A stretch of DNA of 64,000 bases from Flavihumibacter fluvii. GTDB taxonomy: Bacteria > Bacteroidota > Bacteroidia > Chitinophagales > Chitinophagaceae. The stretch covers positions 2,256,001 to 2,320,000 of the forward strand of contig NZ_CP092333.1 in assembly GCF_018595675.2 (NCBI RefSeq), read 5' to 3'. The translations under genes and the position numbers were made by a program. Below are positions 1 through 64,000 of this stretch, in pieces; the first letter of the stretch is position 1, and each line of letters begins with the position of its first letter. A model generated the notes under the pieces. That model was not told where the DNA came from. It was given only the letters and a program-made list of their open reading frames with translations, and made no database searches.

Positions 1-454
1 TTTGGGCGCCTTCTTCAACAGGACTGGCAATATTCTCAATCACCTGGGTGATTCTGTCATTAGCATCATAGGTATATTCATTATCGGCCATCTTTGTGCC
101 ATTCAGGTAAAAATTTTTAGTGATAGCAATTTTATCACCGAAATAAGCAAATTCAGCGCGCCCAGCAGGGTTTGACCATGCCATTAACCTGTTATTCAGG
201 TAAAGGTAATTGCCTACAATTCTGGTTACTCCCCCATTACTGCTGTTTTTCCATTGGGAGATATACTTCGTAACATTTTTCTGGGCATTATATTCGAAAG
301 CCATAAAATCGATTTCACTGGCTGTGATTCTTTTAACCAGTACTGAAGGTCCAGGATTGGGTTCGGGGCTAATAATATCAGGCTTATTGCAGGAACTACC
401 CAATACGATAATCATGACCGCCAGGGGAATAGCCATATCAAATTTTAAGAACAT
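1..454 (-). CDS. Lipoprotein, tandem paralog, C-terminus beyond window edge
   Basis: The reading frame starts at ATG 454 and stays open to base 1, so about 151 codons are visible and the 3' end lies outside the window. A signal peptide ends in a lipobox (VLGSSCNKP), which predicts a periplasm-facing or surface lipoprotein. The mature part contains short aromatic-rich stretches such as DFMAFEYN, NYLYLNNRL and NEYTYDAND, reminiscent of RHS/YD-like beta repeats, but I assign no function. The downstream-numbered neighbour at 660-1468 is a clear paralog: both share the lipobox region, the SQWK motif and an identical leader (AAACCTTTCTTATG) at the start codon. That points to tandem duplication. The product is an uncharacterised Bacteroidetes lipoprotein. 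Confidence 0.75.
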   Translation of the reverse strand, partial: MFLKFDMAIPLAVMIIVLGSSCNKPDIISPEPNPGPSVLVKRITASEIDFMAFEYNAQKNVTKYISQWKNSSNGGVTRIVGNYLYLNNRLMAWSNPAGRAEFAYFGDKIAITKNFYLNGTKMADNEYTYDANDRITQVIENIASPVEEGAQ

Positions 455-659
455 AAGAAAGGTTTATACATGTTGACCAAAAAAAACCAGCCATCATTGC
501 ATAGGTCTTTGAATTACCAGTGGATTATGATGAACGGCAAATAAGCGGGATGGCACAACTTCGTTTTTTTGAACCATTCATGTTATACCAGCATGGCAAC
601 ATTTAATATTGAAAATGGATTCAAAAGCATGGAAAATGCAGAACACCCGATTTTAAAAG

Positions 660-1468
660 TTAATACACATAATCATAGCTGATCGACGGCTTAGGAATTC
701 CGTTTATTTCTATTTGTTGCACTCGCCTGATAGGGTAACCGGCAGAGTTATAGGTGTAATTTATCCGTAGTAAATAATCGAGGTTATCGTTTGGCGTTAT
801 ATCCCTGATCTGGGTTGGGTTATTAAACCAAAGATAGATACCAGGCAGAAAGTGGCCCGAGAAGATTGCAGGTTCAGGATTCTTTTTATCATCATACGCT
901 TCATAAACCCGGGAGTAAGACAATTCAAAATCGTTGTGGTTCACTATCTGGAAATAGGTGTCCATTTTCCAGAGATTTCCATTGGGGTAATAGGAATATA
1001 AAAGTTTAACTTTTTTGGCACCATTTGCAGCAGGCTTTGCAATTGTTTCAATAAGAACTTTTAACCTGTTTGAGGCATCAAACTGAAACTGGTATTCCGA
1101 CATTGTTGATCCGTTGGAATAATAGCTAGTTGCAGATGCTAATTTATTGCCGGAATATCCATAATTCGTGTAACCGGACTGGGTGGACCATTGTTTCAAC
1201 CGGCTATTTTCATAGGCATAGTTGCTTTCCTTCCTGGTGATGCCCCTTCAACACTACTTTTCCATTGGGAAACATATCTGGTGACATGATTATTATCATT
1301 ATAGGTAAAGGATAAAAAATCATTTTCACTGGCTTGCAATTTTTTGACCATTATTTCCGCTGGTACCGGAATAGGCTTAGGCTCCACCTCTATTGGTTTC
1401 TGGCAGGAATTACCAAATACCATTAATATGGAAAGCAGGCACAATACTGCCGTAAATTTTAATGTCAT
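660..1468 (-). pseudogene. Frameshifted lipoprotein, paralog of the 1-454 gene
   Basis: The ATG at 1468 opens a lipoprotein (lipobox VFGNSCQKP) that stops after 90 codons. A second frame running to 660 carries the rest of the protein. Alignment to the paralog at 1-454 shows that GVTR...NYLYLNNRL is matched only if the frame changes at the G run (CCCC on the plus strand, 1243-1246), giving GITRKESNYAYENSRL. One missing G explains the break. The repaired protein would be about 268 aa with repeated YxY-type segments. It could be a real frameshift, slippage at the short G run, or a sequencing error; the rest of the frame is free of stops, so the break is recent or artefactual. Function unknown. 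Confidence 0.75.
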
Positions 1469-1493
1469 AAGAAAGGTTTAGGTTATGATGACA

Positions 1494-1526
1494 CAAAATT
1501 AAAAGCAGGTAATTGTAGCCACCAAA
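1494..1526 (-). promoter_or_regulatory. Candidate Bacteroidetes promoter for the frameshifted lipoprotein
   Basis: On the minus strand a TAATTTTG -7 element (1501-1494) lies 26 bases before the ATG at 1468. A TTTG lies 21 bases upstream of it (1526-1523), two bases more than the usual 19-base spacing. Confidence 0.4.
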
Positions 1527-1594
1527 TCAGTACGGTCGTATTTTGACCAACGGTCAATAAACCATACTGCCGGCCCAAAAAGTTAATGCATTAA

Positions 1595-2578
1595 TTATTT
1601 TTTCATTTTTTTCTTAACTACATCAAACGGGTACTTCAGCGCCAGTTGCCGGATCTCATAACTGAATTCCGTAAAGGTTTCTTCCCATAACCTGGCTTCT
1701 TCGGGAGTATAATCATAGAACCCTTTAGCATTGGCGACTCCCTTGCCGCCTTCCCGTACAATTTTATCGATGAGTTCGGGAACTTCAGTACTGTTATTCA
1801 AGGTTGGGAACAGGTCCTTCATCACTGTGTGGTAAGCAGGCACACCTGTAAGGTCCATCCACCGGAATACACCAACCAGGGTCATCCAGTATCCAGTATT
1901 GTTGCGACATACACGGTCCACGTCCTCAACAGTAGCGTATCCGTTCTCCACCAGGTAAAAAGCCTCACGATACATGGCATACATCAGTCGGTTGGTGATA
2001 AATCCACGGATATCTTTTCTTACCAGGGTTGGTTCCTTACCCCAACGGTGGGAAAGTTCATATAACTGTTCAGCCAGTTCCTGGTCACTTAAGTCGCCGC
2101 AAATGATCTCGAGGAATCTGGTTGTATGAGATGGTTCAGCCCAATGCAATCCAAAAAACCTTTTTGGATAAAGTGTTTGCTTTTGCAAAATACTGATGGG
2201 TATGGCGGAGGTATTACTGGTCAGGATCGCATCTTCACGAATAACCGCTTCTATCTTTTCATACACTGATTTCTTAATATCAATGCGCTCCAATGTACAT
2301 TCTACAACCACATCACAATTACGCAAAGCAGCATAATCACCAGTGATGGTCAAGCGCTTAAAATAAAAATCAGGTGGCTCGTTAACAAGTCCATGTTCCC
2401 TGGAACGGACCAGGTGGTCATGAATCCTTTTTTCTGCATATTCAAGGTCAATAGCAATGGGCGCGATGGCAACTACAGTATGTCCTGCCATTAAAAAACA
2501 GGTGGTAATACTGCATCCCATTAATCCGAGTCCAACAACGCCCATTTCAGGATTCGTGGCCGGGGATATTTTTTCCAT
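1595..2578 (-). CDS. 3-hydroxyacyl-CoA dehydrogenase family protein
   Basis: A 327-aa protein of the 3-hydroxyacyl-CoA dehydrogenase family, which oxidises 3-hydroxyacyl-CoA with NAD in fatty-acid or butyrate-type metabolism. The N-terminal Rossmann domain shows VVGLGLMGCSI, the GxGxxG dinucleotide motif. The family signature continues with TSNTSAIPIS and a GLHWAEP segment carrying the expected histidine, then an all-helical C-terminal domain (RDIRGFITNRLMYAMYREAF). I chose the ATG at 2578; a TTG nine bases earlier is possible but less likely. It lies directly downstream of the SDR gene at 2590-3336, so the two are probably cotranscribed and may act on related hydroxy/keto substrates. The exact substrate cannot be told from sequence; the loop HWAEPSHTTRF departs from the usual HFFNP form, so a non-standard hydroxy acid is possible. 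Confidence 0.85.
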   Translation of the reverse strand: MEKISPATNPEMGVVGLGLMGCSITTCFLMAGHTVVAIAPIAIDLEYAEKRIHDHLVRSREHGLVNEPPDFYFKRLTITGDYAALRNCDVVVECTLERIDIKKSVYEKIEAVIREDAILTSNTSAIPISILQKQTLYPKRFFGLHWAEPSHTTRFLEIICGDLSDQELAEQLYELSHRWGKEPTLVRKDIRGFITNRLMYAMYREAFYLVENGYATVEDVDRVCRNNTGYWMTLVGVFRWMDLTGVPAYHTVMKDLFPTLNNSTEVPELIDKIVREGGKGVANAKGFYDYTPEEARLWEETFTEFSYEIRQLALKYPFDVVKKKMKK

Positions 2579-2589
2579 ATTTTCCAATT

Positions 2590-3336
2590 TTAATAAGTTG
2601 CACGCCCACCAGACAAATCAAAGACAAATCCGGTTGTAAAGCTATTTTGTGGTGATACGATATAAAGCACAAGGTTGGCCACTTCATCCAGTGTTCCGCA
2701 TCTTTTCATGGGAATTTTATCGGTCATGTATCTCAATTGTTCTTCTGGCATGCCGTCCAGTAAGGCCGTTTTAATAACCGCAGGTGCAATGGCATTTATA
2801 GTAATCCCGGTTTCTGCATACTCCTTTCCCTGCACTTTGGTCATACCGATGACGGCTGCTTTCGATGCAGAATAGGCCAGCATGCCTGCATTGCCTTCTT
2901 TACCAGCGATAGAGGCAAAGTGAAGGATGCGTCCATAATTATTGGCCAGCATTTGTGGAAGTGCATATTTTGATGTGAACCAGGATCCCATAAAATTGAT
3001 ATCAAAAACAAGGCGCAGGTTTTCTGTTTCAACAGCATGACTTTTGGTATTTGTTTTACCTGTAATACCAGCACAATTCACCAGAATATCTACCCGGCCG
3101 AATTTTTCGACAACGCCGGTCACCATTTTCTCCACCTCTTGCTCCCGGGTAAGGTCAACCGGAAAAAGCGCATACTCACTCTTAAGCTGGGGGGCTATTT
3201 TTTGCAACCCGGACGAATCCCGGTCAGCAAGTGCCAGTTTTATACCTTGCTCCGATAGTTTTTTGGCAACAGCCAAACCCAGTCCGGATGCGGCGCCTGT
3301 TATAATGGCCACATGGCCTTCGAAGGATGTACTCAT
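2590..3336 (-). CDS. SDR-family oxidoreductase, FabG-like
   Basis: A 248-aa classical short-chain dehydrogenase/reductase, a typical length. It carries the cofactor motif TGAASGLG near residue 14, the NAG-type motif NCAG around residue 88, and the catalytic Ser plus YSASK (Tyr-x-x-x-Lys) around residues 145-160. The acidic ADRD after beta 2 suggests a preference for NAD(H). The family reduces or oxidises keto/hydroxy groups, including 3-oxoacyl-ACP or -CoA; the substrate here is not determined. It is the first gene of a two-gene unit with the hydroxyacyl-CoA dehydrogenase at 1595-2578 and is divergent from the nitrilase-like gene at 3405. Confidence 0.88.
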   Translation of the reverse strand: MSTSFEGHVAIITGAASGLGLAVAKKLSEQGIKLALADRDSSGLQKIAPQLKSEYALFPVDLTREQEVEKMVTGVVEKFGRVDILVNCAGITGKTNTKSHAVETENLRLVFDINFMGSWFTSKYALPQMLANNYGRILHFASIAGKEGNAGMLAYSASKAAVIGMTKVQGKEYAETGITINAIAPAVIKTALLDGMPEEQLRYMTDKIPMKRCGTLDEVANLVLYIVSPQNSFTTGFVFDLSGGRATY

Positions 3337-3404
3337 GCTGATGAAATTAACTTAAAAAAAGGCTTGAAATCACCTAAACCCTTTATCTTTTCTAAAAGAA
3401 TTCC

Positions 3405-4568
3405 ATGAAGTTCCTTCGAATAGCCACAATGGCCCTACTGGCCTTATTGATCCTTTGGTGGGCATGGTCAAAGGCTGGCCGTGTGGATGATTCTCCGCTC
3501 CCTTCGGATACGCCAGCTGTACCAATAACTGTTTCCAGTTTTGGCCGGGCTGATTCAGCAGATGGTAATATCATCGGCATGCAACCATTCCTTACGGCGA
3601 AAAATTATGCCAATGAAGCCGGCTTTTACCGGGAATTAGCTATATATATGACAGAAGCAAAACAAAAAGGCCTTTTATCGGATAAAACAATTGTGGTATT
3701 CCCGGAGTACATCGGTTCCTGGCTGGTTGCCGCGAATGAAAAGACCAGGGTCTACGATCCTTCGCTGAGCATGACGGATGCATTGACACTGCAGGTAAGC
3801 AGTAATCTATTGCAGTTCATTCCTGCCTATTTAAAAAGCAAATCTGCTGACAAAACCAAGGAAGCCATATTCCGGATGAAACAACCAGAAATTGGCCGTA
3901 TTTATCAATCAGTGTTCAGCAGGCTGGCCAGGGAATATGGCGTAACCATCGTTGCAGGTTCGGCTGTCCTTGCATCGCCGGGCATATCAGCAGATGGCAA
4001 AATAGAAACAGGATCCGGAAAACTATACAATACTTCTGCTGTTTTTGCAGCCGATGGGAAAGTCCAGTCTCCACTGATCAGAAAAATATTTCCTATCACC
4101 GATGAGCAGGGCTTTACCTGTGCTGCCGACACCGCACAATCACCTGTTTTTTCAACCCCTGCCGGCAGGCTCGCCGTATTAGTTTGCGCTGACTCCTGGT
4201 TTCCTGCTGCTTACCAAAACCTGAATGACAAGGCTGATGTAATTGCCATCCCTTCGCTGGGTGGCGTTGATTCCATATGGACCGCCTCCTGGAATGGATA
4301 TAGCGGATTTCCTCCTCCGGCAGATGTTGATACTACCGGGGATTATCACCACATCACTGAAGGAGATGCCTGGGCAAAATATGCTATGGCCAGGAGGGCG
4401 CCGGCAGTTGGCATCCACCATGGAATGAACGTTTTCTTTACGGGAAAACTTTGGGACATGCATCCGGAGGGGCGCGTACTGATCCTTGAAAATGATTCCC
4501 TGCATGTAAGCAGTCCGGCTGTTCAACAAGGCCGCATTACAAATCTTTGGTTCACGCGAAACAAATAA
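3405..4568 (+). CDS. Membrane-anchored carbon-nitrogen hydrolase (nitrilase superfamily)
   Basis: A 387-aa nitrilase-superfamily enzyme with a single N-terminal hydrophobic segment (about residues 5-22), which should hold the catalytic domain outside the cytoplasmic membrane. The catalytic Glu-Lys-Cys triad is visible in order: FPEYIGSW (Glu), LIRKIFPITDEQGF (Lys) and LVCADSWFP (Cys). The family hydrolyses nitriles or amides, or transfers acyl groups as in apolipoprotein N-acyltransferase; the substrate here is unknown. The stop codon is two bases before the ATG of the amine oxidase at 4571, so they form a tight operon. A near-consensus -7 element (TATCTTTT, 3384-3391) precedes the start. The pairing of an amidase-like enzyme with an amine oxidase suggests handling of an amide- or amine-containing compound, which is inference. 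Confidence 0.82.
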   Translation: MKFLRIATMALLALLILWWAWSKAGRVDDSPLPSDTPAVPITVSSFGRADSADGNIIGMQPFLTAKNYANEAGFYRELAIYMTEAKQKGLLSDKTIVVFPEYIGSWLVAANEKTRVYDPSLSMTDALTLQVSSNLLQFIPAYLKSKSADKTKEAIFRMKQPEIGRIYQSVFSRLAREYGVTIVAGSAVLASPGISADGKIETGSGKLYNTSAVFAADGKVQSPLIRKIFPITDEQGFTCAADTAQSPVFSTPAGRLAVLVCADSWFPAAYQNLNDKADVIAIPSLGGVDSIWTASWNGYSGFPPPADVDTTGDYHHITEGDAWAKYAMARRAPAVGIHHGMNVFFTGKLWDMHPEGRVLILENDSLHVSSPAVQQGRITNLWFTRNK

Positions 4569-4570
4569 CT

Positions 4571-5911
4571 ATGTACGATGCAATAATCATTGGTGCCGGG
4601 TATGCTGGTTTATCAGCAGCAAGGCAACTCAAAAGGACAGGTAAAAACATTCTTGTACTGGAAGCCCGTGAAAGAGTAGGTGGCCGTATCCATACGCAGT
4701 TTTTAAACGATGGTAATTATGCAGATATTGGCGGCCAATGGATTGGCGCTACACAAAACCGAATGTATGAATTAGCCCGGGAATATGGTATTGATACATT
4801 TCCCACCTATGATAGTGGTAAAAGCAGTTTGTATGCCAAAGAGAAAATAAAATTGTACAAAGGTATCATCCCGCCACTTCCGCTGTTTGCCTTATTGAAC
4901 CTGGATGGAGCCATAAAAAAAATAAACAGGCTGAGTAAAACAATTGACCTCGATCGGCCCTGGATTTCGCCTAATGCTGCTGTATTGGACAAAATGACTC
5001 TTTCGGAATGGTTGGACCGCCACCTGAAAAATGAAAAAGCCAGGCAATTATTTACCGTAGCAGCAGAAGCAATCTTCGCAACAGATGCTACTACTATTTC
5101 AATGTTACATGTGCTTTTTTACACTAAAAGCGGAAAAGATTTTGATACCCTGATGAATATTAAAAAAGGCGCACAACAAGATCGGCTGAAAGGTGGCGCG
5201 CAAAGCATAGCCCTTCAAATGGCCGGAGAATTAACAGATTGCATTCAATTTAATAAAGCAGTTACCCATATTGATCAATCAGGAGAGACCGTGTTGGCAG
5301 GAGGGGATGGATTTTCTTTTACAGCAAAAAAAATCATCTTGGCTGTTCCGCCGGCAGTTGCGCGGAAAATCATTTTTTCACAGGAATTGCCTGAACAAAA
5401 GAAATTATTCCTGCACCAGAATTTCATGGGTTCAGTAATTAAATGTTATGCGGTCTATCCCACCCCTTTCTGGCGGCAACAAGGTAAGAATGGATTATGT
5501 GCAGCACCCGGGCAACCCATTTCCGTAACATTCGATAATTCTCCTGCTGATGGTAATAAAGGAATATTAATGGGATTTGCCCTTGCTGAAAGTGCCAGGA
5601 ACTTATTATTGCTTTCTGAACAGGAACGGAGGAAAATAGTGCTAAGCAATTTCGCTGCGTATTTTGGGACAGAAGCCGCGTCGCCGGAACTGTATCTTGA
5701 TAAAAGTTTTACTGAAGAACCCTGGAGCATGGGCTGTTATGCCGGCATGATGCCCGTTAATGGATGGACCGTGTCAGGCCCGGCAGCCCGAAGCATAACC
5801 GGGCATATTCATTGGGCCGGAACCGAAACTGCCACACAGTGGAACGGCTATATGGAGGGTGCAGTACGCAGCGGGGAAAGGGCAGCAGCAGAGGTCCGGC
5901 AGGTCATTTAG
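4571..5911 (+). CDS. Flavin monoamine oxidase family FAD-dependent oxidoreductase
   Basis: A 446-aa protein that starts at ATG 4571, two bases after the previous stop; an in-frame codon at 4547 lies inside the upstream gene and is rejected. The N-terminus has the FAD-binding Rossmann motif IIIGAGYAGLSAARQL followed by LEARERVGGR, the hallmark of the amine oxidase / phytoene desaturase superfamily. The C-terminus carries IHWAGTETATQWNGYMEGA, the second FAD contact typical of monoamine oxidases. It would oxidise an amine to an imine using oxygen as acceptor. No signal peptide is seen, so it is likely cytoplasmic. It is the second gene of the nitrilase-amine oxidase operon. Substrate unknown. 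Confidence 0.87.
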   Translation: MYDAIIIGAGYAGLSAARQLKRTGKNILVLEARERVGGRIHTQFLNDGNYADIGGQWIGATQNRMYELAREYGIDTFPTYDSGKSSLYAKEKIKLYKGIIPPLPLFALLNLDGAIKKINRLSKTIDLDRPWISPNAAVLDKMTLSEWLDRHLKNEKARQLFTVAAEAIFATDATTISMLHVLFYTKSGKDFDTLMNIKKGAQQDRLKGGAQSIALQMAGELTDCIQFNKAVTHIDQSGETVLAGGDGFSFTAKKIILAVPPAVARKIIFSQELPEQKKLFLHQNFMGSVIKCYAVYPTPFWRQQGKNGLCAAPGQPISVTFDNSPADGNKGILMGFALAESARNLLLLSEQERRKIVLSNFAAYFGTEAASPELYLDKSFTEEPWSMGCYAGMMPVNGWTVSGPAARSITGHIHWAGTETATQWNGYMEGAVRSGERAAAEVRQVI

Positions 5912-5972
5912 AACAAGTGGTTATGATAAAGCCGGATTTACCGTATCTTAAAATAACATTAGCAAGTATAGT

Positions 5973-6743
5973 ATGCCAATTGCCCAGGCTTTTAAATTAT
6001 TTATCACTGAGGCCGGAGATATTTCAAGGTTCACTGCCCGGTTCTTCAGGCAAGGTTTCAAACCGCGCTATGAATTCAATGAGCTCCTCAGGCAATGTTT
6101 TGTGATAGGGTATAAATCGCTTCCATTGGTTGGGCTAACCGCGTTTATCCTTGGCCTGGTACTTACCATGCAATTAAGGCCCTCCATGATTGATTATGGT
6201 GTTGAATCACAATTACCTGCTATTGTTGGTATTGCCATTGTACGCGAAATTGGTCCTGTGATCGTAGCACTGATCTTTGCCGGTAAAATAGGCAGTAGCA
6301 TTGGGGCTGAACTGGGTTCCATGAAAGTCACCGAACAGATAGATGCCATGGAAGTAAGCGGCACCAATCCATTTAAATATTTAGTGGTGACAAGGGTGTT
6401 AGCGGCAACTTTAATGTTGCCTGTGCTGGTCATGCTGGGTGATGCCGTTTCTTTGTATGGCGCTTACCTGGGTGTAAATATCCGGGGTAATACCAGTTTC
6501 TATCTATATTGGAAGCAGGTCTTTGATAACCTGGCTTTTTATGATGTTTTACCGGCTTTCATAAAAAGTTTTTTCTTTGGATTCGCGGTAGCCATCATTG
6601 GCTGCTATAAAGGTTATAATAGCAGTAAGGGAACTGAAGGGGTTGGCCGTTCAGCCAATTCCGCTGTTGTAGTATCTTCTGTTATGATATTTGTGATTGA
6701 TTTACTCGCCGTACAAATTGCTGATGTATTTGGATTTAATTAA
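5973..6743 (+). CDS. mlaE: ABC transporter permease of the MlaE/YrbE family
   Basis: A 256-aa integral membrane protein with five or six hydrophobic segments and the MlaE-family core REIGPVIVALIFAGKIGSSI followed by GAELGSMKVTEQIDAMEVSG, which couples to the ATPase. It is the permease of a lipid-transport ABC system that moves phospholipids between inner and outer membranes. It is followed five bases later by the ATPase (6749) and then by the MCE-domain protein (7534), the standard mlaE-mlaF-mlaD order. The operon lacks the periplasmic MlaC and outer-membrane MlaA genes here. Confidence 0.92.
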   Translation: MPIAQAFKLFITEAGDISRFTARFFRQGFKPRYEFNELLRQCFVIGYKSLPLVGLTAFILGLVLTMQLRPSMIDYGVESQLPAIVGIAIVREIGPVIVALIFAGKIGSSIGAELGSMKVTEQIDAMEVSGTNPFKYLVVTRVLAATLMLPVLVMLGDAVSLYGAYLGVNIRGNTSFYLYWKQVFDNLAFYDVLPAFIKSFFFGFAVAIIGCYKGYNSSKGTEGVGRSANSAVVVSSVMIFVIDLLAVQIADVFGFN

Positions 6744-6748
6744 AACCC

Positions 6749-7525
6749 ATGGTATTTGCAGAAAAATCGCCAGAATCAACAGGAAAGCCAGCAGACGTAT
6801 CCCCTGTACTGTCAATCCGGAACCTGAATAAATCATTTGGGAGCAACCATGTATTGGTTGATTTTAACCTGGATGTCAATAAAGGGGAAAGTGTGGTTGT
6901 ATTGGGAAAATCGGGTTCAGGAAAATCTGTTCTGATCAAATGCATCATCGGTCTGTTACAACCCGATAGCGGTTCTATCATCATGTTAAGGGAAAATATA
7001 ACCGACCTGAAAGAAGATGAATTAGATAAAGTAAGGGCGAAAGTGGGGTTTTTGTTCCAGAGTAATGCACTATACGATTCCATGACTGTGCGCGAAAATC
7101 TGGAATTCCCACTCCGACGGCACTGGATCCAGGTTAGCCAGGATGAGGTTAACCAAATGGTAACTGAGGCACTCGAAGATGTTGGATTAGCCCATACTAT
7201 TGATATGATGCCCGTTGAGTTATCAGGAGGCATGCGTAAAAGAATTGCACTGGCGCGAACATTAATACTTAAGCCCCAGATCATTTTGTATGATGAACCT
7301 ACGACCGGACTGGACCCTATCACCAGTAAGGAAATCATTGAACTGATGATAACGATCCAGCAAAAATACGGCACTACATCACTGATCATTTCGCATGATA
7401 TGACCTGCGTGAGGATGGCAAGCAATAAAGTAGTTATTTTGCTGGATGGTAAGTGTTATGCCAGTGGTACATTTACGGAATTACAAAAAAATACGGATCC
7501 CAGGATAAAACAATTTTTTGAATAA
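6749..7525 (+). CDS. mlaF: ABC transporter ATP-binding protein of the Mla system
   Basis: A 258-aa ABC ATPase with Walker A GKSGSGKS, Q-loop FLFQSNALYDSMTVREN, signature LSGGMRKRIALAR and Walker B IILYDEPTTGLDP followed by the H-loop ISHD. The variant signature LSGGM and the sequence around the Q-loop are typical of MlaF. It energises lipid movement by the MlaE permease. The N-terminal ~20 residues are a poorly conserved extension. Tight spacing on both sides (5 and 8 bases) indicates cotranscription with mlaE and mlaD. Confidence 0.93.
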   Translation: MVFAEKSPESTGKPADVSPVLSIRNLNKSFGSNHVLVDFNLDVNKGESVVVLGKSGSGKSVLIKCIIGLLQPDSGSIIMLRENITDLKEDELDKVRAKVGFLFQSNALYDSMTVRENLEFPLRRHWIQVSQDEVNQMVTEALEDVGLAHTIDMMPVELSGGMRKRIALARTLILKPQIILYDEPTTGLDPITSKEIIELMITIQQKYGTTSLIISHDMTCVRMASNKVVILLDGKCYASGTFTELQKNTDPRIKQFFE

Positions 7526-7533
7526 ACAGGAAT

Positions 7534-8520
7534 ATGGCAAAGCGATTAATGGAAAATTCAAAATTGGGCATTTTTGTGCTTTCAGGCTTGTTATTCCTCG
7601 TGCTCCTGCTGTATATGATCGGTCGTAACCAAAGCATGTTTGGTTCTACTTATACATTAAAAGTAGAATTTGAAAATATACAGGGATTGACGGTGGGAAA
7701 TAATATCCGTGTATCGGGTATTGAAGCTGGTACTGTGAAAAAAATCATTATCCTGAATGATACCACTATTGACGTAACAATGCTCATTGACAAGAAAATG
7801 AAGAACATTATCCGGAAAAATGCTATAGTTTCAATAGGCACGGAAGGACTGGTTGGTAACAAGGTCTTGAATATCGTACCCAACCGGCAACCTGCAGAAC
7901 TGGCAGAAGACGGGGATTACCTGGTCTCTAAAAAAATAATGGATGCCTCTGAAATGATGGAGACCCTATCCAAAACCAATGCTGACGTTGCAATCATTGC
8001 TTCGGAATTAAAATACACCATACAGCGCATTAATTCAAGCAGTGCATTATGGAAGTTGCTGAATGATACCACTATCCCAAAACAGTTGCGTCAATCAGTA
8101 ACCAATATTAGGGCTGCGACCGGCAAGGCAAATGAAATGGCCAATAACTTAAATGCTATTATAACCGATGTTAAAAATGGGAAAGGATCGGCTGGTGCTA
8201 TTTTAACCGATACAGCATTAGCATATAACCTGAACGAAGCCGTGCTGAAAATTCATGCAGTTGGTGTACAAGCTGATTCCCTGGCCAGGGAGATCAACAA
8301 AATGGTTGCAGGTATAGAAACAGATATCAATTCCGGCAAAGGCACATTGAATATGTTGTTGAAAGATACCGCAACCGCTGCAAAACTTAATAAAAGTCTT
8401 GATAATATTCAAAAAGGAACTGATGGATTCAACCAAAATATGGAAGCGCTAAAACACAGCACCCTGTTTAGGGGTTATTTCAGGAAACAGGAAAAAAAGA
8501 ATGCAGCCGGAAAAAATTAG
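7534..8520 (+). CDS. mlaD: MlaD family MCE-domain protein
   Basis: A 328-aa protein with one N-terminal transmembrane helix (about residues 11-28) and an MCE domain at residues ~38-118 (YTLKVEFENIQGLTVGNNIR, then the SGIEAGTV turn). A long C-terminal helical region follows, with repeated DTA-rich segments (GKGSAGAILTDTALAYNLNE and GKGTLNMLLKDTATAAKLNK) that look like an internal repeat. MlaD is the hexameric periplasmic lipid-binding ring of the Mla complex. The gene ends the operon, and its stop overlaps by four bases the stop of the convergent SGNH hydrolase gene. Confidence 0.92.
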   Translation: MAKRLMENSKLGIFVLSGLLFLVLLLYMIGRNQSMFGSTYTLKVEFENIQGLTVGNNIRVSGIEAGTVKKIIILNDTTIDVTMLIDKKMKNIIRKNAIVSIGTEGLVGNKVLNIVPNRQPAELAEDGDYLVSKKIMDASEMMETLSKTNADVAIIASELKYTIQRINSSSALWKLLNDTTIPKQLRQSVTNIRAATGKANEMANNLNAIITDVKNGKGSAGAILTDTALAYNLNEAVLKIHAVGVQADSLAREINKMVAGIETDINSGKGTLNMLLKDTATAAKLNKSLDNIQKGTDGFNQNMEALKHSTLFRGYFRKQEKKNAAGKN

Positions 8521-9467
8521 TTCTTTTCCAACAATAGTTCCCTGATCAGGTTTTCAATTTTTATGGCTTCTTTTTTTGCATCATCTAAGGGCATACCTGA
8601 ATTCATACCCGGCCGGGTATGCCTGGTGGCAGTAAGCCAGGCATCTTTCATCATTTGTTGGCGTTCATTGATAAGCGAAAAAATTTGCAGTCCATTCTTG
8701 TTTTTCGCCATTAGAGACTTAATCCCATCTGCTGCGATTAGGTCATTATTTGGTTCCAGGTAAAGTAACACTTGTTTAGCCATGATCCAATGCCCCATCT
8801 CATCAGGATGCACACCATCTCCAGCCAGACTGAAATCAGGGTCCGCTACCTGCCTTTGTAACTGAAATTCCAACATGGGAAAGTGAATATCTGCCACTTC
8901 CCAACCCAATGAGTCCCGCTGGCTCATAAGCCAGTTGGAATAAGCATCAAGTACTTTATTATACCCCTTCACACCCCCTTTCTTTTCATCATAAATGGGT
9001 GGGGTAAGGTGAATGATCTTTGCACCAAACTTAATTACATAATCGTGCAGCCAGGTGATCCCCTCCCTGAATAACTGAAACCTGCGATCATCTAATGGCT
9101 GGTAAATGCCATCATTCATCCCATAATTAGCAAATACCAGATCGGGTTTCGTGAGCGCTAAAACCCTGGCCAGTCTTTCATGCAAATCAGGTCGTGGAAA
9201 CGCTCCATCTGCATGCCCCACCTCTGATAGCCCGGATACCGTTTCACTCGGCAATCCCACATTAATAAATTCATATTGCTTTTTCGGAAAATGCAGGATA
9301 ATATATGCCTCAATATCTGTAATATAATCGCCTTTATAAGTAATGCTGTTACCCAGGAAAAGAATGCGTTTTACTTTTGCCGGAAAAGGTTTACCACTAT
9401 AATTTGGCTGGCATTGGCCACATATACCCAAAAAAAGTAATAAACAAACCAGGATACTATTTCTCAT
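8517..9467 (-). CDS. Secreted SGNH/GDSL hydrolase
   Basis: The ATG at 9467 gives 316 aa with a clear signal peptide (SILVCLLLFLGICGQCQ). An upstream in-frame start at 9512 would place 15 charged residues before the signal and is less likely. The SGNH blocks are all visible: FLGNSIT (block I, Ser), block II Gly in VGLPSETVSG, YGMNDG (block III, Asn) and DGVHPDEMGH (block V, Asp and His). The family deacylates or de-esterifies lipids and polysaccharides; in Bacteroidetes, secreted members often remove acetyl groups from glycans. The gene is alone, convergent with mlaD. Substrate unknown. Confidence 0.85.
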   Translation of the reverse strand: MRNSILVCLLLFLGICGQCQPNYSGKPFPAKVKRILFLGNSITYKGDYITDIEAYIILHFPKKQYEFINVGLPSETVSGLSEVGHADGAFPRPDLHERLARVLALTKPDLVFANYGMNDGIYQPLDDRRFQLFREGITWLHDYVIKFGAKIIHLTPPIYDEKKGGVKGYNKVLDAYSNWLMSQRDSLGWEVADIHFPMLEFQLQRQVADPDFSLAGDGVHPDEMGHWIMAKQVLLYLEPNNDLIAADGIKSLMAKNKNGLQIFSLINERQQMMKDAWLTATRHTRPGMNSGMPLDDAKKEAIKIENLIRELLLEKN

Positions 9468-9563
9468 TGAATTGAGTTGACAAAAATCAAATTTTTTAGT
9501 ACTAGTGGTCATCGATATATTTATATTCAGATTTGAACTTTAGCCATTAATAATTAATTAAAC

Positions 9564-9953
9564 ATGCTACAATCAGTTTCGGAATACTATATTTCTGAAT
9601 TGGCCGACTGGAACAGGTCGATAGAATTTTATGATTCTGAGATCACAGATATGGAAGATAAGCTGAACGAAATCATTCACCAAAACACCATTCCCAACCT
9701 GGCAGCTAATACTGAACGATTCTTAAACTCCATGGATATTCAGAAAAGTATTTTTTTAGCCATCCAGCATGACATTCAGGAACAGGAAACAAGGCTTTTC
9801 AAAAATGACGAGCCGGAAGAACATGTTGAAATAACCTCAGAAGCCAAGGAAAATCAGAAATCATTACGGGACAAGATGCAGGCAGCAGAGAAGAATTATA
9901 TAGATGCTAAATATGGCTGCTATAATTTCCTGTCCGGATTATTAAACAAATAA
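9564..9953 (+). CDS. Hypothetical coiled-coil protein
   Basis: A 129-aa acidic, mostly helical protein without signal peptide or membrane segment. Heptad-like spacing of hydrophobics across residues ~15-60 and 85-110 suggests a coiled coil. I do not recognise a family. It stands alone on the plus strand between the divergent SGNH hydrolase and the convergent acyl carrier protein gene, whose stop is 12 bases away. Its length and helical character resemble the small protein at 46574-46963, but I see no convincing alignment. Confidence 0.6.
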   Translation: MLQSVSEYYISELADWNRSIEFYDSEITDMEDKLNEIIHQNTIPNLAANTERFLNSMDIQKSIFLAIQHDIQEQETRLFKNDEPEEHVEITSEAKENQKSLRDKMQAAEKNYIDAKYGCYNFLSGLLNK

Positions 9954-9965
9954 AACTGTCTCGTC

Positions 9966-10211
9966 TTATTTTATTTTGCCTTTCAGGTAATCCAACAGTT
10001 TGCTCAGCGTAGTTATTTTCCCATAATCTTCTTCAGGTATTTCTACACCGAGCCGTTCATCCAGAGCAACAATGAATTGTAAAGCATCAAAGGAATCCAT
10101 ATCAAGGCCCTGGCGAATATCATCATCAGGTTTTAATAATTCCGGGCTGCTGTCTGGCGCAACACTTTTAAGCAGCGTGACAATAATGGATTTTATTTCC
10201 GATTCATTCAT
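9966..10211 (-). CDS. Acyl carrier protein
   Basis: An 81-aa acyl carrier protein. The phosphopantetheine attachment motif is DMDSFDALQ with Ser at residue 40; a four-helix layout and acidic helix II fit the family. It is not the usual housekeeping acpP context: its start overlaps the stop of the E2 gene by four bases, making it the last gene of the E1/E2 operon at 10-15.5 kb. It may hold an acyl group made or released by the complex, or serve a short biosynthetic route outside fatty-acid synthesis; this is inference. Confidence 0.88.
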   Translation of the reverse strand: MNESEIKSIIVTLLKSVAPDSSPELLKPDDDIRQGLDMDSFDALQFIVALDERLGVEIPEEDYGKITTLSKLLDYLKGKIK

Positions 10212-11305
10212 AGTTCTTCGGGGTTTTGTAATATCTTTTTAAGCGACTGCAGAAATAAGCTGCCTGTATGGCCATCGGTTGCCCGGTGGTCGGCTGAGAG
10301 AGTAACTGACATAACCGGCCGAACATCCAACATGCCGTCTTCCGCCCATGGTTGTTCAAGGATACAACCAAAACCAATAATAGCTACCTGAGGCGGATAT
10401 ATAATCCCGAAAACTGTTTCCACGCTGCCTTCACCTAAACTGGTAACTGTAATTGTTGAATCACTTAGTTCGGAACTACGGAGTTTAAGGGCCCGCGCCC
10501 TGGGAATAATATCCGACAAAGTTTCCATTACCTCATCAATCTTTTTAACAGAAACGTTATGGATCGCGGGTATCATCACCCCGCCATTGTGCAGGGAAAC
10601 CACAAAGCCAATATGGATATCCTTTTGTAACTGCAAGCCATTATTCCAATAGGCATTCAGTTCGGGAACTTCAAGTAAGGCTTTTGCTACAGCTTTAATT
10701 AATAGTGCAACAGGCAGGAGTCGCTTTTTAACTGGCCTGTTCTTATTCTCATTGGTAAGCCAGGCCAGGGCATTCCGCATATCCATTTTTGTTTCAAGGT
10801 AATAGTGTGGGATCTCGCGGTTTGATTTACTCATAGCCGCAGCTACTGCCAAACGAATATTTCCTGTAATATCCCCTTTACCCAGGACGTTTTCAACATC
10901 ATCTTTTGTAATAGCACCGCCCTCACCTGTCCCTTTGATGCTGTTAAGGTCAATGCCTTTTTCCGCAGCTATTCTTTTTGCCAATGGAGAGGCCCGTACC
11001 CCTTCAGTAACAATCTTTTTGGCAGGAAGCTCTACAGGTTTTTTTTCAATTGGTTGTTCTTCAGTTTCTTTCGATGGTTTAATCCTGGCCAATAAAGTAC
11101 CAACAGGAACTTTCTGGTCTTCTTTAATAACTAACTGATCAATTACCCCTTCATCAAAAACTTCAATATCAATCAATCCCTTTTGCGTTTCCACCTGCGC
11201 AATGATATCACCACGCTTTACCGTATCTCCAGGTTTCACCAGCCACGTACTTAATGTGCCGGCTTCCATATCGGCCCCAAGGCTGGGCATGTAAAACTCA
11301 ATCAT
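10208..11305 (-). CDS. 2-oxoacid dehydrogenase E2 (lipoyl acyltransferase)
   Basis: A 365-aa E2. An N-terminal lipoyl domain spans residues 1-77 with the lipoylated lysine in [11 protein letters not shown] (Lys42). A peripheral-subunit binding domain follows at about residues 103-140 ([15 protein letters not shown], then [13 protein letters not shown]), and then the catalytic domain ending in SADHRATDG, whose His and Asp are the acyltransferase residues. It moves an acyl group from the E1-bound intermediate to CoA. A single lipoyl domain and short linkers make it smaller than typical PDH E2 proteins and similar in size to acetoin-dehydrogenase E2. It overlaps E1 beta by eight bases and the ACP gene by four. 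No E3 (dihydrolipoamide dehydrogenase) gene is present nearby. Confidence 0.9.
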
Positions 11306-12293
11306 GCCGGAGAATTTTTTTTACCAGTGAAATAATATCATCTTTTTGCGGCACAGCAGCATCTTCCAAATGTTTTGGATATGGAATTGGCACTTCAACA
11401 CCGCATAACCTTTGGACTGGTGCATCCAATTCATAAAAGCAATTTTCCATAATGCGGGCTGAGATTTCAGCGCCTATACCAATAGACCGCCAGGCTTCTT
11501 CAACTATCAATACACGATGTGTCTTTGTTACGGAAGTGTATACGGCATCCAGTTCCAAAGGACGTAAAACCCTTAAATCGATCACTTCCGCTACAATACC
11601 CGCCTTGGCCAGGTCATATGCGGCATCCAACACTTTATAGACCGCAGCGCCGTATGTAATGACCGTTATGTCTGTTCCTTCCAGCCGAACTTTAGGAAGC
11701 CTGGTATTCACTGACTCCGGGTTCGAAGGCAAGTCCGCTTCCAGATTCAGCATATAGGTATACTCAAAAATGATTACCGGATCCTCTTCCTTCATAGCAG
11801 CTGGCAGCATACCACGGGCATCTTCATGGGTGCCTGCAGATAATACTTTAAGTCCCGGTATATGCGCAAACAATGGCTCCCAACTGTGCGAATGCTGTGC
11901 CGCCAGCTGCCGACCGATGCCGCAACCCATCCGGATGACCACGGGCACATTCAACTGACCGCCTGACATATGGCATAAGGTTGCTGCATTGTTCACGATC
12001 TGGTCCATGGCCAGCAAACTGAAATTGACGGTCATCACTTCTACGATTGGCCGCATACCATTTAAGGCTGCTCCAATACCCGCACCCACAAATCCGGATT
12101 CTGAAAGGGGTACATCCATGATTCGATCGGGGCCGAATTCCTGAAGCAAGCCTTTACTGACTGCAAATGCGCCGCCGTAACGACCAACATCCTCGCCCAA
12201 TAAAAATGATCTTTCATCTTTTTGCAAAACTTCCCGGATAGCCTGTTTAATGGCCTCCCTGTATGTAATCTTTATAGTACCGATATCATCCAT
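11298..12293 (-). CDS. 2-oxoacid dehydrogenase E1 component, beta subunit
   Basis: A 331-aa protein, the usual E1 beta length. The recognisable stretches are [33 protein letters not shown] with the TPP-contacting Glu, and [20 protein letters not shown]. The C-terminal transketolase-like domain follows ([14 protein letters not shown], then [14 protein letters not shown]). With E1 alpha (12769-13728) it forms the thiamine-diphosphate enzyme that decarboxylates a 2-oxo acid (or cleaves acetoin in related systems). It lies 51 bases after the DUF5655 gene and overlaps the E2 start by eight bases, so the subunits should be made together. Confidence 0.9.
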
Positions 12294-12344
12294 TTTTTAA
12301 TAATTTACAGGATATATCTAATTTATCTTTAAAGTTATGCCCGA

Positions 12345-12794
12345 CTAATGATCCTTTGGTATGGTCTTTTCACGGGCCTCCCGGATCCACTCCAGCAGTT
12401 CCAAATTGATCTCCTCATTATTCTTTAGTTCAACCATATAAAGGAAACGATTAGCTGACATTTGTACATTTTTGATAATTCGACAACTTTCTAATTTTCT
12501 GTTCAAACTAAAGTCAACAATGATTTTATCTGTACCTATTTTTATGGCTGCAAAGGCGAAAGGGCTTACAAAATGAATGCAGCATTCCAATGATTCAATC
12601 CAAAAATTTCCGACTGTATTTTTTACAGCTTTCTTGAAACTATTGTACAACAATTCCCCTTTGGGCTTTCCTTTGAAATGCAGGTCCAGCGGATAAATTT
12701 TGCAGGAATGCATTTGGTGTTTCCGCTGGAACCGGCGACCACAATTTGGACATATCCAAAGTTTTGCTTCAGGGTTTAATTTCACTGTAAACAA
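12345..12794 (-). CDS. DUF5655 domain protein with zinc ribbon
   Basis: A protein of about 149 aa. The N-terminal half contains WICPNCGRRF followed by QMHSC, a Cys-x-x-Cys ... His-x-Cys zinc-binding motif that, with the downstream aromatic-rich region, fits DUF5655. No ATG is available: the frame opens with TTG at 12794 or GTG at 12785, both inside the 3' end of the E1 alpha gene, so translation is probably coupled to E1 alpha. Function unknown. Its insertion between E1 alpha and E1 beta is unusual because these subunits are normally adjacent. It may be a chance insertion, or a regulator or accessory factor of the complex. Confidence 0.65.
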   Translation of the reverse strand: MFTVKLNPEAKLWICPNCGRRFQRKHQMHSCKIYPLDLHFKGKPKGELLYNSFKKAVKNTVGNFWIESLECCIHFVSPFAFAAIKIGTDKIIVDFSLNRKLESCRIIKNVQMSANRFLYMVELKNNEEINLELLEWIREAREKTIPKDH

Positions 12795-13728
12795 ATTTTG
12801 TAAGTTCTTCTACTGGTTCCAATTTTCCGTTTTCAGCAAAGTCAACTGATTTCGCGACTTCAGCATCTACCTTTTTTTCCAAATCCATAATATCCGATTG
12901 AGTCATCGCATTGAGGCCGATCAATACTTGTCGTTGTTTTTCTATGGGGTCCTTTTTTTTCCACTCCTCAACTTCTGCTTTGTCGCGGTACAGTTCTGCA
13001 TCAAACATGCTGTGGGCACGGAAACGATATGTATTGCAGACCAGAAAATAAGGTTTGCCAGTTTCCCTGACTATAGAAACCGCCTTTAAAGCGGCAACCT
13101 CAACAGCCAACACATCCATACCATCCACAACCGCTGTTTCTATACCGTAAGCAGGCCCCTTTTTCTCAAGATCAACCACCGCGTGTGAAAAACGAATGGC
13201 CGTACCCATTGCATAAAGGTTATTCTCACAAACAAATAATACCGGCACATTCCACAACGCGGCAAGGTTCATTGCTTCATGAAATTCACCCTCCGCAGCT
13301 GCGCCTTCCCCAAAAAAGCAACAGGTAATATGGTCATTTTTCTGTTTTTTATCCGCCAAAGCCATGCCTACTGCAACCGGCAAATGACCGGCAACAATAG
13401 CGTTACCGCCAAAGAACCTGAACCTGCTTTCAAACAGGTGCATTGACCCGCCCCTACCCCGGCTGCAACCTTCCACTTTCCCAAACATTTCTGCCATGAT
13501 CACGCCGCCATCAATACCACGCGCTAACGCATGGCCATGCTCACGGTAGGTACACAATACATTATCAGTTAGTGATAGCGATTTTATGATGCCTGTTGCA
13601 ACTGCTTCTTCACCAATATACAAATGCAGGAAACCACGGATCCTGGATTTGGTGTACATTTCTGCACAGGCTTCTTCAAAGCGCCTGATCAGCATCATTG
13701 TATACAACAGGTCGATTTTGTTATCCAT
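12769..13728 (-). CDS. 2-oxoacid dehydrogenase E1 component, alpha subunit
   Basis: A 319-aa E1 alpha with the thiamine diphosphate motif starting at FFGEGAAAEGEFHEAMNLAA and ending with CENN. It also has the GGSMHLF and YRFRAHSMFD segments typical of pyruvate dehydrogenase/acetoin dehydrogenase alpha subunits; the latter carries Ala where PDH proteins usually have Gly (FRGHS). It forms an alpha2beta2 E1 with the product of 11298-12293. It lies three bases after the acyl-CoA synthetase gene, and its 3' end overlaps the DUF5655 gene. The size matches acetoin/pyruvate-type alpha subunits rather than the longer branched-chain type. Substrate not decided by sequence alone. Confidence 0.9.
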   Translation of the reverse strand: MDNKIDLLYTMMLIRRFEEACAEMYTKSRIRGFLHLYIGEEAVATGIIKSLSLTDNVLCTYREHGHALARGIDGGVIMAEMFGKVEGCSRGRGGSMHLFESRFRFFGGNAIVAGHLPVAVGMALADKKQKNDHITCCFFGEGAAAEGEFHEAMNLAALWNVPVLFVCENNLYAMGTAIRFSHAVVDLEKKGPAYGIETAVVDGMDVLAVEVAALKAVSIVRETGKPYFLVCNTYRFRAHSMFDAELYRDKAEVEEWKKKDPIEKQRQVLIGLNAMTQSDIMDLEKKVDAEVAKSVDFAENGKLEPVEELTKFVYSEIKP

Positions 13729-13731
13729 AAT

Positions 13732-15477
13732 TCAACTTTGTTCCAGGGTTGACAAATCACCTTCAGGTAATCCAAGTTCCCTGGCCTTTAATAAACGCCT
13801 TAAAATCTTTCCACTTTTTGTTTTCGGTAGGCCATCCACAAAACTGATCTCTTTCGGGGCCACAGCCGGTCCAAGTTTTTGCCGGGCGAAAGCCATGATA
13901 TCAAGATGCAGTTTTTCATCTGTCGTTATACCCGGCTTTACGACAATAAATGCTTTTACCAATTCACCGATGAGAGGATCTGGCTTGCCAATGACTGCAG
14001 CTTCGGCAACGGCCTCATGCTTTGTTAACATGCTCTCTACTTCAAACGGGCCAACCATATGGCCGGAAGTTTTTATGATATCATCGGCCCGCCCAACAAA
14101 CCAAAAATAACCATCAGTATCACATTTTGCTAAATCACCGGTAATATACCAGTCATCCCTGAAACATTTGGCATACCGTTCTTCATCATGCAGATAAGCA
14201 CGAAACATGGAAGGCCAGCCCTTTTTCAACACGAGTTGCCCGGGTTGATCCGGTTCAGAAATGAGTTGCAAACCATCTGGTGAAATTGCGGCGATGGCCG
14301 CTTCGATACCCGGCAAAGGTTTGCCCATAGATCCGGGCTTAACTGGCAATGAGCGAAAATTTGCAATCATAATTCCCCCTGTTTCAGTTTGCCACCAGTT
14401 ATCCAGTATAGGCATTCCAAACATTCTTTCTCCCCATTTTACCGCAGTTGCATGAAGTGGTTCGCCAACACTACAGATCAATCGGAGGTGTTCAAGGTTA
14501 TACTGGCCTATTGATTGCAAATTCATGCGCATCAGCCTGTTGATGGCCGTGGGGGAAGTATACCAAACATCCACCTTATGTTCTTCAAGGAGGGAATACC
14601 ATCTAACTGCATCAAACTCTTCTTCATCAAAAATATTGGTCACGCCATTCACCAATGGGGCAATGATTCCATAAGAAGTCCCGGTGACCCAACCTGGATC
14701 GGCGGTACACCAGAAAACGTCGCCTTGCCGAAGATCAAGCACAAATTTTCCTGTAATGTAGTGCATCAGTACAGCGTTATGCACGTGTAATGCACCCTTT
14801 GGCATACCAGTTGTTCCACTGGTAAAATGAAGTAGGGCAGGATCTTCAGGATCAGTATAAGGAATATCGAATTCATCAGCAGATTCGGACATGAGCTGGG
14901 AAAAAGATAAGATACTTTTTTCCAGATGAGCTGGGGCATCTGTCAGCAAAATATATTGGATCGAAGGCAAACGCTCCAGTAATTGCTTGACCTTTTTGTC
15001 GAATAATGCCGTTGAGGTGACCAGGATTTTGGCATCCCCCCTGTTCAATCGCTGGAAGACAGGCTCCGGACCAAAAACAGAAAAAAGCGGACAAAAAACT
15101 GCGGTGGACTTTAATGTGCCAAGAGCAGTTATAAATAATTCAGGGACCCGGCCAAGCAGTGAAAACACCCTTTCACCTTTCTTAACACCCAGTTTAACCA
15201 GGCAATTGGCAAAGCGGGAACTAAGCCTGCTCAATTCTTCATAACTAAAATCCTGAACACTACGGTCCTTCCGGATCCATCTAAGGGCAACGGCTTCTTT
15301 AAGGTGTCCTGCGGCATGCCTGTCAACCGCTTCAAAAGCAATATTCAATCCCTTATTTGAAGAAACAACTTTAAAATACCCTTTTTCATCTTCCCAGTTA
15401 AAAGAGGCCCTTGATCGCTCATACGACTCCATGTTTGGACTTGCAAGGGATTTTGTACCAGTCGATGGCCGTTCCAT
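13732..15477 (-). CDS. AMP-dependent acyl-CoA synthetase (acetyl-CoA synthetase-like)
   Basis: A 581-aa adenylate-forming ligase. Motifs in order: HFTSGTTGMPKGALHVHNAV (P-loop-like A3 motif), the acetyl-CoA-synthetase-type DNWWQTETGG (A5), WYITGDLAKCDTDGYFWFVG (A7), and a C-terminal lysine in the KTKSGKILRR motif. The tryptophan in NWWQTE is the residue that limits the acyl pocket in acetyl-CoA synthetases, so a short acid such as acetate or propionate is the likely substrate. It is shorter than canonical Acs (~650 aa) and close in size to Bacillus AcsA. It is the first gene of the operon with E1 alpha, DUF5655, E1 beta, E2 and ACP. Acoding of an acyl-CoA ligase next to such E1/E2 genes is known from acetoin catabolic clusters (AcoE). 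Confidence 0.88.
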   Translation of the reverse strand: MERPSTGTKSLASPNMESYERSRASFNWEDEKGYFKVVSSNKGLNIAFEAVDRHAAGHLKEAVALRWIRKDRSVQDFSYEELSRLSSRFANCLVKLGVKKGERVFSLLGRVPELFITALGTLKSTAVFCPLFSVFGPEPVFQRLNRGDAKILVTSTALFDKKVKQLLERLPSIQYILLTDAPAHLEKSILSFSQLMSESADEFDIPYTDPEDPALLHFTSGTTGMPKGALHVHNAVLMHYITGKFVLDLRQGDVFWCTADPGWVTGTSYGIIAPLVNGVTNIFDEEEFDAVRWYSLLEEHKVDVWYTSPTAINRLMRMNLQSIGQYNLEHLRLICSVGEPLHATAVKWGERMFGMPILDNWWQTETGGIMIANFRSLPVKPGSMGKPLPGIEAAIAAISPDGLQLISEPDQPGQLVLKKGWPSMFRAYLHDEERYAKCFRDDWYITGDLAKCDTDGYFWFVGRADDIIKTSGHMVGPFEVESMLTKHEAVAEAAVIGKPDPLIGELVKAFIVVKPGITTDEKLHLDIMAFARQKLGPAVAPKEISFVDGLPKTKSGKILRRLLKARELGLPEGDLSTLEQS

Positions 15478-15581
15478 ATCTTACTAATAAAAGGTGCTTT
15501 AAACCTCTCTACGTAAATTAAACGGCGATCTGCAGAATATGGCTGACCGTCGTCATACCGGAACAGGAAGTTCATCAGCAA

Positions 15582-16022
15582 TTATTCATCCGCCAAAATC
15601 TGAATAAAGGGCTTTTTGCCAAGGATAAATTTTGTACCCTTTGGGAAAATGCCATTGTGTAAATAAATCAGTAACAGCATCAAAGATGGAACACCCGCAA
15701 TAATAATCACATCCATCCAGATACCTGTAAAAGTATTGATGCGAGCATCATGAATGTCATTTTTCTGGAAGCGCACCGGCACTGTGTCACCCGGCATCAT
15801 TTCGTTATCCCCTTCACCATTGAACCAGACGGTATCTGCACCAGCATTAAAACTGATCACGGGATAGATAGAAGATATCTGCCCACTGATGTTTTTTCCC
15901 ATGAACCGCATTTTACCAACGGTAGTGGCTGAACCCGCAATCCAGCTCAGTCTATAGATCAAAAACGGGGTTAATAATACACCAAATAAAATACCAAAAA
16001 ACTGGTTCTTGCTCAGTACCAT
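15582..16022 (-). CDS. DUF3592-like membrane protein
   Basis: A 146-aa protein with two membrane helices (about residues 8-30 and 105-125) flanking a soluble beta-rich region (YPVISFNAG, then GDTVPVRFQKND), the pattern of DUF3592 proteins. Its role is unknown. It lies about 100 bases upstream of the acyl-CoA synthetase gene on the same strand, so readthrough is possible, but the gap suggests a separate unit. Family assignment rests on the overall layout and the GDTVPVRF segment, so it is moderate. Confidence 0.6.
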   Translation of the reverse strand: MVLSKNQFFGILFGVLLTPFLIYRLSWIAGSATTVGKMRFMGKNISGQISSIYPVISFNAGADTVWFNGEGDNEMMPGDTVPVRFQKNDIHDARINTFTGIWMDVIIIAGVPSLMLLLIYLHNGIFPKGTKFILGKKPFIQILADE

Positions 16023-16043
16023 AAATAATCAGACGGGGTTAAA

Positions 16044-16072
16044 TGCAAAAAAGGTGCCTTAAGGCACCTTTT
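16044..16072 (-). terminator. Rho-independent terminator
   Basis: A perfect palindrome (AAAAGGTGCC TTAAGGCACC core, 16049-16072) is followed on the minus strand by a run of six T. It lies 27 bases past the stop of the lipoprotein gene at 16099-16647 and should end its transcript before the DUF3592-like gene. Confidence 0.8.
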
Positions 16073-16098
16073 GAATATAGAACAAAAATTACAATTCA

Positions 16099-16647
16099 TT
16101 ATTTCATGGCAGCATTAACCGGTACGCGGTCGATATACATAATTACACGGTCAATCTGGTCACTGGAATTAAAATGTATATCCGTATGCAATAACTGGAT
16201 CATACGTTTACCAGTTTTTTTGTATTTGGCATTAACAGTGTACCATCCCAATAACCATACCCCCGGTTGCTCAATACTTTGAGGCTGATTAACTTTTACC
16301 GGCAAAAAAATCATGTTGGTGAAGGTGATGGAATCAATGGATTCAGTTCTTCTTTTAGTCCAATAATCAGTTATGGCCGCTTTGCCAACAGCACTATCAA
16401 GATTATTCCATTGGAATACTGCATTATCAGCATAGCCGTTCATCCATCCGGCCACATCTCCTTTAGATAAAGCGGCAAGGGCATTCTTACCCATTTCCAT
16501 GTACTTAGGATCCGCGAATTCAACGGGTTGCATTTTTGCCTCAGGAACAGGGACTGCTGAAGATTCATCTTTTTGCTCTGCGGGTTTTTCATTATTGCAG
16601 GCAATCAGAATTGCCGAAATAAATAACCCAACCAAAAATTTTTTCAT
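16099..16647 (-). CDS. SnoaL-like (NTF2 fold) lipoprotein
   Basis: A 182-aa protein with a lipoprotein signal (ISAILIACNN) and a proline/glutamate-rich linker. A domain at about residues 50-175 follows with the SnoaL/NTF2-like features ALSKGDVAGWMNGYADNAVF and a C-terminal beta sheet (IQLLHTDIHF). Such domains bind small ligands or act as cyclases or isomerases; here, on a membrane-anchored lipoprotein, the role is unknown. The transcript ends at the terminator at 16044-16072. The gene lies 121 bases past the end of the RND transporter gene and may be independent of that operon. Confidence 0.75.
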   Translation of the reverse strand: MKKFLVGLFISAILIACNNEKPAEQKDESSAVPVPEAKMQPVEFADPKYMEMGKNALAALSKGDVAGWMNGYADNAVFQWNNLDSAVGKAAITDYWTKRRTESIDSITFTNMIFLPVKVNQPQSIEQPGVWLLGWYTVNAKYKKTGKRMIQLLHTDIHFNSSDQIDRVIMYIDRVPVNAAMK

Positions 16648-16768
16648 ACTGGTTCAATTGAAGGTGAATGAATAAATAAACAGGAGTACGAGCTATTTTT
16701 TGGGGGTATCGCGGAGATGGGACGGCTTATTGAATGTATGTACTTATTATAAATTTTACAAGAAAACT

Positions 16769-19700
16769 TTAAACAAAACCATTGGATTTAACTGGTTCCA
16801 CGTTTGGTGGAATCAGTTTATATACAACCGGAGTAACGATCCTTGATAATACTGTGGATGAAATCAAGCCTCCAATCAAAACCAAAGCCAGGGGTGAAAT
16901 CAACGGGTTACTGCTAAGGGCAATGGGCAATAATCCCCCAATAGCTGTAAGGCTGGTCAGCACAATAGGTAAAAACCTTAGTTCTCCGGCCTCACGGATC
17001 GCTTCTTCCAGGGATCTTCCCTCGGCACGCAACTGGTTGGTGAAATCCACCAGTAATATAGAGTTCTTTACTTCGATACCGGCCAATCCAATAAAACCGA
17101 TGATCGCTACAAAAGACATAGGATTTCCCGTTAGCCACAGCATAGTGACACCGCCAATAACACCAAGAGGAATTACCGACAATACAATAAGGGTACTTTT
17201 AAAGGTTTTAAATTCAAGGATTAACACCATAATGAATAAGAACACCGTAGCAATGACTACTGTCATGAAACTACCACCAAACGCATCTTTTTCACTCTCA
17301 GCTTCCCCGGATAATTCAAGTTTGTACCCAATTGGTAATTTCAATTGTTTGGATTTTTTTAAAAATTCCTTCGTTACCTGGTGGGCCAACACTCCTTTTT
17401 CAGTAAAGGCAGTAATCATTACAAACCTTTTTTTATCGAGGTGTTTGATCGTTGGTGCGGAGGATTCAAATTCAAGTTGTGCCACCTGGTTCAGGGGGAC
17501 CGGTGTGCCCTGCAAATTATTGATATACACAGATTGAAAGGTATTGATGGTAGCGAACCTGTCACGGGGCGTATTCACCATGATATTATAATCATCCCCG
17601 TTATCATCAGTATATTTTCCGACTTCTACACCAGCGATAGCTAAACGCACAGTTTTATCAATATCAGCTGTCTGCAATCCAAGGGTCCTCGATTTCTGCG
17701 TATTGATCCGCACACGGATATCAGACTTCAAAAGGCCAACATCATTTTTTACGTAAATAGCACCAGCAGTGGATTTCAGCAACTGTTCGGCATTCCCGGC
17801 AAGGAATCTTAGCGTATCAAGGTTATCTCCGGTTATCCGGATTGCTACTGGCGCTTCGATCTGTGGTCCCTGTTCAAAATCCTTCACTTCAATTTTAGCT
17901 CCCGTTAAAGTCATGAATTCCAGCCTGAGTTTCTCAATGAGTTTAGCTTTTTGTGTTGGTGATATTCCTGAACTCAACTGCACAAAAAACTGGGCAAAAT
18001 CGGGCTTATCATTTTCAGGGATGACATTGTAGTATATACGCGGGTTCCCCTTCCCTACGTTGGTTACATAAAATTCAATATCTTTTTCCCTTTTCAATTT
18101 TGATTCGACAAAATGTGCCATTTTTTCTGTGGCTGCCAAATTGGTCTGCAAAGGCATATTCAGGTTAACAAGGAACTGTGGTTTTTCTGAGGTGGGAAAT
18201 AACCTGAATCCCACTACTTTGAACAATAACAGCGAAAGCCCAAACAAAGAAAATGCAACGAACAAAGTTGCTAATGGCCGATTCAGGGAAATGTCCAATA
18301 ATCGGGAATAACTACCGCTGATCAGCTTTTTCAATGCACGCAGGAATATATTGCCTTCTGCGCTATGATTTGTCTTCAACACTTTACTGGCCAGGAAAGG
18401 CACAATAGTCAGTGATACCAGCATGGATGCAAAAACCGAAGTAATTACCGCCATGGGAAGTCCACGGATAAATTCACCCGCGGATTCCGGCAGGAAGACA
18501 AGGGGCAAGAAAGCAATCATAAGGGTTGCCGTACATCCTAAAACTGCTAAACCAATTTGTTTTGTGGCTTCAATCACCGCTACTTTAATTGGATGGCCTT
18601 CTCGCAGCCATCTTTCGATATTTTCCACCACCACAATACTGTCATCCACTAATAAACCCAGGGCGACGACAAGTCCAACAATACTTAGCTGATTCAGGGA
18701 AAAGCCCATGGCATTCATCATAACAATGCCCATACCCAACGATAAAGGAATGGCCACCATCACGATCAGGGAAGCCCGCCAGCCCAGAGGTACCAGAGTA
18801 ATGAGTACAAGGCCGATGGCGATCAGGAAATCAACCCCCAAACCTCCCAATCGATGGCTTACATTATCGGCCTGGTCAAAATGTTTTACGAGGGCGATAT
18901 TGGCAGGTAATTTTTGTTCAAATGCCTTGATCACCGGCAGGTAGGATTTCTGGGACACCGCAATATTCTGACCGGATTTTTGCGCTGCTGTCACCAATAC
19001 ACAACGATGGCCATTCAGGCGGGTGATGTGCTTTTGTTCTACATAATTTAGCGCAATGTCTGCAACGTCCTTGAGGTAAATAACATTCCCCTTAGCCGCA
19101 TAGACAATGGTATTTTTAATTTCTTCAAGGTCTTTGTATTTACCGCTGGTTTTTACATTGAATATTCTGGAACCAGCCTGTACACTTCCTCCTGGAATAT
19201 TAGCCGCTTCACTTTGAATGCTTCCGATCACTGCATTTAATGGGATCTTTTGCTGTGCGATCCTATCGAGTTGCAGATCGATTCTTACAATCTGCTCAGG
19301 CACTCCCCAGTAATCTACTTTCTTCAGGCTAGTTACTTTCTCCAGATCCTCTTTTAAGACTGTGGCATAATACCTCATCCGTTCATCAGAGGCATTTTCA
19401 GAAACCAGGGCAATCTGTAACACACTTACATCAGTTGGCGTAACTTTCTTCACCTCCACGCTGTGGATATCGCCAGGCAGGTCTGGCCGAATGGCATTAA
19501 TTTCCCTTACCAGTTCCTGGTATTTCGTTTCTACATCACTGTTATACTTGTATTCCACATTCAATACAGCAACACCATCATCTATCTTCGTAGTGATTTT
19601 TTTCAGGTTCTCCAGTTCACTTACTTTTTTCTCAATAGGCTTCACCACTAGTTCTTCCATATCCCTTGGACTGGTACCCGGATAAATAATAACTATGGGA

Positions 19701-19834
19701 AACTGTGGTGGATTGATTTCAGGATCTTCTGCACGTGGCATGGTGATCAATGTGGTTATACTAACTACAATGATTAATAGAAATGCCACAAGGGTAAATT
19801 GGTAATTCTTTACAAAAAAAGACGTAATACGCAT
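16769..19834 (-). CDS. RND efflux transporter permease (AcrB family)
   Basis: A 1021-aa inner-membrane RND pump. It starts with a cytoplasmic leader and TM1, then the porter region beginning ITMPRAEDPEINPP, which is typical of RND proteins. The proton-relay aspartates are visible in TM4 as GLLVDDSIVVVENIERW. The C-terminal half repeats the twelve-helix plan and ends in SSTVLSRIVTPVVYKL. It exports drugs, dyes, detergents or lipids using the proton gradient; specificity is not predictable. It is the last gene of the tolC-like / membrane fusion / RND operon governed by the TetR protein at 22344-22961. Confidence 0.93.
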   Translation of the reverse strand: MRITSFFVKNYQFTLVAFLLIIVVSITTLITMPRAEDPEINPPQFPIVIIYPGTSPRDMEELVVKPIEKKVSELENLKKITTKIDDGVAVLNVEYKYNSDVETKYQELVREINAIRPDLPGDIHSVEVKKVTPTDVSVLQIALVSENASDERMRYYATVLKEDLEKVTSLKKVDYWGVPEQIVRIDLQLDRIAQQKIPLNAVIGSIQSEAANIPGGSVQAGSRIFNVKTSGKYKDLEEIKNTIVYAAKGNVIYLKDVADIALNYVEQKHITRLNGHRCVLVTAAQKSGQNIAVSQKSYLPVIKAFEQKLPANIALVKHFDQADNVSHRLGGLGVDFLIAIGLVLITLVPLGWRASLIVMVAIPLSLGMGIVMMNAMGFSLNQLSIVGLVVALGLLVDDSIVVVENIERWLREGHPIKVAVIEATKQIGLAVLGCTATLMIAFLPLVFLPESAGEFIRGLPMAVITSVFASMLVSLTIVPFLASKVLKTNHSAEGNIFLRALKKLISGSYSRLLDISLNRPLATLFVAFSLFGLSLLLFKVVGFRLFPTSEKPQFLVNLNMPLQTNLAATEKMAHFVESKLKREKDIEFYVTNVGKGNPRIYYNVIPENDKPDFAQFFVQLSSGISPTQKAKLIEKLRLEFMTLTGAKIEVKDFEQGPQIEAPVAIRITGDNLDTLRFLAGNAEQLLKSTAGAIYVKNDVGLLKSDIRVRINTQKSRTLGLQTADIDKTVRLAIAGVEVGKYTDDNGDDYNIMVNTPRDRFATINTFQSVYINNLQGTPVPLNQVAQLEFESSAPTIKHLDKKRFVMITAFTEKGVLAHQVTKEFLKKSKQLKLPIGYKLELSGEAESEKDAFGGSFMTVVIATVFLFIMVLILEFKTFKSTLIVLSVIPLGVIGGVTMLWLTGNPMSFVAIIGFIGLAGIEVKNSILLVDFTNQLRAEGRSLEEAIREAGELRFLPIVLTSLTAIGGLLPIALSSNPLISPLALVLIGGLISSTVLSRIVTPVVYKLIPPNVEPVKSNGFV

Positions 19835-19861
19835 AATATCTTGTTAGAAGATTCTGTTGAA

Positions 19862-20905
19862 TTATTTCATTGGACTAATGGCAGAATGTTCGCTCAGGTA
19901 GGGGCTGCCTGAACTAACCACATATTTATGACCCGCTAATCCATCGGATATATACACGGTATTATTGCTGATGGAAGAAATCGTCACTTCTACTTTTTGC
20001 ACAGTTTTCTGGTCATCGCTAACATACACAAACCCCTTTTTACCATTGGCTTCCAGAAGAGCTTCATAACCTATACTATATCCTTCAACAGCCTTTTTAA
20101 CCTGAATGGCTGCGATACCAAACATACCGATGGCGGGTTGCTCTTTTTCAAAAATCACCTGCACTTCCACCGCAAAAGATCCGGTAGCAGCATCAGCAGC
20201 AAGGGACTTTTTACTCACTTTCCCCTTGAATACTTTACCCGGAAAAGCGTCTATAGTCACAATAGCCGGATTTCCGGTTTCTACGGCAGCCCAGTCCTGG
20301 TCAGACAGACCGAGTTTAAGTATCCATTTACTCGATACTGAAGAGGCATTCATTAATAGAATGGGGTTTCCAGCATTTACGAGTTCACCGGTATTCGCCA
20401 GTTTCTTCACTAAAAAACCATCAGCGGGTGCAAAAATCCTGGAGAATTGTTGGTTGAAGGCAACCTGTTGCAAATTCTGCCGGGCGATATCGGCTCCGGT
20501 TTTCGCATTCTGAAATTGCTCAAGGGTTGCAACGCTGTCACGGTAAAGGTTACTGGCACGCTTGTAATCACGGTCGGCCTTTTCTACGGCCAATGCTGCC
20601 AGTTGCACCTGAGCTGAAATTTCAGTTGACTTTAAGGTGGCCAGTAATTGCCCTTTTTTTACTTTATCCCCTTCCTCTACATATACCTGGTCAATTACAC
20701 CACCTATTTTAAATGCAAGGCGGGCTTCATTTTCAGTTGACAATAAACCTGACGCATTTAGGTTTTGTTGATTACCGGCAGCAGAAATGGGCAGCAATTT
20801 TACAGGAACAAGTTCTCCTGAGGTGAATACTTTTTTTTCTGTTGCATTAGTATTGCAGGAAAACAGAATTATTGCCATGGCAAATGCAGTGATAATGAAT
20901 TTCAT
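19862..20905 (-). CDS. RND efflux periplasmic adaptor (membrane fusion protein)
   Basis: A 347-aa adaptor anchored as a lipoprotein (signal ending ILFSCNTNA). It has a biotinyl/lipoyl-like half-motif (KIGGVIDQVYVEEGDKVKKG), a helical hairpin at about residues 100-150, the second half-motif (FAPADGFLVKKLANTGELV) and a beta-barrel C-terminus. It bridges the RND pump and the outer-membrane channel. It sits between the TolC-like gene (14 bases upstream) and the pump gene (27 bases downstream). Confidence 0.92.
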   Translation of the reverse strand: MKFIITAFAMAIILFSCNTNATEKKVFTSGELVPVKLLPISAAGNQQNLNASGLLSTENEARLAFKIGGVIDQVYVEEGDKVKKGQLLATLKSTEISAQVQLAALAVEKADRDYKRASNLYRDSVATLEQFQNAKTGADIARQNLQQVAFNQQFSRIFAPADGFLVKKLANTGELVNAGNPILLMNASSVSSKWILKLGLSDQDWAAVETGNPAIVTIDAFPGKVFKGKVSKKSLAADAATGSFAVEVQVIFEKEQPAIGMFGIAAIQVKKAVEGYSIGYEALLEANGKKGFVYVSDDQKTVQKVEVTISSISNNTVYISDGLAGHKYVVSSGSPYLSEHSAISPMK

Positions 20906-20919
20906 AAAAAATGTTTTGG

Positions 20920-22281
20920 TTAATTGAATGAATACGCCGCTGTCTGCCTTTCGAAGTCAGCCAGAGTCGCCAATACTTTATATTTATTCAGGTTGGTTTG
21001 GAGCTGGCTCCTGGTAAGTTGATTCCTGGCGTCAAGGAATTCTATGAAGGTATTCACCCCTTCCTGGTACCCCCTGTCTATTAATTTAAAATACTTACGG
21101 GCGGCATCCTCCTGTTTGATAGCCGACTGGTAACTGTTATAGGCCGTCACTATATTGTTACGACTCACCAGGGAAGCAAGTTCAAGTTGCTGTCGGGTTT
21201 GATCTGCAGTGAGTTCCAGGCTCTGGCTATCAAACCGGGTCTGTTCGATCCTGTATATGTTCCGCTTACCGGTAAAAATTGGTACCTGCAATTGGAGACC
21301 ACCCAAATAAAAAAAAGATCTACTGTTTATCCTGAAATCAAATCCCTGCGCAGCGAGGTCAAGGAATGCATTCAACCTGGGAGTGCTGTAAGACCGGTTC
21401 AATTTCAACACCTGCTGATTGATTACTTTTGCAACAGAAAGGCTTTTTAATTCCTCGCGTCCTGAAATATCGGTTGATTTATTCCATATAAGAGCACGCA
21501 ACTCTTCATCATAATCATAAACAGTATCACCAACCGGAATGGAATCAGTCAAAGATTTATTGCGTAAAAAATTAAAATATGCAAGGGCATTCTGCTGGCT
21601 GTTCATTGCATTCTGCAATTGGCTTTCCACCTGCTTCACTTCGCTTTCAGCCCTTGAAACATAAGCAGGAAGACCCTTTCCATTAGAAAGCAGGGATTGG
21701 TTGACCCTCAGGTTTTGATTAACGACCACCAATGCATTCCTATAGATTTCAATTTCCTTGCCCGTCATCAACACATTAAAATAAGCCTGTTTTACCTGCT
21801 TCACCAGTTCGCGTTTATATACTGAAACATCATTCTCCTGCATTTTGATCTCCTGCTCTTTGATCCTGTTATTTGCCTTGATCGCAGGGTTGATAATTGG
21901 CATAGTCGTCCTTATCCGCAGGTCATAAAAATTATTCGGGTTCAGTTGCTCCGATACATTCTTGATAGTTGGGAAATTATTGCTTGAGGTCAGTTGATTC
22001 AGTGTTTGGTATACGGGGTTGAGCAGGTCTCCTACTGGTATATCAATGGAGCGACCGCCTTGCGCCAGGCTATATTGCCCATCAAATTGAGTAACCGGTA
22101 AAAACATACTGCGTGCTTCCTTTAGCGCCAGTAAACTTTTATCAAGACCCACATTTTTTTCTTTAAGCACCAGGTTATTGCTAAGTGCTTCCTGTACATA
22201 AGCATCCACCCAGTGCTGGGCAAATACAGCAGGCCCGCGTAGCAGGAACAAGGCAGTTATTGTAATGATTTGAACACGCAT
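20920..22281 (-). CDS. TolC-family outer membrane efflux protein
   Basis: A 453-aa outer-membrane factor with an N-terminal signal peptide (TALFLLRGPAVFAQ). It has two long helical regions (around residues 150-230 and 355-440) rich in Gln/Asn/Ala heptads, as expected for the TolC periplasmic tunnel. The C-terminus includes GYQEGVNTFIEFLDARNQLT, a typical OEP-family end. It forms the outer-membrane exit duct for the efflux pump and is the first structural gene after the regulator. A copy of the TetR operator-like palindrome (22313-22325) lies just before its start. Confidence 0.92.
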   Translation of the reverse strand: MRVQIITITALFLLRGPAVFAQHWVDAYVQEALSNNLVLKEKNVGLDKSLLALKEARSMFLPVTQFDGQYSLAQGGRSIDIPVGDLLNPVYQTLNQLTSSNNFPTIKNVSEQLNPNNFYDLRIRTTMPIINPAIKANNRIKEQEIKMQENDVSVYKRELVKQVKQAYFNVLMTGKEIEIYRNALVVVNQNLRVNQSLLSNGKGLPAYVSRAESEVKQVESQLQNAMNSQQNALAYFNFLRNKSLTDSIPVGDTVYDYDEELRALIWNKSTDISGREELKSLSVAKVINQQVLKLNRSYSTPRLNAFLDLAAQGFDFRINSRSFFYLGGLQLQVPIFTGKRNIYRIEQTRFDSQSLELTADQTRQQLELASLVSRNNIVTAYNSYQSAIKQEDAARKYFKLIDRGYQEGVNTFIEFLDARNQLTRSQLQTNLNKYKVLATLADFERQTAAYSFN

Positions 22282-22312
22282 AGTTTAAGTTTTATAATCA
22301 ATGTATATTTAA

Positions 22313-22325
22313 TAAACACCGTTCA
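22313..22325. promoter_or_regulatory. Second copy of the TetR operator-like site, before the TolC-like gene
   Basis: TAAACACCGTTCA matches the palindrome TGAACAGTGTTCA at 22991-23003 in 10 of 13 positions. It lies 31 bases before the start of the TolC-like gene, in the 62-base gap after tetR. The match and position suggest the regulator controls both promoters. This is inferred from sequence similarity. Confidence 0.5.
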
Positions 22326-22343
22326 GCAACTGGGCAAAAAAAA

Positions 22344-22961
22344 TCACATTTTCTCCAGCATGGCTAAGAAGTATCTATAGCCATTTTCCATCAGTTCGGT
22401 TGGTTCCAATCCTTCTTCGTGATAAGCCTTACAACGGTCGCGGCAAAACAGGGCACTCATCCCATGCATGGCAGACCAGATAGTAAAGGACAGGTAATTG
22501 ATATCCATACCTTTGAAATGGCCGATATCCTGGCATTGCCGCAATACATTTTTTAGGAATTCAAGGGTTTGGTGGCCCATCATCCATTTTTCCTGGTCCT
22601 TTTCAGAATCGATGGGCGACTGCATGATGAACATGAGGTCATAAAAATCCTTGTTATTCCAGGCAAAGTCAAGGTAAACTGACCCAATCGCCTTCAGGCG
22701 CTCAAATGGGTTAGACACATGTTGTAATGGCTTCATTTTTTCCAGTAACCGCCGGAAACCTTCTTCATGGAGGGAATGGAATATTTCGTCCTTGTCCTTG
22801 AAATATAGGTAAATGGTACCTGGACTGTACTCGATCTGCTCAGCTATATTGCGGATACTGGCTTCATAATAACCTTTCTCCAGGAATATCTTCCGGGCAG
22901 CGTCAAGGATCAGCGTCCGCATCTCTTCTTTTTCTCTTTGCTTCCGGTTGGCGATGGTCAT
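22344..22961 (-). CDS. TetR/AcrR family transcriptional regulator of the efflux operon
   Basis: A 205-aa regulator with an N-terminal helix-turn-helix at about residues 25-60 (IRNIAEQIEYSPGTIYLYFKD, preceded by the DAARKIFLEKGYYEASI helix) and a variable ligand-binding C-terminal domain. It probably represses the efflux operon that follows it on the same strand (TolC-like, adaptor, RND pump) until an inducer binds. The C-terminal region carries DIGHFKGMDINYLSFTIWSAMHG, resembling TetR_C-type dimer domains. Its own promoter contains a perfect palindrome (22991-23003), so it should regulate itself. Confidence 0.9.
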   Translation of the reverse strand: MTIANRKQREKEEMRTLILDAARKIFLEKGYYEASIRNIAEQIEYSPGTIYLYFKDKDEIFHSLHEEGFRRLLEKMKPLQHVSNPFERLKAIGSVYLDFAWNNKDFYDLMFIMQSPIDSEKDQEKWMMGHQTLEFLKNVLRQCQDIGHFKGMDINYLSFTIWSAMHGMSALFCRDRCKAYHEEGLEPTELMENGYRYFLAMLEKM

Positions 22962-22981
22962 GTTTAACTACTATTCGAAAA

Positions 22982-23012
22982 CAAAATTAATGAACAGTGT
23001 TCAGTAAACAAA
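22982..23012 (-). promoter_or_regulatory. tetR promoter, consensus Bacteroidetes type
   Basis: On the minus strand: TTTG (23012-23009), 19 bases, then TAATTTTG (22989-22982). This is an exact match to TTTG-N19-TAnnTTTG. The operator palindrome is located in the spacer, so binding of the regulator would cover both promoter elements. Confidence 0.8.
22991..23003. promoter_or_regulatory. Predicted TetR operator palindrome
   Basis: TGAACAGTGTTCA is a perfect inverted repeat (TGAAC-N3-GTTCA) centred in the 19-base spacer of the tetR promoter. A related copy is at 22313-22325. Confidence 0.7.
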
Positions 23013-23043
23013 TTTTATTACAATAATTTTTGAACTATTTTTA
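23013..23043 (+). promoter_or_regulatory. Possible promoter of the fluoride riboswitch transcript
   Basis: TTTT, 19 bases, then TATTTTTA (23036-23043) approximates the Bacteroidetes consensus. It would start transcription a few bases before the riboswitch aptamer at 23051. Two elements deviate by one base each. Confidence 0.35.
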
Positions 23044-23050
23044 ATTCTAA

Positions 23051-23148
23051 GGAAATGGTGTCTTCCTATTCAACCGTTCTTTTTTACAAGAGCTGATGGC
23101 GCCTACAAATACAAACACCTGGCATGTAGTCTTTAACTCATTTGTAGG
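23051..23148 (+). ncRNA. Fluoride riboswitch (crcB motif) with translational expression platform
   Basis: The aptamer is 23051-23106. P1 stem GGAA (23051-23054) pairs with TTCC (23063-23066). The loop ATGGTGTC holds GGTGTC, which forms a six-pair pseudoknot with GGCGCC (23098-23103). The conserved AACCG follows (23072-23076), and GTTCTT (23076-23081) forms a hairpin with AAGAGC (23087-23092). The conserved 3' end is TGATGGCGCCTAC. This layout matches the known fluoride aptamer closely. Expression platform: CCTACAAAT (23102-23110) is perfectly complementary over nine bases to ATTTGTAGG (23140-23148), which abuts the ATG at 23149. Without fluoride, this stem would hide the ribosome site; ligand-bound aptamer keeps CCTAC in the aptamer and frees it, turning translation on. 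The mechanism is inference from pairing. Confidence 0.9.
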
Positions 23149-24432
23149 ATGAACAAACCAAAATATTCCCCTGAACAGTATTTTGTTGCCCGCCAGTTGC
23201 TACGCTGGACAATTCTGATCCTGCCTGTATCGGTGGTGATCGGATGCCTGGTGGCCCTGTTTTTATGGCTTCTTGATTGGGCAACAGCTACCCGGTGGGC
23301 AAATATATGGCTGGTGTTTTTATTGCCCTTAGCCGGTTTACTGATCTATTGGCTGTACACTACCTGGGGGAAAAATACTGGTGCTGGTAATAACCTGATC
23401 ATCGATGAAATCCACCAGCCAGGCGGGGGTATACCAGCCAGGATGGCTCCCTTAATACTGGCTACTACCATCATTACCCATTTATTTGGTGGATCAGCAG
23501 GCCGGGAAGGAACAGCGGTACAAATGGGCGGCAGCATCGCTGCATTGTTCTCACGCTGGTATAAACTTCACCATGAGCAAAAAAGGATCCTGTTAATGTG
23601 TGGCATGTCAGCAGGATTTGGGGCAGTTTTCGGAACACCTGTCGCCGGGGCTGTATTTGCATTGGAAGTGTTAACCATTGGGCGGATCAAATACGACGCA
23701 TTGATCCCCTGCCTCATCGCCAGCCTGATCGCAGATATCACCTGCAGAACTACCGGTATCCAACATACGCAGTATCATATCAGTGGAATTTCCGGGCCGA
23801 ACAAATATTTACCTTTCATTGCATTCGATGTCATTTTATTATTCAAGATTATTCTTGCCGGTTCGCTGTTTGGATTGGCCTCCTATTTCTTTGCAAAATT
23901 ATCACAAACCATAAAAAGTAAAAGCCAGCAATATATTCCAAAACCATGGATGGTACCATTCATTGGAGCCTTGCTGGTGATTGCCATAAGCTATGGCCTG
24001 GGTAGCTTTGATTACCTGGGACTAGGTGTAACCAATCCAGAAAGTGGTATTAGCATCACCAGCGCATTTTCAGTGAATGGTGCCAGCCACTTCAGTTGGT
24101 TTTGGAAACTCCTGCTGACAGCTATCACACTTGGTACGGGTTTTAAGGGCGGTGAAGTAACTCCATTATTTTTTATTGGAGCCACACTTGGCAATACACT
24201 GGCGATGCTGAGCGGGTCACCCGTTGACCTCTTTGCGGGCCTTGGTTTTATTGCAGTATTTGCCGGTGCAACAAATACCCCGATTGCCTGTACCCTGATG
24301 GGCATTGAGCTGTTTGGCGGGGAGCATACCATTTATTTTGCTGTAGCCTGTTTTACCGCCTATTATTTTAGTGGGCACACCGGCATTTACCATGCTCAAA
24401 AGACGGCTATAAAAAAACTGGACCCGCAATGA
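23149..24432 (+). CDS. CLC-family transporter, probable fluoride/proton antiporter (CLC-F)
   Basis: A 427-aa CLC protein with about 14 hydrophobic segments. Fingerprints: [13 protein letters not shown] (helix C-D region) in place of the chloride-type [13 protein letters not shown] (gating Glu120, Thr instead of the usual Pro), [23 protein letters not shown] and [15 protein letters not shown] in place of GxFxP. The lost pore serine (Asn81, 39 residues before the gating Glu), GREGT and EVTP are features I associate with the fluoride-selective CLC-F branch. The fluoride riboswitch directly upstream supports this strongly. The role would be export of toxic fluoride from the cytoplasm. The stop overlaps the start of the decayed phosphodiesterase gene (ATGA), formerly translationally coupled. 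Confidence 0.9.
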
Positions 24433-25390
24433 GAAAATTATTGGCAATTGGATGCCTGTTTCTTTTGGCACCTGTCAAAAGAGCAACCGCACAAAAGGTT
24501 TCTGTCCATTCATTTAAAGTGATACCACTTGGTGTAAAAGGCAAATGGATGAACGTAATCTTTCAGCTTACCTGGTCGCAGCTGGCGGTTCCCAGGATTA
24601 TATATATCTGAATGCTGGCACCATTAAGTATGGTGTCCAACAGGCTATTCTGAACCATAGCCTAAGTGGGGATGCTGGAGCCTTTCTCCATCAAGATATC
24701 AAAAGTTACCTTATTTCGCATGCGCACCTTGACCATATTTCCGGTTTAATATTGAATTCACCCAATGATAGAACTAAAAAATATTTATGCTTTAACGCCG
24801 GTTATCGCCATTTTACAATCACCTTATTTTACCTGGAAAAGTTAGGCAGACTTCTGTAATGAGGGATAAGCGCCTGCACTCAATAAATACCACGATACAT
24901 ATTTAGCAGAAGAGCAGGCTACTCATCTGGTAAATACCAACCTCACAGTTAAACCTTTTGCATTAAGCCATAGCCATCATTACCAATGCAGTGCCTTCCT
25001 TATTGAAAATGACCACGCACAAATGCTTTACCTGGGCGATACTGGTCCGGACAGCCTGGAACATACCGGAAACCTGGAACACTTGTAACAGACTGTTGCA
25101 CCACTGGTAAAACAAAATACTTTGAAGGCGATCTTTATTGAAGTTTCGTTTCCGGATGAGCAACCCGATCAGCAGTTGTTCGGTCATCTTACACCGCAAT
25201 GGCTGATGCAGGAAATGGATAAACTATCCGACCTGGCTGGGAAAGAAAGCTTAAAAGCAGTTAAAATTTTCATCACGATATCACGCCCGGAAAAAATAGG
25301 GAAGAACAAATCAGGGAGCAACTAAAGCACCACAACACCACTGGATTGCAATTACTATTTCCGCTGCAGGGAATACCAATTGAGTTCTAA
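24429..25390 (+). pseudogene. Decayed class II cyclic-nucleotide phosphodiesterase (MBL fold)
   Basis: The gene starts at ATG 24429 overlapping the CLC stop, with a signal peptide (LLAIGCLFLLAPVKRATA). Fragments in different frames spell a class II 3',5'-cyclic-nucleotide phosphodiesterase: ERNLSAYLVAAG, the metal motif SHAHLDHISGL, LYLGDTGPDS and FIEVSFPDEQPDQQLFGHL. The frame changes near 24540, between 24840 and 24906, and near 25285, and there is an in-frame TAA at 25086-25088. At least three frameshifts and one nonsense codon exclude a functional enzyme. The original protein would have hydrolysed cAMP-type signals in the periplasm. Gene ends at TAA 25388-25390. Confidence 0.85.
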
Positions 25391-25407
25391 CTTTTTTAAC
25401 TCTGTAA

Positions 25408-26844
25408 TTACCTGATAAGCTGAACCGTTCCCTTTCTTTGTACCAGTTCATTTTTACCCTGCACTTGCATATCTGCCTTCCAGATATAAGTGCCGGGTTG
25501 CGCCTCAATTCCATTCAATGTTCCATCCCATCCCTTCTGGTAATCATTCGTGAAAAATACTTGTTGGCCCCACCGGTTAAAGACCCGAAGTTGATAATAT
25601 TTCAAAGCATAGGAACTTAATAATGTAAAGGTCTCATTCTTTCCATCCCCATTAGGCGAAAAGGCAGAAGGAAAAAAGAAGCCGCATACCCGGTCCTGCA
25701 CCTGAACAGCAGCAGATACAGATTCGCAGGCGTTACTCACCGTAACTGAATAATTTCCACCAGTAAGTACTTTAAAAGTTGAATCGGTTGAGCCATCCTG
25801 CCACCTGTAGCTATCAAAACTACCGGGAGATAAAAGCAGTGAATCACCTTTGCAGAGGAATGTTGATACGCCAAGGTCAGGAGCCGGCGTAGACAGTATG
25901 GTTATCCCAAGTGGTCTTGAAACCACCCGGCAATTGGATATGCCAATATTTCCCGTTTGGGCAACAGCAATCCGGTACAGGTATACGCCGGCCTTTAAGG
26001 TTGGCTGTCTGATAAAAGAAGGAGTTGTTTCCCCGGGGATATTTTGCCAGGTGATTCCATTGTCCGTGCTTAGCTGCCATTGATAAGCTGCAGATATATA
26101 ACAGGGATCAATAACCGTATTAAACCGGAACACTTCACGATTATCCGGGCATATCACCAGTGTATCAGCTGTATATCCCGCAATATCAACTGAAATGGCA
26201 GGACCGGCAGGCCGAAAAGTGATATCATCCAGCCCAACATCATTTCCAATTCCACCAGGTGCATTATTGCGCAGGCGTAATACAATGGTGGAAACATCTG
26301 CGGGTGTTGTAAAATTAAACCCATACTGTTTCCATGGATTTGAACGGTCAACCAGAAGATCACCTGTATTATAACTCATTAATATTTCACCGTCCTCCTT
26401 CTCTATTGTGAACGTAATGTTTGGACTAATTGCATCCCTGTTCAATACGTTGATCAGCCAGGCCGCAAATTCATAATAAGTACCCGGACAAAGGCCATCA
26501 ATTTTACGTACAAAAAAAACACTGGGATCATAAGAGGCATTCACCAGCATAAAATACCCATTGCCATCCCCTGTATGATCTTTAACTGTTTGCCAGGAAT
26601 TACCAAAACATCCCGAAGTAGAATTAACAATGGAATAATATCCATCATTAGGGCATTGGGAGGATACATACTGAATGACGCTGGTGGAGCCGGCAGGAAG
26701 TGGTGCTCCAAAATTGCTCCCTTTACCAAAAGTGATATTTACGATTGGGTCACCCAGGGAACCTGAACATGCCTGGGCATTAACTGTGGAACTATTAAAG
26801 GTGAAAAGCAGTAAGCTATATACCAGCGACCTGATTAAAATCAT
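25408..26844 (-). CDS. T9SS-exported protein with gliding-motility-type C-terminal domain
   Basis: A 478-aa secreted protein with a signal peptide (SLLLFTFNSSTVNA). It has a concanavalin/MAM-like region at residues ~30-210 (GDGNGYFMLVNASYDPSVFF, then FNFTTPADVSTIVLRLRNNA, then GNDVGLDDITFRP), Ig-like segments (AYQWQLSTDNGITWQNIPG) and a C-terminal sorting domain from about residue 385: FFPSAFSPNGDGKNETF, then VFNRWGQQVFF, then PGTYIWKADM. That domain directs export by the type IX system and cell-surface attachment or release. The role is likely adhesion or matrix, not identifiable. None of the T9SS machinery genes are in the window. The gene is convergent with the decayed phosphodiesterase. 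Confidence 0.85.
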   Translation of the reverse strand: MILIRSLVYSLLLFTFNSSTVNAQACSGSLGDPIVNITFGKGSNFGAPLPAGSTSVIQYVSSQCPNDGYYSIVNSTSGCFGNSWQTVKDHTGDGNGYFMLVNASYDPSVFFVRKIDGLCPGTYYEFAAWLINVLNRDAISPNITFTIEKEDGEILMSYNTGDLLVDRSNPWKQYGFNFTTPADVSTIVLRLRNNAPGGIGNDVGLDDITFRPAGPAISVDIAGYTADTLVICPDNREVFRFNTVIDPCYISAAYQWQLSTDNGITWQNIPGETTPSFIRQPTLKAGVYLYRIAVAQTGNIGISNCRVVSRPLGITILSTPAPDLGVSTFLCKGDSLLLSPGSFDSYRWQDGSTDSTFKVLTGGNYSVTVSNACESVSAAVQVQDRVCGFFFPSAFSPNGDGKNETFTLLSSYALKYYQLRVFNRWGQQVFFTNDYQKGWDGTLNGIEAQPGTYIWKADMQVQGKNELVQRKGTVQLIR

Positions 26845-27038
26845 TGCGGTTAAATATACTCATATCACAAATTATTACAAAACTAATAGGAATAATAAGG
26901 CGCTATTTTTCAGGCTGAATAATATCAACGGGTATGTAATTTTTTAGGATAACCTACCTTCCTTTAACAAAGGCATCACAATGTGAGGCAACCATTTTTT
27001 AAAAAGATTCGTCTTAATGAAACACAAACAGACGAGTT

Positions 27039-27809
27039 TTGACTGAAAAACTGATCAAATACCGAGTGGCATTGCTTTTTTTTGCCCTTGCCACAAGTAT
27101 ACTTTTGTCCTTCTCGGGCATTCGCAAAGGTAATCTGGGTGACAGAACCGACCATATCGGAGATAGCAGTGTAGCTGAAACGGGTAATTTACCAACCGGA
27201 ACAGCTATTGAGATATCCACTTACAAGAATATATACACGCAATTAAACCTTGAAAGTGCCGGACTTGAAATCGCCGCATTTGAACTGGCCCTTAAAGGGT
27301 GGGAGAAATTAAAAGCTTCCAAACTGCTGAACAATGAAACCTTGTTAACCATTGCAGACTTTAGTCAGCCCAGTACCCAAAAACGCCTGTATATCATTGA
27401 CATGACCAAAAGGAAATTACTCTACAATACCTATGTAGCCCATGGCAGGAATTCCGGTAAAGAACAAGCTGTAAATTTTTCCAATAGTCCATCTTCCAAT
27501 AAAAGTAGTCCGGGTTTTTACCGTACAGAAAACACATATTATGGCAATAATGGCTATTCCCTGCGACTTGAAGGCCTGGAAAAGGGCATTAATGATAATG
27601 CAGAAACCCGTGCCATTGTTATGCATGGAGCAGACTATGTAAACGAATCGATCATCCGGAATAAAGGGTACCTGGGCCGTTCGCAGGGATGCCCGGCCAT
27701 TCCCACTAAACTTACCCGGCCAATCATCAATACCATAAAAAACGGCAGTTGCCTTTTCATTTATGCTCCAGCAACTTATTATGCGGAGCGATCTGACCTT
27801 ATCCACTAG
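27039..27809 (+). CDS. Murein L,D-transpeptidase catalytic domain (YkuD-like) protein
   Basis: A 256-aa protein beginning with a membrane/signal segment (VALLFFALATSILLSF). The only plausible start is TTG at 27039: an in-frame TGA lies just upstream at 27018, and the next ATG is far inside. The C-terminal half has the catalytic pattern IVMHGADYVNESI followed by GYLGRSQGCPAIPT, with a His and a nucleophile Cys as in the L,D-transpeptidase/YkuD-like murein catalytic family. It would act on peptidoglycan stem peptides in the periplasm. The gene stands alone. Confidence 0.78.
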   Translation: MTEKLIKYRVALLFFALATSILLSFSGIRKGNLGDRTDHIGDSSVAETGNLPTGTAIEISTYKNIYTQLNLESAGLEIAAFELALKGWEKLKASKLLNNETLLTIADFSQPSTQKRLYIIDMTKRKLLYNTYVAHGRNSGKEQAVNFSNSPSSNKSSPGFYRTENTYYGNNGYSLRLEGLEKGINDNAETRAIVMHGADYVNESIIRNKGYLGRSQGCPAIPTKLTRPIINTIKNGSCLFIYAPATYYAERSDLIH

Positions 27810-27855
27810 GATGTAGTAATATGTGAAGGCCTGAACTACCTATGCAGCGCTTAAT

Positions 27856-27863
27856 TATCTTTG
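27856..27863 (+). promoter_or_regulatory. -7 promoter element for the sugar-dehydrogenase operon
   Basis: TATCTTTG is an exact TAnnTTTG -7 box, 18 bases before the ATG at 27882. No clear -33 TTTG is seen at the usual distance. It would serve the Gfo/Idh and sugar transferase genes. Confidence 0.55.
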
Positions 27864-27881
27864 ACCTATTAATATAAGCGT

Positions 27882-28856
27882 ATGTTGAAAATAGGCGTTT
27901 TTGGTACTGGTCACCTCGGGAAGTTCCACCTCAATAACTGGAAAGAGATCAAGGGTGTGGAGTTGGTGGGTTTCTATGACCCCAATGATGATATCGCCAG
28001 GGAAGTAACGGAGAAATACCAGTTGAAGCGCTATACTGATCCTGAAGATTTGTTAGCAGAAATTGATGCGGCAGATATTGTTGCTCCCACTAATTACCAT
28101 TTTGAACTATGCCAGCTGGCCATCCGGAACGGCAAACATGTTTTTGTGGAGAAGCCATTGGCCAATACTATGGAAGAGGCCCGTGAATTGGTGAAATTGG
28201 TCAAAGAATCCAATGTAAAAATGCAGGTTGGGCATGTGGAAAGATTTAATCCGGCTTTCCTGGCCACAAAAAACCTAAAACTCAACCCCATGTTCATTGA
28301 AGTGCATCGCCTGGCGCAGTTCAATCCAAGGGGGACAGAGGTAAGTGTGATCCTGGACCTGATGATTCACGATATCGATATCATCCTGCATATGGTGAAT
28401 AGCGAAGTGAAGAATATTTCTTCAAGTGGGGTTTCTGTATTAACTGATACACCGGATATCGCCAACGTGCGAATCGAATTCAATAACGGATGCGTGGCAA
28501 ATTTAACATCCAGCCGAATTTCCATGAAGAAGATGCGGAAGATGCGGCTTTTCCAGAAAGACGCTTATGTGGGGATCGATTTCCTGAACAAAAAAACAGA
28601 AGTCATCCGCCTAAAAGCAGATAATGAGGAAAATGTTTTCGAATTTGATATTGATACACAAAAGGGTAAAAAAACTATTGCAGTGGCCAATCCAATGGTT
28701 CCGGAAGTCAATGCGATCAAACTTGAACTGGAAGAATTCAGGGATGCCATCTTGAATAATACCGTTCCGGTGGTTTCAGAAGTAGATGGATTCAGGGCAA
28801 TGGAAGTAGCTCACCAGATCCTTAATAAGATCCGCCACAATACCATCAACTCTTAA
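27882..28856 (+). CDS. Gfo/Idh/MocA family oxidoreductase
   Basis: A 324-aa NAD(P)-dependent sugar or cyclitol dehydrogenase. The N-terminal Rossmann fold reads [15 protein letters not shown], and the family motif is [15 protein letters not shown], with the EKP signature Lys. The C-terminal sheet domain includes [17 protein letters not shown] with the expected Asp-His pair. It likely oxidises a (nucleotide-)sugar used for a surface polysaccharide. It is followed four bases after its stop by the polyprenyl glycosylphosphotransferase gene (28861), so the operon is dedicated to glycan synthesis. Confidence 0.86.
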
Positions 28857-28860
28857 GCTA

Positions 28861-30270
28861 ATGAAGACTGCCAGATCAATACATCCAGCCTGGTACGCCC
28901 TGAGCGATTACCTGGCAGCTGCATTAGTCTGGTTCATGTTCTTCCTGGTACGCAATAAACTGCTGGGATTTCCCGGATTAAGGGACGATCACTTTTTCAT
29001 CAATAACGGGATACTTGAGGGGCTGGCTATACTACCCGTTATATGGGTATTGTTTTATTTCCTGCTTGGCAGTTACGGCTCTTTATATAAGAAATCAAGG
29101 TTACGCGAATTCACGATCACTTTTGTTGCGAGCCTGATCGGCTGTACCACTATTTTTTTCCTGATCTTATTAAATGATGACGAGAAAACCCTTTCCTACT
29201 ATTACACGATTTTTCTAACCCTGCTGGCCCTCCAGACAAGTTTCACTTTTGCAGGAAGGTGGATCCTGTTGCACATAGCTAAAAAACAATTGTTACATGG
29301 TACCATCCGCTTCAATTCAATTTTGGTGGGCGATACCCTGGTAGCCAAGAATATTTACCTGGCCACCGGCGAACAACTACGCACCACGGGGTACTATTAT
29401 AGCGGTTATGTGGCTGCGCATCCCAATGGGTTAAGCAAGAGCCTACCCTATTTCGGAACACCTGATGAGCTCGAAAGCATCATTGATTTACAAGATATTC
29501 AACTGGTGGTGTTGGCATTACAAACCACCCAGCAACAGGAAACTGACCAATATATCAGGAGACTAAGTCAAAAAGATGTTGAGATTAAACTGATCCCGTC
29601 CGCGATCAGTATTCTATCAGGATCCATCCGGACTGACAATGTGTACAGTCCATTACTCACCGATATCCATACCGGGCTTATTCCGGTCTGGCAACAGAAT
29701 ATCAAACGGCTTATAGATATCTTCTTTGCATTAGCCGGCATGGTCATACTAAGTCCTTTATTATTATATGTAGCCATCCGGGTGCGTGCGTCATCACACG
29801 GACCAATTTTATACCGGCAGGAAAGGATCGGGTATAAAGGCAAACCATTTACCATCCTGAAATTCCGTTCAATGGTTGATAACGCTGAACAAAACGGTCC
29901 TGCACTATCTTCGGTTACCGACCCCAGGATTACATCATGGGGCAGGACCATGCGAAAGTGGCGGCTCGATGAACTGCCGCAGCTGTGGAATATCCTGAAA
30001 GATGATATGAGCCTGGTTGGCCCCCGGCCTGAACGGAAATTTTACATTGACCAGATCACCAGGCAGGAACCCTATTTCAGGTACCTGCTGAAAGTTAAAC
30101 CCGGATTAACTTCCTGGGGCATGATCCAGTTCGGTTATGCAGAAAACCTGGAGGAGATGTTGCAAAGGATGAAGTATGACCTTTTATATATTGAAAACAT
30201 TTCCCTGGCCCTTGATTTTAAGATCATGTTTCATACCATCAGGATCATCTTATCGGGAAAAGGAAAATAA
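28861..30270 (+). CDS. Polyprenyl glycosylphosphotransferase (exopolysaccharide initiating sugar transferase)
   Basis: A 469-aa membrane protein with four or five N-terminal helices and a CoA-binding-like central domain ([13 protein letters not shown]). The C-terminal bacterial sugar transferase domain starts with [18 protein letters not shown], then [20 protein letters not shown], then [20 protein letters not shown] and GPRPE. This is the architecture of WbaP/ExoY/WcaJ enzymes that transfer a sugar-1-phosphate to undecaprenyl phosphate as the first step of exopolysaccharide or O-antigen assembly. Operon with the Gfo/Idh gene; a FemAB-like acyltransferase follows 61 bases downstream. No polymerase or flippase genes are nearby. 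Confidence 0.88.
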
Positions 30271-30331
30271 ATAAAGGGAATGCTTTGGGCTGCCTGCTTT
30301 CAGGTCTGCCCGCTTTTCAGGAACTATAAGT

Positions 30332-31252
30332 ATGTTAACCACGCAGCAAATACATTTTGTGCCCAGGCAGGAACTGGATACGGTCGCCTGGGATCATTGC
30401 ATCAACACAGCACCTAACGGTTTAATATATGCGACACATGAATACCTGGATATAGTCTGTAGGAACTGGGACGCCCTTGTATGGGGTGACTATAGCGCTG
30501 TAATGCCCCTGGTCTGGCGCCGGAAATGGGGAATATATTATCTGTACTATCCGCCATTTTGCGCTGAGTTGGGCGTTTTCGGGAATAATTTATCAGCAAC
30601 ACTTGTGCTGCAATTTTTAAAGGCAATTCCGGGAAAATTCAGGTACTGGGATTTCCCTATGAACCATGGTAACAATTTCCAACTGGACGGATTTGATCTG
30701 AAACTACGCACCAATTACATCCTTCCTTTAGAAAGCGGTTATGACCAGATCAGTGCAAATTACCGGCAGAACCTGCAGCGTAATATCCGTAAAGCGGCCA
30801 GACTGGATTACCAGGTGGATAAGGGATTTCCAGTAGCAGAAGTCATCGGCCTTGCCAGGTTATATACACCAGAAGTACTGGTAGCATCAGCGTCTTATGC
30901 CGGATTTGAACAAATTTTCAAACTACTTGCCAGCCGTGACAAGGCGATCACCTATGGTATCAGAAATCCTAAAGGCACTTTATTGGCATCCTGCGCTTTT
31001 CTGTTTGGCAACAAACGGGCCTATTATATTCTTGTAGGCAACCACCCGGATGGCAAAACAGCCGGGGCATCGCATGCCCTGATCGATGCATTTATTAAAG
31101 ACCATGCAGGTCGTGAACTGGTGCTCGATTTTGAAGGATCGGATATCCGGAACCTGGCATTTTTTTACAGTGGTTATGGGGCTAAAACTGAACATTACCC
31201 CGTGATACAACTCAATCGGCTACCCGGCCCGGTTAGGTGGCTCAAGAAATGA
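30332..31252 (+). CDS. FemAB/GNAT-like acyltransferase family protein
   Basis: A 306-aa protein with a two-lobed GNAT-type fold. Segments such as NYRQNLQRNIRKAARLDYQV and, near the C-terminus, YYILVGNHPDGKTAGASHAL and LVLDFEGSDIRNLAFFYSGY match the acetyltransferase pattern of FemAB-related and BioF2-like proteins. No signal peptide. In the context of the sugar transferase it might acylate or aminoacylate a glycan precursor or a cell-wall peptide; this is inference. The stop abuts that of the convergent ispD. Confidence 0.7.
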   Translation: MLTTQQIHFVPRQELDTVAWDHCINTAPNGLIYATHEYLDIVCRNWDALVWGDYSAVMPLVWRRKWGIYYLYYPPFCAELGVFGNNLSATLVLQFLKAIPGKFRYWDFPMNHGNNFQLDGFDLKLRTNYILPLESGYDQISANYRQNLQRNIRKAARLDYQVDKGFPVAEVIGLARLYTPEVLVASASYAGFEQIFKLLASRDKAITYGIRNPKGTLLASCAFLFGNKRAYYILVGNHPDGKTAGASHALIDAFIKDHAGRELVLDFEGSDIRNLAFFYSGYGAKTEHYPVIQLNRLPGPVRWLKK

Positions 31253-31933
31253 TCAGAGCCCCATTTCCCTTTCTTCCAATACTTTTTCTGCGATCAGCAG
31301 GTCTAGTGGACGGGTGATCTTGATGTTCGTACTCTCACCTTCTATCAGGTTGATTTTTACGCCCAGTTTCTCAACGACACTGGCCTCATCTGTAAATGAT
31401 TCATGAAAGTCCTGCTCAAAAGCAGATTTTACTAATTCAGAAAAGAAAGCCTGAGGCGTTTGAATCAACCGCACTTTATCCCGGTCTACCTGAATATTTC
31501 CATTAACTGTTTCAATACGGATGGTATCCGTTGCCGTAATAGCAGGTATGGCATTGCCTTTATCAACCGCAGCATGATAACACCGTCGAATAAGTTCAGG
31601 AGTTAGCAGGCAACGAACACCATCATGTACAAAGATGATGGAATGCTTATGTATATGTTTTAGTCCATTCCGGACAGAATGGAACCTGGTTTCCCCACCG
31701 GTGGTCATCCATATCCTGTCTGGGTCATAGGTAGTTCGCAAGATTTCCTTGCCGGTATCGAGGTGTTGTTCCGGCAATACAAGGATGATCTGCAAATCGG
31801 GAAATGCATCCAGGAAAGTGGTTAGCGTATACCACAAGACCGGTTTACCCCTTAATAGCAGGAATTGCTTCGGAACAGAGGTCTTCATCCTTAATCCCGA
31901 TCCACCTGCAACAATCACAGCATATTTTTCCAT
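31253..31933 (-). CDS. ispD: 2-C-methyl-D-erythritol 4-phosphate cytidylyltransferase
   Basis: The ATG at 31933 gives 226 aa, the normal IspD length; a longer open frame upstream is not conserved-looking and crosses the divergent gene. The nucleotidyltransferase signature AVIVAGGSGLRMKTSVPKQF lies at the N-terminus, and IIFVHDGVRCLL and the C-terminal KITRPLDLLIAE motif are present. It makes CDP-methylerythritol in the non-mevalonate isoprenoid pathway. Housekeeping enzyme, single gene, convergent with the FemAB-like gene and divergent from the DUF4230 pair. Confidence 0.93.
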   Translation of the reverse strand: MEKYAVIVAGGSGLRMKTSVPKQFLLLRGKPVLWYTLTTFLDAFPDLQIILVLPEQHLDTGKEILRTTYDPDRIWMTTGGETRFHSVRNGLKHIHKHSIIFVHDGVRCLLTPELIRRCYHAAVDKGNAIPAITATDTIRIETVNGNIQVDRDKVRLIQTPQAFFSELVKSAFEQDFHESFTDEASVVEKLGVKINLIEGESTNIKITRPLDLLIAEKVLEEREMGL

Positions 31934-31966
31934 GCGCTCAAAATACGAATTCAGTAATTTGCAAAT

Positions 31967-32542
31967 ATGGGTAAAATAAAGCACTATGGGTATACGCTTT
32001 TGCTGATCCTGGGTATTTCCTGCCAAAACCGCCAGGAAAGGATACAGCAGGTCCTGACGATCCGTGAAATGGGTGAACTGGCCACCACTGAATACAGTAT
32101 CACCAAAATCGTAAAGGCCAGCGACGACCAAACCTGGTATAAGATTGGTGACCGGAAGATTCTCATCTCGGTGGAGGCCACGCTGAAAGCGGGGATCGAC
32201 CTGCAAGCCGTAAAAGCTGAAGACATCTCAATTGATGGCAAGAAAATCACGCTGGTTTTACCACCACCAAAGTTGATTTCATTGACAATTCCACCAGATA
32301 AAATAAAAGTTGCCTATGAAGAGGTTGGCATGCTTCGTACCGGATTTGATAATGCAGAACGAGATGCCCTACTTGCGCAGGCTGAAAAGCAAATCTACAA
32401 TGCCGCGGCCAGCACCGGCATTTTTACCACTACGGAAATCAATACCCGCCAGTATTTGACTGCTTTCCTTGAAAAACTGGGATATGAGCAAATTATGATC
32501 AGCTTTGGACAATCAACACCACGCTCTGGAAACTATGATTAA
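31967..32542 (+). CDS. DUF4230 domain protein (first of a tandem pair)
   Basis: A 191-aa protein with an N-terminal hydrophobic stretch that resembles a lipoprotein signal (LLLILGISCQNR). The DUF4230 pattern follows: VLTIREMGELATTEYSITKI, then the central beta segment (LISVEATLKAGIDL) and a C-terminal helix-rich end with NAERDALLAQAEKQIYNAA. Function unknown. The downstream DUF4230 gene starts at 32535, overlapping its 3' end by eight bases, so the pair is translationally coupled. Confidence 0.8.
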   Translation: MGKIKHYGYTLLLILGISCQNRQERIQQVLTIREMGELATTEYSITKIVKASDDQTWYKIGDRKILISVEATLKAGIDLQAVKAEDISIDGKKITLVLPPPKLISLTIPPDKIKVAYEEVGMLRTGFDNAERDALLAQAEKQIYNAAASTGIFTTTEINTRQYLTAFLEKLGYEQIMISFGQSTPRSGNYD

Positions 32543-33167
32543 AAAGTATATCAATATCATCGCGACGGTGCTGATTGCATTGGGTATTTACTACTTTGCT
32601 GTACGGGCAAACTGGCTGCCATCACCGGGCAAATTATTCAGGGCAGCCCCGGTGGTAATTGACAATACGCCCATACTGATTAAAGAGATCAGGCAATTGA
32701 GCCAGCTGGTGACCCTGACTGCGTTTGACGAAGTTGTGGTCAGTTCTGTTAAACCATCGCCTGTTGGATCAGTGCGGCAACTGATACAATTTGTTTCACC
32801 AATTCCGGCAATCAGTGCAGACCGGCTGGTATTGGTGGTTAAGGGTAGTGTACAGGTTGGAACAGACCTGGGTAGTATAACTGACCAGCAGGTATTTGTG
32901 AAAGATGATTCAGTTTCCCTGCAGGTTCCAGCCGCCAGGATTCTGTTGGTAACGACCAACCCATCGGGAACAGAAACATTTATTGAGGAGGGTGACTGGA
33001 AGCCGGAAGAGGTGAACCAACTAAAATTAAAGGCAGCGGAGCTTTTAAAAAGCCGCGCTTTGGAAAAGGGGCTCTTGAAAAAAGCAGACGCACAGGCATT
33101 ACTGGTGCTGCGCAATTTTTTGAAGGCCCTTGGTTACCGCAAAATTCGAGTGGTCACTAGTCAGTGA
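32535..33167 (+). CDS. DUF4230 domain protein (second of a tandem pair)
   Basis: A 210-aa protein starting at ATG 32535, just inside the end of the previous gene; a 10-residue longer start inside that gene is unlikely. It has one N-terminal membrane helix (about residues 5-22), then LSQLVTLTAFDEVVVSSV, the DUF4230 beta-core (LVLVVKGSVQVGTDL) and helices. It is more divergent than the first copy but follows the same plan, so it likely arose by duplication. The two may form a heteromeric envelope complex. The gene ends convergent with rfaE1, overlapping it by 11 bases. Confidence 0.75.
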   Translation: MIKKYINIIATVLIALGIYYFAVRANWLPSPGKLFRAAPVVIDNTPILIKEIRQLSQLVTLTAFDEVVVSSVKPSPVGSVRQLIQFVSPIPAISADRLVLVVKGSVQVGTDLGSITDQQVFVKDDSVSLQVPAARILLVTTNPSGTETFIEEGDWKPEEVNQLKLKAAELLKSRALEKGLLKKADAQALLVLRNFLKALGYRKIRVVTSQ

Positions 33168-34146
33168 TCAGTTGTTTGCATTCAGCGAGAAGCAGCTCTT
33201 TATTAATGGCCGCTGTGCCGACTTCTTCACAGACCAATCCCCCGGCAATATTTGCCACTTTAGAAAACAGTGCCACATCTTTTGTAGCAGCGTAAACCAG
33301 TGAAGCTACTGCAATGACGGTATCCCCTGCACCAGAAACATCGGCGATATTACGGATATGGGAAGGTATGATAGCGGCATAGCCATCCTTCTCAAAGAAA
33401 ACGCCTTTTTCAGAAAGGGTGATAAATGAAATTTCATGCGACAATTGCTGCCTTAATAACTGGTGCACATTCTTTAATGAATCGAGTGAAACCTTCTCCA
33501 GGCTTATATTCAATCCCTCCTTCACTTCCTTCAGGTTAGGTTTAAAAATGTCAACCCCCTTATAGGCAAAGAAGTTTTTCCTTTTGGGATCAACCGAGGT
33601 CAAAACACCATTAGCCTTGCACAACGTGATCACTTTCCGTATAAGCGTCTCTGTTAGTACGCCTTTATTGTAATCTTCAAAAATCAGCACGGCGGGTTTT
33701 TCCTTTACGATATAATCACTAATCCTGTCGAACAAAGCGGTTTCCGCAACTTCACTCAGATCATCTGTTGTTTCACTGTCGAGTCGCATCATTTGCTGGT
33801 TACGGCTGATCACCCTTACTTTATTGGTAGTTTTCCTTTCAGCACTAAAGATGATATAAGAAGTGTCGATACCACTATCTGTAAGTAACTGATCGAGTTG
33901 CCGCCCATCCGGGTCTTCGCCCATCACCGAGAAAATATTCACTTTAGCACCCAGGGCCACCAGGTTAAGCGCAACATTACCAGCGCCACCAATGCGCAGC
34001 TCCCTTTTATCAAGGGCTACAACGGGAACCGGCGCTTCAGGTGAAATGCGCTCCACATGCCCCCACCAGTAGGTATCGAGCATTACGTCACCAATTACGC
34101 CAACTTTTATATCATTAAAAGAATTGAATAACTGATCAAAATCCAT
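33157..34146 (-). CDS. rfaE1: D-glycero-beta-D-manno-heptose-7-phosphate kinase
   Basis: A 329-aa PfkB/ribokinase-family protein matching only the kinase half of the bifunctional HldE. The N-terminal GGAGNVALNLVALGA and KVNIFSVMGEDPDG, and the C-terminal GAGDTVIAVASL with the catalytic Asp, are clear. It phosphorylates heptose-7-phosphate at C1 in ADP-heptose synthesis for the LPS core. The cytidylyl/adenylyltransferase half (RfaE2) is absent here and must be encoded elsewhere. A -33 TTTA / N19 / -7 TAACTTTG promoter lies upstream. Confidence 0.88.
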   Translation of the reverse strand: MDFDQLFNSFNDIKVGVIGDVMLDTYWWGHVERISPEAPVPVVALDKRELRIGGAGNVALNLVALGAKVNIFSVMGEDPDGRQLDQLLTDSGIDTSYIIFSAERKTTNKVRVISRNQQMMRLDSETTDDLSEVAETALFDRISDYIVKEKPAVLIFEDYNKGVLTETLIRKVITLCKANGVLTSVDPKRKNFFAYKGVDIFKPNLKEVKEGLNISLEKVSLDSLKNVHQLLRQQLSHEISFITLSEKGVFFEKDGYAAIIPSHIRNIADVSGAGDTVIAVASLVYAATKDVALFSKVANIAGGLVCEEVGTAAINKELLLAECKQLITD

Positions 34147-34179
34147 GTTGCAAAATTAGGAATGATTCACACAAAGCTG

Positions 34180-34210
34180 CAAAGTTAATATGCTGCAAAG
34201 AATTGGTAAA
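34180..34210 (-). promoter_or_regulatory. rfaE1 promoter
   Basis: Minus strand: TTTA (34210-34207), 19 bases, then TAACTTTG (34187-34180). The -7 box is exact and the -33 box deviates by one base. It lies 34 bases before the rfaE1 ATG. Confidence 0.6.
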
Positions 34211-34253
34211 AATGCTTTGCCGCATTACTCCATCGTTTCTTTCGTGAAAATAT

Positions 34254-35708
34254 TTAAGCACTCTCTTTCTTACCGGCCACTGCAATATAATATAACGGGA
34301 TACCGACCAATACGATCAGTAGGCCAAAGGAAGCAAATTTTGGTTTAAAGACCAGCAGCGCAATACACATGGCAGTAGCTAAGACAATGTAAATAGCTGG
34401 TAGTAATGGGTAACCAAAAGCCTTATAGGGACGGGGGAGGTCGGGACTTTTAATCCTTAGCTTAAAGATCCCGGCGATAGTGAGGATATAAAATATCAAA
34501 ACAACAAACACCACATAATCAAGCAGGTCGCCATACTTGCCACTCAGGCAAAGGATACAGGCCCAGAGACACTGGATCCAAAGTGCTTTTGCAGGAACGC
34601 CATTACCATTGAGTGTGCCGACACTTCTAAAAAACAGGCCATCCCTGGCCATGGTAAAATAGACCCTGGCCCCGGAAAGGATGAGTCCATTATTACAGCC
34701 AAAGGTGGAAATCATAATCATGATAGCGATCACGATAGTACCGGCATTCCCAAATATATTATGCGATGCGGCTACGGCTACCCGGTCATTTTCAGCAAAA
34801 GCAATCTCATTCATGGGCAGCACTGCAGTGTACATCAGGTTAGCGCAAACATAAATAATTGTTACAATCAGGGTTCCGAAGAACAGGCTAAGGCCAATAT
34901 TGCGTTCCGGTCTTTTAATTTCGCCAGCAATAAAAGTCACATTGTTCCACGCATCACTACTGAATATAGAGCCTACCATCGCAGCGGCAATTGCTCCGAT
35001 GATCGCGAACTGTGATGCATAGGGCGTCTTGGTTATTGCTTCTCCCAAATAGACGAGTTCACTCCCGCCTTCAGTCTTTGCAAGCTTGCCGAAATTCCAG
35101 GAGTCGGACCAGTTAGCGTCCCAAATGCCTGCGCTTGCACCAATCGTAAACCCAAAAATGATCAACCCGAATAAGGCCAGTAATTTAGCCATAGTAAAGG
35201 TGGTCTGGATCAATTTGCCTTCCTTCACTCCCCTGGTATTGATATACGTAAGAAAAACGACCAGTATGATCGACACTATTTGGGCTGCCGATATTTTAAA
35301 ATAAACAAGATCAAGGAGAATATGTTTTTCGCTCAGTGCAGGGAATATATAGGCAGCAAATTTAGAAAAAGCCACACCTACCGCAGCGATGGTACCGGTT
35401 TGGATCACCGCAAAAAAACTCCAGCCATAGAGAAACCCGATAAGTGGATTATAAGCTTCTTTCAAATACACGTATTGTCCACCTGCTTTCGGATACATGG
35501 CACTTAATTCCCCATAACTTAATGCAGCCGTAAGGGTCATAAATCCAGTGAGCAGCCAGATAAAGATCAACCATCCCGCACTGCCAACATTGCGGGTGAT
35601 ATCAGCACTAACAATAAAAATCCCTGATCCGATCATTGATCCCGCCACCACCATTGTGGCGTCCAGAAGTCCGAGCGTTGGTTTGAAGCTGGTACCAGTT
35701 TGACTCAT
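34254..35708 (-). CDS. APC-family amino acid permease
   Basis: The ATG at 35708 gives 484 aa; an earlier in-frame start at 35771 would add residues that fall in an intergenic inverted repeat and is rejected. About 12 transmembrane helices are seen. The first has the APC motif MVVAGSMIGSGIFIVSADIT with the GSGI unwound segment, and the family core FLYGWSFFAVIQTGTIAAVG follows. It imports or exchanges amino acids. Upstream on the same strand lie an inverted repeat and the OmpH-like gene, so it may be separately transcribed. Confidence 0.9.
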   Translation of the reverse strand: MSQTGTSFKPTLGLLDATMVVAGSMIGSGIFIVSADITRNVGSAGWLIFIWLLTGFMTLTAALSYGELSAMYPKAGGQYVYLKEAYNPLIGFLYGWSFFAVIQTGTIAAVGVAFSKFAAYIFPALSEKHILLDLVYFKISAAQIVSIILVVFLTYINTRGVKEGKLIQTTFTMAKLLALFGLIIFGFTIGASAGIWDANWSDSWNFGKLAKTEGGSELVYLGEAITKTPYASQFAIIGAIAAAMVGSIFSSDAWNNVTFIAGEIKRPERNIGLSLFFGTLIVTIIYVCANLMYTAVLPMNEIAFAENDRVAVAASHNIFGNAGTIVIAIMIMISTFGCNNGLILSGARVYFTMARDGLFFRSVGTLNGNGVPAKALWIQCLWACILCLSGKYGDLLDYVVFVVLIFYILTIAGIFKLRIKSPDLPRPYKAFGYPLLPAIYIVLATAMCIALLVFKPKFASFGLLIVLVGIPLYYIAVAGKKESA

Positions 35709-35741
35709 GAAGTTAATTATCAGGGTAAGATAATAAAAAAA

Positions 35742-35812
35742 GTGAGCAGAAAGCAGGAAGCAGCGAGCCATTCAGCAATTTTACTGCTTCCTGCTCACTG
35801 CTTCCTGCTTAC
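35742..35812. repeat. Intergenic inverted repeat built of GCAGGAAGCAG/CTGCTTCCTGC units
   Basis: The left arm GTGAGCAG...GCAGGAAGCAG (35742-35763) pairs with CTGCTTCCTGCTCAC (35784-35798), and a second direct copy of ACTGCTTCCTGCT follows (35798-35810). It lies between the APC permease and OmpH-like genes. It could fold as a hairpin that ends or attenuates transcripts, or be a copy of a dispersed repeat. Confidence 0.55.
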
Positions 35813-35826
35813 GCTATGGATTAGAC

Positions 35827-36426
35827 CTATTTCTTCTCTTTTTTCTTATACTCGCTATTCAATCCCTTGATCAATTGATCGGTAATATTATATGTAGTGT
35901 CTTTGTAGAACATCAACTCCGGTTCATAGGAAATGATATATGAATACCTGTTGTCCTTATTGAATTCTTTCAGGTATATCTCAATCTTATTTTTAATATT
36001 CTTCTTATAATCCATCTTAAGCGTTTCCAATTGCTGCTCGAGTGTGAGGCGTCGTTGCTGGTAGTTTTGCTGCATCTGCGCATACTCTCGCTGAACTGCA
36101 TCGGCTTCAGACTGGCTCATAGTAGAACCCTTTTGCTGCCATTCACTAATTTTCTTCTGGTAGGAACGTTCCAGGGAAGACAATTCATTATTCATTGCTT
36201 CCTCTTTCACTTTAAGTTCACCCAATGCGTCCTTAAAAAACTGGTATTTATTCTGAAGTGAATCAATATCAAAATAGGCAATCTTAAAATCCTGGTCTTT
36301 ATCAGCATTCTTTTCAGTGGCCACTGCTGGCTGGTCAGATTTTGGACTTCCGGAAAACTGCTTTACCAATAAAAATCCGCTGATTAAAGTAGCTACCACA
36401 CTCAGAACTAAGGAAAGTTGCTTCAT
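35827..36426 (-). CDS. OmpH/Skp-family periplasmic chaperone
   Basis: A 199-aa protein with an N-terminal signal/membrane segment and a long central coiled-coil (about residues 65-150, with LSSLERSYQKKISEWQQKGS and QRRLTLEQQLETLKMDYKKN). The middle IAYFDIDSLQNKYQFFKDAL is the OmpH-family opening strand and helix. It helps outer-membrane proteins reach the BAM complex. No bamA or lpx gene flanks it. Its transcript may end at the hairpin 35742-35812 before the APC permease gene. Confidence 0.8.
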   Translation of the reverse strand: MKQLSLVLSVVATLISGFLLVKQFSGSPKSDQPAVATEKNADKDQDFKIAYFDIDSLQNKYQFFKDALGELKVKEEAMNNELSSLERSYQKKISEWQQKGSTMSQSEADAVQREYAQMQQNYQQRRLTLEQQLETLKMDYKKNIKNKIEIYLKEFNKDNRYSYIISYEPELMFYKDTTYNITDQLIKGLNSEYKKKEKK

Positions 36427-36524
36427 GAAATTGAGTTTGTAAACGGCAAATTAAGGGGTTTAGGCAGAATGCCATAAAACCTGTTTGTTTTCTTTGAAAT
36501 TTTAACGCTTTATATGACTGAAGG

Positions 36525-36570
36525 CCACAAAAACAAAGATGCCTGGCACTGCGAAAGTGCCAGACATCTT
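36525..36570 (-). terminator. rpoC transcription terminator
   Basis: The stem AAGATGCCTGGCACT (36536-36550) pairs with AAGTGCCAGACATCTT (36555-36570) with one or two mismatches, with a four-base loop. On the minus strand it is followed by TTTGTTTTTG. It lies 16 bases past the rpoC stop. Confidence 0.85.
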
Positions 36571-36586
36571 CTATCCAATAAATTTA

Positions 36587-39500
36587 TTATTCCTCTTCAT
36601 CAAAATTCATGGCTTCCCTGGTAGTTTGCAGGAGTTCGTATTCTTCCTTGCTGCCTACGATCATATTCTCGAATTCACGCAATCCGGTTCCTGCAGGGAT
36701 CTGATGGCCCGTGATGACGTTCTCTTTCAAGCCCATCATATCATCTGTTTTACCATTGATGGCCGCTGTACTTAAGACCTTCGTTGTTTCCTGGAAGGAT
36801 GCTGCTGATATCCAGCTTTGTACACCCAGAGACGCCTTGGTAATACCCAACAAAAGCGGATGCGAAGTAGCGGATTGTGCATCTCGGTATTCAACCAGTT
36901 TCCTGTCTGAACGACGCAGGATAGAGTTTTCCTCACGCAGGTCACGCAGGTTAACAATCTGCCCGGCACGCATTTTAGTACTTTCGCCCGGATCAGTAAC
37001 TACTTTTTTATCATATATCCAGTCGTTCTCCTCAATGAAGTCAAATTTATCTACGGTATCATCTTCCAGGAATTTTGTATCTCCCGGATCCACAATAGAT
37101 ACTTTTTTCATCATCTGGCGAACGATCACCTCAATGTGTTTATCATTAATACGTACACCCTGCAAACGATAAACTTCCTGGATTTCATTCACCACATACT
37201 CCTGAACGGCAAATGGTCCTTTGATTGACAGGATATCACTTGGGGCAATTTGTCCGTCAGACAGGGCCACACCGGCTTTCACAAAGTCACCATCCTGAGC
37301 AAGGATCTGGCGCGTTAATGGTACAAGGTATTTCTTGGTTACGCCATCCCGTGCTTCCACAATGATTTCGCGGTTACCCCTTTTAATTGCACCAAAGGCT
37401 ACTACACCATCAATTTCAGAAACAATGGCAGGGTTACCTGGGTTACGGGCTTCAAAAAGTTCAGTAACACGCGGCAGACCACCTGTGATATCGCGGAGTT
37501 TTCCGAGAACGCGGGGGATCTTCACAACCACCTGACCAGCTTTCACCTCCTCACCTTCTTCCATAATGATATGGGATCCTACAGGAAGGTTATAGTGCTT
37601 AATTTCCTTTCCACTTTCAACGATAATGGAAGGGATCTTCGTCTTATCTTTTGTTTCGATAACCACTTTCTCACGGTGACCAGTTTGTTCATCGGCCTCT
37701 TCGCGGTAGGTGATACCATCCAATACGTTATCAAGTTTAATTGAACCAGCGATCTCTGCAATGATGACGTTATTATAAGGATCCCATGTACAGATCACAT
37801 CACCTTTCTTCACCTTCTGGCCGTCTTTTACAGTCAGGGTGGCACCATAAGGAATATTCACCACGTTCAGCAGACGGTCATTGGCCACATCCATATTACG
37901 GATCTCACCGGTACGACCGATAACTACCTGAACTTTTTCGCCTTCCGCATTTTCAGTGGTCGTTGTACGCAGACCATCAAATTGGATGGTTCCGTCGAAC
38001 TTGGCCAGCAAACTGGATTCTACAGATGCAGAACCAGCCACACCACCCACGTGGAAGGTACGGAGGGTCAACTGTGTACCCGGTTCACCGATGGACTGTG
38101 CTGCGATGATTCCTACTGCATCACCATTTTGTGCGGTGTAACCTGTAGCCAGGTTTTTACCGTAACATTTCACACATACACCACGCTTGCTTTCACAGGT
38201 TAGTACAGAACGTATTTCAACAATCTCGATACCTGAATCTTCAATGCGCTGTGCCGTATCAGCGGTAATTTCTTCACCTGCAGTGACAATCAGCTCATCA
38301 GTCAGCGGATCATAAATATTATGGAGAGAATTTCTTCCTTCAATACGGTCTTTCAGTGGTTCGATAACATCTTCGTTGTCTTTCAGGGCTGAAGTGGCAA
38401 TTCCACGCAGGGTTCCACAATCCTCTTCTGAAATCACCACATCCTGTGATACGTCCACAAGACGACGGGTCAGGTAACCGGCATCCGCTGTTTTAAGGGC
38501 AGTATCGGCCAAACCTTTACGCGCACCGTGCGTAGAGATGAAATAATCCAATACGTTCAAACCACCTTTAAAGTTGGACAGGATCGGGTTTTCAATGATC
38601 TCCGACCCGGTTGAACCACTCTTACGCGGTTTAGCCATCAGACCCCTGATGCCAGCCAGCTGTTTTACCTGCTGCTTAGAACCACGGGCACCAGAATCCA
38701 GCATCATAAATACAGAGTTGAAACCCTGCTTGTCATTTTGCATTTCGCGAATAAGGGTCTCCGTGATACGGGTATCTACCCTTGACCAGATGTCTACAAT
38801 TTGGTTGTATCGTTCGTTATTGGTAATGAGACCCATATTATAGTTGTCCCATACTTCATCAACTTCAACTTTAGCCTGCTCCAACAATTCTGTCTTTACA
38901 TGCGGAATGATCAGATCCTGCGGGTTGAACGACAAGCCACCACGGAAGGCCATGCGAAAACCGAGGGTCTTGATATCATCCAGGAATTTTGCCGTCTTTG
39001 GAACGTTGGTGATCTTAATGATGTCGCCAATGATTTCCCGAAGGCTTTTCTTGGTCAGCAAAGCGTTCACAAATCCAACTTCTGCAGGAACGTGTTGGTT
39101 GAACAATACACGGCCAACTGTAGTTTCGATCAGTTTCTTTTCAAGTGCACCATTGATGCGGACATTGGTTCTCACCTTGATGTTTGCATGTAGGTCAATC
39201 CGGTCCTCATTATATGCAATGATCACTTCCTCAGGAGAATAGAAGGACATGCCTTCACCGCGAACTTTTTCAGTTGGCGTGGTCTTCTTTCCTTTGGTAA
39301 TGTAGTACAGACCGAGTACCATGTCCTGTGAAGGCAGGGTAATTGGCGTACCGTTCTGCGGGTTAAGGATATTGTGTGAAGAAAGCATCAGCAACTGGGC
39401 TTCCAGAACGGCTGCGTTACTTAACGGAACGTGCACCGCCATCTGGTCACCATCAAAATCCGCGTTGAAGGCGGTGGTTACGAGCGGGTGAAGCTGGATC

Positions 39501-40879
39501 GCTTTTCCTTCAATTAGTTTTGGCTGGAAGGCCTGGATGGACAAACGGTGCAGTGTCGGGGCACGGTTCAGCATTACAGGGTGTCCTTTCAGGATATTTT
39601 CTAGAATATCCCAGATCACCGGTTCTTTTTTATCGACCAGTTTACGGGCACTCTTTACAGTTTTAACAATGCCTCTTTCAATCAGTTTACGGATAATAAA
39701 CGGTTTGAAGAGCTCAGCAGCCATGTCTTTCGGCAACCCGCACTCATGCATTTTCAGTTCTGGCCCTACAACGATTACAGAACGACCAGAATAGTCAACA
39801 CGTTTACCCAACAGGTTCTGGCGGAAACGGCCTTGTTTACCTTTCAGTACATCAGACAATGACTTCAGCGCACGTCCGCCTTCCGCTTTAACAGCATTGG
39901 ACTTACGGCTGTTATCAAACAATGAGTCAATGGCTTCCTGCAGCATCCTCTTTTCATTACGAAGAATTACTTCCGGTGCCTTGATCTCGAGCAAACGCTT
40001 CAAGCGATTGTTCCGGATGATCACGCGGCGATAAAGATCGTTCAGGTCGGAAGACGCGAAACGACCGCCATCCAAAGGAACGAGCGGACGTAATTCAGGG
40101 GGGATAACTGGAATATATTGCATCACCATCCACTCCGGACGGTTGGTAATTCGGCTGTTGGCATCACGGAAAGCTTCCACCACGCTCAGGCGCTTCAGGG
40201 CGTCTGCCTTACGTTGTTGGGATGTTTCAGTGGCTGCGGCATTACGCAGGTCATAACTCAGCTGGTCGAGGTCAATCCTCTGCAGCAGGTCATGTACCGC
40301 TTCTGCACCCATTTTCGCCATGAACTTGTTCGGATCTTCATCCGGCAGGTACTGGTTATCTTTTGGCAGGGTTTCTAATATATCGAGGTATTCTTCTTCA
40401 GTTAAAAGGTCGCCCACATTCTGACCCTTATCGGTACGGATACCAGGTTGGATAACCACAAATCTTTCGTAATAAACAATACTTTCGAGTTTCTTGGAAC
40501 TCATGCCAAGCAGGTAACCGATTTTATTCGGCAAACTCTTGAAGTACCAGATGTGTACAACAGGAACCACCAGTTTAATGTGGCCCATGCGCTCACGGCG
40601 GACTTTCTTTTCAGTTACCTCAACACCACAACGGTCACACACGATGCCTTTATAACGGATACGCTTGTATTTTCCACAGGCACATTCGTAATCTTTCACC
40701 GGTCCGAAGATCCTTTCACAGAAAAGACCGTCGCGCTCGGGTTTGTAGGTCCGGTAGTTAATGGTTTCAGGCTTCAACACTTCACCGTAACTCTTTTCCA
40801 GGATTGAATCGGGTGATGCCAGTCCAATCGTGATTTTCGAGAAATTGAACTTGGGTCGATTTTCTTTTTTGATAGCCAT
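36587..40879 (-). CDS. rpoC: DNA-directed RNA polymerase subunit beta'
   Basis: A full 1430-aa beta' subunit. The N-terminal zinc ribbon has Cys pairs at 66/68 and 81/84 (ECACGK and CDRCG). The catalytic metal-binding loop NADFDGDQ is at residues 472-479. The rudder/bridge regions and a C-terminal omega-binding end follow (GAGSTKMR-type region, [16 protein letters not shown]). The sequence is typical of Bacteroidetes. Unusually, rpoB is not upstream: the gene before it on the same strand is the GT2-HAD fusion (41093-42466), separated by 213 bases that hold a candidate promoter. The transcript ends at the terminator 36525-36570. Confidence 0.97.
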
Positions 40880-41039
40880 ATTTATACTGCAGATTGTGTT
40901 TTATGGATCCCATCAGATGGTTTCAGCCGGCATTACATGACTGTATTACCTCGTTTTTACTGTCACAGTAACAACGAAATAATCTGACAATCAATGACTT
41001 ATATGGAATAATGCTAGCTTTCCCAACTTAAATAGTGGG

Positions 41040-41047
41040 CAAAGATA
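41040..41047 (-). promoter_or_regulatory. -7 element of a separate rpoC promoter
   Basis: TATCTTTG on the minus strand is an exact TAnnTTTG box. It gives rpoC a leader of about 155 nt. No good -33 TTTG is seen at the usual distance. Confidence 0.55.
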
Positions 41048-41092
41048 AGGAAAATTGTGTTTGCCGAGCATCTTTGGACGGAATAATGGTAC

Positions 41093-42466
41093 TTAATCAA
41101 GCAGTGGGACCAGGAGGCTGAAATCCGGCGCTTTAACCACATAATCTGCAACGGCATCCACATAAATATTGGTGGAACAAAAGGAAACTCCGATCCCCGC
41201 CTTCCTGATGATACAAATGTCATTTTCACCATCCCCGATTACAAGGGTATTTTTTAAATCAACCTTATAGCGGTTGCATACATTAATAAGGGCATTCAAT
41301 TTACAATATTCATGCTTGCACTGGCTTTCATTGTCCTGCAGGTAAAATGAAGGTATTTTAACCTCCCCGGTTGCGATACTTTTTGAAAATTCCAGTTCAT
41401 TGGACATAGTGAAGTCAAACCCATATTTATTCTTCAGGTGGTTGGTGATGCAATCGTAACTATCACTGATGATCCCGGTTATATACCCCTGCTCTTTTAA
41501 GCTGCCAAGTAATTCAGATAAATTAGGGGTAACCCCGATATCATCGGTAAGAGAGAGAATATCCCCGATATTCCTGCCTTTTAATAACCGCGCAATCAGC
41601 TTGGTCCGTACGAATGGATTATTATTATTAGTAACAATATCGACCAATTCTTTCCTGAACCCAAACCGGTCCGCCGCTGCATTAATAAAACTTGTCCTTA
41701 ATATAGTATTATCCATATCAAATACAGCGATCTTTTTTAAGGTCATCAGGCTTTCACGGATTGCAAAGTCCATTTGTTCGCGTATGACCTGGATATTTTC
41801 AAAGGTTTCCAGGTTATGTTGTTCAATGCCTTTGGCCTTTTTCATAATGGTCCTGGCCACTTCCCGGCTCATCTTTCCCAATTGCTCCAGGGGCTGCATC
41901 CTGTTTTCTATATTACCGATGCATACCTCCTGAATATTTGCAGCCAGATGATACATGTCCAATAAGATTCCAATATCAACCCCATATCCTTCTTCAAACT
42001 CACATTTTGCAAAAAAATTTTTGCGACCGGCGATCATACCGCTTAGTGGTTGTTTAAAGTTGGGAAAAGACGGATACAGAATCGATAATAAGGGTTTGGC
42101 AACCAATTCAGTGACCCTGCCAGCCTGGCGGGAGAAGTAAGACTTTACAAAATCAGCATCTCCGGAGAGTAATGGAGTAGTAAGTAATTCAATTATATTA
42201 GTGGGATAGGTGACGATATCTGCATCAAGGAATACGATCAGTTCATTTTTTGCGACCAGGGTACCATCTTTCATTGATGCACCTTTCCCGAGTTTGGTGC
42301 TTGTAATAACGGTGGCACCTTCTTTCCTCGCTTCTTTCACAGTATTATCCATTGATTTATCATCCACCATAATGACTTCAGTAACGAGGGGCGAGTTTTT
42401 GGCTAATTTTACGACAAAGCCGACAGTAGATTCCTCATTCAATGCAGGTATAATTACAGTAATCAT
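41093..42466 (-). CDS. GT2 glycosyltransferase-HAD phosphatase fusion (glucosyl/mannosyl-3-phosphoglycerate synthase-phosphatase-like)
   Basis: A 457-aa two-domain protein. The N-terminal GT2 domain (residues 1-235) has VIIPALNEESTVG, VDDKSMDN, LGKGASMKDG, the metal-binding DAD at 81-83 (IVFLDADI) and PLSGMIAGRKNFF followed by FEEGYGVDIGILLDMY. The last two stretches recall glucosyl-3-phosphoglycerate synthase (GpgS). The C-terminal HAD/SerB-like domain (residues ~243-457) has FDMDNTI (nucleophile Asp250), GIISDS and IGDGENDICI. A synthase that makes a phosphorylated glycosylglycerate, joined to the phosphatase that releases it, would produce a compatible solute in one protein. Which sugar is used, and whether the phosphatase acts on this product, is inference. 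An alternative is a two-step route to another phospho-glycoside. Confidence 0.82.
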   Translation of the reverse strand: MITVIIPALNEESTVGFVVKLAKNSPLVTEVIMVDDKSMDNTVKEARKEGATVITSTKLGKGASMKDGTLVAKNELIVFLDADIVTYPTNIIELLTTPLLSGDADFVKSYFSRQAGRVTELVAKPLLSILYPSFPNFKQPLSGMIAGRKNFFAKCEFEEGYGVDIGILLDMYHLAANIQEVCIGNIENRMQPLEQLGKMSREVARTIMKKAKGIEQHNLETFENIQVIREQMDFAIRESLMTLKKIAVFDMDNTILRTSFINAAADRFGFRKELVDIVTNNNNPFVRTKLIARLLKGRNIGDILSLTDDIGVTPNLSELLGSLKEQGYITGIISDSYDCITNHLKNKYGFDFTMSNELEFSKSIATGEVKIPSFYLQDNESQCKHEYCKLNALINVCNRYKVDLKNTLVIGDGENDICIIRKAGIGVSFCSTNIYVDAVADYVVKAPDFSLLVPLLD

Positions 42467-42630
42467 AATACATGTATATAACGGTTGGTCAAAAACCGAT
42501 CCAAAGCGGCTGTTAGATTAGATTATACAAACTATGGAAGAATTGTTCCCGCTTTTGCTGTTTCCTTATTTTCTTTTTACAATAAAAAGTTAATTTCCAT
42601 ATATTATGAGAAACCTTCTGATTGGTAACA

Positions 42631-43735
42631 ATGAATGATAATTCGTCCAATAAAAAGGCCGATATTTTATTGATTGGCGAGGGTATCATGAGCGCACCAC
42701 TTGCGGTAATGCTGAAATAAATTGATCCTTCTTTCTCCATCATAACACTGGAGCGCCCGGATGGAATGGCGATTTGAGGCCATGCAGGCCGTTTCATTTT
42801 TCAGCAATTTGCTTTTTCTCTTGATCCGGCAAAGATCAGACAATGGATACCACTGGTCTTAGTAGGACGCGATCACCTGGATAGAATTGCAGTCACGTGT
42901 GTTAAATCAGGTACTGATGTGAATTTTGGCGCACTGAGGCGAAAGATTTTTGAATACCTGCAGATAAATCATGGCGTAAAAATCCTCCTGGCGCGTGAGG
43001 TTGTGGAAGCGGAAAACCTCACCACCAAAGAGTCTAAACCGATGAAAGCACGGTTCGTTTTCATAGAAGAAGGTGGCGGCACACTTCCCTTTTTGGAAAA
43101 ATCGGGAATTCCGGAAGGCCCGGGATATGGGGGGTTTCCGATAATCGGTCAATGGCTGCGCTGCACCAAAAAACAGGTGATTGAACGGCAACAGGCCAAA
43201 GCATATGGTTAGGCTGCCATGGGTGCGCCATCAATGTCTGTGCCCTGTTTGGATCCAGGATGATAGATGGGAAAAAGGCCCTGTTATTCGGACCCTATGA
43301 CAGATTTCCGATTCGTTTCATTAAATATAGCTCGATTCTCGACCTTCCCCCACCGATTAAATTCAATAATATTTTTCCAATGATCAAAAGCGGATTGGAT
43401 AACATGGACTTTACAAAATACCTGATTTCGCAGGTAATGCAATCCCCGGATGACTGGCTGGAGACCCTGGGAATATTTCCCCCTGGCACAAGAGGACGGC
43501 TGGGAATTGGAAATTGCGGGGCAAAAGGTGCAGGTGATCAGGAAAGACCCCGAACATGGTGGAATTACTGGAAATAAGTTTTGCAGCCGAATTGGCCAGT
43601 AATAATTGGCCATCTAAAATCCGCCGTATGATTCCTTCAAATAGCCTTTCTTTAGCCGCTGATAAAAGATTCTTTGATGAAACCACGTACCGGTCAGTCT
43701 TAATTTCACAATTATCTACTACAATCCCATTATGA
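42631..43735 (+). pseudogene. mqo: Malate:quinone oxidoreductase, heavily decayed
   Basis: ATG 42631 begins an FAD-binding protein (ADILLIGEGIMSAPLAVMLK) that runs into TAA, then TGA, then TAG (43210-43212) in the same frame. The sequence then switches frame near 43250 and again near 43500. The fragments spell malate:quinone oxidoreductase: GAPSMSVPCLD, KKALLFGPYDRF, MDFTKYLISQVMQSPDDWLE and WELEIAGQKVQVIRKD. After GGIT a stretch is missing, then the family C-terminus reappears (KIRRMIPSNSLSL). The final TGA (43733-43735) overlaps the start of the next gene. At least three nonsense codons, two frame changes and a deletion mean it is dead. Confidence 0.88.
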
Positions 43736-44508
43736 TGAAATCAATTTTCCCTTATTTATTGTTGACTGCTTTATTATTCAGCAGCTCTTTTTCTGGACCC
43801 GTTACTAAAAATATATTTATCATTTTTATGGGCGATAGTATTACCGAAGGCACTGCATTGTCGAATCCAGAAAAAGATGCGCCTGGCGTTTATACAACAC
43901 AAATTTTACGTTTGAAAAAAGGTATAAATGGTATAGAACAATCCAACCAGGGATTCAGCGGACATACCACCATCGATTTTCTTCCGGCATCGAATACCGA
44001 TTTTCCCAAGACATTGACGGCAGCGCATGCCATTAGCAGAGCGCCAGAAACTCTACTGCTATTTTCCATCATGCTGGGCACCAACGACAGTGCCATTTCA
44101 GGCCCGAACGGTTCACCGGTATCGCCTGCAGAGTACAAAAAAAACCTGCAGTTGATCATCAGCGGATTATTACAAAAATTTCCAGCAGCCAGGGTGGTGC
44201 TGCAATACCCCATCTGGTATAGTCCGAATACACATAATGGGGCACGCTACCTGCAGGAAGGGCTCAGCCGACTGCAATCCTATTACCCCCAACTGGATGA
44301 CCTGGTAAAAGAATTTGCTGCTTCATATCCACATCACGTATATGCAGGCTCAAAATCAGGATTCGACAAATTCAGGAAAAGGAAGGAAGAACTTTTTATA
44401 GCAGAAAACGGAAATTCCGGGACCTTTTACCTGCATCCCAATGAAAAAGGTTCGGAGGAACTGGCTAAGATATGGGTGAAGGGGATTGAAAATGCGATTA
44501 AAGATTGA
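43732..44508 (+). CDS. SGNH/GDSL hydrolase family esterase
   Basis: A 258-aa secreted protein with a signal peptide (LLLTALLFSSSFSGPV). The SGNH blocks are IFMGDSITEG (Ser), the block-II Gly in NQGFSGHTT, MLGTNDS (Asn), and the C-terminal YLHPNEKGSEE containing the catalytic His. An in-frame ATG at 43735 is also possible. It likely deacetylates or de-esterifies a glycan or lipid in the envelope. A similar-class but not closely related SGNH gene lies at 8517-9467. It stands alone, after the decayed mqo gene. Confidence 0.85.
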   Translation: MMKSIFPYLLLTALLFSSSFSGPVTKNIFIIFMGDSITEGTALSNPEKDAPGVYTTQILRLKKGINGIEQSNQGFSGHTTIDFLPASNTDFPKTLTAAHAISRAPETLLLFSIMLGTNDSAISGPNGSPVSPAEYKKNLQLIISGLLQKFPAARVVLQYPIWYSPNTHNGARYLQEGLSRLQSYYPQLDDLVKEFAASYPHHVYAGSKSGFDKFRKRKEELFIAENGNSGTFYLHPNEKGSEELAKIWVKGIENAIKD

Positions 44509-44562
44509 TCAATAATTATTACGTTTTGTGATAACCATCAAATGGCAGACTGACCTGGCTCA

Positions 44563-45416
44563 ATGGATGGGCCATTTCTGATGAATACATTAGTAACCCA
44601 ATTACTGATTTTTTTACCTCAAAAAGAACTTAATGAAATTTACCCGATGATATCTTCCGTTAATGATTGGGTAAGCAGGGCTGCTAAACGATTTATTGAA
44701 GGTTTCTTACGTAATCATTCAAAACTCATAGAGGATATTTCCTCAATCAATACACCCACCAAGATTGTTCAATTAGAAATAATTTATGCGCTGCAGTATG
44801 ATACCCTGGCACATAAAGCGAAGTTATTTCAGAAATATACTTTCCTGGGAAGTCAGCCATCCTGGTTAATGCAAACCAGTGCATACCAGTTAAGTGCATT
44901 CCTGTGAAATGAACATATTACCCAATTAATAACCAATTATAAAAAAGCCAGGAGGATTACAAAAAAATCCTGATCCTTGATGCTTTACAACCAAATGTTA
45001 CTGAACCTGAATTTGATTTCCTCACCAATGAATGGGCTTCCACAAAAAACCAGCGTCTAAAAAAACAGCTATTCAATACTTTCCCCCTAGTTAACCATCC
45101 TGAAAATGTATTGCAATGGTTAAATAAAAATGATAGCGCATTGATCAAGCGTATGCCAGATATCCTTCCTAATGCAAACTATACAGTAAAAAATGATATC
45201 AATGTAAATCCTATCACCATAGCCCTGGATAAAGGATGGAAGCCTACGGTCCTGAGGAATGATGCAAATAATGAAGATTTTCCAGGGGAATCACTATTGT
45301 TTATTCATCAGTTAATGAATAAAAATAGGATAGATACCAGCATCTATGCAGACTATATTAAGGCAGCAAAAGCCTCTGCCAAACTATTTCAAATGGAAAT
45401 GATCCAAAAAAAATGA
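44563..45416 (+). pseudogene. Broken hypothetical gene
   Basis: A 114-codon frame (44563-44907) ends in TGA. The same kind of mostly helical, Asn/Lys-rich protein resumes in another frame from about 44955 to TAA 45416 (EDYKKILILDAL, QRLKKQLFNTFPLVNHPENV, DKGWKPTVLRNDANNED). I take the two pieces as one gene broken by a frame change between 44908 and 44955 and a premature stop. I do not recognise the family; the helical pairs look like a repeat-type (HEAT-like) fold, which is a weak inference. Confidence 0.55.
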
Positions 45417-45451
45417 GGGACACTCTAATTCCGGTTTACATAATTTCCAGG

Positions 45452-46390
45452 TTATGGTAATTGGTGTTGCTGAAAGAATGCCCACAACAAATTGTTAGCA
45501 TTGATGGCCGATGATGGAGTATCACCCATGGCACTTCCCGGCAAACCGCCAGGCCATGCATGTCCGCCATCTTTGGTCATGTACCATTGAATGGTTACCG
45601 CGTTACTGCAGTTTGTCCACTGAGTCAATTTATAACCGGCATTATCCTCCACCACCCGGGCATTATTACCGCAGGAATTAATAGTAGACCAAACATTCAA
45701 CCCGGAATCAACCGGGTGATTATACGCTTTAGAAGGTCCTACGCCAACGCCACCCTGGTAGGGCACATTTTCATCCAGGTAAGAATGCATATGCAGGATG
45801 GGAACCGGACGGGTTGGATTGCAGGGCTGCGTCACCATCAGGGTGCAACCACTTACTGCAATGGCTGCAATTTTATCCGACAGTTCACAAGCCAGCCGGT
45901 AAGACATCATACCACCATTGGAATGGCCGGTGGCATATACTTTCTTCGGATTGATCTTATACTTTGCAGTAAGGGTATTGATGAGCTCAGCAATAAATTT
46001 TACATCATTGATATTTTTCTCCGCAGCATAATCACAACAGGATCCGGCATTCCATGTGCGTGCCTTCAACAGTCCATCACTCTGAACCCCTTCAGCATAC
46101 ACGATAATAAATTTGGCCGCATCTGCTTTTGTTGTCAAAAGTGAAGTGGATTCAAACTGGTCGGCTGATCCCCCGCCGCCATGCAAAGCGATCACCAGGG
46201 AAAAATCACCTGCAGTATAATAATTGGGCGGCAGGTTGAGCGTATAGGTGCGGGTTATGCCATCAATAGAAAGGGAACCCGAAAACCGGTAAACTTGCTC
46301 TCCGGGTGTTGGATCGTCCTTGGAACAGCTTACCAGGGAAAATAGCCCAAAAAGGACCAGTAATGGGTAAACAGCTAATTTGGTTTGCAT
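45452..46390 (-). CDS. PHB-depolymerase/feruloyl-esterase-like lipoprotein hydrolase
   Basis: The ATG at 46390 gives 312 aa with a lipoprotein signal (LFSLVSCSKDD). The alpha/beta-hydrolase features are VIALHGGGGSADQFE (oxyanion region), YATGHSNGGMMSYRLAC with the nucleophile Ser in GHSNG, and LHMHSYLDENVPYQG. The Asp and a C-terminal His (GGHAWPGG) complete the triad. The family (esterase_phb / LpqC-like) includes polyhydroxybutyrate depolymerases and feruloyl esterases. It would cleave an ester outside the cytoplasm. An upstream in-frame start at 46507 lacks a signal peptide and is rejected. Confidence 0.82.
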   Translation of the reverse strand: MQTKLAVYPLLVLFGLFSLVSCSKDDPTPGEQVYRFSGSLSIDGITRTYTLNLPPNYYTAGDFSLVIALHGGGGSADQFESTSLLTTKADAAKFIIVYAEGVQSDGLLKARTWNAGSCCDYAAEKNINDVKFIAELINTLTAKYKINPKKVYATGHSNGGMMSYRLACELSDKIAAIAVSGCTLMVTQPCNPTRPVPILHMHSYLDENVPYQGGVGVGPSKAYNHPVDSGLNVWSTINSCGNNARVVEDNAGYKLTQWTNCSNAVTIQWYMTKDGGHAWPGGLPGSAMGDTPSSAINANNLLWAFFQQHQLP

Positions 46391-46573
46391 AAGATGCTGG
46401 GTTGGTTTGGTATTGGACTGGCGGGCCTTCTGGAAGTTTAATGAGATACATCTCAAATGGGCTAGAACGCTGAACCAGCCGGATAATTGCATAAAAAAAG
46501 GCAGCAAATGTGCATTTTTTTTTCCGTTCCTGTCATAAGAACGTCCATTTTACGTTAACAGCAGGTATCTTTC

Positions 46574-46963
46574 ATGCCTAATCCAAATGCAATGCAAAAC
46601 CTGAAGACGCTGGTGAATGAATTATTTGAACAGGACCAGCTAACAAACGCCCTCGCTAAGGACATCAAAACAAAAACGGCACAATACAACCACCTGTTAT
46701 TAAAGAATACAGAAAAAGTGTATTCGGATGCCGAAGTGATCGCCATCAATACCGTCCACGAAGAATTACTTCAGTTACGTGCAAGGCAGGAGGCAATCGC
46801 CGCTACGAGCAATGGCATCAAATACCAGTTGAAATCATTTATTATACCCCTGAATGGTGGTCGATGGCTGCATGAAACTGAAGAGATACTGGAACCCAAC
46901 TGGGAATTCTGGCTGGAAGACGATGAATTGAAATATGCCAGGATGAATGGCCGGAACTACTGA
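46574..46963 (+). CDS. Hypothetical helical protein
   Basis: A 129-aa protein, helical in its first two thirds (ELFEQDQLTNALAKDIKTKT) with a C-terminal WLHETEEILEPNWEFWLED segment rich in Trp. No signal peptide or membrane helix. I do not recognise a family. It lies 61 bases before the DoxX gene on the same strand, which has its own near-consensus -7 box, so the two may be independent. Confidence 0.55.
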   Translation: MPNPNAMQNLKTLVNELFEQDQLTNALAKDIKTKTAQYNHLLLKNTEKVYSDAEVIAINTVHEELLQLRARQEAIAATSNGIKYQLKSFIIPLNGGRWLHETEEILEPNWEFWLEDDELKYARMNGRNY

Positions 46964-46992
46964 GCCAATAAAAACAGGTTCTTGAAAAACAT

Positions 46993-47000
46993 TATCTTTC
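46993..47000 (+). promoter_or_regulatory. Possible -7 element before the DoxX gene
   Basis: TATCTTTC differs from TAnnTTTG at the last base only and lies 24 bases before the ATG at 47025. Confidence 0.35.
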
Positions 47001-47024
47001 TTAAAAAAACCAAACAACCTGAAA

Positions 47025-47393
47025 ATGAAAAAATCAAACCTGCTGTATTGGATCATTACCGGATTATTTGCTGCATTCATGATCTTCTCAGCCATCCCGA
47101 ATATTATCAGTGAGCCGGAATCTGTTGCCATGATCACAGGATTGGGTTATCCCAAATATTTCATCCCATTCATTGGTGTGGCAAAAGTTATTGGCGCAAT
47201 TGCCATCCTTTTGCCAGGACTAAGAAGGTTAAAGGAATGGGCTTATGCAGGTTTGTTTTTCGACCTTTTTAGTGCCACCTATTCCATTTTGGCCAGCCAG
47301 CCATTGCAAACGGGTGTTTTGTTTATGTTCGTATTTATGGGATTCCTGTTTTTTTCTTATTACCTGTGGCATAAAAAAATCGGAACATCCTGA
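47025..47393 (+). CDS. DoxX family membrane protein
   Basis: A 122-aa protein with four membrane helices, beginning LLYWIITGLFAAFMIFSAIP. The DoxX signature appears around GLGYPKYFIPFIGVAKVIGA, then ILLPGLRRLKEWAYAGLFFD, and then an Ala/Phe-rich last helix. The family is linked to sulfur/thiosulfate handling or redox homeostasis in some bacteria. Its role here is unknown. It ends seven bases from the convergent beta-lactamase-like gene. Confidence 0.82.
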   Translation: MKKSNLLYWIITGLFAAFMIFSAIPNIISEPESVAMITGLGYPKYFIPFIGVAKVIGAIAILLPGLRRLKEWAYAGLFFDLFSATYSILASQPLQTGVLFMFVFMGFLFFSYYLWHKKIGTS

Positions 47394-47400
47394 GACCATC

Positions 47401-48519
47401 TTATTGGAGATACCCTGTTTCGAGTAAAACTTTTTCGATGGTGTCCGTTATAAACAGGTCATTATTGGTGATCCAGATGATGGTCATTTCCTTTTCGGGT
47501 ATCCATAACAGGTGTGCTTTGAATCCGCCCTGGTCGCCGGTATGTTCAATTACTGTAAACCGGCCTTCACCTGCATAGTAGGGCATTAAACCTTTATGGT
47601 TGAACCAAACCGTAGTATGCACCATAGGATCTGCAGATGACCAGTTGATCGGCTTCCAAACCTGTTCAGTCTTTTTTATAATACTGCAATCCATGAATGC
47701 GCAAGTTTTAATAGCATTTGCATATTTGCGTAAATCATCAATTGAGCTCCAGACACCACCGTTTCCTGCAGCGCAGAAAGTGGGATATTCACCATAATCA
47801 TATTCTTCAAACACCCCGTTCACCTTCCTGTATCCATGAGCCACTCCGGATTCCGGAAAGGCGCCGTCTGTGATCCTACTATGATCCATATGCGCAGGCT
47901 GGAAGATATTCTGCCGGATAAAATCCTGCCATTTCCGGTGGGTAACTTTTTCAATGATCAGGGCCAGTCCATTGTATGCCGGATTTGAATATTTCCAATG
48001 TGATCCAGGCTCAAACTCCAGGCTATCAGCTGATTTCAGCGGCTCAAAATTTTCTGCATCTTTTGCTGTAAGGTAAAAAACACTATCGGTACCTGTTTTA
48101 CGTAAATCAGGCAATCCAGAGGTATGCGACATCAAATGCCTGATGGTCACTTTTTGGGCAATCGCTTTGTTCTTGAAATCCGGGAAGTACTCCAGGAGGT
48201 TATCATCAACTGATAATTTCCCTTGTTTTTGCAGGAGTAAAATACCATATGCCACAAAGGTCTTGGATATTGAGCCCAGGTTGGCCACGGTTGCCGGTGT
48301 AAATTTTCCCTTCGTTTTAATATCGGCCAAACCAAAGGATCTTTCATATAAAATCTTCTTCCCTTTTTGGATGAATACACTTCCACCAGGTGCATCCGCT
48401 GAAAAAATGTTGGCAAAAGCCTGGTCAAGTTTCAACTGAAGCTGGCTATCCTGGTTCGCTTGGCATATTGCTCCAATTGAATAGCTCAACATCACCAACA
48501 GTAGTATTATTGTTTTCAT
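47401..48519 (-). CDS. Serine hydrolase of the class C beta-lactamase family
   Basis: A 372-aa secreted protein with a signal peptide (LLVMLSYSIGAICQ). The beta-lactamase/DD-peptidase motif SxxK is SISK in NLGSISKTFVAYG (around residue 83), and YSNPAYN is the YxN element. The C-terminal half carries HTGDQGGFKAHLLWIPEKEM, comparable to the KTG-like region. The family includes DD-peptidases, esterases and true AmpC enzymes; most Bacteroidetes members act on peptidoglycan or esters, so antibiotic resistance is not implied. It is cotranscribed with the DUF695-like gene 11 bases upstream. Confidence 0.83.
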   Translation of the reverse strand: MKTIILLLVMLSYSIGAICQANQDSQLQLKLDQAFANIFSADAPGGSVFIQKGKKILYERSFGLADIKTKGKFTPATVANLGSISKTFVAYGILLLQKQGKLSVDDNLLEYFPDFKNKAIAQKVTIRHLMSHTSGLPDLRKTGTDSVFYLTAKDAENFEPLKSADSLEFEPGSHWKYSNPAYNGLALIIEKVTHRKWQDFIRQNIFQPAHMDHSRITDGAFPESGVAHGYRKVNGVFEEYDYGEYPTFCAAGNGGVWSSIDDLRKYANAIKTCAFMDCSIIKKTEQVWKPINWSSADPMVHTTVWFNHKGLMPYYAGEGRFTVIEHTGDQGGFKAHLLWIPEKEMTIIWITNNDLFITDTIEKVLLETGYLQ

Positions 48520-48529
48520 TCCTTCAAAT

Positions 48530-48985
48530 TTATTCCTTTACAACAGAGGTTTCCCAGCCATCATATTCGCCATGGCAAGCGCCAGCCTTCTTTTTGAGAT
48601 CAGTCGTTAATTTGGAAATGGGATCCAGGTCAACCGGATCCACCCTGGAGAATTGCAATTGGAATGGCATGGAATCTTTTTTAATCTTATTGGCCTGCTC
48701 AATGGTAAATCCAATGGCCCGAACAATTGCCTGGAAAGAATCCCGCTCCCTGGCCGTTTTAAAATAGGCCCAATGGTCAACTTTCCGGTGCGCTTCCAAT
48801 TTATCGCCTGCTCTGATCAGGACATATGGATATGCTGATATCGGCGCTACGATTTTTAATCCCATATTGATAACTGTTGATCCCGGCTTTCCCTTGTAGT
48901 CAGCCAGGTAAACATCCCAGGTCTCTTCCTGGCTAAAAACACCAAGACTGGAAACAAGTAGTAATAATAATGGCAAAAGTTTCAT
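48530..48985 (-). CDS. DUF695-like secreted protein
   Basis: The ATG at 48985 gives 151 aa with a signal peptide (LLPLLLLLVSSLGVFS). The mature region WDVYLADYKGKPGSTVINMG and the following strand pattern resemble DUF695. Function unknown. It is the first gene of a two-gene unit with the serine hydrolase (11-base gap). A longer start at 49006 would overlap the divergent gene and is rejected. Family call is moderate. Confidence 0.55.
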   Translation of the reverse strand: MKLLPLLLLLVSSLGVFSQEETWDVYLADYKGKPGSTVINMGLKIVAPISAYPYVLIRAGDKLEAHRKVDHWAYFKTARERDSFQAIVRAIGFTIEQANKIKKDSMPFQLQFSRVDPVDLDPISKLTTDLKKKAGACHGEYDGWETSVVKE

Positions 48986-49054
48986 ACGCCTCCAATATAA
49001 ATGCAAAAAACGAGATTAAATATTGATCCGGAAAGATTAAATAGGAATGAAAAT

Positions 49055-49688
49055 ATGATACAGCTCTATAAAATGCACCGGGGGAAATTAATCCTGTTTT
49101 CCTTACTGGCCTTGCTGACGCTATATGTGATCATCTTCACTGAATTGCCTTCTTTACAAGAAAATGACCGGAATTTTGCCAGGTACAAAACAATGTCCTG
49201 GCTGCTTGCACCACATACATTTTTCGGTAGTATTGCGCTTGTCCTGGGGCCATTTCAATTTTCATCACAGCTGAGAATAAAAAATCTGGCACTCCATAGA
49301 AATTTAGGCAAGTTGTATATTATCATAATTCTATTATCTGTGCCATTTGCTTTTTTGATCAATATCTATTATCCCATACCCGGGGCTAATAATACTTTCG
49401 CATTTGAAAATATAACGCAGGCTTCTGTCTGGGGAACAACTGCTTTAATGGCCTGGGTAGCGGCGGCAAAAAAGACAGATCGCGCTTCACAAAATGTGGG
49501 TGGCACACGGCTACGGAGTTACTCTGGTCTTTGTCTTATCAAGGATATATAACCCGGTGCCAATTTTTATGGAAAGGCCCGAGATTAATGATTTCGACCA
49601 TTTCCTGTGGTTACTGGTTGTTCTGGCACTGATTGTACCAGATCTGTTAGTATTCAATAAGGAATTATTTTTCCCCGGGAAATCTTAG
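49055..49688 (+). pseudogene. DUF2306 membrane protein with a frameshift
   Basis: From ATG 49055 (preceded by an AGGAAT-type site; an earlier start at 49001 is possible) the frame encodes a membrane protein with about four helices. Histidines lie near their ends (WLLAPHTFFGS and LALHRNLGKLYI), as in DUF2306. It continues to TTALMAWVAAAKKTDRAS and is then cut off. The rest (KMWVAHGYGVTLVFV, then LSRIYNPVPIFME, to 49688) reads only after inserting one base near 49490, where TCACAAAATG should be TCACnAAAATG. The product would be about 211 aa if intact. One missing base in otherwise clean sequence could be a true recent mutation or an assembly error. Confidence 0.75.
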
Positions 49689-49776
49689 GTTAAGTGCAGG
49701 ATCATGTCCTTTTTCAGGAAACTCAATTGTTATAATAATAAGTTAACCTGTGTATTAACTTTATAAAAATTAAACA

Positions 49777-50127
49777 ATGAAAGAGTTTATCCTGATTTTC
49801 AGGCATGAAGATGGCCAGAAAATTGCTTCGCCCGAACAAATTGAAGTTTGGATGAAACAGACGATGGATTGGATCGGCGGAATCGCTGCACAAAACAAAT
49901 TTGTGATGGGCAACGGTTTGCCTATGGAGGAGGCCATGGTCGTATGGCATAATAATGTAGTTACCAATGGACCATTTGGCGAGATAAAGGAGACTATTGG
50001 TGGTTATATTATTGTAAAAGCCGACAACATTGAAGAAGCAGTAGAATTTGCCAAAGGCAGTCCAGTGTTACAAGGTAATGGAAACAGCGTAGAAGTACGG
50101 CAGATTGCCCGTGATGGGAAACACTGA
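49777..50127 (+). CDS. YCII-related (DGPF) domain protein
   Basis: A 116-aa protein of the YCII/DGPF family. NGPFGEIKETIGGYIIVKAD is the conserved variant of the DGPF motif, and the N-terminus shows FILIFRHEDGQKIASPE. The domain is ferredoxin-like and its biochemical role is unknown. It lies five bases before an ECF sigma factor gene, and this pairing is a known arrangement of ECF42-type systems. It could be a partner or target of that sigma factor. Confidence 0.88.
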   Translation: MKEFILIFRHEDGQKIASPEQIEVWMKQTMDWIGGIAAQNKFVMGNGLPMEEAMVVWHNNVVTNGPFGEIKETIGGYIIVKADNIEEAVEFAKGSPVLQGNGNSVEVRQIARDGKH

Positions 50128-50132
50128 CCAAT

Positions 50133-51365
50133 ATGCAACACCAGGAATTAATACCCCATTTATTCCGCTCTGAATTCAGTAAGATCACTGCTGTATTGTG
50201 CAAATTAATGGGGATTGAACAGCTGGCAGCAGCCGAAGATATTGCGAGCGAAACATTTTTGGCAGCTTTTGAAAACTGGCCGTATTCCGGTATCCCACCA
50301 AACCCACAAGCCTGGCTATACACTGTTGCTAAAAACAAAGCGATGAACTATTTGCATCGCCATGCTCTTTTCAATGGGAAGGTACTGGATCATTTGGTGA
50401 CGTTTTCACCTGAAAGCACTGAACCGGATATAGACCTTTCCGATCAAAATATTTCCGACAGCCAATTACAAATGTTGTTTGCCATTTGTCATCCGGCGAT
50501 CTCCACCGAAGCGCAAATCGGACTGGCACTTCGCGTGTTATGTGGGTTTGGTATTGAGGAGATAGCCTATGCTTTTTTAACTAATAAAGAAACCATTAGC
50601 AAGCGACTCTTCAGGGCAAGGGAAAAGCTACGTCATGAAAATATTCCAATTGAATTCCCGCCGGATGCAGAAATCAATAGCCGCCTGGGAACGATTTTAA
50701 CGACCTTATACCTGTTATTTAATGAAGGCTATTATTCAGAAAGCCGGGATATTGTTTTACGAAATGATCTCTGCCTCGAAGCCATGCGACTCACCTACCT
50801 TTTGGTTGACAATGGATTAACAGAATCACCACCTGTATATGCGTTACTGGCTCTGATGTGCTTTCATAGTTCCAGGTTTGCAGCCAGGCAAGGCCAGAAT
50901 GGCGAAATGGTGTTATATGATGACCAGGATGAATCCTTATGGAACGCCGAGTTGATCTCCAGAGGAGTTTATTACCTGCAGAAAGCCTCACAGGGAAACA
51001 TCCTGACCAAATATCACCTGGAGGCCGGTATTGCCTATTGGCATACCCAAAAGGCTGATACTATTGAAAAATGGGAAAGCATCCTGCAACTGCATAACCA
51101 TTTGCTGGTGTTGGAATATTCACCAATTGCGGCTTTAAACAGGACTTATGCGCTGTCTAAAGTAAAAGGGAAAATGGCAGGTATCACTGCGGCAGAAGAA
51201 TTGGGCCTGGTGAATAACCCGTTCTATTTTACCCTCCTGGGCGAATTGTATTCCGGCATTGATAACGAAACAGCCCGGCGGCATTTTAAAAAAGCACTTA
51301 TTTTGGCAAACTCCAATGCAAATAAGGCCATCATCCAAAAAAAGATAGATAGGTTTCATAAATAA
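50133..51365 (+). CDS. ECF sigma factor with long C-terminal extension (ECF42-like)
   Basis: A 410-aa sigma factor. Region 2 (AAAEDIASETFLAAFENWPY, PQAWLYTVAKNKAMNYLHRH) and region 4 (YAFLTNKETISKRLFRARE) occupy the first ~170 residues. The rest is a large helical C-terminal domain with repeated stretches (NSRLGTILTTLYLLFNEGYY, HSSRFAARQGQNGE), as seen in ECF42 proteins that lack a cognate anti-sigma factor. Adjacent YCII gene supports the class. The C-terminal domain may sense the signal directly. Targets unknown. Confidence 0.88.
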   Translation: MQHQELIPHLFRSEFSKITAVLCKLMGIEQLAAAEDIASETFLAAFENWPYSGIPPNPQAWLYTVAKNKAMNYLHRHALFNGKVLDHLVTFSPESTEPDIDLSDQNISDSQLQMLFAICHPAISTEAQIGLALRVLCGFGIEEIAYAFLTNKETISKRLFRAREKLRHENIPIEFPPDAEINSRLGTILTTLYLLFNEGYYSESRDIVLRNDLCLEAMRLTYLLVDNGLTESPPVYALLALMCFHSSRFAARQGQNGEMVLYDDQDESLWNAELISRGVYYLQKASQGNILTKYHLEAGIAYWHTQKADTIEKWESILQLHNHLLVLEYSPIAALNRTYALSKVKGKMAGITAAEELGLVNNPFYFTLLGELYSGIDNETARRHFKKALILANSNANKAIIQKKIDRFHK

Positions 51366-51414
51366 ATTACATTTGATTTTCTCATAATATCACTATCAAA
51401 TCCTGAAAATCAAT

Positions 51415-51603
51415 ATGGGAAAAAACAGAAAGATCCTGCTGGCGGTGCTGCTGATATTATCAATTGGCAACTACACCCGGATCATTGGGAATGAAAATGT
51501 CAGGACTGTCCAGTTCTTGTCCATCTTTGCAATAGGCGCTTTATCTGCACTGTTGATCAGGGAACTGGCCACACAATTCAAGACCCGTAATAATTCCAAA
51601 TAG
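51415..51603 (+). CDS. Small hypothetical membrane protein
   Basis: A 62-aa protein with two hydrophobic segments (residues ~7-22 and 33-50). It follows the sigma factor gene by 49 bases. No family recognised; a short protein of this kind could also be a chance open frame, but it has a good start and spacing. Confidence 0.5.
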   Translation: MGKNRKILLAVLLILSIGNYTRIIGNENVRTVQFLSIFAIGALSALLIRELATQFKTRNNSK

Positions 51604-51726
51604 CTGGTCATTTATTGTTTATTCATTTCCACCTTGTGAAACAAAGGCTACGGGATGCTGAGCATGATCCAGATTTTCTTAATATTTGTATCTTATAGAA
51701 TAAAATCATCCTTCAATCGAATATTT

Positions 51727-51999
51727 ATGCCAAAATTCGTCATAGAAAGAGAAATTCCAGGTGCCGGCAAATTGTCAGCTGCAGAACTGAAAGCCATTTC
51801 ACAAACATCCTGCGGAGTGTTAAGTAAAATGGGATCGCAAATCCAGTGGGTGCACAGTTATGTGACCGGCGATAAGATCTATTGCATTTACAATGCACCA
51901 AACGAAGAAATGGTACGTGAACACGCCAAACTGGGCGGATTCCCGGCTAATGCCGTAAACAGGGTTGTTACCATCATAGACCCCGTTACAGCAGAATAA
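51727..51999 (+). CDS. DUF4242 domain protein
   Basis: The ATG at 51727 gives 90 aa. The start MPKFVIEREIPGAGKLSAAE and the C-terminal HAKLGGFPANAVNRVVTIID are typical of DUF4242 (a ferredoxin-like fold, with a nickel-binding member reported in Streptomyces). Function here unknown. An upstream frame start at 51655 would add 24 residues that look intergenic and is rejected. Confidence 0.8.
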   Translation: MPKFVIEREIPGAGKLSAAELKAISQTSCGVLSKMGSQIQWVHSYVTGDKIYCIYNAPNEEMVREHAKLGGFPANAVNRVVTIIDPVTAE

Positions 52000-52007
52000 C
52001 CAACTGG

Positions 52008-53462
52008 TTAATACAATTCAATTGCAGAAATAACCGGGCAGGCTTTTGCATCATTGATGGTGACTTTCACTTTACTGGTCTCTACAGGATCAAGTTTAAG
52101 GATCCGCTTGTAACCGATCGTGGTTGCTTCGGCCACTTTTTGCCAGCTGCCATCCTTCCAGACTTCCACAGTAAAGGATTTTACTCGCTGTCCCAGTTTA
52201 ATGTATTCCTGTAATACAACGTATTTTATAGTGGCTGGATTCGCCAGGCTGATTTCCAGGGAAGCCGTTGTCTGGTTATCATCCGTCGCCCAATAGGTCT
52301 CCTTATTTCCGTCGGTCACTTGGCCTGCGGCAAAAGTTGCAGATTTACCCCTGGTATTACTTGCTTTCACAACGGCTTTTAAGGCAATATTATGCGCAAA
52401 TTCTTTGTTGAGAATGGCCCTGAAGCCCTGTAAGGATTTTACATCATTCTCATGGAACAGTCCACGCCGGTCAGGTGGTATATTCAATAATAAGGTAGAT
52501 CCCCTGCCAACAGAAGTGAGGTAGATATCAAACAAATTTTCAGGAGTCCGGACCTTGCTGTCTTCCGTAGCATGGTAAAACCAACCCGGACGGATGGATA
52601 CATCCACTTCCGCGGGAATCCATTTTTTTCCATCGGGTGAACCGGTTCCAAGCAGGTCTTCTATACCAGCTTTCCCGGCATATAGGGTGTCATCAGAAAT
52701 AGTATTCCAGTTGGTTTCACCGGCAATGCCTCTTTCATTACCGACCCATCTTACACCCGGACCAGCGTCACTGAAAAAGATCACATTGGGCTGCATCTGG
52801 CGGATCTGTTGCAGGGTAGTTGGCCAGTCATAATAGGTGGCCCCGTTAATCTGTCTTTTTTCATTGGCTCCCCCATAATATCCATCGCCGCCATTGGCAC
52901 CATCAAACCACATTTCAAACACATCGCCATAATTGGTAAAAAGCTCTTTCAACTGGTTCCGGTAATAGGTAAGGTAGGAAGGCTTTCCATAATCTGCACG
53001 GTTCCGGTCCCAGGGTGACAAATACACCCCAAACTTCAAACCATACTTCCGGGCTGCAGTGCTTGCCTCTTTTACGATGTCGCCTTTCCCATTTTTATAC
53101 GGACTGTTTTTCACTGAATGTTCTGTATAAGCAGATGGCCACAAACAAAACCCGTCATGGTGCTTACAGGTCAGGATCATAGTCTTAAACCCTGCATCCT
53201 TCAAAGTTTTTGCCCACTGGTCGGTATTTACCTGGGTTGGATTGAAAATGGCCTCCTTTTCATCGCCAAAACCCCATTCCTTGTCCGTAAATGTATTGGT
53301 GGTAAAGTGTATAAAGGCATTCATTTCCATTTCATGCCATTGCAATTGTGCAGGTGTTGGCAATGGCAAAACAGGTTCCGGGGCAAGTATTTTTTTACTT
53401 TGGGACTGTACGGTAGTTAAGCCCGAGAGCGATAACAAGACTATCAACCAATACTTTATCAT
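52008..53462 (-). CDS. Alpha-L-fucosidase (GH29) with C-terminal carbohydrate-binding-like domain
   Basis: A 484-aa secreted enzyme with a signal peptide (WLIVLLSLSGLTTVQS). The GH29 catalytic nucleophile is the Asp of FEMWFDGANGGDG. The upstream signature NAFIHFTTNTFTDKEWGFGD and HHDGFCLWPS are family hallmarks. After about residue 350, a discoidin/F5-8-type C-terminal domain follows (GQVTDGNKETYWATDDNQTT). It removes alpha-linked L-fucose from glycans. It neighbours a second putative glycosidase (54237-56612), so the area handles plant or host glycans. Confidence 0.9.
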   Translation of the reverse strand: MIKYWLIVLLSLSGLTTVQSQSKKILAPEPVLPLPTPAQLQWHEMEMNAFIHFTTNTFTDKEWGFGDEKEAIFNPTQVNTDQWAKTLKDAGFKTMILTCKHHDGFCLWPSAYTEHSVKNSPYKNGKGDIVKEASTAARKYGLKFGVYLSPWDRNRADYGKPSYLTYYRNQLKELFTNYGDVFEMWFDGANGGDGYYGGANEKRQINGATYYDWPTTLQQIRQMQPNVIFFSDAGPGVRWVGNERGIAGETNWNTISDDTLYAGKAGIEDLLGTGSPDGKKWIPAEVDVSIRPGWFYHATEDSKVRTPENLFDIYLTSVGRGSTLLLNIPPDRRGLFHENDVKSLQGFRAILNKEFAHNIALKAVVKASNTRGKSATFAAGQVTDGNKETYWATDDNQTTASLEISLANPATIKYVVLQEYIKLGQRVKSFTVEVWKDGSWQKVAEATTIGYKRILKLDPVETSKVKVTINDAKACPVISAIELY

Positions 53463-53690
53463 GGCAGTTTTTTAAGCTCTACAAATTAAGAGCATTTCAA
53501 ACCAATCAGTTCAATCCATGGGCTGAAATCTTTGTGATTTGAGGGCTGGGATCAATATTCACCCGATAATGGGTAAAATTGAGAAACTACACGGGTTTTG
53601 CCAGTGAATATATCCTGGGCAAAAGGTCAGATAGCTTTGTGGGTTAAAGACTGTATAAAAATGAAAAATAATCAGTAACTGGCAGCATAT

Positions 53691-54236
53691 ATGGAAACAA
53701 CAAATTTTAATTGTCAACCCACACACCTTGCAGACGACCTGATCTGGCTTGCCCCCTTGCAGGCAGGTGATTTTGAACAGTTGTATGCAGTGGGTTCGGA
53801 CCCGCTGATCTGGGCCGGGCATCCACAACTTGACCGCTACAAAAAAGAGAAATTCCAGGTTTACTTTGACGAAGCAGTAAAAGGGAAAAATGCCTTACTG
53901 GTTTTTGACAAGGCATCCAACGAGCTGATCGGCAGTTCAAGGTTTTATGCTTTCCAGCCGGAAATTTCAAGGGTCGCCATCGGCTATACCTTTTTAGCCC
54001 ACAAATATTGGGGTGGCAGGTATAACCTTGCGATGAAAACACTCATGCTCAACCATGCCTTTACTACGGTAGAATCTGTAGTGTTCCATATTGGCGCTAC
54101 CAATATCCGGTCACAGAAAGCTGTTGAGAAAATTGGTGCCAATAAAATCAGTAGTGAAGGGTTTATCTTTAATAATTCCCCCATCCCCTATTTTGAGTAC
54201 GAGATCAGGAAAGCCAAATGGATTTCCCCAACCTGA
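53691..54236 (+). CDS. GNAT family N-acetyltransferase
   Basis: A 181-aa GNAT of the RimJ/L-like type. The region FLAHKYWGGRYNLAMKTLML and the segment VVFHIGATNIRSQKAVEKIG are the family's acetyl-CoA-binding and Q/R-x-x-G pattern. It acetylates an amine on a peptide or small molecule; substrate unknown. It stops one base before the stop of the convergent 791-aa glycosidase-like gene. Confidence 0.82.
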   Translation: METTNFNCQPTHLADDLIWLAPLQAGDFEQLYAVGSDPLIWAGHPQLDRYKKEKFQVYFDEAVKGKNALLVFDKASNELIGSSRFYAFQPEISRVAIGYTFLAHKYWGGRYNLAMKTLMLNHAFTTVESVVFHIGATNIRSQKAVEKIGANKISSEGFIFNNSPIPYFEYEIRKAKWISPT

Positions 54237-56612
54237 TTATTTCAATGAAATAGTGTCTGTATTTCCAAGGCATTTGAATTGCAGTTCCACTTTCGGCGAT
54301 TCACCATCATTGAACCCGCAATCAAAAATTATCGTATGGTTGGTGGGTGCAACAACCGGCGGAAGGGCAGCTAAACGGTGGCTCCCCTTCGGTTTGCCGT
54401 TTTCATCATAGATCCGGATGTCCATACTACCATCACAAACAATACTTTCACCTGCTTTGAGTTCAATGGGCAAATTAATTTCGGCATAATTATCCACCAT
54501 CATTTTTAGATTCCTGATGCTACCCGATTTACCTGCCACATTCAGGCGGAACTGCAAGGGTTGTTCTTTGGCTTCCTGGGTATAAGCCCATTTGGTATAA
54601 GTTGGTTCTCCAGGTTGGCGTTCAAATTTTTCCCTTGTAAATACAGGCGATTGAACATATTGAGACAGCATCCATTTCCGGTCTGCTACTTTTTCCAGGT
54701 GAAATTCATTCTTTGGGTTTTTTAATAGTTCCTGCTGGGCGGCGGAAAAGCCCTGGCTCGTCCTTACGGTTTCCCATTCCCGGATCGCATCCAGCAGCGC
54801 CGGAGCAAGGGGATTGGAGCGCAGGGCTTTGGGACGTGCCACCATCGCAAAACCTGCGTTATAGCCTGCAGCCCGGGCGAGCATCCATTCCATTTCAGCC
54901 ATTGTAGTGGTCTCGGATAACAGGTACCAGCCAAGCATGTGCGGCATATAATTCCTATCGAACAAGCCCTGGTTATCGATCCGGTATTGCTGCATACTTT
55001 CCTTGAATCCCCCGTACCATGGTTCGCCCCAATTGTAATAAGATCCGATATTCCAGAAATAGGTTTTACTTAGGCTGGTCCCACAAATAAATTCATGGTC
55101 CATATTATCATACACATCTTTTGCGAAGAGCTCAATGGCATAGTCACCCTCGCCTGAAGCAAGGGCACCTTCATGGCCGTCAAAATCAAAATGGTCAACG
55201 CCGGTTTCATTGAACAGTTTTGCCATGTTTCGGGCAATTTCCCTTTGGAGATCAAGGTTAGGAAAGAATACCTGGTAGGCATGGTCAAACAACTTGCCAA
55301 CCGGTTCACCTTTTTTGTGGGCAGATATGGCAGTACCAAAAGCACCACGCTGGCAATCTAGTAATTTATACGGGGCCTGCGTTGTTACCGATTTATAACG
55401 AATCAGTTCCCTGCCGATTTTCACCGTGTGCAGGTTATTGTTTTTTTCCTGGTTGAAATACCCGGGCGAAGAAACTTCTATTTCCCTTTGTTGAGCATCA
55501 ATATCCGATACCAATGGTGCTGAACCGGTTTGGCTCAACCTGTCATCGGGCACGGGTGTTACATAAGGGTCATCTGTATTGATAAAATTGGTGAGGGTAT
55601 GCACCCCAAAAAATAATCCGGCAGCATGTGCTTTATCAACAGCCTGCTTTAATCCGGCTTTGCCATTCGGGAACGCCTCTTCATTCAGGATATAATGCCC
55701 CCATGTCTTGAACGGTCCTTCATGGTACAGTGAAACCAATCCGGCCCGCTTCGTGTACCCGATCATTTCATCCACATCCTTTTCGCCAAAAGATGAAATC
55801 AGGTAGGACTTGCCAAATATGGGTGACTTTTTAAACCATATTTTATTGATGGTTGGAAAAGGAAGTTTTTCTGCAATCGTGATCACTTCCAACTGGTCAA
55901 GGGTTTTATTTGTTGCACAGGAAAACATAGCTATTTTGCTGCCGACAACCGTCTCACCCTTTATAGCAGGCACTGGCATATTTTTGAATTCACCACCCCA
56001 TGCGTCAACATAGCGGTCGCGGTTACGGTTAATCGTATAGGCCTGAAGGGTACTACCCCAGCGATGTGGCCTGGCAGCAATACCCCGCTCCCACGTACTG
56101 CCTTCTGAATTAGGGAAATCGCCACCCAGTGTTTTCAGGGTTAACACCTGCATGCCGATGGCCATTTCGGCATCCCGCACCACTCCGATTACTTCACCTA
56201 CTGTGGTATTAACCGTGGTGGGAAATGGTCCCCATATGATGGCATCAATATTTTTCTCCGGTACCGCTTTCACAATCTCGAAGACGAGGTAGCCATTTTT
56301 TGGCACTGCTTTTATATCAATGCTTACTCCGGTTGGCGGGTATTTAAGCTGGATTATACCATTGGACCGGTTATATGAAACTGATGCCGGAAGGAACCTG
56401 GACTTGTTACTTACCAGGGTCATCAGTGGCGCCAATGTATCGGTATACAGGTAATTCCTGCCGGTTGCCGAATTTTTCAGGGCGGTAAGAAATCCTTTTT
56501 TATCCAGATCGATCTGTAAACTTCCGGAAGTGAGCTGCAACTGTGCGTGGGTGGTTAATGACAATCCTAATAAAACAACCAGGGCCAGCTTCTTAACTAA
56601 ACATGCCATCAT
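54237..56612 (-). CDS. Uncharacterised secreted TIM-barrel glycosidase-like protein
   Basis: A 791-aa protein with a signal peptide (LALVVLLGLSLTTHAQ). An N-terminal beta-sandwich (residues ~25-260) precedes a probable TIM barrel (~265-620): VSLYHEGPFKTWGHYILNEE, FGVHTLTNFINTDDPYVTP, DHFDFDGHEGALASGEGDY and a GTSLSKTYFW strand. The layout recalls alpha-galactosidase-like and related clans, and the Asp/Glu in DFDGHEG are the likely acid/base candidates. A C-terminal beta domain follows. I do not recognise a defined family. Located next to GH29 fucosidase, it is probably secreted and active on glycans. Confidence 0.6.
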   Translation of the reverse strand: MMACLVKKLALVVLLGLSLTTHAQLQLTSGSLQIDLDKKGFLTALKNSATGRNYLYTDTLAPLMTLVSNKSRFLPASVSYNRSNGIIQLKYPPTGVSIDIKAVPKNGYLVFEIVKAVPEKNIDAIIWGPFPTTVNTTVGEVIGVVRDAEMAIGMQVLTLKTLGGDFPNSEGSTWERGIAARPHRWGSTLQAYTINRNRDRYVDAWGGEFKNMPVPAIKGETVVGSKIAMFSCATNKTLDQLEVITIAEKLPFPTINKIWFKKSPIFGKSYLISSFGEKDVDEMIGYTKRAGLVSLYHEGPFKTWGHYILNEEAFPNGKAGLKQAVDKAHAAGLFFGVHTLTNFINTDDPYVTPVPDDRLSQTGSAPLVSDIDAQQREIEVSSPGYFNQEKNNNLHTVKIGRELIRYKSVTTQAPYKLLDCQRGAFGTAISAHKKGEPVGKLFDHAYQVFFPNLDLQREIARNMAKLFNETGVDHFDFDGHEGALASGEGDYAIELFAKDVYDNMDHEFICGTSLSKTYFWNIGSYYNWGEPWYGGFKESMQQYRIDNQGLFDRNYMPHMLGWYLLSETTTMAEMEWMLARAAGYNAGFAMVARPKALRSNPLAPALLDAIREWETVRTSQGFSAAQQELLKNPKNEFHLEKVADRKWMLSQYVQSPVFTREKFERQPGEPTYTKWAYTQEAKEQPLQFRLNVAGKSGSIRNLKMMVDNYAEINLPIELKAGESIVCDGSMDIRIYDENGKPKGSHRLAALPPVVAPTNHTIIFDCGFNDGESPKVELQFKCLGNTDTISLK

Positions 56613-56678
56613 TGTACCATTCGTTTTAAAAAAGCTAAATTTAATAGAATGTCATCATTCGCACACACTAATTACATC

Positions 56679-57095
56679 ATGAAAGCAAAGTCTACCCAAA
56701 TCTCCGACCAGGAACAGGTAAGCCAGCATATCCAAAAACTGGAACCTGCCCTCGCGGTTATTATTGAAGTACTCCGGCAGATTATATTAAGTGCTGATAA
56801 GGAAGTCGGGGAAAGGATCAAATGGAATAACCCGAGTTTTTATTATACCGGGGAAATGAAACCCTTTGATCCAAAGGAATATAAACGGGATATCATTGTG
56901 ATGAACCTCTTCAAAGGCAGGATCATGCTGGTTTTCCCTAGCGGCGCCAAAATAAGCGAAAAATCGGGGCTGCTGGAAGGAGATTATACAGACGGAAGGC
57001 GAACTATGGTCCTTAAAGACCTCGATGATGTGTTGGCCAAACAAAAACAATTGCAACATCTGATCAGGGCCTGGATTAAATTAGTGGACCAATAA
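56679..57095 (+). CDS. DUF1801 domain protein
   Basis: The ATG at 56679 gives 138 aa; an upstream frame start at 56649 adds ten unconserved-looking residues. The DUF1801 pattern is visible: IKWNNPSFYYTG, then RDIIVMNLFKGRIMLVFPSG and DGRRTMVLKDLDDV. The family is a small alpha/beta fold found as stand-alone proteins; function unknown. It lies 12 bases before a HAD hydrolase gene. Confidence 0.85.
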   Translation: MKAKSTQISDQEQVSQHIQKLEPALAVIIEVLRQIILSADKEVGERIKWNNPSFYYTGEMKPFDPKEYKRDIIVMNLFKGRIMLVFPSGAKISEKSGLLEGDYTDGRRTMVLKDLDDVLAKQKQLQHLIRAWIKLVDQ

Positions 57096-57107
57096 ATCAA
57101 TGCTTAA

Positions 57108-57707
57108 ATGAGTATCCGTAATATAATATTTGACTTCGGAGGTGTATTGGTAGACTGGAACCCGCGGCACCTGTATAAAAAAGTTTTTTCCGACGAAGCT
57201 GTCATGGAAGATTTCCTCGCCAATATCTGTACAGATGAATGGAACCTTGAACAAGACAGGGGCCGCCCCTTGGCAGAAGGCACAAAATTGCTCCAGCTTC
57301 AATTCCCGGAACACCACGATACAATCGGTCTATTCTATGGGCAATGGGAACAAATGTTAAAGGGCGCTATACAGGATAATGTGGACGTCCTGTTGGCCCT
57401 GAAAGAAAAGTATCCTGTATATGGACTGACCAACTGGTCGGCAGAAACCTTTCCCGTGGCCCTGGAAAGGTTCTCCTTTTTTGAAGTGTTTGATGGCATC
57501 GTAGTATCTGGCACAGAGAAAATGATCAAGCCGGACAAACAATTCTTTCAAGTTTTATTAGATCGGTACAAACTACAGGCAGAACATTCATTATTTATAG
57601 ATGACAACGCTAAAAATATTAAAGCAGCAGAAGAGATGGGATTTACAACTATACATCTAAAAGAAGACACCAGGCTTCAGGAAGAAATTAAAAACTTAGG
57701 CCTGTAA
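57108..57707 (+). CDS. HAD-family hydrolase (subfamily IA)
   Basis: A 199-aa HAD phosphatase with motif I FDFGGVLVDWNPR (nucleophile Asp), the cap region, TNWSAETFPVA as motif II and FIDDNAKNIKAAEEMGF as motifs III/IV. It resembles YihX-type alpha-D-glucose-1-phosphate phosphatases. The likely role is dephosphorylation of a sugar phosphate or of a damaged metabolite; the exact substrate is unknown. It follows DUF1801 closely on the same strand and is convergent with the T9SS propeller gene. Confidence 0.85.
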   Translation: MSIRNIIFDFGGVLVDWNPRHLYKKVFSDEAVMEDFLANICTDEWNLEQDRGRPLAEGTKLLQLQFPEHHDTIGLFYGQWEQMLKGAIQDNVDVLLALKEKYPVYGLTNWSAETFPVALERFSFFEVFDGIVVSGTEKMIKPDKQFFQVLLDRYKLQAEHSLFIDDNAKNIKAAEEMGFTTIHLKEDTRLQEEIKNLGL

Positions 57708-57711
57708 TTAT

Positions 57712-60156
57712 CTACCTGACCAAATTCACCGTCCCTTTCATCACAGTATTATCCGCACTGCCAGGTTCCTTAAACCGGCAAAACCACAAGTAAATTCCAT
57801 TATCGGCCAATTTTCCCAGGAACCTGCCATCCCAGCCAGCATTCCGGTCACGGCTTTCAAACACAACCTGGCCCCAGCGATTGTATACCGCTAAGGAGAA
57901 CTCATCCAGTTGCTTTGCACTAATCAGGCGAAAGATATCATTCTTGCCATCATGGTTAGGGGAAAATGCTGAAGGGAAGTATATATCGCAGATTCCATCG
58001 CCCACCAAAATTTCATCAAAGCCGCTGCCGCAGCTATCCTTTACTTCTACCGAGTACAGTCCAGATTTCTGAACAACATAACCTGAGCTAACAGTTCCAT
58101 CCTGCCATTTATATTGGTCAAACTGGCCGGGGAAAAGCCGTATTGTATCACCAACACATAAAGACCTGTCCGGGCCAAGTTCAGGCACGGGCTTAGGAAA
58201 TACAACCAGGTGTATTGTCCTGATGCTATCGCATCCGTTTACTGCTACAAGGGTATCTGTAAATGATCCGGATGTTGAATACCCTGAAAAATCCTGGCCA
58301 ATGCAAATCTTTGCATCGAGTTCAGTATAGGTTGTTTTTCCTACACTTAGATCAAGTGTAATGATGCTATCACAACCGGAAACCGCTTTTAATGTATCGG
58401 TATAATAGCCGCTTTCCGTAAAATTCCGGCCATGCCAGTTATAAGCATTGCAGGCTGTAACAGAAACAGTATCCATTGGGTTTACCACGGTTAAATTCAG
58501 GGTAATGATGCTGTCACATCCTGCGGCGTTTAGTAAGGTTTGGGTATATCTCCCAGAGGCAGTATACTGTTTACAATTCAACAAGAAAGAACTACACTCG
58601 GTAACAGTAATTGTTGAATAGGTATTCTGCTCACAGGGACTCATTTTATGTACAAAAATAGCAGAGTTACCAGCCGAAGTAAGGTCAACTACCGGTGATG
58701 CAGGATCGAAGTCAATAGTGTGGAGGAAGGTGCCTGTGGTTATAATATTCATGCCGCCATCAATACCCAGGGAAAGTCCATATGCATCCGCATTACCTTT
58801 ACCGCCCCATTTTTCCGCCCATAGAAAATCACCGCCAGGATCCAGTTTAGCCACAAAAACATCGCGTAAACCACTTGCACGCAAGGGATGGATACGGGGA
58901 CCCGGGTCAATATCTATTTCGCCTGAAAAATTGCCGGCAGCATAAACATTTCCCACAGGATCCAGGGTGATCGCCACATCCATTGAAAGACTGGTATCCC
59001 CCATTTGCCTTGCCCAAATAAATTCACCCTTCTTGTCTAGCTTGAAAATATAAATACTTTGGTGGGTGATGGAACTATTGCTCATATTATACTCACCCGG
59101 ACCAGGGTCGAAATCTGCAGTACCGTTGAAATTGCCAGCGGTATAAACATTACCGCCATGGTCTACTGCGATGGAGCTACCATATACTCTTGAACTGGTC
59201 ATTTTACCGGCCTGTTTTGCCCATACCAGGTTTCCATAGGTATCCAGCTTAACAATATAGCTGTTACCATAAGTCGTATTGGCACTCAAGATGGTTTTTT
59301 GTGGTCCGGGGTCGAAATCAATTTCCCCTACAAAAATGCCAGTGATATAAGAATTGCCATTTTCATCAACTGCAATTGAATTTCCTTTTGCCCCAAAGAT
59401 CGTATTGCCAAAAAGTATGGGCTCCATTTGCCTTGCCCAGGCAAAATTTCCGGCAGCGTCCAGTTTACAGACCACAATTCTTTGTACGTCAACATTTGTG
59501 GAAAGCCGAAATAAATTTGGGCCCGGATCAAAATCTATATTGGTTCCTGCAAAGTCTCCCAGCAGGTAGATATTGTCCTGCGCATCAATAGTAATTGATT
59601 TACCAACTGCGCGATCACTGCCAATGCCACTGATTTGTTTTACCCAGATAAAATTCCCGCATCCATCCAGTTTTGAGATGAAAGCGTCATAACTTTTACT
59701 GGTTATCTTCATGTTGTATTTGCCCGGTCCCGGATCAAAATCGACCTCCGCACCCGGCAAGCCATTCGTACTGTATACTGTGCCCGTGGTATACACATTC
59801 CCTTTCGTATCAACAGCTATGGATAGCCCGCCTGTCACACAAGTCTTCCCGGTTATTTGTTTCACCCATAGCAGCTCACCCCCTGCGCTCAGTTTGGTAA
59901 TGAACATATCCCCGCCAACAATTGTCCCGTTGTCAATTGGGGCGGTCAGGCTGAAGACACCCGGACCGGGATCAAAATCAACCGTTCCATTAAAAGTGCC
60001 GGTGACATACACATTACCCTGGACATCAACTACAGATGTTTTATCGGTTCCGGCCTGAAGGACTTTAAACTGGTCGGCCCATTTAAAATTTAGTGGCTGC
60101 GCATGCAAAGCAACTGTTCCGATTGCAAGGAATAATATAAACAACATCTTCTTCAT
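57712..60156 (-). CDS. T9SS-exported seven-bladed propeller protein with CDSI repeats
   Basis: An 814-aa secreted protein. A signal peptide (LFLAIGTVALHAQ) is followed by SBBP-type repeats carrying seven copies of a (D)FDPGP-like turn (e.g. GTVDFDPGPG, EVDFDPGPG, NIDFDPGPN, EIDFDPGPQ, TADFDPGPG, EIDIDPGPR, TIDFDPASP), spaced 50-70 residues apart. Seven repeats fit a seven-bladed beta-propeller, which is inference. About 150 residues of three Cys-rich repeats follow (TLLNAAGCDSIITLNLTV, TLKAVSGCDSIITLDLSV, TLVAVNGCDSIRTIHLVV). A gliding-motility-type C-terminal domain completes it (FPSAFSPNHDGKNDIF). It is exported by the type IX system and probably binds surfaces or ligands. Confidence 0.85.
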   Translation of the reverse strand: MKKMLFILFLAIGTVALHAQPLNFKWADQFKVLQAGTDKTSVVDVQGNVYVTGTFNGTVDFDPGPGVFSLTAPIDNGTIVGGDMFITKLSAGGELLWVKQITGKTCVTGGLSIAVDTKGNVYTTGTVYSTNGLPGAEVDFDPGPGKYNMKITSKSYDAFISKLDGCGNFIWVKQISGIGSDRAVGKSITIDAQDNIYLLGDFAGTNIDFDPGPNLFRLSTNVDVQRIVVCKLDAAGNFAWARQMEPILFGNTIFGAKGNSIAVDENGNSYITGIFVGEIDFDPGPQKTILSANTTYGNSYIVKLDTYGNLVWAKQAGKMTSSRVYGSSIAVDHGGNVYTAGNFNGTADFDPGPGEYNMSNSSITHQSIYIFKLDKKGEFIWARQMGDTSLSMDVAITLDPVGNVYAAGNFSGEIDIDPGPRIHPLRASGLRDVFVAKLDPGGDFLWAEKWGGKGNADAYGLSLGIDGGMNIITTGTFLHTIDFDPASPVVDLTSAGNSAIFVHKMSPCEQNTYSTITVTECSSFLLNCKQYTASGRYTQTLLNAAGCDSIITLNLTVVNPMDTVSVTACNAYNWHGRNFTESGYYTDTLKAVSGCDSIITLDLSVGKTTYTELDAKICIGQDFSGYSTSGSFTDTLVAVNGCDSIRTIHLVVFPKPVPELGPDRSLCVGDTIRLFPGQFDQYKWQDGTVSSGYVVQKSGLYSVEVKDSCGSGFDEILVGDGICDIYFPSAFSPNHDGKNDIFRLISAKQLDEFSLAVYNRWGQVVFESRDRNAGWDGRFLGKLADNGIYLWFCRFKEPGSADNTVMKGTVNLVR

Positions 60157-60297
60157 GGGCAGTCTTGGCAGTTCCTGGTGTTATAACCTAAGTTAACCAT
60201 TTTCTGCAGGCCATTAAACAGTTGTTGAAGGTCCAACCACGAAACCAGGTAAGGCAATTTATCCATCTGGTTGTAACTTCCTGAAATAATTATTCCT

Positions 60298-61452
60298 ATG
60301 CAGGGCGTCCGTCAACTTCATATATGCCTTCTCCTTTTGTTTATATCCCCCGCCGGATTAATGGCCCAGGACAAGAAAAGGGCCCGGGACTACGGGATAA
60401 AAATTGGTGTAATGCAAACCGGGCCATTGAACAGCATTACCGATGTGGCAGGCGTGAAGGTTGGTCACACAACGTTGGTCAAAGCAGATTCTGTGCGTAC
60501 AGGCGTGACAGTCATTGTTCCATATGAAGGCAATATCTTTCAGCAAAAAGTGCCGGCAGCAATATACGTTGGCAATGGATTTGGTAAACTGGCCGGAAGC
60601 ACACAAGTGAATGAACTGGGCAATTTGGAAACGCCCATCGCCTTAACCAATACACTAAATGTTGCCACCGCCATGGAGGCTTTAATTGGTTATACCCTTG
60701 CACAGCCTGGCAACGAAAATGTAGCATCTGTGAACGCTGTTGTCGGCGAAACCAATGATGGTTACCTGAATGATATTCGTGGAAGGCATGTAACCAAAGC
60801 AGATGTCTTGCTGGCCCTGCAAAATGCAAAAGGCGGCAAGGTGCCGGAAGGTAATGCAGGTGCTGGCACCGGCACTGTTTGTTTTGGCTTCAAAGGGGGT
60901 ATTGGAACGTCCTCCAGGAAGTTGCCTGTAAGCCTTGGAGGATATACCGTGGGGGTTTTGGTACAATCCAATTTTGGTGGTGCCCTGCAGGTTGATGGCG
61001 TTCCCGTTGGTGAAGAACTGGGCAAATTCAGTTTCAGTAACCAGCTCCTGAATAATGTGGATGGCTCCTGCATGATCATTGTAGCGACCGATGCGCCATT
61101 GGACCACAGGAACTTGTTGCGCCTGGCAAAGCGTGCTCTTTTGGGAATGGGCAAAACTGGCGGTATTGCATCTAACGGAAGTGGCGATTATGTGATCGCC
61201 TTTTCAACAAGCCCTGCTTTGCGGGTACCACACCAAAGCGATAAGCCCACACAGAATACGCCGGTTTTACAAAACGAAGAAACCTCCCCGCTATTTATGG
61301 CAGTCATTGAAGCAACGGAAGAAGCCATTATTAATTCATTGTTTACAGCCAGCAGTATGATTGGCAGGAATGGAAATGCCGTTGAAGCTTTGCCATTGGA
61401 TAAAGTGCTGCCAATTATCAAAAAGTACAAGAATCCAAAACATGACAATTGA
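60298..61452 (+). CDS. P1 family peptidase (DmpA-like aminopeptidase/esterase)
   Basis: A 384-aa protein with a signal peptide (LLLLFISPAGLMAQ), so periplasmic. It belongs to the DmpA/P1 family of self-processing N-terminal nucleophile hydrolases. The predicted autocleavage site is between Gly256 and Ser257 in NNVDGSCMIIVATDAPL, where the new N-terminal Ser acts as nucleophile; this position fits the known DmpA cleavage. SNGSGDYVIAFST near residue 283 is another conserved patch. Such enzymes remove N-terminal residues from peptides or hydrolyse D-amino acid esters. No operon partner. Confidence 0.88.
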   Translation: MQGVRQLHICLLLLFISPAGLMAQDKKRARDYGIKIGVMQTGPLNSITDVAGVKVGHTTLVKADSVRTGVTVIVPYEGNIFQQKVPAAIYVGNGFGKLAGSTQVNELGNLETPIALTNTLNVATAMEALIGYTLAQPGNENVASVNAVVGETNDGYLNDIRGRHVTKADVLLALQNAKGGKVPEGNAGAGTGTVCFGFKGGIGTSSRKLPVSLGGYTVGVLVQSNFGGALQVDGVPVGEELGKFSFSNQLLNNVDGSCMIIVATDAPLDHRNLLRLAKRALLGMGKTGGIASNGSGDYVIAFSTSPALRVPHQSDKPTQNTPVLQNEETSPLFMAVIEATEEAIINSLFTASSMIGRNGNAVEALPLDKVLPIIKKYKNPKHDN

Positions 61453-61554
61453 ATTTACCACCCTAAAAAAGCCACTACCCGTCCATATCTGCGAAGCGTG
61501 GCGCCCTGAAAGAAAATGTCAATACATTAAAGTTTAATAACTTTCAGCTTTACT

Positions 61555-62370
61555 ATGCAAGTTGCCGCTTCTGAAGAATTATCCCCATACATTAAACACT
61601 TTCTATTCCTGGAAGGCAAAGGCAGCCCCGTGAGTAAATTCCGGTTATTTTCAGACGGTACAACAGGCCTGGTTTTTTCGCAGAAAAGCAAACTTCGCTA
61701 CAGTTCCGCAAAAAACGACCATTGGGATGATTTACCGCATTCATTTTTATATGGACAAATCACCAGTTTTAAAGAAATATGTATTACGGAAACCACGCCA
61801 TTAATTATTGTCGTTTTCCAACCAGCCGGCATGCACATTCTTACCGGGTTACCGGTGGACAAATTAAGAGATAGTTTTATAAATACATCAGCCGTTTTCG
61901 GAGAAAGTGCTACAATACTCGGAGAAGCGCTTTTGGAGGCATTAACTGATAGTGAAAAGCTCCGGTTATTGGAAAATTTCTTCAGAGAATGGCTGGCACA
62001 TCATCCAGCTGTTAATGATTTCCCTATTCAGGCCACACTAGATTATATAACTGCACACTATGGCAAAATTTCCATGCAGCAATTAGAAAAAATAAGCGGT
62101 TTTACAGAACGGCATATCGAGCGCAAATTCCAGGAATATATTGGTATCGCGCCAAAAAAGTATTGCAATATCATTAAACTACATGCTTACTTAAAATACC
62201 TAAAAAGCGCTACCATAAAAAATAAACTTACAGCTTCAGCATATGAAGCGGGTTACGCTGACCAATCCCACCTGATCAGGGAATTTAAAAAACTCACCGG
62301 AGCTACGCCTAATACCTACCTGAATAAAACAGGCAAACTAACTTCCAACCTGGTAGAATTCCATACCTGA
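61555..62370 (+). CDS. AraC family transcriptional regulator
   Basis: A 271-aa regulator. An N-terminal sensor-like domain (SPYIKHFLFLEGKGSP) of the DUF6597 type is followed by an AraC DNA-binding domain at about residues 155-260: QQLEKISGFTERHIERKFQE, then IKLHAYLKYLK, then AYEAGYADQSHLIREFKKL. It is immediately upstream of a nitrilase gene (62444) with a 73-base gap and may activate it. Target genes are not evident from sequence. Confidence 0.86.
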   Translation: MQVAASEELSPYIKHFLFLEGKGSPVSKFRLFSDGTTGLVFSQKSKLRYSSAKNDHWDDLPHSFLYGQITSFKEICITETTPLIIVVFQPAGMHILTGLPVDKLRDSFINTSAVFGESATILGEALLEALTDSEKLRLLENFFREWLAHHPAVNDFPIQATLDYITAHYGKISMQQLEKISGFTERHIERKFQEYIGIAPKKYCNIIKLHAYLKYLKSATIKNKLTASAYEAGYADQSHLIREFKKLTGATPNTYLNKTGKLTSNLVEFHT

Positions 62371-62443
62371 TGGCGATTTGTCGGAATTGTACAATTTTCA
62401 TAACCCACTGGCATGTAGCTTTGTCCGGATCTTAAAAAATAAC

Positions 62444-63418
62444 ATGGACAAACTACGCATCTCTACTGCCCAATTCGAACATAAAAGCGGCGATAAAAGA
62501 TATAACCTGGATGTAATTGATCAGCTGGCCCGAAAAGCGTCGGCTGAGGGATCAGCTGTAATTGCCTTTCATGAATGTTCTATTACCGGATATACTTTTG
62601 CCCGGCGTCTTACAAAAATACAGATGCTTGAATTGGCCGAATTTGTTCCTGGTGGTGAAAGTACTTTGAAACTGGTCGAAATTGCCCGGAAAAACAATAT
62701 TGTTATCCTGGCCGGACTATTTGAAAAAGACGCCGATGATAATTTATACAAAGTTTATATCTGTGTGGACAAAAGCGGGATGATCGCCAAATTCAGGAAA
62801 CTTCATCCATTCATTAATCCATATTTACTGCCAGGTGACAGCTATTGCGTGTTCAATATCCATGGTTGGAAATGTGGGATACTGATCTGTTATGATAATA
62901 ATATCATCGAAAATGTGCGTGCTACCAGGCTGCTGGGTGCCGAGATCGTTTTCATGCCGCATGTCACTATGTGTACACCATCTACCAGGCCGGGTGCAGG
63001 TTTTGTGGATTCGAAACTATGGGAAAACAAGGAAACCGATCCCACTTCATTACGACTGGAATTTGATGGTATGAAAGGCCGGGAATGGCTCATGAAATGG
63101 CTGCCGGCCCGGGCCTATGACAATGCTATTTATGCTATTTTTTCCAACCCGGTAGGCATGGATGATGACCAGCTGAAAAATGGTTGTTCCATGATCATCG
63201 ATCCTTTTGGGGATATACTTGCAGAGTGTAGGTCATTTGAAAATAGTTTTGTTACAGCAACACTAACAAAGGAAAAACTTACACAAGCCGGCGGGTACCG
63301 GTATATCAAAGCAAGGCGTCCCGAACTGTACAAAGAAATTATTGGGCAGGAGCACCAGTCAGAACAAAAGGTGGTCTGGCTTAATGCATTTCCACCGCAG
63401 GAACCAACGGCAGAATGA
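62444..63418 (+). CDS. Carbon-nitrogen hydrolase (nitrilase superfamily)
   Basis: The ATG at 62444 gives 324 aa; an upstream start at 62378 would put 22 residues before the conserved start ISTAQFEH. The catalytic triad is seen in order: Glu in AFHECSITGYTF, Lys in FRKLHPFINPYLLPGDSY and Cys in GILICYDNNII. Cytoplasmic (no signal). It would hydrolyse an amide or nitrile; the substrate is unknown. The gene follows the AraC regulator and overlaps the convergent CocE/NonD gene by 38 bases at their 3' ends, where both reading frames end. Confidence 0.86.
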   Translation: MDKLRISTAQFEHKSGDKRYNLDVIDQLARKASAEGSAVIAFHECSITGYTFARRLTKIQMLELAEFVPGGESTLKLVEIARKNNIVILAGLFEKDADDNLYKVYICVDKSGMIAKFRKLHPFINPYLLPGDSYCVFNIHGWKCGILICYDNNIIENVRATRLLGAEIVFMPHVTMCTPSTRPGAGFVDSKLWENKETDPTSLRLEFDGMKGREWLMKWLPARAYDNAIYAIFSNPVGMDDDQLKNGCSMIIDPFGDILAECRSFENSFVTATLTKEKLTQAGGYRYIKARRPELYKEIIGQEHQSEQKVVWLNAFPPQEPTAE

Positions 63419-64000
63419 TACTGCTTGGTCGTTGTCCGCCGTGATGAATTGACTGTTGGGCAACCCTTAGCTTTGCACTGTTTCCCAATGGCTCTCCTGT
63501 ATTAGGATTCCTGTCAAACTGCGGAAAATTACTGGATGTGATGTCTACCCGGATCCTGTGCCCCGGTTGAAATACATTGGCCGTGCCCGTTAGTTCAATC
63601 TCATATTCATACACCTGGTTGGGCGTTAATAATTTTGTTTTATCGAGTCCTTCCCGGAACCGGGCACGTAATATCCCTTCCGACACAGGCATTGCTGTTC
63701 CATCAGGATAAACATCCACCAGTTTGATCATCCAGTCGGTATCAGGCCCGTCTGTCGCAGCAAATAATTTCATTTTAATGGGGCCGGCAACAGTAAGCGG
63801 CGTGTTTAAAAATGCTGAAGTATACACCAGCACATCTTCACGGCGCTCAATCGGTCGCTGATCCGTCGGGCCCGCATCTGTAGGTGTTCCGCAACAATTG
63901 TTCCCGCCTAAAGTGGTAACCGGAGATTTCGGATCATAGGTATATTTATCAACACCACCAGTTTTTGGCGCATCGAAACTCAACTGTCCATCGCCCCTCA
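63381..64000 (-). CDS. CocE/NonD family hydrolase, C-terminal part (5' end beyond window)
   Basis: The frame is open to the right edge, so the N-terminal catalytic part lies outside. The visible 206 codons contain the X-Pro dipeptidyl-peptidase C-terminal beta-sandwich of CocE/NonD proteins: DAPKTGGVDKYTYDPKSP, then LAVYTSAFL-type segments (VLVYTSAFLNTPLTVAGPIK), PDTDWMIKLVDVYPDGTAMP and a final QSIHHGGQRPSSIILPLVP. The family hydrolyses esters or N-terminal X-Pro dipeptides. The gene ends convergent with the nitrilase, overlapping it by 38 bases. Confidence 0.82.
   Translation of the reverse strand, partial: RGDGQLSFDAPKTGGVDKYTYDPKSPVTTLGGNNCCGTPTDAGPTDQRPIERREDVLVYTSAFLNTPLTVAGPIKMKLFAATDGPDTDWMIKLVDVYPDGTAMPVSEGILRARFREGLDKTKLLTPNQVYEYEIELTGTANVFQPGHRIRVDITSSNFPQFDRNPNTGEPLGNSAKLRVAQQSIHHGGQRPSSIILPLVPAVEMH

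Follow-up and report, generated by a model that had tools for sequence, protein, structure and literature searches.

A fluoride riboswitch aptamer in Flavihumibacter fluvii (Chitinophagaceae) probably belongs to a translational ON switch that has no need of a Shine-Dalgarno (SD) sequence. It lies in a window of 64,000 nucleotides (contig NZ_CP092333.1, positions 2,256,001 to 2,320,000), which is the whole stretch of DNA that was analysed and to which all coordinates below refer; the riboswitch features and the gene behind them are on its forward strand. Computation revealed an aptamer, a helix between its tail and the start region of the downstream CLC gene that covaries among relatives, the position of this helix at the start codon, the absence of T-runs of the terminator type and a scarcity of SD-like motifs. 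Matching changes retained on both sides of the helix suggest, from comparison of sequences, that fluoride turns on translation of the CLC gene.

In the proposed mechanism, the aptamer tail (23102-23110) would leave the pseudoknot when fluoride is absent and pair with nucleotides 23140-23148. The resulting 9-bp helix, or clamp, would end one base before the AUG, such that the 30S subunit could not load and little exporter would be made. Fluoride binding would stabilize the docked pseudoknot, which would retain the CC and UAC of the tail and thus open the clamp. The start region would then become single-stranded and the CLC-F gene would be translated. Ribosome exclusion, ON polarity and mutually exclusive formation of the two folds are predicted features of this design.

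A complete fluoride aptamer precedes a CLC-F-type gene

A cmscan search with Rfam yielded a match to RF01734 at 23042-23112 that spans the whole model (positions 1-64) and scores 49.0 bits against a cut-off of 34 (E 1.5e-10). The alignment places P1, P3 and the conserved joining letters in order, with no non-standard pair marked. Specifically, the P1 hairpin GGAA/TTCC (23051-23054/23063-23066) carries the 5′ pseudoknot strand GGTGTC in its loop (23057-23062), and the conserved joining letters AACCG (23072-23076) end in a G that also opens the P3 hairpin GTTC/GAGC (23076-23079/23090-23093). The 3′ pseudoknot strand GGCGCC (23098-23103) can pair with GGUGUC through a duplex of −7.1 kcal/mol that includes two G-U pairs.

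The original prediction, made from the letters of the window, had listed these aptamer elements with correct letters and coordinates, and the covariance-model search that it proposed gave a significant score rather than the lack of one that it had named as contrary evidence. The match begins 9 nt 5′ of the start proposed there (23051). At the level of sequence, these results confirm a genuine fluoride riboswitch aptamer, for which fluoride binding itself is predicted. It is the sole RF01734 match in the 5.0-Mb genome, and the motif is patchy in the genus (2 of 15 genomes).

The gene that starts 36 nt after the end of the RF01734 match (23149-24432) encodes a protein of 427 aa that matches Pfam Voltage_CLC (E 8.7e-75). 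Among proteins of solved structure, it is closest to the CLC-type fluoride/proton antiporters 6d0j (E 3.3e-63), 6d0k and 6d0n, with E values from 3e-63 to 4e-62, and the only other CLC protein among the PDB matches listed is 3nd0 (E 7e-08). The protein has the GREG motif region in common with 6d0j and differs in carrying GREGT where the solved protein has GREGV, and Asn (GNNLI) where the solved protein has Met (GMNLV). Residues in these motifs presumably define the CLC-F clade. By closeness to the solved CLC-F proteins, the regulated gene is assigned to the CLC-F type, and fluoride/proton exchange is its predicted activity. A genome search gave no match to crcB in this genome.

The aptamer tail is complementary to the bases that abut the start codon

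The aptamer tail CCTACAAAT (23102-23110) is complementary over 9 bp to ATTTGTAGG (23140-23148), whose last base occupies position −1 and adjoins the ATG at 23149. The clamp overlaps the pseudoknot by two C nucleotides, the final CC of its 3′ strand, and has a duplex energy of −9.3 kcal/mol as compared with −7.1 kcal/mol for the pseudoknot strands. Of 200 dinucleotide-shuffled versions of the 120 nt that follow, 1 pairs equally well. A loop of 29 nt (23111-23139), with a longest T-run of 3, separates the two arms.

This helix had been proposed as the alternative fold in the original prediction, with letters and coordinates that proved correct, as did the observation that the loop carries no T-run. 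The pairing exceeds chance at this locus and does so by far in the family, where covariation backs the helix. A second possible partner of the 3′ arm, absent from that prediction, is the P3 loop TTTTACAA (23082-23089), which is favoured in a fold of 129 nt.

The competing strand tracks the start codon across the family

Across the family, 130 of the 394 genomes searched carry a match to the riboswitch, which exceeds the cut-off in 122. For 133 matches above the cut-off, the last 11 nt of each aptamer were scored against the next 120 nt. An arm better than those in shuffled sequences is present in 114 of the 133 loci at p ≤0.05 and in 87 at p ≤0.01, and the other 19 have no arm that beats shuffles at p 0.05 within these 120 nt.

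According to a motif rule, a CLC-like gene follows the aptamer in 101 of 132 loci. With the start codon set to the first ATG of a long frame, a rule that over-calls some starts, 95 of these 101 CLC loci have an arm whose end lies 0-6 nt upstream of that ATG, 26 of them at 0 and 38 at 1 nt (64 at 0 or 1). Six CLC loci fall outside this range, with L050 at −1 and five at −24 to −74. Inspection by eye places the arm near a later ATG in L044, L110, L126 and L127 and near the ATG in L089. L087 has no arm within 120 nt yet carries a perfect arm further down that abuts its ATG. Of 80 named CLC relatives, a loose regular expression picks out an aptamer-like pattern upstream of 63. In 62 of these it is joined by a TGYRG-type arm that a second loose pattern places 0-6 nt ahead of an ATG. 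Many of the organisms are also present in the family set.

The clamp probably closes the start-codon region

Several observations bear on which element the clamp would mask. In the leader of the window locus, GTAGG abuts the ATG and there is no SD-like motif at the usual distance; with no SD sequence present, the masked part cannot be one and would be the stretch touching the start codon. SD-like motifs occur at −14 to −4 in 11 of 95 CLC loci of the family and in 3 of 37 long genes of the window, where 57% have A at −3. With the gap of 0 at the window locus, the A of the arm itself sits at −3. Ribosomes of Bacteroidia are reported not to recognize SD sequences (PMC9976891), and initiation in Flavobacterium johnsoniae is described as tuned by A at −3 and −6 as well as by RNA structure around the AUG (PMC6847099).

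Scans of 22940-23300 gave no intrinsic terminator, meaning a hairpin followed by a T-run, and a single promoter-like site for sigma-70, on the other strand. Runs of five or more T nucleotides within 12 nt after the arm are found in 0 of 95 CLC loci; 14 of the 95 have such a run elsewhere in the leader, none just after the arm. With no T-run, few SD-like motifs, ribosomes reported to be SD-blind and initiation tuned by the start region, the mechanism is therefore likely to be closure of the start-codon region and not SD masking.

A different reading, which we consider unlikely, is that the clamp acts mainly through transcription, either because Rho ends untranslated mRNA or because the helix terminates directly, such that fluoride would raise mRNA abundance and not the translation of each mRNA. 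Termination is the mechanism of the Bacillus cereus and Thermotoga petrophila fluoride riboswitches as described in PMC13273304, five loci in other classes of the phylum show by eye arms followed by T-runs, and coupling to Rho would be invisible in sequence. However, the leader has no terminator-like site, none of the 95 loci has a T-run just after the arm, and the arm stays within 0-6 nt of the AUG in 95 of 101, a constraint that termination would not need. Of the original prediction, the fluoride aptamer, the CLC target and the preference for translational over terminator control all stand.

Selection appears to act on the pairing itself

We consider it very improbable that the arm is kept for some other reason, as a site GTAGG for a protein or the ribosome or by conservation at the DNA level, with complementarity following from the CCTAC of the aptamer. 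Because CCTAC belongs to the aptamer consensus, any conserved GTAGG would pair with the tail, and the arm is indeed often nearly identical among loci. This possibility is disfavoured by the way in which arms follow their tails. The summed score of the 133 loci is 2665 with their own tails but 2061 (sd 36) once tails are exchanged, and the highest of 300 permutations reaches 2161. Restricting the exchange to one tail class gave a score as good as the real one in 0 of 300 permutations for CCTAC (68 loci), 1 of 300 for CCTGT (16 loci) and 0 of 300 for CCTGC (36 loci).

Covariation was assessed in 77 of 80 dereplicated CLC loci, aligned by sequence and not by complementarity; L044, L110 and L127 were dropped, as their stretches end before the arm. 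The covariation score of the clamp is 0.260 versus 0.136 in shuffles, which ignore relatedness, and 0 of 500 shuffles reach it. When the partners are slid by 1-3 columns, the score falls to 0.063-0.101. Paired cells amount to 85.3% versus 77.8% in shuffles, and 71 cells are changed on both sides versus 30.9. A further measure, the number of pairs changed on both sides, is 8 versus 6.2 in shuffles; it is not distinctive, because 45 of 500 shuffles are as high.

The arm has followed the tail at pairs 4, 5 and 6. Pair 4 is A-U in 45 of the 77 loci, G-C in 21 and G-U in 11; pair 5 is C-G in 70, A-U in 5 and G-U in 2; and pair 6 is A-U in 63, U-A in 7, G-U in 4 and unpaired in 3. The two outermost pairs fail in 30 and 40 of the 77 loci. 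We read this pattern as probable selection on the pairing of about the inner nine bases.

Folding models support closure in the free RNA

When 60 nt of coding sequence are included, each pair of the tail clamp forms with a probability of 0.81-0.95 in the unconstrained ensemble. On the other side, the free start region (openness 0.317) is only the 8th least open of 37 genes of the window (median 0.516), and the total folding energy is ordinary (z −0.31). Over eight 3′ ends, nucleotides −10 to −1 are unpaired with a probability of 0.13-0.26 in the free RNA versus 0.29-0.52 in the docked model. The segment is therefore mostly paired when unconstrained, and accessibility in all low-energy structures, which the original prediction had named as an outcome against it, was not seen.

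The AUG triplet behaves differently from the bases preceding it: for each of the eight lengths, the docked model predicts it to be no more open than the free RNA does, and mostly less open (with 60 nt of coding sequence, 0.94 free versus 0.34 docked). Blocking the tail in 126 family loci raises the mean openness of −10 to +3 only from 0.31 to 0.43, with a gain above 0.2 in 39 loci and a loss above 0.05 in 15, some of the starts being over-called. Thus, these models favour closure without fluoride and do not show a clean opening. The earlier proposal that fluoride frees the ribosome site is supported as a translational ON reading; it does not hold for an SD site, as none is present, and the docked model lacks a cleanly open AUG.

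The fold of 129 nt pairs the arm with the P3 loop and not with the tail, whereas longer RNA pairs the arm with the tail; because they disagree on the partner, single folds are weak evidence. Least probable of the alternatives is that the arm of the free RNA pairs with the P3 loop, opening the aptamer via P3 and leaving the start region closed or poorly open either way. In its favour, this partner is preferred by the 129-nt fold and the AUG is partly paired in the docked model; against it, the tail clamp prevails once 60 nt of coding sequence are included and the covariation measured is with the tail.

A coding-sequence form of the clamp in crcB genes

Where a riboswitch is linked to crcB, its tail is complementary to the first bases of the gene, as in the pairing of tail CCTGTACAT with ATGTACAGG. 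Loci of this kind number 14. They are what is left of 19 family loci in which the aptamer is followed by crcB or an apparent remnant of it, once five had been set aside: L027, L048 and L063, where crcB lies behind an arm and a short frame, and L056 and L104, where by eye an intact crcB was not recognized. Codon 3 is AGG in register with the tail (AUG-NNN-AGG) in 12 of the 14, the exceptions being L057 and L113. Among these 12, L018 has two internal mismatches and L039 and L047 have one each; L011 is cut by a contig end, and the L039 gene reads as broken, with two stops inside the match.

A crcB match was found in 128 genomes of the family set. Controls came from 70 family loci, of which 64 were retained after three without a resolved start and three linked to a riboswitch were dropped. 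AGG occupies codon 3 in 5 of these 64 unlinked genes, or in 6 if the ambiguous L349 is added, an enrichment with Fisher p 1e-8 (3e-8 with L349) when kinship among the 12 is ignored.

We rejected the idea that the RNA imposes a basic residue at position 3 of CrcB, given that Lys or Arg is found there in 37 of the 64 unlinked proteins and that only the AGG codon is enriched. Because these residues are common without the switch, the RNA seems to choose the codon and not the residue.

Some loci near this group have other layouts. In L027, L048, L063 and L120, a very short frame (M-K-stop in L027) or an apparent remnant of a CLC start comes after the arm, and in the first three crcB lies behind and may have replaced a CLC gene while keeping the switch. 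In family f46 (L145, L155, L159, L160, L184, L188 and L191), the crcB ATG lies 5-14 nt beyond the aptamer and no arm precedes it; the strongest complement falls within the coding sequence, as GGTAGGA does in L159.

Other forms of the switch in Bacteroidota

Searches at the level of class and of phylum each matched 55 of 395 genomes, both samples including family members, and 70 further loci were inspected by eye. Arms end 5-7 nt before the ATG in f23 and 1-2 nt before it in some f41 loci and one of the two f30 loci, and no convincing upstream arm was seen in the f46 loci and several others. Outside the class, the tail in four of five f90 loci and in the one f99 locus pairs with a GGAG-type stretch a few nucleotides before the ATG, which is an SD-like form; the five loci with arms followed by T-runs, a terminator-like form, belong to f81, f93 and f107.

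We mildly favour the view that Bacteroidia rebuilt the switch for ribosomes that ignore SD sequences, moving the masking strand to the start codon from a terminator or SD form such as other classes of the phylum show. In crcB, this strand would have become the coding AUG-NNN-AGG, where one stretch of RNA serves as start codon, codons 2-3 and switch and thereby fixes the codon of residue 3.

Relation to known riboswitches

The fluoride riboswitches of Pseudomonas syringae and Burkholderia pseudomallei are assumed to mask an SD sequence; the window locus has none, and the bases touching the start codon would be masked instead. Both of these are presented as translational controls without termination in PMC13273304, and in this respect they resemble the switch proposed here. 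The transcriptional riboswitch of B. cereus is built on the same RF01734 aptamer and likewise has ON logic by exchange of the 3′ strand of the pseudoknot (PMC13273304), but the window locus lacks a terminator and its competing strand ends at the AUG. This strand overlaps two pseudoknot bases and the following UAC, as compared with the six pseudoknot nucleotides given there for B. cereus and T. petrophila.

The same paper tested 1901 fluoride riboswitches in transcription and built a covariation model of the terminator form; ‘Bacteroid’ is absent from its main text. Because Bacteroides TPP riboswitches that regulate transcription or translation have been described (Costliow, Degnan and Vanderpool, preprint 2019, as cited in PMC7366714), translational riboswitches in the phylum are not new as such. 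These TPP riboswitches are alike in exerting translational control in an SD-poor group and differ in ligand, aptamer and genes. We recognized no description of fluoride expression platforms in Bacteroidota among the matches listed in searches of a largely open-access literature. The aptamer class is thus known, and, as far as our searches show, the covarying clamp next to the start codon, together with its coding version in crcB, constitutes an undescribed variant.

Riboswitch gating of translation by SD-blind ribosomes is little documented in the literature searched. The loci described above provide start-codon clamps as a natural series: they are short, they covary and they share one aptamer, and related classes have SD-like and terminator-like counterparts. 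With this series it can be tested directly which element has to be masked in order to halt a ribosome that does not use SD sequences. Compact parts for fluoride-inducible expression in Bacteroidota may also come from it.

Additional loci and neighbouring genes

Several genomes carry a further riboswitch before a transporter of 393-407 aa (L059, L065, L074, L083 and L100), identified in L059 as MFS_1 (E 1e-42). Of these five, L100 alone has a clear clamp arm; the MFS-like loci L059, L065, L074 and L083 have no trusted arm in the next 120 nt.

CLC proteins of Verrucomicrobiota (Opitutales and kin; L218, L224, L225, L226, L228, L233, L237, L245 and L249) are 67-71% identical to that of the window. 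A loose regular expression detected no aptamer-like pattern upstream of these genes, perhaps reflecting gene transfer without the riboswitch.

Within the window, an inverted repeat TGAACAGTGTTCA at 22991-23003 lies between a divergent tetR-family gene (22344-22961) and the riboswitch. It could plausibly serve as a TetR operator and might reach into the CLC promoter too. A weaker copy is located at 22313-22325, and the match count is not above chance. Behind the CLC gene, a frame whose ATG overlaps the CLC stop is followed by a match to class-II cAMP phosphodiesterase in another stretch (24545-24859), and the region as a whole (24429-24859) looks like a broken gene.
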